From assembly GCA_013290025.1 (NCBI GenBank), contig JABCYV010000012.1:1-39280 (forward strand): 39,280 nt of DNA. The letters are read 5' to 3'. Of the stretch, positions 1 through 39,280 are shown piece after piece (position 1 is the first letter of the stretch; each line of letters begins with the position of its first letter). A program made the position numbers and the translations under genes. The notes beneath the pieces are model-generated. The model was not told the origin of the DNA, did not search any database, and saw only the letters and a list, made by a program, of their open reading frames with translations. Source of the DNA: Acidobacteriota bacterium. Lineage in GTDB: Bacteria > Acidobacteriota > Terriglobia > Terriglobales > Acidobacteriaceae.

Positions 1-317
1 CCGGTTTTTTCTTCCACCGGTAGCGCGTCCAGTTCGGTACGCAGCATGACAGTTGGGCCAGTGCCATTCTTGAGGATGGCGACGATGCCCGTCCCGCCAA
101 CATGTTCCGTGACGTCATAGCCAAGGCTGCGCAGGCGGCTTGCCAGCTTCGCCGCAGTTTGCGTTTCGTGCGAAGACAGTTCGGGGTTCTGGTGTATGTC
201 CAGATAGAGCGTATGGGCGTCTGGATAGACAGTTCCGACTTCTTTGGACGTTGCGGCGGTTTGTGCGAATGTCGGGGCGGTCAAGGCGGTCAGGAACAGA
301 AGTTTGGCGAATCTCAT
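1..317 (-). CDS. M20-family amidohydrolase/peptidase, N-terminal fragment (cut by window edge)
   Basis: An open frame runs from an ATG at 317 down to base 1 without a stop, so only about 105 N-terminal residues are seen. The first 18 or so residues (MRFAKLLFLTALTAPTFAQ) are a signal peptide, so the enzyme is probably periplasmic. After it come the motifs IHQNPELSSHE and RTELDALPVEEKTG. These match the start of M20D amidohydrolases (hippurate or N-acyl-amino-acid hydrolase type), where the second motif holds a metal-binding Asp in the form RADMDALP. The later metal ligands lie outside the window, so activity cannot be judged. It is divergent from the TPR/aspartyl-protease gene, with about 200 bp between the starts. 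The family call is good; the substrate is unknown. Confidence 0.8.
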   Translation of the reverse strand, partial: MRFAKLLFLTALTAPTFAQTAATSKEVGTVYPDAHTLYLDIHQNPELSSHETQTAAKLASRLRSLGYDVTEHVGGTGIVAILKNGTGPTVMLRTELDALPVEEKT

Positions 318-520
318 CGTGGTGGCAGGATATCTGTAACTTCTGCCATGCCGCAAGTCGCTTTGCCTCCCCCACTCGCGATACTCGCAACGGTGCGCCA
401 CCACGATGCCGAGCTTTCACCGTTTAACATTCCGCTTGCACGCGGTTTGGTCGCATGGCAGACTGCGCTCGTCGAAACCCGCGCAGCGTTCCCCAACCTG
501 CATAGGTGGAGTATTCAAGT

Positions 521-2194
521 ATGTGGCGATATTTGTTGCGGAGCTGCCTCTTGGGTCTGGTTGGGAGTTTCTTCGCCTTTGCTCAGTTTGTCTCCAACGA
601 ACCCAAGACCGCGCCTCTGATATCGGCTTCCACGGCTTCTGACTCGATAACGGAAGCAGGCCAGCTTTTCCGTACCGGTAAACTCGATGCTGCGGGGGAA
701 AAGTACCAAAAAATCATTCACGACACCCCGAACTCGCCAGACGGCTATGCCGGGTTGACTCGTGTCTACCTGAAACAGAAAAACCTGCAGCAAGCCTTCG
801 AGACGATCTCCACGGGTCTGGAAGTGGCAGACTCCGCCCCGGTTCACGTGGCTTTGGGGGAAGTCTATTTTCGCCAGGGAAAAATTCAGGAGGCCGAGCG
901 CGAGTGGGTGAACGTGATCAATTCCGGTAATGCCAGCGCCCGCGCCTATCTGGGCCTGGCCCGCGTGACTGCCTCCGTTTCCATGTACAAGCGCTCCAGA
1001 ACAATGATAAGCAAGGCTCACGAACTCGATCCTAACGATCCTGACGTCCAAAAGTATTGGATGAACACATTAAAGCTGCCAGAAAGAATTAAGTACCTGG
1101 AGGACTATCTTTCCCATGAAACCAACGATGAGGCGGAAACTCGCGCCCGCATGCAACGCTCTCTGGATTACATGAAGGCTAGGTCCAGGGAACCCAAACG
1201 AAAGTGCCGCTTGGTGAGCAAAACCATCTCGACCGAGACCAATCTAGTACGTCTTCTTCGAGATGCCAATCACGTGCGTGGTTTTGGTCTTGCCGTCGCG
1301 GTAAACGGAGAAAGATCCAAACTCTTGTTGGACACTGGAGCAGGCGGAATTTTGATCGATCGGCGCTTGGCTGAAAGAGCAGGACTTAATGAACTCTCAC
1401 AAACCCGTATTGGCGGCATCGGAGATAAGGGTGAAACTGGCGGTTACGTCGCGCTGGCCAATTCGATCAAAATCGGAGACCTCGAGTTTCAGGATTGTGC
1501 CGTAACAGTGCTAGACAAGCGATCAGTGATGGACGAGGATGGCCTCATAGGAGCGGATGTTTTTGAAGATTTCCTGGTGGACATTGATTTTCCCAAGGAG
1601 AAGCTGCGCTTGGAAGCACTCCCCAAACGTCCAGACGACGAGCCCACTCGGCCGATTGGCCTGGAAACCGACAAAGACAATCCTGATTCGCCCGAAGAGC
1701 AATCGGACAATAAAACTGCGCCCGCGGCGCCAGCAAAACCCGTGGACACCGGCCCGCGGGACCGGTTCATCGCTCCGGAGATGAAGTCCTACGCTCAAGT
1801 TCTTCGCTTCGGGCATATGCTGCTGATTCCAACCAAAGTCGGCGATGAGTCGCGCAAACTCTTTCTCATCGATACTGGTGCATTCAGCACCCATATCTCG
1901 CTTAATGCTGCGCGGGAGGTGACCAAGGTCCACGATGATCCACGGTTGCGTGTGAAGGGTCTGAGCGGATCCGTGAAGAACGTATATACCGCCGACAAGG
2001 CAGTTCTGCAATTCGGCAACTTGCGTCAACCCACTCAGGATCTAATAACCCTCGACCTTAACTCGATGAGCGACAGGGTAGGTATTGAAGTTTCCGGTAT
2101 TCTGGGTTTCGCGACTCTGCACGTACTTGATATCAAGATCGACTACCGGGACGGCTTGGTGGATTTCATCTACAAGCCCGCACCCGGGCACTGA
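521..2194 (+). CDS. Secreted TPR protein with two retropepsin-like aspartyl protease domains
   Basis: The preferred start is the ATG at 521, because AGGTGGAG lies 9 bases upstream. A GTG at 506 is also in frame. Residues 1-23 form a signal peptide. Residues about 40-185 are TPR-like helical repeats (for example GKLDAAGEKYQKI and GKIQEAEREW). Two retropepsin-type domains follow. The first has LLLDTGAGG with Asp271 and ends in a GLIGADVF flap-and-wall motif. The second has FLIDTGAFS with Asp451 and ends in SGILGFATL. A Pro/Asp/Glu-rich linker of about 60 residues separates them. Retropepsins normally work as dimers with one DTG from each chain, so the two domains may pair within one chain (inference). 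Its substrate is unknown. The 3' end overlaps the convergent methyltransferase gene by 29 bp. Confidence 0.85.
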   Translation: MWRYLLRSCLLGLVGSFFAFAQFVSNEPKTAPLISASTASDSITEAGQLFRTGKLDAAGEKYQKIIHDTPNSPDGYAGLTRVYLKQKNLQQAFETISTGLEVADSAPVHVALGEVYFRQGKIQEAEREWVNVINSGNASARAYLGLARVTASVSMYKRSRTMISKAHELDPNDPDVQKYWMNTLKLPERIKYLEDYLSHETNDEAETRARMQRSLDYMKARSREPKRKCRLVSKTISTETNLVRLLRDANHVRGFGLAVAVNGERSKLLLDTGAGGILIDRRLAERAGLNELSQTRIGGIGDKGETGGYVALANSIKIGDLEFQDCAVTVLDKRSVMDEDGLIGADVFEDFLVDIDFPKEKLRLEALPKRPDDEPTRPIGLETDKDNPDSPEEQSDNKTAPAAPAKPVDTGPRDRFIAPEMKSYAQVLRFGHMLLIPTKVGDESRKLFLIDTGAFSTHISLNAAREVTKVHDDPRLRVKGLSGSVKNVYTADKAVLQFGNLRQPTQDLITLDLNSMSDRVGIEVSGILGFATLHVLDIKIDYRDGLVDFIYKPAPGH

Positions 2195-2942
2195 GCGCAC
2201 CGCTGCCGTACAGCGAATATTGATTCGTCCCCCCGATTTTTTTCAGCGCGGTACACCGAGCCACAACGGGCTCCAGCAGCGGATTGTGGTAGATGACATA
2301 GACGGGTCTAGAACTTCGCTGCAGGGAAAGATCGAGATTGGCGATCAGCCGCTCTAACCCCACTTCCGGCAAGGGATTGAACAAATAGAGAACAGTCGGC
2401 TCCGGCGGAAATATAAACTCGCGGGCGTCGCCGCAAACTGATTCAATCGCGAAGCACTTCTGCGCCGCGCTTTTGTATTTGCGGATGTTTTCCTCAGCCA
2501 CCTGATGCAAGTGCTGCAGCAGTTCAATTCCCACGATGCGTCGAAACGGATAGTCCGCTGCCATCAGCAGGACACGCCCCTTGCCCGAGCCTAAATCGAT
2601 GAAAGTAAATTCACAGAAATCGATCGCCAGTTGCCGGAACATCTCGTGGAAGAGTCCGGGCTCGGTAGGCTGATAAGGAGAGTAGAGTGCACCAAGCAGA
2701 CGATCTCGCCAGCCCACCGTCGCGCTAGTTGTGTCGACCCGATAATCCCAGTCGTAATCAACGTCGCCATATCGCTGTCGGCGCCGCTCGGGCGTGGAGT
2801 CGGTTGCGAACTCGAAGATCGCGGCAACGAGTTTCCGCACCGTACTCGACCATCCCTCACGCGACACATTCTCTCGCCACCATTGGTGGAGCGTGCTGCG
2901 CAGGCCGGGTTCGTGGGGCGTGTGGGAGTCACGGTTGCTCAT
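2166..2942 (-). CDS. Class I SAM-dependent methyltransferase
   Basis: The protein has about 258 residues from the ATG at 2942; another in-frame ATG at 2978 would add 12 residues. The SAM-binding motif I is FIDLGSGKGR (residues about 114-123), followed by the acidic end of strand 2 in IVGIELL. The motif-IV region reads TVLYLFNPLP, where NPxP resembles the NPPY/DPPY loop of N-methyltransferases. An N-terminal stretch, YGDVDYDWDYRVDTT, is rich in Asp and Tyr. No signal peptide or membrane segment is seen, so it should be cytoplasmic. The substrate cannot be told from sequence. It ends inside the tail of the convergent TPR/protease gene. Confidence 0.75.
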   Translation of the reverse strand: MSNRDSHTPHEPGLRSTLHQWWRENVSREGWSSTVRKLVAAIFEFATDSTPERRRQRYGDVDYDWDYRVDTTSATVGWRDRLLGALYSPYQPTEPGLFHEMFRQLAIDFCEFTFIDLGSGKGRVLLMAADYPFRRIVGIELLQHLHQVAEENIRKYKSAAQKCFAIESVCGDAREFIFPPEPTVLYLFNPLPEVGLERLIANLDLSLQRSSRPVYVIYHNPLLEPVVARCTALKKIGGTNQYSLYGSGALSARVRACR

Positions 2943-2989
2943 GCTAAAGCACAAAGGGCACCCTTCGCCCTCGTTCATCGCAGACTCGG

Positions 2990-3007
2990 GGTGGACAAGT
3001 GTCCACC
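2990..3007. repeat. Inverted repeat GGTGGACA-AG-TGTCCACC
   Basis: Two 8-bp arms are perfectly complementary around a 2-bp centre. It lies about 48 bp upstream of the methyltransferase start at 2942 and 73 bp beyond the stop of the TPR gene at 3080. It could be an operator or a weak terminator; no T-run follows on either strand. Confidence 0.5.
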
Positions 3008-3025
3008 AGCTGTAAAGGCTCGATT

Positions 3026-3073
3026 TTCTTCGTGTACCTTCGCGTCCTTTGTGGTTAACGTTTGTGGTTAACG
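3026..3073. repeat. Intergenic 9-bp-periodic repeat followed by a 13-bp direct duplication
   Basis: Three consecutive 9-mers (TTCTTCGTG, TACCTTCGC, GTCCTTTGT; 3026-3052) share a CTTCG/CTTTG core. Directly after, TTTGTGGTTAACG occurs twice head to tail (3048-3060 and 3061-3073). The block is noncoding and lies just past the stop of the TPR gene. It looks like a dispersed intergenic repeat; its function is unknown. Confidence 0.55.
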
Positions 3074-3079
3074 CTTTTT

Positions 3080-4006
3080 CTAGTCGGAAGACAGGAGCTT
3101 GGGTGGTGGTGCGACGTAACCTGGAGGCGTTCCCTTTTCAATGAACGGCAGGTCGTCAGGGTTGAACACTTCCACCCGGCCGTCAAACATCAGCCTGTAT
3201 GGATTACCCAACGGGTCCACGGGGATGCCGCGCAACATTCCGGCTCTCTCGAGATCCGAAAAGCTAAGCGGAAGCAGGCCGGTTTGTTCCCGGTAGCGGG
3301 CGACCAGTGCTTCCAGAGCAGTTACGTCTTCATCTACCTTGATCGCGCGCAAATGGGCCGCGGCGTTGTCTCGAACTGATTTATCCTGCGTAGTCTGGTA
3401 AGTGGTGCTCCAGATTGCGCGCGCCATTTGCACATCGCCCGCATGCTCCGCCATTTGCCCCGCCAACATCTTCAGATAGGGGTGCGCATTCGGCACCTGC
3501 GAGCCGCGGGCGAACGCCTCAGCTGCGCCCGCGTAGTCTTTCAGGTCCATGTAGTAGATGAAACCCTCGTTGTAGTAGAGCCGCCACTGATCGGGATTAT
3601 TCCGGATGCCGAATTCTTCCAGTTCAATCGCACGCTTGGGCATACCGGCGCCGTCCGGCGGTTTCGGAGACATAAAATTGGCCCCATACTCATAAGCCAC
3701 GAGCAAATGAGGATCGAGTGTGGTTGTAATCTCCAGCAACGGTGCCAGCAGGTCAAAGCGCCGTTCCCGGTTGTGCAGTTTGCCGCCGAAATACTGCACC
3801 GCGCGTGTCCAGTAAATGTCGGCCAGGAGGCCATCGTATCCAAGACTCATACGCTTGAGCACTTGAGGAGAAGAAATGTAGAGGACTTCTTCCAGTGTGG
3901 CTCCCGTCCTTACCCGGTCGAGCCGCCGGAGAAAGACAACCGACCCAATCATGCAAAGGACTAGCAGGAGGACAAAAGTGATAGTGATCCGTGGCGACGG
4001 TCTCAT
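3080..4006 (-). CDS. Membrane-anchored TPR-like protein of an ABC exporter operon
   Basis: The start is the ATG at 4006, whose ATGA overlaps the TGA of the upstream permease gene; this suggests translational coupling. The product has about 308 residues. Residues about 7-25 form one hydrophobic segment (ITITFVLLLVLCMIGSVVF), either a membrane anchor or an uncleaved signal. The rest has TPR-like helix pairs, for example WRLYYNEGFIYYMDLKDYAGAAEAFARG. The C-terminal part (GIPVDPLGNPYRLM and FNPDDLPF) resembles the tail of pseudopilin-like or TPR proteins of acidobacteria. Being last in an operon with an ABC ATPase and permease, it may be an accessory or periplasmic scaffold of that transporter (inference). 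No enzymatic motif is seen. Confidence 0.75.
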   Translation of the reverse strand: MRPSPRITITFVLLLVLCMIGSVVFLRRLDRVRTGATLEEVLYISSPQVLKRMSLGYDGLLADIYWTRAVQYFGGKLHNRERRFDLLAPLLEITTTLDPHLLVAYEYGANFMSPKPPDGAGMPKRAIELEEFGIRNNPDQWRLYYNEGFIYYMDLKDYAGAAEAFARGSQVPNAHPYLKMLAGQMAEHAGDVQMARAIWSTTYQTTQDKSVRDNAAAHLRAIKVDEDVTALEALVARYREQTGLLPLSFSDLERAGMLRGIPVDPLGNPYRLMFDGRVEVFNPDDLPFIEKGTPPGYVAPPPKLLSSD

Positions 4007-4779
4007 TTCAAGTTCCGGTGCTCGAAGATCAACACCGCTCCGCACAGCGCCATGGTGGCATAAATCAGAGCATACGCCGTGTTGTAGAGAATGAGCTCTC
4101 TTGAAACCGCCTGCTGGTGCGCCACCGAGCTGATGACGTTCAGGGCGGAGAAGTTCGGGACAAGATATGCTGCACCGGTGGCCAGCCAGCGCATGAGTCC
4201 ATGGGTCATCGCGGCGAAGCCGCGCAAATCCTCCGCGAAGCTGCCAATCACGAACAAGGCAAAAGCGAACACCGCCGACAGCAATGGGGAAGAGAACGAG
4301 GAGAATAGCAGCGCCAGCGCGGTGATAATCAGAAATTCCAGAATGATGAAATAGAGCGCAACCAGCACCCAGCTATCCGCCCTCTGGAAGTGACGGGAAA
4401 CGTAAAGTAACGCCCCAAAAACTCCGATGGCCATGAAGAACGCGTTGACCACCAGCGTGCCCGCCAAGCCGAAAAATTTTCCTACTATAAACTCCCAGCG
4501 CCGCACCGGCCGGGATAGCACGGTATACAGCGTGCGTCGCTCGATTTCCTTTGAAACCAGGCCAATGCCGATGAAGATCGCGATCACCGTGCCAAACAGC
4601 GACACCGCGGTCAGTCCAAGATTAATAACCACCAGGCGTTCAATTTCGATGGAAATCTGTCCCACCAAAATCGCCGCTCCCGACATCAGCAGGGCGAAAG
4701 CTATCAAGTTGTAAAGCACGCGATCGCGCACTGCTTCGCGGAAGGTATTTGATGCGATGTGTACGATGCGTCCGGTCAT
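4003..4779 (-). CDS. ABC-2 type transporter permease
   Basis: The protein has 258 residues with about six hydrophobic segments and the cytoplasmic loop SKEIERRTLYTVLSRPVRRWEFIVGKF. This loop is characteristic of NosY/ABC-2 permeases (KExxxxTLxxLLSRPVxRxxxxxGK). The N-terminus, NTFREAVRDRVLYNLIAFALLM, is also typical of the family. Its start overlaps the stop of the ATPase gene by ATGA (4776-4779), and its stop overlaps the start of the TPR gene. It should form the membrane channel of an exporter together with the upstream ATPase. The cargo is unknown. Confidence 0.88.
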   Translation of the reverse strand: MTGRIVHIASNTFREAVRDRVLYNLIAFALLMSGAAILVGQISIEIERLVVINLGLTAVSLFGTVIAIFIGIGLVSKEIERRTLYTVLSRPVRRWEFIVGKFFGLAGTLVVNAFFMAIGVFGALLYVSRHFQRADSWVLVALYFIILEFLIITALALLFSSFSSPLLSAVFAFALFVIGSFAEDLRGFAAMTHGLMRWLATGAAYLVPNFSALNVISSVAHQQAVSRELILYNTAYALIYATMALCGAVLIFEHRNLK

Positions 4780-5717
4780 GACCTCACTCCTGCAACCGCC
4801 TCGGACGGCTGTAGCTTCTGCACGAAATAATCCTCCAAGGAGGTCCGCACCGGGATTACTGAAATCAGCCGCAGCCGTTCCCGTCGCAAGGCCTCGATTG
4901 CGCTATCCTGGTTCGCTTCCGAGAGCACGGCACGCACCGTGTCACCAGTCACATGGCACTCTGCGCCTAACGCCCGCAGCGAGGACGGGACCGTCGTCCC
5001 TTGCCAGACGATTTCCACTTTACCGTGAACGCTGGAGGTGAGATCGGCAACCGCTCCCACTCCCCGCAATTCGCCTTTATGAATAATAGCGACGCGATCG
5101 CACAGCGCTTCCGCGTCCGACAGGATGTGTGTAGAAAAGAAAACCGTTTTGCCTTCCTGCTTGAGCTGTTCCATCAGATCCCGGACTTCGCGGCGTCCCA
5201 TGGGATCCAGCCCGGACATGGGTTCGTCAAAGAATACAAGTTTGGGATCGTGCAGTATGGCCTGCGCGATCCCCACCCGCTGCAGCATACCCTTGGAGAA
5301 TTTGCGCAGCTGCACTCCGCCTACCTCCGGCAGTCCTACCCGCTGCAGCACCTCATCAATCTTGTGCGCCCGTTCTTTCGATGCTACCCCGGAGAGTTGT
5401 CCGTAGTAATTGAGTAATTCACGGGCGGTAAGGTAATCGTAAAAATAGGGCTGTTCGGGAAGAAAGCCAATTTGTGCCTTCATCCTTGGATCGTCGACTT
5501 CCATCCCCAGAATGCGCGCTGAACCAGCGGTGGGAAAAACCAGACCCATCAGAAGTTTGAGGGTAGTCGTCTTGCCCGCGCCATTCGGTCCCAGGAAGCC
5601 GAAGATCTCGCCTTCTTCCACCCGCAGGTGGAGAGGTTTCAAGGCGCACTTGGGCTTCTTGCGCCAGAAGCCCACGCTGTAAGTCTTTTCCAGGCCGAGA
5701 ATCTCTATCGCAGTCAT
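4776..5717 (-). CDS. ABC transporter ATP-binding protein
   Basis: The protein has 313 residues. Walker A is GPNGAGKTT (43-51), the signature motif is [15 protein letters not shown] (139-153) and Walker B is LVFFDEP (160-166), followed by a D-loop SGLDP and the switch histidine in FFSTHIL. A C-terminal extension of about 90 residues after the nucleotide-binding core is usual for ATPases that drive ABC-2 permeases (CcmA/NatA/GldA type). The ATG at 5717 is preceded by TGAGG about 9 bases upstream. It is the first gene of a three-gene unit in which each start overlaps the previous stop by 4 bp. Confidence 0.92.
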
Positions 5718-5745
5718 GCGTACTGCCTCAGGAAACTCCTAAGAA

Positions 5746-5751
5746 ATTATA
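5746..5751 (-). promoter_or_regulatory. Candidate -10 box for the ABC operon
   Basis: On the minus strand the sequence CTTATAATTTC holds a perfect TATAAT about 30 bp upstream of the ATG at 5717. No good TTGACA match lies 16-18 bp further upstream, so the assignment is tentative. Confidence 0.35.
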
Positions 5752-5899
5752 AGAGAAATCGCATGAAAGACGAGAGCAGGTGGGAGTGTTGAAGGGGTTA
5801 CGGAAGTCATTCGCCAGTCAAGAGCTACCGCAGCAAGAATTGGCAACCTGGAATTTGGCTTACGGCGTCGCTGCCGTTCTCAGATTGGCGTCAAGTGCT

Positions 5900-6448
5900 T
5901 TACTGCATAACCGTAAACGCGCGGCAGGCGGGCAGGGTGTTGACCGGCACACTTCCTGGAGCGCCTGCGTCGAAGCGGATTACTCCATCTTCGGTCGAAC
6001 AAAAGTCGCGCACGCCGCTCCTGTTGTAGTCGGTTGGAGAAGCGGCGGAAACGAACGAAAGGTTGGTCACGCCGTTAGGGAGCAGCCCAGTTGCGGCGAA
6101 TACGTAGCCGCTCTTACCGCCGGAACCGACGATCGCAGTCGCGAGCACGTTGTCGATGAGGCATGCGGTTACCGGGGAAGGTACGCAGGGAGAAACGCCG
6201 CCCAGATTGCCCAGCGCTATAGCATAACCGCTAGCGGGGAACGCTTCATTGTAAGCAAACTCTGAGGTGTTGATGCTCCGAATTGAATTAGCTGCCGAGG
6301 CCTCGTCGGAGGCAATTCTCGCCCGCAGCAGATTGGGAATGGCGATTGCCGCAATGATCAGAATGATTGCCACCACGATCAAAAGCTCGATCAGAGAAAA
6401 GCCTGAGCTCCACCCTATCGCAGTCGATTTTTTGCTGGTGAAGATCAT
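5900..6448 (-). CDS. Type IV prepilin-like protein (diverged copy)
   Basis: The protein has 182 residues. A longer leader (MIFTSKKSTAIGWSSG) precedes the class-III cleavage site G^FSLIELL; Phe+1 and Glu+5 are present. The hydrophobic helix VVAIILIIAAIAIPNLL follows, then a small C-terminal globular domain with cysteines in pairs and the motif FCSTEDGVIRFDAG. This is the layout of type IV pilins and GspG-like pseudopilins. It is related to the two pilin genes upstream but clearly diverged. AAGG sits just before the ATG. No assembly genes (PilB/C/Q) are in the window, so pilus versus type II secretion role is open. Confidence 0.88.
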   Translation of the reverse strand: MIFTSKKSTAIGWSSGFSLIELLIVVAIILIIAAIAIPNLLRARIASDEASAANSIRSINTSEFAYNEAFPASGYAIALGNLGGVSPCVPSPVTACLIDNVLATAIVGSGGKSGYVFAATGLLPNGVTNLSFVSAASPTDYNRSGVRDFCSTEDGVIRFDAGAPGSVPVNTLPACRAFTVMQ

Positions 6449-6625
6449 AACCTTCAGCTTTCATACTGCATTTTATTGGCCAATCCCACGTCGTTTCAGA
6501 TTGCGCTTGTTTATAGCATCTAGAGCGAATTCAAAGGATTACGGGGGACAGACTGAATTCAGGCCCTTCGCATACAAGCAGTAAGCCAGAATGTGGCAAC
6601 TCTCCGATGACAAAACTCGTCGCTG

Positions 6626-6662
6626 GCAAAAATAGCGGGAGCAACGGCGTTCCGCTGCTCCC
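6626..6662 (-). terminator. Rho-independent terminator after the first identical pilin copy
   Basis: On the minus strand GGGAGCAGCGG-AACG-CCGTTGCTCCC forms an 11-bp stem with one G-T wobble and a 4-base loop (6637-6662). CTATTTTTGCC follows. It lies 40 bp past the pilin stop at 6702, so that pilin is probably its own transcription unit. Confidence 0.75.
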
Positions 6663-6671
6663 TGTGGTTTC

Positions 6672-7272
6672 TACCCTCCCCCAGGTACGTCGCCAAACTT
6701 CCTAGTTCAGCACCGCGTACGGAGCAGCTGCGCAGCTCCCGGTAGCGACATCCACCGCAACCGAGGCTCCGCCGTTGGGATCGGCGTGAATTACACCGTC
6801 CTCGGCCGAGCAGAAACGTCGCACGCCGGTCTGGTTATAGCTGAGAGGCGCCGAGCCAGCCTGGTACAAAACGTTGGCCGCTCCAGCGGCGCCAACCTTG
6901 CCCGTGGCGTTGAAGTTATAACCGCTCTTGCCGTTGCCGACCGGGTTGCCATTATTGGACAGAACACCGTCAATCAAGCAAGCCGCAAGCGGAGTCACAG
7001 CTGCGGGGCACACAAAAACTCCAGCGCCCGGCCCGAGGCTGGACATCGCGGTCGCATAGCCGATGGCGGGATTGCTGGTTTGGTAGGATACTTCGGCGGT
7101 GTTGATAGTACGAATCGAGCTGACCGCAGACGACTCGTTAGCTGCGATACGTGCTCGCAGCAGGTTTGGAATAGCAATCGCGGCGATGATAAGAATAATC
7201 GCCACCACGATCAACAACTCAATCAGTGAAAAGCCCTTTTGTTTACGCATCTCTCGTTTCCCTCTTCTCCAT
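6672..7272. repeat. Direct repeat, copy 1 of a pilin gene duplication (offset 852 bp)
   Basis: This 601-bp block recurs at 7524-8124. Comparing the two line by line I found one difference: g at 7247 against t at 8099, which changes codon 2 (Arg/Ser). The block covers the whole pilin gene, about 30 bp after the stop and about 22 bp before the start. Confidence 0.95.
6702..7250 (-). CDS. Type IV prepilin-like protein, tandem copy 1
   Basis: The protein has 182 residues. The leader MRKQKG is short, cleavage is G^FSLIELL with Glu+5, and the N-terminal helix continues VVAIILIIAAIAIPNLLRARIA. The mature globular part has four cysteines (FVCP, AAC, RRFC, GSC) that could form two disulfides, and the motif FCSAEDGVIHADP. 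Processing would be by a PilD-type prepilin peptidase. It is identical to the next copy except residue 2. It has its own terminator downstream, and a 44-bp palindrome and a short dyad lie upstream. Whether it is the major pilin or a pseudopilin cannot be decided here. Confidence 0.92.
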   Translation of the reverse strand: MRKQKGFSLIELLIVVAIILIIAAIAIPNLLRARIAANESSAVSSIRTINTAEVSYQTSNPAIGYATAMSSLGPGAGVFVCPAAVTPLAACLIDGVLSNNGNPVGNGKSGYNFNATGKVGAAGAANVLYQAGSAPLSYNQTGVRRFCSAEDGVIHADPNGGASVAVDVATGSCAAAPYAVLN

Positions 7273-7392
7273 TGATCAAGCTCGGTCGTAGCAGCCGAAT
7301 TCAGGAATCAGGTTTGCACGTTAGCAACCACAACCCGAGCTCCCAGCGATTTTCGGTCTTGCGTCTCCCATGTTGTATTTTGTCGCGGAGGA

Positions 7393-7409
7393 GTGACGAT
7401 TTGTGTCAG
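7393..7409. promoter_or_regulatory. Candidate operator dyad (TGACG-ATTTG-TGTCA), copy 1
   Basis: TGAC and GTCA half-sites flank ATTTG about 145-160 bp upstream of the pilin start at 7250. A better version of the same dyad is at 8324-8340, upstream of the second pilin copy. The neighbouring TTTGG is shared too. The regulator is unknown. Confidence 0.35.
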
Positions 7410-7438
7410 TTTGGAAAGAGACAGGAGGGCATCCCAAA

Positions 7439-7482
7439 TTATTTGTTTTATTTTTTCCAGCTGGAAAAAATAAAACAAATAA
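7439..7482. repeat. Perfect 44-bp AT-rich palindrome
   Basis: Each arm is 22 bases. The sequence starts TTATTTGTTTTATTTTTTCC, meets at CCAG|CTGG, and the second arm ends AAAACAAATAA. There are no mismatches and no loop. It lies between the two identical pilin genes, immediately after the GNRA hairpin on the minus strand. It could extrude as a cruciform, act as a protein-binding site, or serve as a second terminator hairpin with T-rich flanks on both strands. Confidence 0.9.
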
Positions 7483-7515
7483 GTAAAGAGCATCGGATGT
7501 TGCCATCCGATGCTC
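7461..7515 (-). terminator. Terminator with GCAA tetraloop after pilin copy 2
   Basis: On the minus strand GAGCATCGGATG-GCAA-CATCCGATGCTC forms a perfect 12-bp stem with a GNRA loop (7488-7515). A T-rich tail, TTTACTTATTTGTTTTATTT, follows and is itself the first arm of the 44-bp palindrome. It starts 38 bp past the stop of the pilin at 7554. Confidence 0.8.
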
Positions 7516-7523
7516 CTGGTTTG

Positions 7524-8124
7524 TACCCTCCCCCAGGTACGTCGCCAAACTTCCTAGTTCAGCACCGCGTACGGAGCAGCTGCGCAGCTCCCGGTAGCGA
7601 CATCCACCGCAACCGAGGCTCCGCCGTTGGGATCGGCGTGAATTACACCGTCCTCGGCCGAGCAGAAACGTCGCACGCCGGTCTGGTTATAGCTGAGAGG
7701 CGCCGAGCCAGCCTGGTACAAAACGTTGGCCGCTCCAGCGGCGCCAACCTTGCCCGTGGCGTTGAAGTTATAACCGCTCTTGCCGTTGCCGACCGGGTTG
7801 CCATTATTGGACAGAACACCGTCAATCAAGCAAGCCGCAAGCGGAGTCACAGCTGCGGGGCACACAAAAACTCCAGCGCCCGGCCCGAGGCTGGACATCG
7901 CGGTCGCATAGCCGATGGCGGGATTGCTGGTTTGGTAGGATACTTCGGCGGTGTTGATAGTACGAATCGAGCTGACCGCAGACGACTCGTTAGCTGCGAT
8001 ACGTGCTCGCAGCAGGTTTGGAATAGCAATCGCGGCGATGATAAGAATAATCGCCACCACGATCAACAACTCAATCAGTGAAAAGCCCTTTTGTTTACTC
8101 ATCTCTCGTTTCCCTCTTCTCCAT
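7524..8124. repeat. Direct repeat, copy 2 of the pilin gene duplication
   Basis: This is the partner of 6672-7272, identical over 601 bp apart from one base at 8099. Beyond 8124 the copies diverge after a single-base indel. Confidence 0.95.
7554..8102 (-). CDS. Type IV prepilin-like protein, tandem copy 2
   Basis: The 182-residue product starts MSKQKG^FSLIELL and is otherwise residue-for-residue identical to the copy at 6702-7250, including the four cysteines and the FCSAEDGVIHADP motif. A purine-rich stretch (GAAGAGGG, then GAGAG) precedes the ATG. Its upstream region differs from that of copy 1 but keeps the TTGACA-N5-TGTCAA dyad about 220 bp upstream. Having both copies would raise gene dosage or allow separate regulation of one product (inference). 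Confidence 0.92.
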   Translation of the reverse strand: MSKQKGFSLIELLIVVAIILIIAAIAIPNLLRARIAANESSAVSSIRTINTAEVSYQTSNPAIGYATAMSSLGPGAGVFVCPAAVTPLAACLIDGVLSNNGNPVGNGKSGYNFNATGKVGAAGAANVLYQAGSAPLSYNQTGVRRFCSAEDGVIHADPNGGASVAVDVATGSCAAAPYAVLN

Positions 8125-8323
8125 GATCAGAAATTTTGGTCTCAATAGACCCAATTGCCGAATATGTTCGCATTTTAGCGGCCAGGGTCGTAAGTCACCT
8201 AGGACCATCGCTCCCAGGGTCTAGCTGCTTTGTTTCCAATGATCTCACGATCTTTGGTTACTCAGGTAATTCTGCCCAAATTCATCTTCAAGGGTCAAGC
8301 GTGTCAGATTGTGGCGGGCGGGA

Positions 8324-8340
8324 TTGACAATTTGTGTCAA
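8324..8340. promoter_or_regulatory. Candidate operator dyad TTGACA-ATTTG-TGTCAA, copy 2
   Basis: Perfect 6-bp half-sites are separated by 5 bp. The dyad lies in the divergent region, about 220 bp upstream of the pilin start (8102, minus) and 74 bp upstream of the Rieske oxygenase start (8414, plus), so it could serve either gene. TTGACA alone also resembles a -35 box, but no matching -10 is evident. Confidence 0.4.
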
Positions 8341-8413
8341 TTTGGGACTGGCTCAAATCATAGCCACAACAGAGATCGGCTTACCACTTGTCTTACAATT
8401 GCCGTCTCTCTCC

Positions 8414-9508
8414 ATGAACATCCCCGTCGACGACCTGCGCATCGAGTCTGACATTTCCCGAGCCTGGTCTCTCCCGTCACGCTTTTATACTGACCCGAGT
8501 GTCTTTGCGGCTGAGAAGGAACTTATCCTTGCTCGCACCTGGCAAGTGGTAGGTCACCGCCATCAACTCACAAACCCTGGTGACTTCTTTACTACGGATC
8601 TTCAAGGTGAGCCGTTGCTGTTAGTGCGCGGTGCAAGTAGTGAGCTGCGCGGCTTCTACAACGTCTGCCGACATCGCGCCGGCCCACCCGCTGAGGGCTG
8701 CGGCTCGCGCAAACTGTTTCGCTGCGGATACCACGGGTGGACTTACGGGCTCGATGGAAAGTTGATCAGTGCCACCGAAGTCGACGGCGTGCAGGATTTC
8801 CGTCCCGAAGACTTCGCGCTCAAGCCCGTACGCGCCGAGGAATGGTTCAACCTGATTTTCGTAAACCTCGATCCCAACGCTGGGCCCCTGCTGAAGAGCC
8901 TGGGCGAGCTTCCAAAGCAGGCGCAACGTTTCGGATTCCGGCACATGAAGCTCTTCGAGCGCCGGACATATGAGATGAAGTGCAACTGGAAAACCTACGT
9001 GGATAACTATCTGGAGGGCTACCATCTGCCCAGCGTGCATCCCGGGCTGAATCGCGAAGTGGACTACAACGCGTATACGGTCGAGCCCTACTCCGGTCAC
9101 GTGCGTCAGTTCAGCCCGATTCGCGGAGCCCAACCCGGCGACAGCACACCCCGCCGCTATCAGGAAGCTCGCGACGATTTGACCACGGACTATTTTTGGA
9201 TCTTTCCCAACTGGATGCTGAACTGCTATCCCGACAACGTATCTCTGAATATCGTTCTGCCGCTAGAGACTGAGCGCTCACTGGCCATCTTCGAGTGGTA
9301 TCTCCCGGAGAAAGATCTGGACAGTCAGGCGGCGCAGGACGCGGTCAAATTCAGCGATCAGATTCAGATCGAAGATGTCGCTATCTGCGAAAGGGTGCAG
9401 AAAAACCTGCACTCCCGGAGCTACGCGCGTGGACGTTACAGCGTGAAGCAAGAGAAAGGCGTGCACGCCTTTCACAGGATGTATGCAAGAGCGATGCAGG
9501 ATGCGTGA
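8414..9508 (+). CDS. Rieske non-heme iron oxygenase, catalytic (alpha-type) subunit
   Basis: The chosen start is the ATG at 8414 (MNIPVDDL); upstream in-frame starts would add an unlikely 35-residue tail. The product has 364 residues. The Rieske [2Fe-2S] motif is CRH (Cys85, His87) and CGYH (Cys104, His107). The mononuclear iron site follows as NWKTYVDNYLEGYHLPSVH with His204 and His209 and Asp197 as the likely bridge to the Rieske centre. IQIEDVAICERVQ near the C-terminus is also typical. Family members hydroxylate or demethylate aromatics, choline, carnitine or betaine. No ferredoxin or reductase partner lies next to it, so the substrate is open; the overall look is closest to the choline/glycine-betaine monooxygenase group. 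No clear Shine-Dalgarno is seen. Confidence 0.87.
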   Translation: MNIPVDDLRIESDISRAWSLPSRFYTDPSVFAAEKELILARTWQVVGHRHQLTNPGDFFTTDLQGEPLLLVRGASSELRGFYNVCRHRAGPPAEGCGSRKLFRCGYHGWTYGLDGKLISATEVDGVQDFRPEDFALKPVRAEEWFNLIFVNLDPNAGPLLKSLGELPKQAQRFGFRHMKLFERRTYEMKCNWKTYVDNYLEGYHLPSVHPGLNREVDYNAYTVEPYSGHVRQFSPIRGAQPGDSTPRRYQEARDDLTTDYFWIFPNWMLNCYPDNVSLNIVLPLETERSLAIFEWYLPEKDLDSQAAQDAVKFSDQIQIEDVAICERVQKNLHSRSYARGRYSVKQEKGVHAFHRMYARAMQDA

Positions 9509-9606
9509 AATTACCAGCGGCTGGAATTTTCGGTTCAGGAATTACAAGCGGCCGGAATGCAGCCTTATTCCATCCTTGGCGTTCTTCGCGCCTTCGGAAG
9601 ATCTTC

Positions 9607-10608
9607 TCAAAAGAGTTTTAGCTGCGTCCCGCCCTGGGAGAACACTGGATTCACTCTCGAATCTCGACGATTGTCGTGGCGGATTCCATACTTTTCACGC
9701 AGGCGCGCCATAAGCTGTGAGATCCGCTGCGCGTAAGCCTTCGGCAGAAACGCCCGCTCCTTGTAGCGGCGCTGATAACTTTCGGCGAGATGAGGGAATT
9801 CTTTCTCCAGGAAAGGCAGGAATACGGCGGCCGAGCATGGCTTCAAAAATAGCGGATTAGCGAAGATGTGTTTTCCCCCCGCTTCGGCCGTGGCACGAAC
9901 CACTGCTTCCAAGTTGCGGGGCGAGTCAGTGATACCGGGAAGTACCGGCGCACAACTCACACCGGTGGGAATTCCGGCATCATTCAGTTTGCGTACTGCC
10001 TCCATTCGCAGGTCGGGCCGGGGGGCGCGCGGCTCCAGAATGCGAGCGAGGTCGGCATCCAAAGTGGTGACGGTCACGTTTACTGACAGCCGATTATGTC
10101 TTAACACTTTCTGCAACACGTCGATATCCCGCAACACCAGATTTGATTTTGTGACAATCCCGAGTTCCAGCCCCTGGTGCCGGGCAAATTCTTCCAGGAT
10201 CGTGCGCGTCACCTCATAGCGACGCTCCGCGGGTTGATAAGGATCGGTTGCCGTGCCGATGGCAATGTCCTCTCCTGTTTTTATCTGGCGCAACTCTTGC
10301 CGCAGTAAGTCCGCAGCGTGCTGTTTGACAAAGATCTTCTGCTCGAAGTCGATTCCGTCGCGCATTTCCATGAATTCATGGGTATAGCGTGCGTAGCAGT
10401 ATTTGCAGGCAAATTCGCAGCCCCGGTACGGATTGATCGTCCAGGTGAAAGGCATGCGGACACCCGTGCAGCGATTGAGCAGGGAACGGACGGGCAAGGT
10501 GAAGTATTCGACGTTATGTCCCTGGCGAAGCGAGTCGCCGTCGGCAGCCAGGCGTGCGATGCCTACCAGTTTGGGCTTCGAGTAGGGCAGAAGAGGGGGA
10601 GTAGCCAT
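9607..10608 (-). CDS. Radical SAM protein of the SplB-like (PA0069/Rv2578c) type
   Basis: The protein has 333 residues. The radical SAM cluster motif is CEFACKYC (Cys64, Cys68, Cys71) within TINPYRGCEFACKYCYARYTH. GTATDPYQPAERRYEVTRTIL and GIVTKSNLVLRDIDVL follow, as in proteins often labelled 'DNA repair photolyase' or spore-photoproduct-lyase-like. The family is related to SplB in sequence, but most members have no shown lyase activity, and a non-sporulating host makes spore photoproduct repair unlikely. The substrate is unknown. It stands alone and converges with the Rieske gene. Confidence 0.82.
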   Translation of the reverse strand: MATPPLLPYSKPKLVGIARLAADGDSLRQGHNVEYFTLPVRSLLNRCTGVRMPFTWTINPYRGCEFACKYCYARYTHEFMEMRDGIDFEQKIFVKQHAADLLRQELRQIKTGEDIAIGTATDPYQPAERRYEVTRTILEEFARHQGLELGIVTKSNLVLRDIDVLQKVLRHNRLSVNVTVTTLDADLARILEPRAPRPDLRMEAVRKLNDAGIPTGVSCAPVLPGITDSPRNLEAVVRATAEAGGKHIFANPLFLKPCSAAVFLPFLEKEFPHLAESYQRRYKERAFLPKAYAQRISQLMARLREKYGIRHDNRRDSRVNPVFSQGGTQLKLF

Positions 10609-10788
10609 AAGTCAGTATTCGCTTTTTGTTCGCTATAGCATACATCTCTCAAGTCGAATCCGTCAATAGGCTTCCCACTGCGCCCCTGCAATTGTTTGCA
10701 CAAGGAAATCCTTTGCACGGTCAAGTCGGATGTCAATGCCTTCTTTGTGCTGAGTTGCCCAGATTCCTCGTCCGGAGCGGGTTTTCGG

Positions 10789-10817
10789 TTGACAATTGTT
10801 TCGTGTGAGGCGAGAAT
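10789..10817 (+). promoter_or_regulatory. Candidate sigma-70-type promoter upstream of the secreted ASH-domain protein
   Basis: A perfect TTGACA (10789-10794) is followed after 17 bp by GAGAAT (10812-10817). Just downstream, CTGGGT-GTTTA-ACCCAG can form a 6-bp hairpin in a long leader of about 150 bases before the ATG at 10984. The 10609-10983 gap holds no other feature that I can see. Confidence 0.4.
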
Positions 10818-10983
10818 CCGGAACGACTCTGGGTGTTTAACCCAGTCGCAAACGAGACCTTGGATCCTCTAATCCCCCTCCTCGGGTCTTCCCCACAAGC
10901 AGGGAACGGACAGATCGTTCCTGAAACTCGCTATTGATCTTTGACACGCGGGTGCGTTCGTGTCGGCCCGCCACGGGGTGTGT

Positions 10984-12957
10984 ATGCTTCGCTCTCAACA
11001 ATCGCGGCTTCTGCCACGCACGATTTCCGCCCTCCGTATCGCGTTGCTAATGGGGATGTGTTTGTTCGCCTTAGCGAACACAGCCTGGCCACAACAGGAG
11101 CACTCAGTACCTCAGGCCCTGCCGGCACGACCGATTCACATCGTGCGCATGACCGTGAATCCAGAAGCGCTGAAACCTAACGCACCCATTCCTCTTGCTC
11201 CGGCGGCACACCTGGATTATTACGGCGGACCCGTCGTCTCCAATCTTCAGGTGGTCGTAGTTTTCTGGGGATCCGGCGTAAGTTCGGTGGTTACTGCTGG
11301 CATCGGCGGCTTCTTTCAGGGGATAACCGACAGCACCTACTTCGATCTGCTGAGCGAATACACCACGAATGTCACTCCGATTGGCGGAGGTGCCGGCACG
11401 AACCAGTCAATCGGGCGAGGAAGTTATGGCGGCGAATTTACCATCTCACCGTCGGTTTGTAATGTCACTCCTTGTGTTGTTACTGATGCCCAGGTTCAGG
11501 CGGAAGTGCTGAGCCAGATCAATGCCGCACACCTTCCCACACCGGCGCTCGACAGTAATGGCAAAGTAAATAGTCTGTACATGATTTACTTCCCGCCCGA
11601 CGTAACTATCGACCTAGGCTCGTCTGTCAGCTGCGTGCAGTTCTGCGCCTACCACGGAACTACCAGCAACACCTTCAACTCCAAAAATCTAGCGTACGGG
11701 GTGATGCCCGATTTCGGGGCGCCCTCGGGGTGCAGCGTTGGTTGCGGCGGAGGGACTGAGTTTCAAAACATAACATCGGTTTCGTCACACGAGATGGCCG
11801 AAACAGTCACCGATATCGACGTCGGGATAGCAACGGTCTTTGGTCCGCCCCTGGCATGGTATGATGCAAATTCGAATGACCAGGATGGGGGCGGAGAAAT
11901 TGGAGATATTTGTAACGCCCAGCAATCGGCGGTGACGACTCCGAACGGCACCTACACAGTTCAGCAAATCTGGTCTAACCAATCAGGCGCTTGCGTCAGT
12001 ATTGGCTCGCATCCGACTTTTCAGTTGACTGCCCCGAACTCAGCCACGTCTGGAACGTCTTTCAATTTCACGGTCACAGCAGAGAATCCTGTCGGCAGCA
12101 GCACCGATATCAGTTTTGCCGGCACAGTTCACTTCACCAGCAGTGATCCACAAGCCATCCTTCCCGCCGATTTCACCTTTACGCCTAGCGATCAGGGAAC
12201 CCAAGGTTTTGGTGCGACGCTGAAGACCACAGGCGCACAAACGATTATCGCGACCGACACCGTGAACAACGGAGTCAAGGGTACGGCCACAGTGAACGTT
12301 GGCAATGGGATACTAGGCGCTCTTACTTTCACGCCCACAGCGCTAACTTTCGGCAGCTATGCCACGGGCACTACGAGTGCCGCCAAGAAAGTTACCTTGA
12401 CCAATCTTGCGGGTGGAACGGTCACTATCTCTTCTATCGCGATTACAGGAACCAATCCGGGGGATTTCTCTAAGACCACTACCTGTGGCGGTACGCTGTT
12501 GGTGAACAAATCGTGTACCGTGAGTGTAACTTTCTCTCCCGGAGCACTGGGGGCCAGATCCGCCACCTTGGTAATTACAGACGACGCGAGCAATAGCCCG
12601 CAGCAAGTTCCGCTTTCGGGGAAAGGAGTGCCGCAACTAACGCTCACCCCATCAAGCCTGACCTTCATAGGTACGACTGTGAGCCAAACGAGTGCGGCCA
12701 AGATAATTAAAGTGAAGAATAATCTAAAAACGATGCTGAACTTCTCCGGAACCCCGTTTACGTTCACGGGAGCAGACCCGGGTGATTTTAGCGAGTCGGC
12801 GACCACCTGCGGAGGCACTCTGGCAGCAGGTCAGACCTGTACGGTCAGCATTACATTCACTCCCACTGCTAAAGGAACTCGCACTGCAGCGCTGAACGTG
12901 TCCGATAGTGCCAGCCCGAGTCCGCAGACAGCAAAGTTGTCGGGGACCGGCAAGTAA
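10984..12957 (+). CDS. Secreted EXORDIUM/zincin-like protein with Ig-like and choice-of-anchor-D domains
   Basis: The start is probably the ATG at 10984; a GTG at 10960 would add 8 residues. It encodes about 657 residues with a signal peptide ending near AWPQQ. Residues about 75-340 form a domain that begins YYGGPVVSNLQVVVVFWGS and carries SSHEMAETVTDID (His269, Glu270), AWYD and GEIGDICN. This pattern resembles phosphate-induced/EXORDIUM-type proteins, which carry a zincin-like HExxE...GEIGD core; protease activity is not shown. Residues about 345-445 are an Ig-like domain. Two ASH/choice-of-anchor-D domains of about 105 residues follow (each with LTFTPTALTF/LTLTPSSLTF, GDFS, CGGTL and CTVSxTFxP). 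It is probably extracellular or surface-attached. Confidence 0.75.
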   Translation: MLRSQQSRLLPRTISALRIALLMGMCLFALANTAWPQQEHSVPQALPARPIHIVRMTVNPEALKPNAPIPLAPAAHLDYYGGPVVSNLQVVVVFWGSGVSSVVTAGIGGFFQGITDSTYFDLLSEYTTNVTPIGGGAGTNQSIGRGSYGGEFTISPSVCNVTPCVVTDAQVQAEVLSQINAAHLPTPALDSNGKVNSLYMIYFPPDVTIDLGSSVSCVQFCAYHGTTSNTFNSKNLAYGVMPDFGAPSGCSVGCGGGTEFQNITSVSSHEMAETVTDIDVGIATVFGPPLAWYDANSNDQDGGGEIGDICNAQQSAVTTPNGTYTVQQIWSNQSGACVSIGSHPTFQLTAPNSATSGTSFNFTVTAENPVGSSTDISFAGTVHFTSSDPQAILPADFTFTPSDQGTQGFGATLKTTGAQTIIATDTVNNGVKGTATVNVGNGILGALTFTPTALTFGSYATGTTSAAKKVTLTNLAGGTVTISSIAITGTNPGDFSKTTTCGGTLLVNKSCTVSVTFSPGALGARSATLVITDDASNSPQQVPLSGKGVPQLTLTPSSLTFIGTTVSQTSAAKIIKVKNNLKTMLNFSGTPFTFTGADPGDFSESATTCGGTLAAGQTCTVSITFTPTAKGTRTAALNVSDSASPSPQTAKLSGTGK

Positions 12958-13006
12958 CAGTTGTTCGTCCGGGCTCCCACTGCTGAGGGTAGACCCCAGC
13001 CCATTC

Positions 13007-13948
13007 CTACTGCCCAAAAAATCGGCTAACAAGCACCCAGACGCAAGCCAGGGTCAGAATTGGACCTCCCCAAATGTAAAGAATAGTCTTACCCGCCAGC
13101 TCCTGAACTACATCGCGTTGGCTGCGCCAGGAAATGAAATAGGGATCAACGGTTCGGCCCTTCATCAGCACGACCCGCGGGTGCAAGTCGAATTCCCCGG
13201 ATTTTGTAGACCGACGTGGATTGGTGGAGGCTGGAGGATTAAGTCGTGCCGTTTCCATTCCCGGCAACTCGAAGGCCAACGCAGCTCGACGCTGCAGATC
13301 AGCTGCGGCCTCACTCAAGAATCTGGCATTTTCATGTCCAGATGTACCCGGCGATGACTCGGCGATTTCTTCCCCGGAATTCTCCTGTAGCGTTCCCAGC
13401 GCAAAAAGAGTGTCTTCGGGCCGAATGCAATATTCCTCGAGCGTGACCGGATAGTCAGTTGAAACACCGTGGCGGCCAAGGAAACCGCGCATGTAGTTTG
13501 GAATGGGGGATTGGGAGCTTTCATCGTGGAGCAGCGGAATAAGTTGCATCTCCGCGCCGCGGAGATCGACAAGCAGGCGTCCGGTGCCGTCATCGAGGAA
13601 GAGAGGAGTGCAGAGCATCTCCTCCGCCAGGTTTTTTCCACTGGATCCGCGTGGCGAATCTCCGCTCAGCCTGGCGACTGAACGGTAATAGAAGCATTCC
13701 TCTTCCGACAGCGGCGCAATCAGAGTGTACGGGCCGACCACTTTCCCGCTGACTTCAATGAGCCCGAGTGCCGCGCCGCGGATGGTCGAGCGCGGGATAT
13801 CGAGAATCAGGCGCTTTTGCCGGAGTAGTCCAAAGCCGCGGGCAAAGAGGTAAACGCCAATGCCGACACCCAGCACATACCAGATTGCGGAATCAGCGAT
13901 TCGGGTCAACAGGTTGTCAACGATCGCTGGACTCGATCCGCCGGCCAT
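13007..13948 (-). CDS. GIDE/MUL1-type membrane protein (BAM domain between two TM segments)
   Basis: The protein has 313 residues. There is a TM helix at about 20-40, a central domain, and a second TM at about 287-310 (ILYIWGGPILTLACVWVLV). The central part has GLIEVSGKVVGPYTLIAPLS, ECFYYRS, FLDDGTGRLLVDLRGAEM and the late motif FISWRSQRDVVQEL before the last TM. This order matches the GIDE domain of the eukaryotic mitochondrial ubiquitin ligase MUL1/MAPL, but the C-terminal RING finger is absent, as in other bacterial members. The bacterial function is not known. Its start lies 9 bp after the stop of the inactive M16 gene, so it belongs to the M16 operon. Confidence 0.72.
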   Translation of the reverse strand: MAGGSSPAIVDNLLTRIADSAIWYVLGVGIGVYLFARGFGLLRQKRLILDIPRSTIRGAALGLIEVSGKVVGPYTLIAPLSEEECFYYRSVARLSGDSPRGSSGKNLAEEMLCTPLFLDDGTGRLLVDLRGAEMQLIPLLHDESSQSPIPNYMRGFLGRHGVSTDYPVTLEEYCIRPEDTLFALGTLQENSGEEIAESSPGTSGHENARFLSEAAADLQRRAALAFELPGMETARLNPPASTNPRRSTKSGEFDLHPRVVLMKGRTVDPYFISWRSQRDVVQELAGKTILYIWGGPILTLACVWVLVSRFFGQ

Positions 13949-13957
13949 GATGGTTGG

Positions 13958-15439
13958 CTACTGCGCTGGCTTGACAGCCGGTTTTGCTGCTGGTTCCTGC
14001 GCCTCGCTCGGAGGCGGCGGAATCGAGATGTCTACGTTCGTCACCGGGCCCAGGGACACTAATGGCTTGTCGAAGTCAGATGTATTCCCCACCACCAGCA
14101 CGGCAAGTTGGTCCTTGTGCAGGTATTTGGCTGCCACCCGCGCTACATCCGCCTTTGCAACTTTTTCCACTCCGGCTCGGTACTGTTCCAGAAAATCGGC
14201 GGGATATCCGTAGAACTCGTAGGCCATACGCTCGCGCAGAACTTTTTCCGGCGAATCAAAATTGAACACGAATGAGTTCAAGATGGAATCCTTGGCGCGC
14301 TGAATCTCCTCGTCCCCGATCGGTTGCTTGGCCAGCCTGTCGACCTCGTCATAGAGCGCCTGGATCGACTCCACGGTGGTTTGACTCTTCGTCCCCATCG
14401 ATAGGCGCAAGATGCCGGGATGATCGAAGGCTGAGCCAATTCCTCCGCCTACGCCGTAGGCCAAGCCTTTCTTGGTACGAATGGTTTGGAACAAGCGGGA
14501 GGAAAAGCCTCCGCCAAATGCTTCATTGAAAACCTGCGCCGCATAGTAATCAGGATTGTTGCGTTGAATGCCGAGCGTCACCATGCGAATGTTGCTCTGA
14601 TTCACATCTTCCTTGGGAATCAGATAGTAGCCGGGCTTGGCGGGCTGGAATTTGATCTCCGGTTTCTCAATCGCCGGTCCAGCGGGCCAGGAGCCAAAAG
14701 ACTGGCGAAGTTTGGCTTCCATGGCTGCGGAGTCGAAGTCACCGGCCACACCCAGAATAATGTTATTCGGATGAAGGTGCGCGTGGTGCCAATCGAGCAG
14801 GTCTTGCCGGGTGACGGCAGCGACGGTTTTATATTCCGCAACACGCGCATAGGGACTCTGCGGACCGTAAGCCAATTTGGTCGACTCGCGGGCGGCGATT
14901 CCACCGACATCATCGTTGCGTCGCGAGATGGCGTCAAACAACTCCCGCTGGGCGAGGTCAACCTTTTGTTCCCGGAACTCAGGTGCGCGCAGCAAATCGT
15001 TGAGGACCTTGAACACATCGTCAAAATCCGCTTTCAGGCAGGACCAGCCGATCGTAGTCGAATCCTGGTTGCCTCCCGTCTCTACCTTCGCTGCCCGAAT
15101 TTCGAGGTAGTCGTCCAGTTGATCACCGGTCTGAGACTTTGTGCCGCCAGTGCGCCAGACTTCGCCGTAGATTTCCAGCATCCCAACTTTGTCGGCTGGT
15201 TCCGAACGAGAGCCCCCGCGAATGCGGATGCTGCCATCGATCAGCGGCAGTTCGTGGTCTTCCTGCAGGAAGATCACCAGGCCGTTGGGCAGCTTGATAC
15301 GTTTGGGTTCTTGCGGGTGAAAAGGCGGAAGCGGTGCAACCTTGATCTGATGCCAGTCGGAAGCTTGTGCCGTCGCTGGGGGTGCAGCGGTTATGCAAAA
15401 AAGGACAGCGGCGCAGATGAACGAGACAAGCGGTTTCAT
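13958..15439 (-). CDS. M16 peptidase-like protein, catalytically inactive partner
   Basis: The 493-residue protein has a signal peptide (MKPLVSFICAAVLFCITAAP, cut near ATAQA). Where active M16 enzymes have HxxEH, this chain reads KVGMLEIYGEV (ExxGE, Glu89 to Glu93), so zinc binding is lost. The C-terminal half keeps the substrate-binding pattern TKKGLAYGVGGGIG. This fits the non-catalytic subunit of a heterodimeric M16B enzyme, like alpha-MPP or bacterial SPH2682-type partners. A Pro/Ala/Lys-rich tail ends the protein. Its ATG overlaps the stop of the active subunit by ATGA (15436-15439), which favours equal production of the two. Confidence 0.87.
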   Translation of the reverse strand: MKPLVSFICAAVLFCITAAPPATAQASDWHQIKVAPLPPFHPQEPKRIKLPNGLVIFLQEDHELPLIDGSIRIRGGSRSEPADKVGMLEIYGEVWRTGGTKSQTGDQLDDYLEIRAAKVETGGNQDSTTIGWSCLKADFDDVFKVLNDLLRAPEFREQKVDLAQRELFDAISRRNDDVGGIAARESTKLAYGPQSPYARVAEYKTVAAVTRQDLLDWHHAHLHPNNIILGVAGDFDSAAMEAKLRQSFGSWPAGPAIEKPEIKFQPAKPGYYLIPKEDVNQSNIRMVTLGIQRNNPDYYAAQVFNEAFGGGFSSRLFQTIRTKKGLAYGVGGGIGSAFDHPGILRLSMGTKSQTTVESIQALYDEVDRLAKQPIGDEEIQRAKDSILNSFVFNFDSPEKVLRERMAYEFYGYPADFLEQYRAGVEKVAKADVARVAAKYLHKDQLAVLVVGNTSDFDKPLVSLGPVTNVDISIPPPPSEAQEPAAKPAVKPAQ

Positions 15440-16956
15440 TGGGCACCGCCTTTTTGGTCCGACGGCGCCACAGTTTCGATGATTCCTACGGTGCGGTTGG
15501 TGGGAACGAAAGTCTGATTCGCCACACGACGGATGTCGGCTTTAGTGACTTTGTCCAGATTCTCCACCTGGTGGAAGAGTTCCCGCCAATCGTCGTAGCG
15601 TGCCTGGTACTGTGCCAACTGGATAGCCAGGCCCTCGTTATTCGCCAAACCGCGCAGCAAATTGGCCTTGGCTCGGGTGGTAATCATCTTCAGTTCCTCG
15701 TCGCTAATGTCCTCTTTTTTCAGGCGTTCGATTTCGGAGTGGATCGCTTCTCCCATTTCTTCCGGTTTATGGCCAGGCATCGGAAAAGCATAGAACGCGA
15801 ACAGGTGAGGATACTTATTGCCCGGTAGACCCGTGAAGCCGGCCGAGTCGGCGGCGATCTTTTTATCGCGCACCAGCGCCCGATACAACCGCGAAGTGCG
15901 CCCGTTCGACATAAGATCTGCAATGGCGTCGTACACCGCGTCATCTTTGCTGCGGTAGTCGGGGCGATGGTAGCCCTCGAGATAAAGTGGCTGTGCCGTT
16001 TCCCGCAGCACAACACGGCGCTCGGAATTCTGCGGCGGCTCGGTGGTGGTGCGCTCGTCTGGTTTTTCATGAGACGGAATCCGGCCGAAGTACTTTTCGA
16101 TGATTGGCATCGCTTCCGAGGGCTTAATGTCACCGACCACCGCCACCACCATGTTTGAGGGAATGTAATACTCGTCAAAGAATTTCTGCGCGTCGGTGGC
16201 GGAAAACGAATTCAGGTCAGACATCCAGCCGATGGTCGGACGATGGTACGGATGCGCCTGATAGGCCGCAGTTACGAATTGTTCCAGCAACCGCCCCACC
16301 GGATTGCTGTCGGTACGCAGGCGGCGTTCCTCGATCACAACGTTCCGCTCTTTGTAAAACTCGCGCATCACGGGGTGCATGAAGCGCTCCGATTCCAGGT
16401 AGGCCCACAGCTCGAGCCGGTTTTCCGGCAAAGAATAGTGGTAGGCGGTCTCGTCCAGATTCGTGAACGCATTCAGTCCCTCTACCCCGTTACTCTCCAG
16501 AATCTGAGGGAATTCGTTCGGCTTGACATATTTTTCCGCTTCCGCAATGTCATCCTGCCAGGTTTTTTCCCGCTGCTTCAGCTTCTGATCATCGCGGCCG
16601 GTGCTCTTGTCGCGCTCGGCGATGTAGGCGGCATAAGCCTGTTCCACTTTCGCCAGTGCAACCTTCTCGGCTGGATAATCAGTGGTGCCAATCTTGTCCG
16701 TCCCTTTGAAAGCCATGTGCTCGAACATGTGAGCAAGCCCAGTCTTGCCCATGGGATCCTGCACCGAACCAGCATCCACATGCGTGAAAAATGAAAACAC
16801 TGGCGCTTCCGGGCGTTCGCAGATTACGACAGTCAGGCCGTTAGCTAATTTCTTGACCGTGATGCGCTTCTCGAATGAACCGAGGTCTTGTGCCCCGGCC
16901 AAAGCGGCCGAAAGGGCAAAAAGTATGCTTAGAAAGCTGATGGCACGGTATTTCAT
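15436..16956 (-). CDS. M16 zinc metallopeptidase, active subunit
   Basis: The start is the ATG at 16956, preceded by GGAGGTCC. A longer in-frame opening to 17145 would add 63 residues that do not look like protein of this family. The product has 506 residues with a signal peptide (MKYRAISFLSILFALSAALAG). The inverted zinc motif HMFEH (His76, Glu79, His80) sits in KTGLAHMFEHMAFKGT, and NAFTNLDETAYHYSLPEN carries the region of the third ligand. The enzyme probably degrades or trims peptides in the periplasm with the inactive partner encoded next. It is the first gene of the M16-M16-GIDE operon and is divergent from the primase-polymerase gene. Confidence 0.9.
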   Translation of the reverse strand: MKYRAISFLSILFALSAALAGAQDLGSFEKRITVKKLANGLTVVICERPEAPVFSFFTHVDAGSVQDPMGKTGLAHMFEHMAFKGTDKIGTTDYPAEKVALAKVEQAYAAYIAERDKSTGRDDQKLKQREKTWQDDIAEAEKYVKPNEFPQILESNGVEGLNAFTNLDETAYHYSLPENRLELWAYLESERFMHPVMREFYKERNVVIEERRLRTDSNPVGRLLEQFVTAAYQAHPYHRPTIGWMSDLNSFSATDAQKFFDEYYIPSNMVVAVVGDIKPSEAMPIIEKYFGRIPSHEKPDERTTTEPPQNSERRVVLRETAQPLYLEGYHRPDYRSKDDAVYDAIADLMSNGRTSRLYRALVRDKKIAADSAGFTGLPGNKYPHLFAFYAFPMPGHKPEEMGEAIHSEIERLKKEDISDEELKMITTRAKANLLRGLANNEGLAIQLAQYQARYDDWRELFHQVENLDKVTKADIRRVANQTFVPTNRTVGIIETVAPSDQKGGAQ

Positions 16957-17132
16957 TGGACCTCCACGGCGGTTGGGCGAAGCATCAAAGGAAGAACTTG
17001 AAGTTACGTTGGGAGCAGGGAAATTGTCAAACCGCACTCGTCGGTCGTCATGTCTGTCATCCTGAACCTGGTTGAGCTTACAGCTATACTGAACGGGCAT
17101 CCACTGACGGCAACGCAAGCGAGAGAGGCGGC

Positions 17133-18233
17133 TTGAGCAAACCACAATCCATCGAAATCGAAGGCAAGCATCTAAGCCTGACCAATCTAGACAAGGTCCT
17201 GTATCCGGCGACGGGATTCACCAAGGGACAGGTCATCGACTACTACGCCCGTATCGCGCCAGTTCTCGTCCCCCATCTTGCCGGACGACCATTAACTCTG
17301 AAACGCTATCCCAATGGTGTTGACAGCCAATACTTCTTTGAGAAGAACGCCACCGCTCACCGGCCAGACTGGGTGAAGACCGCCCCGATCTGGAGCGAGG
17401 GCAATCGCCGCAATGTGAATTACATCCTGGCCAATGATCTCCCCACAGTGGTGTGGATGGCGAACCTGGCAGCGATCGAACTCCATCCTTCGCTTTCGCT
17501 GGCCAAGGAGATCAATCGTCCAACCATGATGGTTTTCGATCTGGATCCCGGTCCTCCCGCCAACATTGTGCAATGCGCTCAGGTCGGGATGTGGCTACGG
17601 GAAATCTTCGAGCACTTCGGGTTGCAGAGCTTTCCCAAGACGTCCGGCTCGAAAGGGTTGCAAATTTACATTCCTCTCAACACGCCCACCAGTTATGAAG
17701 CCACCAAGCCCTTCGCTCAAGCGCTCGCCCGCTTGCTGGAAAACGACCACCGAGAACTTGTGGTCTCCGACATGAAGAAGCAGCTGCGAGTGAATAAGGT
17801 ATTCGTGGACTGGAGCCAGAATGATCGGCACAAGACCACCATCGGCGTGTACTCGCTGCGCGCGCGGGAGCGTCCCACGGTGTCAACGCCGGTGAAGTGG
17901 GAAGAGGTCGAGCAGGTCTTGAAGAAAAAAGATCCCAACCGGCTGGTTTTCGAAGGGCCTCAGGTGCTTGGACGAGTGGAGAAAATGGGAGATCTCTTCG
18001 AGCCTGTCCTGAAGTTGAAACAGAAATTGCCGAAGTTGGCGGCTGATGTAGGCGCGGGCGTCCTCGCCCGTGCATCGAGTGAAGATGGGGAAGCAGCAAC
18101 CGGGCGGCGAACATCCGCCACCGTCAAAGATGGACTCGAAATCAGCGCCCAGGCCGAATCGCGCAGCAGGCGCCGAAGTAAGACCGTCAAACCTGGTAAG
18201 CACAAGGCAGGGAAGAAGACCAGGAAGATATAA
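17133..18233 (+). CDS. ligD: Stand-alone LigD-type primase-polymerase (PolDom) of NHEJ
   Basis: The start is a TTG at 17133 with GAGAGGCGG just upstream. The protein has 366 residues. It shows the archaeo-eukaryotic primase motifs of LigD polymerase domains: FDLDPG with Asp136 and Asp138, SGSKGLQ (171-177), and VNKVFVDWSQND with Asp226. There is no ligase or phosphoesterase domain, so it is a separate PolDom. It would add ribonucleotides or nucleotides at broken DNA ends for Ku/ligase repair. Neither Ku nor a ligase is in this window. The last 20 residues are very basic (RRRSKTVKPGKHKAGKKTRK), probably for DNA contact. It is followed after 49 bp by the DUF72 gene. Confidence 0.87.
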   Translation: MSKPQSIEIEGKHLSLTNLDKVLYPATGFTKGQVIDYYARIAPVLVPHLAGRPLTLKRYPNGVDSQYFFEKNATAHRPDWVKTAPIWSEGNRRNVNYILANDLPTVVWMANLAAIELHPSLSLAKEINRPTMMVFDLDPGPPANIVQCAQVGMWLREIFEHFGLQSFPKTSGSKGLQIYIPLNTPTSYEATKPFAQALARLLENDHRELVVSDMKKQLRVNKVFVDWSQNDRHKTTIGVYSLRARERPTVSTPVKWEEVEQVLKKKDPNRLVFEGPQVLGRVEKMGDLFEPVLKLKQKLPKLAADVGAGVLARASSEDGEAATGRRTSATVKDGLEISAQAESRSRRRSKTVKPGKHKAGKKTRKI

Positions 18234-18282
18234 TCTGGCACGCGAGGCGAAGCGAGCCGCTCCCCCCACCCAAAGGTCAAAC

Positions 18283-18996
18283 ATGGCGCAACTCTATGCC
18301 GGCACATCTGGATGGGCGTATCCAAGCTGGAAGCCGGACTTTTATCCTGCGAAGCTGGCGCAGAAGAATTTTCTGCAGCACTACGCGACTCAGCTGAACA
18401 CTGTCGAAGTCAACTTTACCTTTCGCCAACTGGTGAAGGAGACCACTATCCAGAAATGGATTGCCGAAACACCACCTCATTTTCGCTTCGGGATAAAAGC
18501 CCATCAGGTCATCACGCACATCAAACGGCTCAAGAAAACGGAAGACTTCGTTCCGCGGTTTCTAAGCACGATCGAGGGGCTGGCGCGGGCTGAAAAACTC
18601 GGGCCGCTGCTCTTTCAACTTCCGCCCAACATGAAAGCCGAATCCCAGGTTCTGGAGGAATTTCTTGGCGTTCTTCCCCGCGCGGTACCATCGGCATTCG
18701 AGTTTCGGCACGTCTCCTGGTTCTCCGATGAAATTTTCAATCTTCTAAAGTCTCACAATCGGGCCCTTTGCGTCGCCGAAACCGAAGAACGGTCCACGCC
18801 CGATGTAGTGACTGCCGATTTCTGCTACTACCGTTATCGCAAGCCCACATACACGCCCGACGAGCGCCGCGCGATGGTGGAACGGACTCAAGAGCATATC
18901 GGGCAGGGCCGCAACGTGTTTGCTTATTTCAAGCACGAGGAGACGCCGGAAGGGGCAATCTCCGCGGTCGAGTTGCTGCGTGCAATGGCGGCATAA
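18283..18996 (+). CDS. DUF72 (YecE-like) family protein
   Basis: The start is the ATG at 18283 (MAQLYAGTSGWAYPSWKPDFYP), which matches the usual N-terminus GTSGWxYxxWxxxFYP of DUF72; upstream in-frame codons overlap the polymerase tail and are not used. It has 237 residues. LNTVEVNFTFRQL, FRFGIKAHQVITH, LLFQLPPNMK, AFEFRHVSW and VFAYFKHEE are family landmarks of a TIM-barrel fold. The biochemical function of DUF72 is not established. It is likely co-transcribed with the primase-polymerase gene. Confidence 0.87.
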   Translation: MAQLYAGTSGWAYPSWKPDFYPAKLAQKNFLQHYATQLNTVEVNFTFRQLVKETTIQKWIAETPPHFRFGIKAHQVITHIKRLKKTEDFVPRFLSTIEGLARAEKLGPLLFQLPPNMKAESQVLEEFLGVLPRAVPSAFEFRHVSWFSDEIFNLLKSHNRALCVAETEERSTPDVVTADFCYYRYRKPTYTPDERRAMVERTQEHIGQGRNVFAYFKHEETPEGAISAVELLRAMAA

Positions 18997-19028
18997 CAGG
19001 GAAACGGGGCAGAGATCCTTCGACTTTC

Positions 19029-19052
19029 TGTCCATCCGCAATCGGATGGACA
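19029..19052. repeat. Perfect hairpin TGTCCATCCG-CAAT-CGGATGGACA inside an intergenic repeat-like block
   Basis: The 10-bp arms are perfect. The hairpin is nested between GATCCTTCGACTT and CTTCGCTCAGGATGACA, which are themselves partly complementary outer arms. There is no T-run, so a repeat element or mRNA-end structure between the DUF72 and recombinase genes is more likely than a classical terminator. A related TGTCATCCTGA occurs at about 17055. Confidence 0.55.
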
Positions 19053-19129
19053 ACTTCGCTCAGGATGACAAGAGACTCGCACCCGCTTAATCACTTTCCC
19101 CTGCGTCCGATAATGCGCATACTCAAGCT

Positions 19130-20050
19130 GTGGCCTCCGAAGCCAATGCCCGCGTCGTCCCCGGCTTTCTCGACTACCTGAAAGTAGAAAAAGGCCTGGC
19201 CCCGCTCACGATTGCGGCATACACCACCGACCTTGCCCAGTTCGCCGGATTTCTGCAGAAACGCAAACGTACGTTGCTCAATGCACGCCGGAACGATGTG
19301 CGCGATTTCATCCAGCAGTTGTTTGCTAACGCCGTGGACGGAAGATCGGTTGGGCGAAAGCTTTCGGCGTTGCGCCATGTCTACCGTTACCTTCTACTCG
19401 ACAAACTGATCGAACACGATCCCACGCTCAACATCAACTCACCCAAGCAATGGAAAGTGCTGCCCAAGTCGCTGGCGCGCGATGAAATGGACGCGATACT
19501 GAGCCGCCCACAGGTCTCATCACTGCGCAAGCAGGACGAAGCACTAGCCGCGCGTGACCGTGCCATGCTCGAGGTTTTATATGCCGGGGCACTGCGCGTC
19601 TCTGAAATCATCGGAGTCAAGCTCGAAGATCTGAAGCTCGATCTCGGTTATGTACTGGTGCGCGGCAAGGGTGACAAAGAGCGCATCGTGCCTCTGGGAA
19701 AATCGGCTCAGGACGCCTTGACCGAGTACATGAAGCACTCACGCGTGGTACTGATGGCAGGTAAGACTACGCCGCTTCTGTTTTTCAGCCGTGGGGCGCG
19801 GAAGCTGACCCGTCAGCGAGTCTGGCAGATGGTGCGTGCCGCTTCCGTCGGCACCGGTCGCAATGCAAGTCCGCATATGTTGCGCCACAGTTGCGCCACC
19901 CACATGGTAGAAAATGGCGCCGACCTGAGAACCGTACAGACGATCCTTGGACACTCCGATATTTCGACCACGCAGGTGTATACGCACTTGGCACTCGATC
20001 GGTTGAAGAACGTTTATCAGAAGCATCATCCGAGAGCGAAGGCGAGATGA
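19130..20050 (+). CDS. xerC: Tyrosine recombinase, XerC/XerD type (first of pair)
   Basis: The start is a GTG at 19130. The product has 306 residues, the usual Xer length, with an N-terminal SAM-like core-binding domain (about 8-95) and the catalytic domain after it. The full active site is present: Arg156 (ALRVSEI), Lys180 (RGKGDKER), His249 and Arg252 ([11 protein letters not shown]), His275 ([10 protein letters not shown]) and the nucleophile Tyr284 (VYTH). Its role is probably resolution of chromosome dimers at dif with a partner. The TGA overlaps the ATG of a second recombinase, so the two are co-translated. Which of the two is XerC and which XerD is not certain from sequence alone. Confidence 0.87.
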
Positions 20051-20970
20051 AGAGTAGCGTCGCAACACGAACCGCTCGCCCCACTGCGGAAAAAGCGGTG
20101 GCGCAATTTCTTCGTTCCTTGCGCGAGCGCAACGCTTCGGCGCACACCATTAAGGCCTACGCTGGCGACCTCACGAACTTTTCAAGCTATGTCGGATCCC
20201 GCCCGTGGCGAAATATCGATCACGTGACCATTCGTGGATTCCTGTCTCATCTTTACGAAAAAGGGCTGGGCAAGACTTCGGTCGCGCGGTCACTGGCCGC
20301 CGTACGCTCCCTGTTTCGCTGGCTTGCGCAGGAAGGGATCGTCGAACAGAATCCAGCCGCATTGGTCGCAACCCCGAAACTCCCGAAGAAGCTCCCCCGC
20401 GTCCCTACCATCGAAGAAATGAACACTGTCCTCGACAGCGAAATGCCGGAAGTCGCCGCCTTTCCCGAGCGCGATAGGCTAATGTTCGAACTGCTCTACG
20501 GCTGTGGCATCCGCAACTCGGAACTGATTGGCATCAATCTCGACGCCATCCGCTTAAGCTCGGAAGCGATCCTCATCCGCGGCAAAGGGAAAAAAGAGCG
20601 CTACGTGCCCTTCGGTGACTCGGTGAAGGTGGCGCTGACTGCCTATCTGCCGGTGCGCCAGAAACTGCTTGCCGAGCGGAAGAGGAACACCCCAGCGTTG
20701 CTGATCAACCAGCGTGCCGGCCGCCTTACTACCCGGAGCGTCGGGCGAATCATCAAGAAAATCGCCGTCGCCAAGGGACTTTCTCCCGACGTCCATCCGC
20801 ATACTCTGCGCCACGCTTTCGGCACGCACCTGTTAGAAGAGGGCGCCGACCTGCGCGCTATCCAGGAGATGCTGGGCCACGAACGGCTTTCGACCACCCA
20901 GCGATATACCCAGCTTTCGATGAAGCACGTTCTTCACGTGTACGACCAAACCCATCCGCGGGCAAAATAA
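20047..20970 (+). CDS. xerD: Tyrosine recombinase, XerC/XerD type (second of pair)
   Basis: The start is the ATG at 20047 in the ATGA overlap with the first recombinase. The product has 307 residues. Catalytic residues are Arg156 (GIRNSEL), Lys180 (RGKGKKER), His252 and Arg255 ([12 protein letters not shown]), His278 ([10 protein letters not shown]) and Tyr287 (RYTQ), all intact. The two recombinases align over their whole length but are clearly different proteins, as expected for a XerC/XerD heterodimer rather than a recent duplication. No dif-like 28-bp site was recognised in the window. Confidence 0.87.
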
Positions 20971-21109
20971 GACGGCGGCCGCAGCGGTTTCCCAGTATGA
21001 GTCTTCTCGCTGTTCTCGCTCTGCGATTCGTTACTTTCGTTTCACCAAACTCGGCCTATTTGCCGCGAGGACAGATACCATTCATATACAGCCTATGAGA
21101 GGTTGCACT

Positions 21110-21559
21110 ATGAGACTCACCGGTTTTCTGCTGGCTTTGCTCTGTGCCACCGCGTCACTGGCGCGGGGCCAAGACAACGCTGATCCTTCTAGTGTTCGAT
21201 CGAGAATCATTGCCTTGGAGAAGGCCTGGAACCAGGCTTACAAGCTCGGTGACACCAAAGGGCTGGACGCTCTCCTCGATAACGAGATGGTACTGATTAA
21301 CGATGACGGCACGGTGCAATCCAAAGCCGAGTTTCTTTCAAGCATAAAGGCCAGCAACTCCCAAGAGCAGCAAGTTGCCCCCGAATCGATGCACGTGCAT
21401 GTGTACGGGAATGCCGCCGTCGCGACAGGAGTATTTCGCGCCAGGGGAATCGAGGCAGGGAAGTCCTACGTGCGGCGCGAACGCTTTGTCGATACCTGGA
21501 TTTACAAAGACGGGAAGTGGGTGTGTGTCGCCTCGAATGCAACTCCAGTTTTACGCTGA
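21110..21559 (+). CDS. Secreted SnoaL/DUF4440-like (NTF2-fold) protein
   Basis: The ATG at 21110 is preferred because GAGAGG lies 7 bases upstream; an ATG at 21095 would add 5 residues. The product has 149 residues with a signal peptide (MRLTGFLLALLCATASLARG). After it come IIALEKAWNQAYKLGDTKGLDALL, MVLINDDGTVQSKAEFL, VHVYGNAAVATGVF and FVDTWIYKDGKWVCVASNAT. This order is typical of DUF4440/SnoaL-like small cone-barrel proteins. No catalytic assignment is possible. It is monocistronic and convergent with the acyl-ligase fusion, 34 bp apart. Confidence 0.82.
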   Translation: MRLTGFLLALLCATASLARGQDNADPSSVRSRIIALEKAWNQAYKLGDTKGLDALLDNEMVLINDDGTVQSKAEFLSSIKASNSQEQQVAPESMHVHVYGNAAVATGVFRARGIEAGKSYVRRERFVDTWIYKDGKWVCVASNATPVLR

Positions 21560-21593
21560 AGCCTCGGTTTGCTGCAACCAGTAATCTCCCGCC

Positions 21594-24401
21594 TCACCGA
21601 CGTTCAGCGCGCAACTCTTGCCACATGGCCACCACCCGCGCTCTCAGCTCGGCAGTGAGCCGCTCATATGCCGCTTCAGAGGCTTCGGACTCGGGCGGGG
21701 GATAGATAGGATCACCAAATTTCATCTGCACGGGCGCGAACTTCTGAAAAAACTTCTTCCCCCGCGGCCAGACTTCATAGAAGCCTTCGATCGCAACCGG
21801 AACGATCGGCACTTGCGCGTGAATGGAAAGAATCGCGGCGCCCTTCTTGAAGACCCGTGGCGTGCCGTCAATGCTGCGCTCGCCTTCCGGGTAGAGAATC
21901 ATAATCCGTCCATGCCGCAAGCCGAAGATGCCGGCGCGCATTGCGGAAACCAGGTTGGCATCCGGATCCAGCACCATCACACGCAGCCAGCGGGCCAGAA
22001 CACGCATCGGACCAGAACCAAAAATCTCACTCGTTCCCCCCGAAAACAAATCGCGAAAGGCGGACCAAGGCAAAACGCTGCTCAGGATTACAGGATCGAC
22101 AAAGCTCTGGTGATTCGAAGAAATGATGTAGGGGCCGTGCCCGGGAAGCCTGTCCAGGCCGGTGACGCGCAAGCGCAGCCGATCGGAAGCGAAAATCTGT
22201 ATCAGGCGACTCAAAACATAGAAGACGTGCTCGGCGAAGCGTCCCGGAGAGCCGAGGGCAAGTACCTCTGGATCGGTCGATTCTTGTTGCAGCAGCGCCT
22301 TCCAGCCAGCAAATTGGGCGCGGGTTATTGTCTTTCCCGCGGCTGCACTTTCCCGCACCGTATCCACCAATTCGCGCACGGTGTAGATGTCAGCCAAGCG
22401 TGACTCCTCTACATCGCCGCCGAGCTCTTCTTCCAGTGCGACCAATAGTTCGACTCGCTGCATCGAATCAAACCCCAGATCGAGTTCCAGATTATCGCCG
22501 GGCCGAATGACATCGGGAGCTGATTTAGCAGAGTCCCGAACAATCTTCAGCGCGCGTTGTACTTCCGGCTGCTCCAGCCACGCTGTATCGTCGGCGCTCA
22601 GCGGACGCTCGGACGCAACTTCCGAATCGTCCGACTGACCCCGCGCCTGGTTCGCCCGCACCCGCTTCTCAATTTCGAAGCGCTTCAGCTTCCGGGTCGT
22701 GGTGTGAGGTAACTCCTCTGGCCAGATTTCATAACTTCCAATTCGTTTGGTCGACGGCAGTTGCGCCGAGAAGGTTTCAATGTCGAAACGAATGACTTCC
22801 TTCGCATTGCTAATCCTTTGCCGCTTGAGCATCTCGAAATTCGGCACGATCACAGCATGTAGCCGCTCCGACGTGGGATCGCCCGGCTTTGCCTCCAACC
22901 CCATCACGCAGATTTCCTTGATGTAGGGCGATTTGGAATAATGCGCTTCGATCTCTTCCGGATAGATGTTCTTACCATTGCTGAGAACGATCACGTCTTT
23001 CTTGCGGCCGGTGATGACCAGATTGCCGCGAGCGTCAAACTGCCCCAGGTCACCCGTCAAGAGCCAGCCATCTTTCAGAACAGCAGCGGATGCATCCGGA
23101 CGGTTCCAGTAACCCTTCATCACGACTGCGCCACGAATCGCGATTTCGCCGGTTGCGGGACCACCTTCTTCCTGCGGTTGCGGGTCGATGATTTTTCCTT
23201 CCACGCCGGGCAGTGGCGGCCCAACCGAGCCAATCACGTTATCTTTTGGAACAGTTAAGAAAGCAGCGCCAGTCGTTTCGGTTAAGCCGTAGGCCTGCAA
23301 CACATCAATCCCCAGCGCGTAGAAATCCCGTCCGATCTGGGGATCAAAACGCGAGCCGCCGGTTATCAGATAGCGCATCTTGTCCCCGAACGTCTTGTGG
23401 ATAGGCCGGAAAAAGAGCCTTCCCGTGTTCCAGCCCAAGCGGCGGGCGAAGCGCGTGATTGACATCATGGCCTGCAGCGCGTGCCGCGCTAAGCTGCCGC
23501 GCTTCTGTATTTCTTTGAAGATGCGGTCGTGGATCAGGTAAAAAAACTGTGGCACCACGGCGAATGCGGTGATCTGCCGTTCCTGCAACGCTCGCAGAAG
23601 CTCTGTGGTATTGAGTGTTTCCAGATACACAACCCGCGCGCCTTTCACCAGAGGCAGCAGCAGGTTGGCCATCTGCGAAAGTACGTGAAACAGCGGGAGC
23701 ACTCCGAGAACCGCATCGTCGGGACCGATATCGAGCCGGGCGAATACGGACTCGACCTCGCCCAGCAAGTTGGCGTGGGTGAGCATCACACCTTTGGGAT
23801 CGGCGGTTGTTCCCGAGGTGTAAAGCAGGGAAGCAAGGTTGTCGGCGGGAGATTCAACCGGAGTGAAATTGCCCGGCCCCGCTGCGAAAATACTATCGAG
23901 GTTTGCTACAGGTTGGGCGGGAACTCTGCGTGTAGGCGCAGATTTCTGCCTTCCTCGAGCTGAATTCTGTTCGGCGGTCGGCGTCGCCGGTGATGATTCA
24001 CCCGCGCTTACCAGCACGATAGGAATGTCTAACTCGGCGACCGCGGAATGCGCGGTAGGAAGATGTTTAGCGTCCGCGAACAATAACGAAGTGCCACTGT
24101 CTTTCAGCAACTTCGCGACCTGGTCGGCGCGAAATGCTGTATCCAGGGGAACCGCGGTACAGCCCGCGGCAATGGCTCCGAGATAGGCGGCAACCCACCG
24201 CGGGTGATTGTCGGCGAGAATCGCCAGCCGAGCGCCGCTCTGAAACCCGTTTTCCGCCAGCCAGCGTCCAACCGATTCCGCCTTCTGCCGGGTCTCCGCG
24301 TAGGTATAGCTCTCGGTGCGATCGCGCCGCTGAATTTCCAGCGCGCGATTTTGCGGCCAGCGCTCGGCGCATTCGCGGAAGCGGTGGTAGAAGGTCGGCA
24401 T
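21594..24401 (-). CDS. Acyl-adenylating enzyme - acyl carrier - PlsC acyltransferase fusion
   Basis: This is one 935-residue chain with three parts. Residues 1 to about 600 are an AMP-forming acyl-CoA/ACP synthetase: YTSGTTADPKG (194-204), the TGDLG hinge region and GRKKDVIVLSNGKNIYPEEIE. Residues about 610-700 are a carrier domain with LDLGFDSMQ, where Ser646 is the likely phosphopantetheine site. Residues about 735-935 are a PlsC-type acyltransferase with NHQSFVD (His764, Asp769) and YPEGERS. The parts suggest activation of a fatty acid, loading on the built-in carrier and transfer to a lysophospholipid or glycerol-phosphate-type acceptor. E. coli Aas joins the same two activities in the opposite order and lacks an internal carrier. 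It is divergent from secA. Confidence 0.87.
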   Translation of the reverse strand: MPTFYHRFRECAERWPQNRALEIQRRDRTESYTYAETRQKAESVGRWLAENGFQSGARLAILADNHPRWVAAYLGAIAAGCTAVPLDTAFRADQVAKLLKDSGTSLLFADAKHLPTAHSAVAELDIPIVLVSAGESSPATPTAEQNSARGRQKSAPTRRVPAQPVANLDSIFAAGPGNFTPVESPADNLASLLYTSGTTADPKGVMLTHANLLGEVESVFARLDIGPDDAVLGVLPLFHVLSQMANLLLPLVKGARVVYLETLNTTELLRALQERQITAFAVVPQFFYLIHDRIFKEIQKRGSLARHALQAMMSITRFARRLGWNTGRLFFRPIHKTFGDKMRYLITGGSRFDPQIGRDFYALGIDVLQAYGLTETTGAAFLTVPKDNVIGSVGPPLPGVEGKIIDPQPQEEGGPATGEIAIRGAVVMKGYWNRPDASAAVLKDGWLLTGDLGQFDARGNLVITGRKKDVIVLSNGKNIYPEEIEAHYSKSPYIKEICVMGLEAKPGDPTSERLHAVIVPNFEMLKRQRISNAKEVIRFDIETFSAQLPSTKRIGSYEIWPEELPHTTTRKLKRFEIEKRVRANQARGQSDDSEVASERPLSADDTAWLEQPEVQRALKIVRDSAKSAPDVIRPGDNLELDLGFDSMQRVELLVALEEELGGDVEESRLADIYTVRELVDTVRESAAAGKTITRAQFAGWKALLQQESTDPEVLALGSPGRFAEHVFYVLSRLIQIFASDRLRLRVTGLDRLPGHGPYIISSNHQSFVDPVILSSVLPWSAFRDLFSGGTSEIFGSGPMRVLARWLRVMVLDPDANLVSAMRAGIFGLRHGRIMILYPEGERSIDGTPRVFKKGAAILSIHAQVPIVPVAIEGFYEVWPRGKKFFQKFAPVQMKFGDPIYPPPESEASEAAYERLTAELRARVVAMWQELRAERR

Positions 24402-24538
24402 CGTCAGCGGGAAATCTTACATGAGAACGCTGTGGGACCCCAGTAACTAGAGGTTAGCGCCAACGTCCCTTGGACCGCATCTAATGTGCTAGGCTTCTAA
24501 CAGGCCGGTCGGGATGCGCCCGCGAAGGAACTCCAGAT

Positions 24539-27544
<3,006 letters not shown>

Positions 27545-27586
27545 CTCGCAAATGATCTGGTTTGATGATTTCTAACGGTTACATAG

Positions 27587-27617
27587 GTAACCCGGCTCAC
27601 CCCGTGGGTTACTTTTT
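27587..27617 (+). terminator. Rho-independent terminator after secA
   Basis: GTAACCC (27587-27593) pairs with GGGTTAC (27606-27612) around a 12-base loop, followed directly by TTTTT. It starts 43 bp past the secA stop. Confidence 0.65.
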
Positions 27618-27761
27618 CCGCCGTGCCAGTCAGATAAGATTCACCTAACAAATTGATATTTGATGTTTTGGAAGGGCGCGAGGTGGTCGTGTGTCCGCGA
27701 ATCGTGAGGACCGCCTTTGCCAACCGGCTTGCGCTCCACGTCGGCTTGGTGTGTTCTCTGT

Positions 27762-29633
27762 ATGCACGCTGAGATAAAAATTCGTCCGCACTGGTGGATC
27801 GCTGCTTCGGGGGCGCTGGTGCTGGAGCAAGTTGTGCTCGCCCTTACGCTGAAGCCAGGCTTTCTGGCTACCGCGCAAGAGGACATCAGCATGCTTGTGC
27901 TGGTCCTGTTCGCCATCGGCGTCATGACCCGCAATGCCCTGCGAAGCAAGGGCCAAATTCGCGTCTTCTGGGCGTTTCTTGCAGGCAGCGGCTTCCTGTG
28001 GGCGATCAGCGTGTGGGCGTGGCTCTACTACGAAGTCCTCATCCGTAAGGCCATGCCTGACGACTCGATCGGCGATCCGGCACTCTTCATCCACATCGTG
28101 CCGCTGATGGCGGCGGTCATTCTGCGCCCCGACCAGCCGCAGGGACGCCGCAAGCTCTACCTGCAGACTTTAAATCTGCTCCTTTTGTTGCTCTGGTGGG
28201 TTTTTCTTTACGCCTACGTTGTGGCCCCGTACCAATTCCTGTCTCGGGATAGCAGCGTCTACGGTCTGCGCTACGACATACTGTATTTTCTGGAAAATCT
28301 TGTCTTCCTCTTGACCCTGGGAATCTTGGTGGCGCGCGCCAAGGGACCGTGGAAGGGAATCTATCTAAATCTCTTCGTGGCTGCGTGCTTGTACGCGTTC
28401 GGCTCGCAGTGGGCCAATACTGCCATCGACATCGGCTTGTACCACTCCGGAAGCCTCTATGATGTTCCCATGGCGGCGGCCGCTTGCTGGTTCATCTGGG
28501 TCGGATTCAAAGCGGCGGGTCTCAAAGCAGATCCCGACAGCACGACTGAGAATCGCAACCGCACCATTGGCTTGGCGCCACAATTGGTGATGGTTGCCGT
28601 TCTCTCCGTTCCTTTGATGGGCGTTTGGGAAGTCTTCTGGCCGAATTCGGATTCGCATATCCACACCTCGCGTCTGGTCATCTCGCTGCTAACCGGTTTC
28701 GCCCTGGCAGCGTGTGTCTCTCTAAAGCAATACTTGCAGGACCGCGAACTCCTGTTGCTGCTTTCCGCCACGCAACGAAACCTCGATAAGATGCACAGCC
28801 TGCAGGACGACCTCCTTATTAAGGAAAAGTTGCTGCGTGAGCACAGCACCGAACTTGCCCGAAAAAACTTTGAATTGCAGGAAGCTTCGCTCACCGATCC
28901 CCTGACCCAGGTTCGCAATCGTCGCTACCTTGAGGAGACGCTGGCCGCTGACGTCGGTCAGGTCTTGCGCGACTACCAGCGCAGCGAGGGATCGCGTCCT
29001 CATCCCGTCGACCATCGTGACCTTATCTTCTTCATGGTCGACGTAGATTTCTTCAAGCGAGTCAACGACGAGCATGGCCACGTAGCCGGCGACGAATTGC
29101 TGCGCAAGTTTGCCGAGCGCCTCGGCCGTGTGATGCGCAAGTCGGACGTGCTGGTCCGCTGGGGCGGGGAAGAGTTCGTGATAGTAAGCCGGTCAGCCGA
29201 CCGCTCTGGCGCCGCCCCATTCTGTAGCCGGATTCTAGAGGTCACCGCGGCCGAGCCCTTCGACTTGGGTCATGGCATTAAAGTCCGCAAAACCTGCTCC
29301 ATCGGGTGGGCGCCTTATCCCTGGAGCAAGAACGATGTCGACTGGCTCTGTGCTGAGGAAGTAATTGATTTGGCTGATCGCGCCATGTATCTGGCCAAGA
29401 CTTGGGGAAGAAATCAGAGCGTGGGCATTCTTCCTCCCGATGAACCCGCGGTTGAAGGCACAAAAACAATCGTTGAAAACCTGCTGGAGGGAGAACCCGG
29501 CGAAGTCAACTTGGTAAAGACCATGAATCCGGTCACCATTTTGAAGGATTATGAGCTCGGAAACGCCACCGCAATCCTGCCCGAGAGCCCCGCTTCCGAT
29601 CTGCCGGCAGACGCTCCACTCAAGCTCGGATAG
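27762..29633 (+). CDS. Membrane-bound diguanylate cyclase (GGDEF)
   Basis: The ATG at 27762 begins MHAEIKIRPHWW just before the first membrane segment. A TTG at 27717 with GAGGA upstream is a real alternative that would add 15 residues. The N-terminal half has about eight to nine hydrophobic helices of an unassigned sensor type. A coiled coil (about residues 340-385) links to the GGDEF domain. The active-site loop is RWGGEEF (near residue 468), and the inhibitory I-site RKSD lies exactly five residues before it. DVDFFKRVNDEHGH is also present. It should make cyclic di-GMP with product inhibition. An unusual 70-residue acidic/proline-rich tail follows the domain. Confidence 0.88.
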   Translation: MHAEIKIRPHWWIAASGALVLEQVVLALTLKPGFLATAQEDISMLVLVLFAIGVMTRNALRSKGQIRVFWAFLAGSGFLWAISVWAWLYYEVLIRKAMPDDSIGDPALFIHIVPLMAAVILRPDQPQGRRKLYLQTLNLLLLLLWWVFLYAYVVAPYQFLSRDSSVYGLRYDILYFLENLVFLLTLGILVARAKGPWKGIYLNLFVAACLYAFGSQWANTAIDIGLYHSGSLYDVPMAAAACWFIWVGFKAAGLKADPDSTTENRNRTIGLAPQLVMVAVLSVPLMGVWEVFWPNSDSHIHTSRLVISLLTGFALAACVSLKQYLQDRELLLLLSATQRNLDKMHSLQDDLLIKEKLLREHSTELARKNFELQEASLTDPLTQVRNRRYLEETLAADVGQVLRDYQRSEGSRPHPVDHRDLIFFMVDVDFFKRVNDEHGHVAGDELLRKFAERLGRVMRKSDVLVRWGGEEFVIVSRSADRSGAAPFCSRILEVTAAEPFDLGHGIKVRKTCSIGWAPYPWSKNDVDWLCAEEVIDLADRAMYLAKTWGRNQSVGILPPDEPAVEGTKTIVENLLEGEPGEVNLVKTMNPVTILKDYELGNATAILPESPASDLPADAPLKLG

Positions 29634-29672
29634 CGTGCTGCGAGGACGCAAGCCTGAGAGTGCCGTGGGAAG

Positions 29673-29731
29673 GGCATGGCTTCAGCCATGCCGTAAAAGC
29701 CGCAAAATGGCCGGGGCTTTAGCCCCTGGCC
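29673..29731. repeat. Two adjacent hairpins between convergent genes (REP-like or bidirectional terminator)
   Basis: GGCATGGCT-TC-AGCCATGCC (29673-29692) is a perfect 9-bp stem. GGCCGGGGCTTTAGCCCCTGGCC (29709-29731) is a 10-bp stem with one bulged base. They separate the diguanylate cyclase stop from the YVTN gene end, where a shared terminator would be expected. The GGGGCT-TT-AGCCCC form resembles short dispersed repeats. Confidence 0.55.
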
Positions 29732-30885
29732 TACTGCGGCTTCGCCAGCACAAATGATTTCACCACAATATTGTTCGGCTGCACTCCCACAGGAATCATG
29801 GTAAGCAGGGAATACTCACTCGGCTGTAATTTCGTCGGCGCCCGCTTCTGAATCACCGTGACGTCGCCCGACTGCGAATCCAGCACCAGCAAATAGTTCT
29901 CGCTTTTGGAGAGCGCCAGTCCGTCCGGGTGGCTGCCCACGGTCACAGACGCGATCACCTTGCCGATATCAATGTCATACACTGCCACCGTGTTGGAAGC
30001 GAAGTTGCTCACGTACAACCGAGAATTATCCGAACTCACGATTCCGCGCGCGGGATGGTTGCCAATCAAATAACTTCCCCCGACTTCGTTCGTGCTGGTC
30101 TCGATGATAGAGATATTGTTCGAATCAAAATTAGTGACCATCAACTCACCCCCATCGGGCTTCAACGCCAGGCTGGCCGGCGTCTTGCCCACGTCAAGCG
30201 AAGCCAACAGCTTGTCGCTTTTCAAATCAATGGACGCCACTTGGTCCGATCCGCCACAGGCTACAAAGGCCTTGCTGTTGTCCCACAAAATGACAATATC
30301 TTCCGGCTGCTGACAAGCCTCGATAGTGCGCCTCACTTTAAGGTTCCTCACGTCAATCAGAGAAACGGTATCGTCTCCGCGATTGCTGACCACCACGATC
30401 GAGCCATCGGCAGAAACTCGGGCCAGCCCCGGCGAGATTCCTACCCGCAGAGTGCCGATGACGATGCGTTTCTCCAGGTCGAGCACGGAGACGTTGTTCG
30501 ATGCCGAGTTCGCCACGTAGCCGCGCTTGCCGTCCGCGGAAATGTCAATGAAGTAGGGCTTGCCATGCACTCCAATGGTCGCCACTACTTCATTACGCTC
30601 CGCGTCGATCACGCTGACGTTGTCCGAGCCAGTGTTGACCACATAAATTTCATTCTTTTTGGAATTGGCCGCGATCCCGGTCGGTTCGCTGCCCACCCTG
30701 ATAGTTTTCGCAGGCTCGAAAGTACGCAGATCAATGACCGAGACCGTGTTGCTTTTCCCATTCGTCACGTAGGCATACTCGCGATAAGCGGGCCCGTAGT
30801 TGGGAAGCGCCCGCTCGTGGAAATACCACCAGCCGAGCCCGCCGGCGATCGGCAACAGCACAACGATGAGGAGGAGTTTTCTCAA
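29731..30885 (-). CDS. YVTN-type beta-propeller protein, membrane-anchored or secreted
   Basis: The start is a TTG at 30885, giving MRKLLLIVVLLPIAGGLGWWYF, a signal peptide or membrane anchor. The product has 384 residues. About seven repeats of 40-45 residues carry the blade pattern YVTNGKSNTVSVIDLRTFE, YVVNTGSDNVSVIDAE, YVANSASNNVSVLDLE and so on, which is a seven-bladed YVTN propeller. Such proteins serve as periplasmic binding or scaffold modules; no catalytic residues are evident. It is the last gene of a co-directional run, 71 bp after the TonB-domain gene, and converges with the diguanylate cyclase gene. Confidence 0.87.
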   Translation of the reverse strand: MRKLLLIVVLLPIAGGLGWWYFHERALPNYGPAYREYAYVTNGKSNTVSVIDLRTFEPAKTIRVGSEPTGIAANSKKNEIYVVNTGSDNVSVIDAERNEVVATIGVHGKPYFIDISADGKRGYVANSASNNVSVLDLEKRIVIGTLRVGISPGLARVSADGSIVVVSNRGDDTVSLIDVRNLKVRRTIEACQQPEDIVILWDNSKAFVACGGSDQVASIDLKSDKLLASLDVGKTPASLALKPDGGELMVTNFDSNNISIIETSTNEVGGSYLIGNHPARGIVSSDNSRLYVSNFASNTVAVYDIDIGKVIASVTVGSHPDGLALSKSENYLLVLDSQSGDVTVIQKRAPTKLQPSEYSLLTMIPVGVQPNNIVVKSFVLAKPQ

Positions 30886-30956
30886 GGTAACTGCTGACCG
30901 AAACAGGCAAGAGTATCAGAGTGGGTGATAGGGAGTGGGAGGTTCGAGTCGCCCGG

Positions 30957-31823
30957 CTAATACAGGTTGAAACTCGCTTCAACGTTGATTGCAACTGCTA
31001 CTGGCTTCCCGTCCTTCGTTGTGGGCTCGAACTTCCACGTGCGCACTGTGTTTAAGGCGTTCTGATCCATTTCCGGGTCGAACCCCCGAACGACTTTCGC
31101 ATCGCCCACGTCGCCTTCCGGGGTAACTATGATGGCGAGTATTACGGTTCCGCGAAGCTTCTTTTTACGGGCCCGATCGGTATACGACGGGTTGGGCATA
31201 TAGGTGCCCTTCGGAGCAGTAACGCCGTGACCCACTCGATAGACCGGTTCACCATTGTACGTTTGTGGTTCAAACGTAGCGCTGCCGGATCCGGCATTCT
31301 CGCCAGCCGAGGCAGACTGCCATTCGCCACTCCCAGGCCTGATAGGCACCAGATGTCCGCGCTGGCCTGGGTTGTAGAGGAAATGAAAACGCAGTCCGAG
31401 AGATTCACCGGTGAACTGTTCGGGGAGCGGACGGAATGGTGAAGAGGCCGTGATGCCAGCCCAGGCCGCCCGCTCCAGCCTCGCATCTCCGGAGGACTGT
31501 ACCAGCTTCATGCCGGTCAGCTTTCCATCTTTCTCAATTGCGAATTCGATGGTCGCACAACCTGCCTTGTTTGACGGAGGCTGAGCATCCGCCGGTATGG
31601 CGGTACGCCAGTTGATTCTGATACTTCGCACCACATCTCTAAGGTATTGCCTTAAGTCAACGCCCGCAGTGTCACTGAGTACCTCCAGGGCCGGACTAGG
31701 TACGAACGTGTCAGGATCGCAGAGCGCCGGCGCTGGTGACGTTTGTAAGTGGGTCTCTTGAGCGTAAAGGAAAACTCCAAAGGCCAGCGGTATAGTCAGG
31801 AAGAACCGCGATATAGGCCTCAT
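30957..31823 (-). CDS. Protein with two TonB C-terminal-like domains
   Basis: The protein has 288 residues, with AGAGGT 7 bases before the ATG. Residues 1 to about 21 are hydrophobic and look like a signal peptide (MRPISRFFLTIPLAFGVFLYAQ). Residues about 53-150 form a degenerate TonB/TolA-like domain (ATIEFAIEKDGKLTGMKLVQSSG). Residues about 200-288 form a canonical one (RARKKKLRGTVILAIIVTPEGDVGDAKVVRGF, then VRTWKFEPTTKDGKPV). There is no long Pro-rich linker, and ExbB/ExbD genes are not nearby, so a classical energy-transducing TonB is not certain. It lies 27 bp after the DAHP synthase gene. Confidence 0.82.
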   Translation of the reverse strand: MRPISRFFLTIPLAFGVFLYAQETHLQTSPAPALCDPDTFVPSPALEVLSDTAGVDLRQYLRDVVRSIRINWRTAIPADAQPPSNKAGCATIEFAIEKDGKLTGMKLVQSSGDARLERAAWAGITASSPFRPLPEQFTGESLGLRFHFLYNPGQRGHLVPIRPGSGEWQSASAGENAGSGSATFEPQTYNGEPVYRVGHGVTAPKGTYMPNPSYTDRARKKKLRGTVILAIIVTPEGDVGDAKVVRGFDPEMDQNALNTVRTWKFEPTTKDGKPVAVAINVEASFNLY

Positions 31824-31850
31824 CTGGAAACCTCTTATTTCGAAACCTCT

Positions 31851-32945
31851 TTAAGGTGCTGAAGAGGGGATCGTGTCCGTCCGGTCGACCGAAATAGCCG
31901 CTACTGGCGCGTGTCTGCCAATCGCGGGCACCGTTCGTCCCACCACCGGCGCAATCTGCCTCACCTGCGCCATCAGTTCATCGAACTGGTCGGGATAAAG
32001 CGACTGCATGCCGTCCGACAACGCTTTGTCCGGCTCGTGGTGCACTTCCACGATCAAACCGTCAGCGCCCACCGCAACCGAGGCTCGCGACATCGGCGTA
32101 ACTTTGTTGCGCTTGCCGGTTCCGTGGCTGGGATCGACCACAATTGGCAGGTGACTGAGGCGATGCACCGCCGGGACCACACTCAGATCCAGCGTGTTGC
32201 GAGTGTGGTCGGCAAAAGTGCGCACCCCGCGTTCGCACAGGATCACCTGATAATTGCCCTCGCTCATCACGTATTCTGCGGCCATCAAAAATTCCTCGAG
32301 CGTCGCTGACATGCCGCGCTTCAGCAGCACCGGCTTCCTGACGCGTCCTGCCCGCTTCAAAAGCGAGAAGTTTTGCATGTTGCGGGCGCCGATCTGGATG
32401 ACATCGGCGTATTCCGCAACTAGTTCGAGCGACTCGTTGTCGATGGCCTCGGTCACAATCTTCATACCGAATTGTTCCCGCACCTCAGCCATGATCTGCA
32501 GGCCCTCTTCACCCAAGCCCTGAAAGGAATATGGTGAAGTGCGTGGCTTGTAGGCGCCGCCACGGAAAAATTGCGCGCCGGCGCGAGACACCCGCTCGGC
32601 GATGGCAAAAGCTTGTTCGCGACTCTCGATGGCGCACGGCCCCGCAAGAATCGCGAGCCCGGGTCCACCGATGGTTGCGTCCGTGCCGGGAAAGCTGATA
32701 ACCGTGTTTTCTTCTTTAATGTCACGGCTGACCAGCTTATAAGGCTTGGTGACACGAATCACTTCCTGCACGCCCGGCATCTCGTCCAGCGTGCCCGGCT
32801 CAACTTCGCCCTTGTTCCCCGTAATGCAGACAGCAGTCCGGCCCGCACCCGGAACCGGATGCGGGCTGTAGCCCAGCGACTCAATCTTCTGGCAAACCGC
32901 ACGCACCTGTTCGTCTGTGGCGTGCGCTTGCATGACCACCAGCAT
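31851..32945 (-). CDS. aroF: 3-deoxy-7-phosphoheptulonate (DAHP) synthase, type I-beta
   Basis: The protein has 364 residues, with TGAGGTGG just before the ATG. An N-terminal ferredoxin-like regulatory domain (about 1-70; [21 protein letters not shown], as in Thermotoga-type enzymes) precedes the barrel. GPCAIES holds the metal-binding Cys104. [49 protein letters not shown] (metal His) and [13 protein letters not shown] are all present. It joins phosphoenolpyruvate and erythrose 4-phosphate, the first step of the shikimate pathway. Feedback through the N-terminal domain is expected from the family. No other aro genes are next to it. Confidence 0.95.
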
Positions 32946-33017
32946 GAATCCACCTCAGATAGAACAAGTCTATCGTTATTGATGCGGCTGCGGCAAACAG
33001 CAGCGAAGAGGCCACCT

Positions 33018-34745
33018 TCATCTGGTGGGAGGAGTCAATTGGCTCGCGCTTACCTTCGACATCAGTCGAAAAAGATAGTAGCGTTCGGGAGGAACCTTGC
33101 CCACAGCGAACGGCAGCGGCCCAAAGTAAGTGGAGTAAAAACCCGCGCCCAGATCGCGCCGAATGGTTGTTATCGGCTGCGGCAATGTCACCTCCACAAC
33201 CTCCAAAGTAGCAATCTGCTCGGGCAGCATTTTAGGAATCACAGCGTTATTCTCCGGGATGACGACAAAGTCTCCCGGATTGAATGTGGAGTTCTCCAAG
33301 TCAACCGCATGGGCTCCGTACAACTCCATGTAGTATTGAAACCCCCAGTGACCCTCGAACCAAACTGTGCCAGTCTCACTCTGAGTTCTCTCGTGGATAA
33401 TCCCTGCCGCGGTTCGAGCCGAGTTCGCCAAGGCGGCGTCAGCGCCGGTAATCCAGAGTGACACTGCTCCCGACAGCGCGAAGGCCAAAACCAATTTCCA
33501 TCGGAACCGCGGTTCTGAGATTCCCTCGATCTCCTGCATCCGTCGCGCCAGCAGAATGCCGGCGGCCGGAATCAACGGAAGGACTGAACGCGCATTAAGC
33601 GTCCAGTTCAGGAAGGCGGCAAAAACAAACGTGCCCAGCACCCACAACATCAGGAACAGAGACTCGGCATCTTTTCTCTTCCGGAAATCTGCTGTCGCCA
33701 GCGCCACGACGAAAATTCCCCCCGCAATGCAGAGCGCCAACTGAATGCTCACCGATGGCCAGTGCTGACGAAGTGCTAGTCGGGTTGCACGCGCTTGAGG
33801 CGAAATCCCCAAACTCACCCTACCAGTTCCAATAGAGAGTCCAGCAAGTGCCGCTACAACGCTCACCCAAAAGATTCGCTTACGCGACCACAGAACAGGA
33901 GCCAGTGTGAGCGCCGGAAGCATGCATCCTCCTGCAAAGCTTAGGCCCATCGCCGCTTTCACGGACTTAGTAGATTGCTCGCGATGAATTCTGGCAAACT
34001 CCGCCGCTCCAAAAAGCAGGCCGTGTCCGTACATGGCCTTGGTCCAAAGTTGGTATCCCACCAGGATGAAAATGGGAATCAGCATGTACCATGCGTACTT
34101 TCCCAGACGCCCCTGCCCTGCCACCGAATAAACCAGCAATAACAGAATCAGCGACGCGCCAAAGTACTTCGTTAAAGCGCAAGCGGCAATCAACCCAGCC
34201 GACGCTACAAGATAGAGCGGCCTGACACGCTTCAGGCCTTCCAGCCAGAAAATCGCAGCCAGAACCCACAGCGCCAGCATCAACGTGTCACTCATCACGC
34301 TAGTGGAAGACACCAGGAACCCTGGCGTCAGCAGCGTCGCGGCCGCCGCCACCAAGGGCAATCGAGTGAAGTGCGTGGCCAGACGATAGGTGCCAAGGAT
34401 TACGACCAGTGCCGGCAGAAGGAATCCCAAATGCCACGCTCGTTCGGACCATCCCGCAACCCTTCCAATCAGTGCGCCGTAGTAATCAGCGAGCGGCGGG
34501 TTCTGCGTTACTTCCGCCATTCGCATCCGGGTAATGCCCCAGTTCAGTGAAAATCCATACGGATCCAGTGGATGTTCCACGATTTGTCGCGCCGTCCAGA
34601 TAAACAACGGATCATCGACGTGAAAGGCCCTGCATGAAAAAGGCAGGAGACAGAGGAGCGTCGCCAAAGCAAGTAGCGCGCCCGCGCGCAGACTCGAGGC
34701 ATGCATCGGCTTTTCCGCGGGCTGCGCTGGTGTCACAGCTAGCAT
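33018..34745 (-). CDS. Multi-pass GT39-like (ArnT/PMT-type) glycosyltransferase
   Basis: The protein has 575 residues with about 10-12 membrane helices. The first periplasmic loop has FHVDDPLFIWTARQI with Asp44-Asp45, the position of the catalytic acidic pair in GT39/GT83 polyprenyl-phosphate-dependent transferases. A C-terminal periplasmic domain follows (TVWFEGHWGFQYYMELYGAHAV, then PGDFVVIPENNAV). It probably moves a sugar from a lipid carrier to a lipid or protein acceptor outside the inner membrane. The acceptor is unknown. A small hairpin (GGTTTC-CAA-GAAACC) sits right before the ATG. It follows the spermidine-synthase-like fusion gene after 62 bp. Confidence 0.82.
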   Translation of the reverse strand: MLAVTPAQPAEKPMHASSLRAGALLALATLLCLLPFSCRAFHVDDPLFIWTARQIVEHPLDPYGFSLNWGITRMRMAEVTQNPPLADYYGALIGRVAGWSERAWHLGFLLPALVVILGTYRLATHFTRLPLVAAAATLLTPGFLVSSTSVMSDTLMLALWVLAAIFWLEGLKRVRPLYLVASAGLIAACALTKYFGASLILLLLVYSVAGQGRLGKYAWYMLIPIFILVGYQLWTKAMYGHGLLFGAAEFARIHREQSTKSVKAAMGLSFAGGCMLPALTLAPVLWSRKRIFWVSVVAALAGLSIGTGRVSLGISPQARATRLALRQHWPSVSIQLALCIAGGIFVVALATADFRKRKDAESLFLMLWVLGTFVFAAFLNWTLNARSVLPLIPAAGILLARRMQEIEGISEPRFRWKLVLAFALSGAVSLWITGADAALANSARTAAGIIHERTQSETGTVWFEGHWGFQYYMELYGAHAVDLENSTFNPGDFVVIPENNAVIPKMLPEQIATLEVVEVTLPQPITTIRRDLGAGFYSTYFGPLPFAVGKVPPERYYLFRLMSKVSASQLTPPTR

Positions 34746-34807
34746 GAAGGTTTCTTGGAAACCGGAAGTGTAACAGTCATCCGTGCAGTCGCGATAAATG
34801 GAGGAAG

Positions 34808-36988
34808 CTACTGCCAGCGCACAGGCATAAGCCGGCGCCGAAGCAGGTAGTACTCGTTGACCGGCAGGTCATCTCGCAAAGCCGGTGCCCGGGGAGCCTC
34901 CGCGATCAACTGCGCGCTCGGAATTTCATTCTTCAACAGCGCGCCAAAAATCGCCTCTGGTGTCGATCCCTGCTCCCACTCAACCAGATCCTTCGCAGCC
35001 GTGGCCGGCATTCTCTGAGCTAACTCTTCAGCAGTTCGGTTGGGGATAAGGCTGCTACTCGCCAGGAAAAACACTCCCCGCCCTACGCGGTCGCGAAACA
35101 CGCGGACGTACGGAAATGATTCCGTGAGAGCTCGGGCTACCGCGGCGCGATCGACAGCATCACCCCCAGGCAGCCACTGTTGCAGAATGCCTCCCGACCG
35201 CAAGCGCTGTTTCGCCATGTTATAGAACTCAACTGAATACAATAAGCTGGAACCCGCAGCTTCCACCGGTGGTGGAGGGTCTAAGGCGATGACGTCAAAC
35301 TGCTCAGCCGTCCGCTCCAGATAGCGCCGGCCATCGTCAATCACCACCCGCGACAACGGCGAGCGCAGTAGCTCCTCGCCATCGGAGTGGTAAAACCAGA
35401 AAACGCGTGGCACACTAGGAACCAGCTCTACCGCCGTAGTGGGAAGTTGCCAAGACAGCAGCGATCGATAAGTCGTTCCCATGCCGAAACACACCACCAG
35501 GGAGTTCTGGGGTGGGTGATCTAGGAATGCCATGGGGAGATGCGCCATTATCTTGGTTACAGTAGCCAAGCCAGTGATTCCGTATCCATTGACCAACAAC
35601 AGCTTTCGCATCCCGCTCCCTGTGGCGATGATTGTCGCGGTATTGTCCCGCAGAACTACGCGGTGATCGAACCGGTCTTCATAGCCTCGGCCCTCGAATA
35701 CCAGCACCAGCGCCAGAATTGTGACGCCATAAGAAAGGTAGCGCTGCCATGCGATCTCTGGTCGCCTCTCGCCGAAAACCGAAGACAACCTCGGATAAGC
35801 TCCAATCACCAGCCACGGCAGCGAGAACGCAAACAGAACCCAGCGCTCACTTAGCAGCGGCAGCAGCAGAAACCCAGAGAGCAGCGGCCCCAGGATGCAT
35901 CCCACGACGTTCACTGCATAGGCACTTCCCGCCCGGTCAGGGTCGCCTCCTGACCAGCGGTCGACCAGCATAGGCGTGACGAATCCCAGGACACCAGAGA
36001 ACGGAACGATTCCCAGCACTAACCGCAGCAGCCGGCTGAGATGGATCGCCGGATTCGCCGTAACTAACGGTAAAAGCGCGAACAGTCCGAGAAATATCCA
36101 GATCAGCCTACCTTCGTGCTTGTGATTTCGACTCCAACGCCGGTAGATCTGCGACCCTATGAACGTGGACAACAGGTATAAGCCCAGGATTGAGGCAAAG
36201 GCATAGACCACGGTGCTCAAGTATGGGGTGAACTGCCGAATCCACACCACTTCCATGCCCATGCTGGTAAGGCCCGTGGTGAACAACAGCGCGAGCAATT
36301 TTGTGTTCTCAAGAACTGGCTTCAGCGTGACGACAGCTTCGTCTTCCAACGACCCGATTGTGGTTTCCCGCGAAGTCCGTTTGAAGTTTAGCGACAGCGC
36401 GGACGCGGCCAATAGCCCGTTCATCCCCGCGCCAACCTTCAACGTGCCGCGGAATCCATAAAGTTCAATCAACAGCAGCGGCAATGTCGCACCCGCCATC
36501 GCGCCCAACACGTTAGCCAGATAAAGAAAGCTGAACGATCTCTGCGCCTCCTCGTGGAAAGTGTTTTGTATGGCGAGCATTGCCACGGGAATCGTGGCTC
36601 CCATGCAGGCGCACCACGGCACCAGAGTCAGCGCGATCCAGATTCCGGAGGCGATGTAGTAGGCCCCAGAAGAAGAGACTCCCACGTGCTGCAGCAGACT
36701 TCGTCCCCATTGCAATTGAAGCGGCACTAGAAGCGCTGACACACCGATCAGAAGTTCGGCAAGCGCATACAGGCGCAACGCAGGAAATCTGATTCGGCCG
36801 CTGTACCTGCGAATCAAACGTCCGCTGAGCCACGACCCCAGTCCCAGACCTGCCATGAACATGGAAAGCACAATGGAAACCATTGCGCTGGTTACTCCGA
36901 ACTGAGCCATGGATAGCCGCAGCCAGACGATTTCGTAGAGGATGCTGCAAAATCCGGAAATAACAAAGAACAAAAAAAACCACCCCAT
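34808..36988 (-). CDS. Fused multi-pass membrane / spermidine-synthase-like protein, copy 1
   Basis: The protein has 726 residues. The first 460 or so hold about 12 membrane helices beginning GWFFLFFVISGFCSILYEIVWLR, a hallmark of 'fused MFS/spermidine synthase' proteins. The C-terminal part has the Rossmann features of aminopropyltransferases: SLVVCFGMGTTYRSLL, TAVELVPSVP, VVIDDGRRYLERTAEQFDVIALDPPPP and SSLLYSVEFY. Where SpeE has DSSDP (two Asp around the active site), this reads DPPPP, so the second Asp is missing and the Gly-rich loop is altered. Classical spermidine synthesis is therefore doubtful. The substrate is unknown. It starts a run of five minus-strand genes and has a frameshifted paralog at 38093-39280. 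Confidence 0.85.
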   Translation of the reverse strand: MGWFFLFFVISGFCSILYEIVWLRLSMAQFGVTSAMVSIVLSMFMAGLGLGSWLSGRLIRRYSGRIRFPALRLYALAELLIGVSALLVPLQLQWGRSLLQHVGVSSSGAYYIASGIWIALTLVPWCACMGATIPVAMLAIQNTFHEEAQRSFSFLYLANVLGAMAGATLPLLLIELYGFRGTLKVGAGMNGLLAASALSLNFKRTSRETTIGSLEDEAVVTLKPVLENTKLLALLFTTGLTSMGMEVVWIRQFTPYLSTVVYAFASILGLYLLSTFIGSQIYRRWSRNHKHEGRLIWIFLGLFALLPLVTANPAIHLSRLLRLVLGIVPFSGVLGFVTPMLVDRWSGGDPDRAGSAYAVNVVGCILGPLLSGFLLLPLLSERWVLFAFSLPWLVIGAYPRLSSVFGERRPEIAWQRYLSYGVTILALVLVFEGRGYEDRFDHRVVLRDNTATIIATGSGMRKLLLVNGYGITGLATVTKIMAHLPMAFLDHPPQNSLVVCFGMGTTYRSLLSWQLPTTAVELVPSVPRVFWFYHSDGEELLRSPLSRVVIDDGRRYLERTAEQFDVIALDPPPPVEAAGSSLLYSVEFYNMAKQRLRSGGILQQWLPGGDAVDRAAVARALTESFPYVRVFRDRVGRGVFFLASSSLIPNRTAEELAQRMPATAAKDLVEWEQGSTPEAIFGALLKNEIPSAQLIAEAPRAPALRDDLPVNEYYLLRRRLMPVRWQ

Positions 36989-37121
36989 GAAGACGTTTCC
37001 CTTCTGGTGGATTCAGGTTTGATCGTCTGAACTGTGATTTCGGTGGAACGGATTCGATGTAAACACAGAATCCATCAGCGGCACAAGCAGCGACTATGGT
37101 CGAATGATGGTTGATAGCGGC

Positions 37122-37127
37122 TATACT
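37122..37127 (+). promoter_or_regulatory. Candidate -10 box giving a near-leaderless nfo transcript
   Basis: TATACT lies 8 bp before the GTG at 37136, so transcription would begin at or next to the start codon. No clear -35 or Shine-Dalgarno is seen. Tentative. Confidence 0.3.
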
Positions 37128-37135
37128 TTACTAGA

Positions 37136-38068
37136 GTGCCGAATTCAATTGCGCGCGAACAAGATCTCCTTAAGCTCCCCTCCAGAAAGCGCTCGCTTCG
37201 TCCGGCAACCCGCCGAATTGGCATTCACACTTCGAGCGCTGGTGGCGTGCAGAATGCCGCCGAGCGCGCCTGGAGACTCGGCTGCAACACTTTTCAGATT
37301 TTTTCTTCCAGTCCGCGGCAGTGGGCGCCCTACGAACTGAGTCGTCCGCAATGCGATGAGATGAAACGTCTCCGCGACCACTACGACCTCAAGCCGCTGG
37401 TCATCCACACCAACTACCTCATAAATCTGGCCAGCACCACACCACTATTTCTGAAGAAATCGGTGGAATCATTTCGCGGTGAAGTCGAGCGTGCGTTGGC
37501 GTTATGCGCCGAATATCTGGTGCTGCATCCTGGATCATTTCGCGGTGCGGATCGCGAAGCCGGTCTGCTGCAAACGGCGGCAGCCATCGCGGCCGCAACC
37601 CAGGGACTCGACCTGGTCAAGGGCAATTTGACCATCCTGATCGAAAACACCGCCGGAGCCCAGTATTCGCTCGGTGGATCCTTCGAACAAATTGCCGAGG
37701 TCCTCGATCGCCTGCGCGGTGTGGTTCCGATTGCTGCTTGCATCGACACCTGCCACACCCACGTCGCCGGTTACGACATCGTGAGTGAAGCTGGCATGCG
37801 CGACACGCTTGCCCATCTCGACGCTACGGTGGGTCTGAAAAACGTTCGCGTGTGGCATTGCAATGACGCCAAAGCCGCCCGCGGATCGAAGCTGGACCGT
37901 CATCAGCACGTCGGGAAGGGAAGTATCGGCCGAGAGCCCTTTCGCCGATTGCTGAGCGATTCGCGCCTGGCCCACGCCGCCTTCATAGCCGAGACCCCGA
38001 TTGATGCACCGGGAGATGATAAGAGGAATGTAGTGGTACTTAAAACACTGGCGACAAAGATTAGATGA
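37136..38068 (+). CDS. nfo: Endonuclease IV (AP endonuclease)
   Basis: The start is a GTG at 37136, the only usable start before the conserved core; it gives 310 residues with a basic 25-residue N-terminal extension. The core begins RRIGIHTSSAGG. Zinc ligand motifs follow in order: VIHTNYLINL, LVLHPGSF, ILIENTAG, CIDTCHTHVAGYD, VWHCNDAK, LDRHQHVGKGSIG and IAETP. All the ligands of the E. coli Nfo trinuclear zinc site have counterparts. It cuts DNA 5' to abasic sites and removes 3' blocking groups. It lies alone on the plus strand between the two spermidine-synthase-like fusion genes. Confidence 0.95.
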   Translation: MPNSIAREQDLLKLPSRKRSLRPATRRIGIHTSSAGGVQNAAERAWRLGCNTFQIFSSSPRQWAPYELSRPQCDEMKRLRDHYDLKPLVIHTNYLINLASTTPLFLKKSVESFRGEVERALALCAEYLVLHPGSFRGADREAGLLQTAAAIAAATQGLDLVKGNLTILIENTAGAQYSLGGSFEQIAEVLDRLRGVVPIAACIDTCHTHVAGYDIVSEAGMRDTLAHLDATVGLKNVRVWHCNDAKAARGSKLDRHQHVGKGSIGREPFRRLLSDSRLAHAAFIAETPIDAPGDDKRNVVVLKTLATKIR

Positions 38069-38092
38069 CCACCGAAGCGCTTAGCGCGCGCT

Positions 38093-39280
38093 TCACTGCC
38101 CACCACGGAACCTTTTCAAGCGAAGTAAATAATACTCGTTGACGGGGCGATCATCCTGCAACGCTGGCGCCGAGGGATCTTCTGCGAGCAAGTTGTCCAG
38201 AGAGATCTCGTTGTTCAGAACCATGACCAGTTGACCTTCTGGCGTCGCTTGTGGCCCCCACTCGATCAGGTCCTTCGCCGCCGAAGTCGGCATGTGTTGC
38301 ACCAGTTCTTCCGCGCTCCAGTTTCGCAGAGGTTGACCGCTCGCCAGGAAATGGATTCCCCAAGGCCCGATAGAATGAAACGCGCGAACATAAGGAAACG
38401 ATTCTTGCAGCGCGCGTGCGACCGCCGCATGCACCGCAGGATCGCCGCGAGGCAGCCATTGCTGCAGAATTCCGTCCAGTTGTAGCCTGCTCCGCACCGT
38501 TGCGTAGAATTCTTTTGAGTACAGCAGGCTCGAGCCAGCTGCTTCCACCGGCGGCGGCGGGTCCAGCGCGATCACATCGTACTGTTCCGGACTTCGCTCC
38601 AGGTAACGCCGGCCATCGTCAATGACCACTCGCGAAAGCTGCGATTTTAGCAACTGCGGACCGTCGGCATGGTAATACCAAAAGAGTTTGGGAACGCTAG
38701 GCACTAACTCCACAGCCGTGGTTGGGATGCCCCACGAAAGCATCGAGCGATAAGTAGTTCCCATGCCAAAACACACCACCAGCGCGTTTCTCGGAGGATG
38801 GTTGAGAAATGCCAGCGGGCAAATGCGCCATGACCTTGGTCATCGGAGTCAGAAACGTTATCCCGGTTCCGTTCACCAATAAGTGCCTCTCCATTCCTTC
38901 TCCCATAGCGATAATCGTAGCGGTGTTGTCGCGCAAGATCTCCCGATGCGCGAACTGGTCCTCGAATCCATGCGTGGTGATCACCAGTCCCACCGTCAAC
39001 GGCAGCACCGCCAGGGTCGCCAGTCTTCCCCTCATAGTTGCGGATCCATACGCTTCTGCTGGCTGTTCTCCTGGCACCAGCGCGCCGGCCAGCCACGGCA
39101 TTGCGAGTATGAGCAACGACCAGCGCTCACCAAATAGGGGCAGAAGCAAGAAGCCAGCCAGCAGTGGACCAATAATGCATCCCACTACGTTGAGCGCATA
39201 GGCTCGCCCTGCGCGGTCCGGATCGCCTCCAGCCCATCGGTCCACCAGCATCGGAGTCAAGAAACCCAACAGCGCCGAGA
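38093..39280 (-). pseudogene. Frameshifted, edge-truncated paralog of the membrane/spermidine-synthase-like fusion
   Basis: Two overlapping frames on the minus strand together match the last 400 residues of the 34808-36988 protein. The upstream frame (edge to about 38817) covers the last membrane helices and LRDNTATIIAMGEGM...MTKVMAHLP. The downstream frame (to 38093) covers VVCFGMGTTYRSMLSW through LDPPPPVEAAGSSLLYS to the end. Dropping one base in the GGG at 38817-38819 (CCC on the coding strand) restores MAHLPLAFLNHPPRNALVVCFGMG without a break. It may be a true one-base frameshift or a sequencing or assembly error. The N-terminal half lies beyond the right edge. The convergent nfo gene ends 24 bp away. 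Confidence 0.8.

Follow-up and report, generated by a model that had tools for sequence, protein, structure and literature searches.

The stretch of DNA analysed here (the window) is 39,280 nucleotides long and comes from the draft genome of an acidobacterium of the family Acidobacteriaceae (327 contigs, 4.9 Mb, 82% complete). It carries two tandem genes for type IV pilin-like proteins, pilin A and pilin B, and a third pilin-like gene. As shown in Table 1, a perfect palindrome lies in the spacer of the tandem pair, between the terminator of pilin A and the upstream dyad of pilin B.

Table 1. Features in and around the tandem pilin genes (positions are those of the window)
Feature	Positions	Strand	Description
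Third pilin-like gene	5900-6448		
Terminator-like hairpin, pilin B	6637-6662	-	From the consensus scan
3'-UTR element, pilin B	6661-6700	-	54.6 bits; among the 21 model-building sites
Homogenised tract, copy B	6665-7272	-	Two differences in 608 bp from 7517-8124
Pilin B	6702-7250	-	One amino acid unlike pilin A
Sigma54-like -24/-12 site, pilin B	7314-7331	-	GTGGTTGCTAACGTGCAA
Upstream dyad, pilin B	7394-7408	-	TGACACAAATCGTCA; 30 bp from the palindrome
Perfect palindrome	7439-7482	.	Two 22-bp arms (7439-7460 and 7461-7482), loop 0, total 44 bp
A-rich arm	7439-7460	-	Taken as the derived inverted copy
U-rich tail of pilin A terminator	7461-7487	-	TTTAC and one palindrome arm; read as ancestral
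Terminator-like hairpin, pilin A	7488-7515	-	12-bp perfect stem, GCAA tetraloop; z -8.2 with tail
3'-UTR element, pilin A	7513-7552	-	Model R1, 61.4 bits; among the 21 model-building sites
Homogenised tract, copy A	7517-8124	-	
Pilin A	7554-8102	-	Type IV pilin-like, N_methyl PF07963
Sigma54-like -24/-12 site, pilin A	8168-8185	-	CTGGCCGCTAAAATGCGA
Upstream dyad, pilin A	8325-8339	-	TGACACAAATTGTCA

The first-pass annotation described the two pilin genes as identical. They are nearly so: the two differences in the homogenised tract leave a single amino-acid difference: residue 2 is S in pilin A and R in pilin B. Outside the tract the copies diverge strongly, and the 150 bp upstream of the two genes share only 61% alignment identity, gaps counted. 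Homogenised pilins with diverged upstream regions are also seen at loci L124, L111, L120, and L170, while at L100 and L153 the similarity extends upstream as well (84-87%). Homogenised tandem pilins of this kind could come from concerted evolution or from recent duplication.

Since each pilin gene has a sigma54-like -24/-12 site and an upstream dyad, pilin A and pilin B are probably separate transcription units. The dyad common to both is TGAC-N7-GTCA. Both signals recur in relatives. Among the 157 distinct pilins in relatives' loci, each counted once, the -24/-12 pattern is found within 260 nt upstream of 127 (5.6% in a letter-shuffled control), and the dyad accompanies 81 (0.3% in the control).

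Downstream of each pilin gene, immediately before the terminator hairpin, is a conserved 40-nt element with the consensus UUGGCGAAGUACCUGGGGGAGGGUACAAGCCGG and a GGGGGA loop. The covariance model R1, built from 21 sites including the two in the window, was run on 300 family genomes; 93 of them match at E <=0.01 (the window's own included), in 42 of 79 genera, and one other genome of the same genus gives no R1 match. At E <=0.001 the model matches 53 of 249 genomes in an order sample, 10 of 290 in a class sample, and 5 of 347 in a phylum sample. All of these order, class, and phylum matches fall in the window's family, which indicates but does not prove that the element is restricted to it, as the listings give no count of sampled genomes from other families.

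The exact 18-base core of the element occurs in 70 GTDB stretches, of which 67 have acidobacterial titles, and it is from these titles that the phylum is taken. The three other titles belong to L136, L148, and L160. At L136 the element follows a pilin and the genome is probably misbinned; at L148 the core lies in a coding sequence, presumably of an RNase H-like protein, and looks like a chance match; L160 matches positions 13-31 of the R1 model only. Together with one IMG/VR contig, the GTDB stretches make up 71 loci with 78 core sites. A recognised pilin stop precedes 53 of the 78, at a distance of 10-26 nt in 50 cases and of 48-109 nt in three. Another 14 are close to where the fetched stretch ends, 11 have no recognised pilin, and a terminator-like hairpin follows the core at 67 of the 78. 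Similarly, 25 of the 35 element sites in loci L089 to L118 come after a recognised pilin stop and five are near contig edges. Five have no recognised pilin frame, including two after a pilin-like C-terminus (L093, L114), an uncertain case (L096), and two where no pilin is seen (L102, L110).

It is plausible that this element acts as RNA. In its two-helix fold, 91.8% of the cells pair, against 31.6-51.8% when the fold is slid. Because the sequence hardly varies, however, shuffles reach equal pairing in 437 of 500 cases and an equally high covariation score in 386 of 500, and within the window the element folds with ordinary energy (z -1.22). As neither pairing nor covariation rises above the shuffles, the RNA nature of the element is plausible rather than proven. 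One of the two tract differences, C/G at position 6671, changes GTAC to GTAG in copy B and so costs its element the outermost pair of P2. No Rfam match covers the element, and among the publications found on pilin 3'-UTRs or on RNA motifs in Acidobacteria, judged by their titles, none concerns it. CsrA was considered as a reader of the GGGGGA loop and is unsupported, with no PF02599 match in the 82%-complete genome.

Next to the pilin A element is the hairpin with the GNRA-type loop, which the first-pass annotation had correctly recognised. It has what is expected of an intrinsic terminator: a stem containing G+C, followed directly by a U-rich tract. It is therefore likely that this hairpin, separate from the palindrome, is the terminator of pilin A. 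The annotation had equated the U-tract with the arm of the palindrome; the arm is indeed part of it, but on the minus strand the tract begins with five nucleotides, TTTAC, before the arm. Taken alone, the consensus scan says little for a terminator. Between positions 6000 and 9000 it finds four terminator-like sites, not above the 3.2 found in shuffles (sd 1.8), and it scores the pilin A hairpin as terminator-like on the plus strand also, with the weaker tail CTGGTTTGTA. Conservation is stronger evidence. Of 200 family genomes, G105 matches best, at 79% over 725 aligned columns. Its surroundings are syntenic, with a single pilin at the corresponding place, and it keeps the hairpin with a compensatory change (T-A to C-G) and a short T-tract. 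In other genera, identity to the hairpin covers 32 bp in G084 and 31 bp in G027.

The tail of this terminator was compared with those at other element sites; 76 of 101 sites have a hairpin, and the 25 without one by a strict rule were excluded. With 18 T in 27 nucleotides, the pilin A tail is joint highest among the 76 and continuous with the rest of the distribution. The 45 nucleotides past the hairpin contain 36 A+T, the top value of the 76 (next 33, median 24). A palindrome arm of 22 stands against arms of at most 7 at the other 75 sites. Because the T content is continuous and the arm length is not, the arm in the tail is taken as ordinary and the A-rich one as added.

The palindrome itself is as first described, without mismatch or loop, its arms 100% complementary at a spacing of 0 nt. 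Its symmetry is far beyond chance. In 5,000 first-order Markov resamplings of the 245-bp spacer (7272-7516) the longest arm is 9 bp, and in 20,000 resamplings of the AT block alone (7431-7490) it is 12 bp. The next longest zero-loop arm in the source genome is 13 bp (839,280 bases, the window and 40 stretches of 20 kb), while the longest in eight family relatives is 20 bp (800,000 bases). As an arm of at least 20 bp thus occurs once in each sample of about 0.8 Mb, the first of which contains the window by design, palindromes this large are rare but not unheard of, on the order of one per megabase in these two samples. An inverted-repeat map of E. coli, in the part of the study drawn on here, describes that genome as poor in repeats with arms of at least 13, and repeats with arms of at least 8 just past stop codons as mostly parts of terminators (PMC6060812).

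The palindrome is also a single-locus feature. The first-pass annotation had raised the prospect of a generic repeat with many unrelated copies; no second locus with up to three mismatches is found in the 4.9 Mb of the source genome, and no exact arm in contig scans of GTDB r220 or IMG/VR, from which the window's own records were possibly excluded. A dispersed repeat (REP, MITE, or IS end) was accordingly rejected, as was, within the GTDB and IMG/VR scans, a viral origin. Within the family, five of 300 genomes give a match, namely the source genome and four others with a single 3-mismatch arm each, and none of the other family genomes among the 300 has the full palindrome. G105 has neither the palindrome nor any counterpart of the A-rich arm, and one other genome of the same genus has no match to the spacer. 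In L035, a 20-kb stretch of the source genome, three near-identical hairpins CCCACTCAAGCC...GGCTTGAGTGGG are found at 4917-4947, 10901-10931, and 11418-11448, possibly a REP-like repeat, and a sequence resembling them occurs near 4900-4940 of L211, a locus of relative G047.

The first-pass annotation had taken the retention of the palindrome as a sign of use, with recent origin as another possibility. The second possibility stands, with the palindrome absent from G105, from the other family genomes among 300, and from the 75 other element sites. The inference of use is not supported, because absence from the examined relatives agrees equally with a young event and with selection. Likewise, the lack of mismatches in 22 pairs would be consistent with youth and equally with selection for pairing.

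These observations suggest that the palindrome probably is a one-off inverted copy of the U-tract of the pilin A terminator, made by a local template switch and without function. That it is functionless is itself clearly likelier than not. The A-rich arm matches its neighbour exactly in inverted form, and the ancestral T-tract is surmised from the 75 other tails and from G105. On the minus strand, pilin A would end in an apparently normal intrinsic terminator, the hairpin leading into a long U-rich tail. During replication, a strand would have folded back at the short self-complementary CCAGCTGG, with AGCT as loop and CC/GG as stem. It would have used the T-tract next to it as template before resuming on the original one, leaving a perfect palindrome of 22+22 in one step. 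Template switching has been proposed to create perfect stems in a single event, and the same work also relates that its largest pattern resembling a template switch, of up to 59 bp, did not pass quality control (PMC8794818). Since no close relative keeps this particular T-tract in unduplicated form (G105 is only 79% identical), we infer the step and its direction rather than reconstruct them. Transcription would be ended by the pilin A hairpin, each pilin being served by a separate promoter. To a read-through transcript the palindrome would add no more than a second hairpin, AU-rich and of 19 to 20 bp, past the terminator.

It could be argued that this second hairpin is a functional RNA, which in pilin A read-through transcripts stacks behind the terminator and either protects the 3' end or is cleaved by a double-strand RNase. 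The folding energies are in its favour: the palindrome alone folds as RNA at -20.2 kcal/mol, and jointly with the terminator hairpin in the minus transcript at -68.2 kcal/mol (z -10.4). It is nevertheless unlikely, given the same absences from relatives and element sites and the fact that pilin B has no palindrome despite a nearly identical gene body. The palindrome is a single copy, so compensatory changes cannot be seen in it. Rfam gives five matches overlapping the palindrome with E values of 0.47 to 4, every one far below its gathering score; these miRNA and sRNA matches were rejected as reflecting the hairpin shape.

Another proposal is that the palindrome is the scar of a mobile element, with two terminal inverted repeats abutted, or the junction of the tandem duplication. 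It lies where a duplication junction is expected, past the copy A terminator and ahead of the region upstream of copy B. In addition, L211 contains a perfect palindrome with 20-bp arms at 5197-5236 that adjoins a transposase-like reading frame, perhaps of the IS30 family. On the other hand, the arm has no exact match in the GTDB and IMG/VR contigs beyond records possibly excluded, no clear target-site duplication is seen by eye, and the upstream regions of A and B are so diverged that the duplication appears older than the palindrome. This origin is quite unlikely.

The annotation had also suggested that the palindrome promotes recombination between the pilin copies. Relatives speak against this. 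At locus L124 the tandem pair is identical, and no zero-loop arm in the spacer exceeds 4. Among 64 pairs examined, the window's included, six pairs in relatives are at least 95% identical over aligned columns, with spacer arms of 2 to 5, and the same range is found for the eight high-identity pairs besides that of L124 when the threshold is 93.6%. Relatives thus show comparable homogenisation of tandem pilins with no palindrome of this kind, and the process does not require one.

An assembly or library artefact, that is, a fold-back chimera, is very unlikely. While the assembly is a draft in many contigs and a near-identical 608-bp repeat is nearby, a fold-back read would run into a mirrored hairpin, and the sequence instead enters the upstream region of pilin B with its conserved dyad. 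The usual reads are also longer than the 44-bp palindrome.

Least likely of all is that the palindrome acts on pilin B by binding a protein, extruding a cruciform, or serving as a promoter, for although it is just upstream of the regulatory dyad of that gene, may form a DNA hairpin (-16.6 kcal/mol), and contains a sigma70-like match pointing to pilin B (7467-7438 on the minus strand, 9/12; one of five such sites found by the consensus scan in 6000-9000, 1.1 being expected), the sigma54-like sites of both pilins are nearer the start codon, no full palindrome occurs in the other family genomes among the 300, and binding sites of dimers are usually shorter than 44 bp. The dimeric regulator named in the first-pass annotation does not fit for the further reason that the source genome has no other copy of the 20-bp core, even allowing three mismatches, so that the regulatory region of pilin A lacks it, and the dyad that the pilins share is a different one.

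The palindrome may be a minor decoration on a module widespread in the family. Such a module would consist of a sigma54 promoter with the TGAC-N7-GTCA dyad, the pilin, and an uncatalogued 40-nt cis-acting RNA element that is locked to the intrinsic terminator and governs how stable the pilin mRNA is, how it is translated, or where it is located. This wider reading is tentative, and we place it slightly short of an even chance. The 3'-UTR element matters more than the palindrome, as it would make post-transcriptional pilin control in these bacteria testable. The palindrome is a compact natural case of a terminator tail that has become a perfect hairpin, and it cautions against assuming function for every perfect palindrome.

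Bidirectional terminators are organised as an A-tract, a hairpin, and a T-tract. The first-pass annotation had suggested that the palindrome may be one of them, and there is some likeness, in that an inverted repeat lies between two genes and the pilin A hairpin scores on both strands. However, both strands of the palindrome read the U-rich arm first and then end in the A-rich 3' arm CTGGAAAAAATAAAACAAATAA, the reverse of the order needed, and the neighbouring genes are tandem rather than convergent. The pilin A hairpin, with its GNRA loop and U-rich minus-strand tail, resembles an intrinsic (Rho-independent) terminator; the palindrome differs in having no U-tract past its stem on either strand, and therefore it is not an intrinsic terminator itself. 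The closest comparison is with hairpin mutations of the quasipalindrome type, made by template switching. Here the ancestral state is deduced from other tails, and the product would be a zero-loop palindrome on the U-tract of a terminator. Shared with those mutations, as far as they are described in the parts of PMC8794818 and PMC7202029 used here, is the perfect inverted copy of a neighbouring sequence made in one step, which at this locus is the proposed origin and would start at a short self-complementary core.
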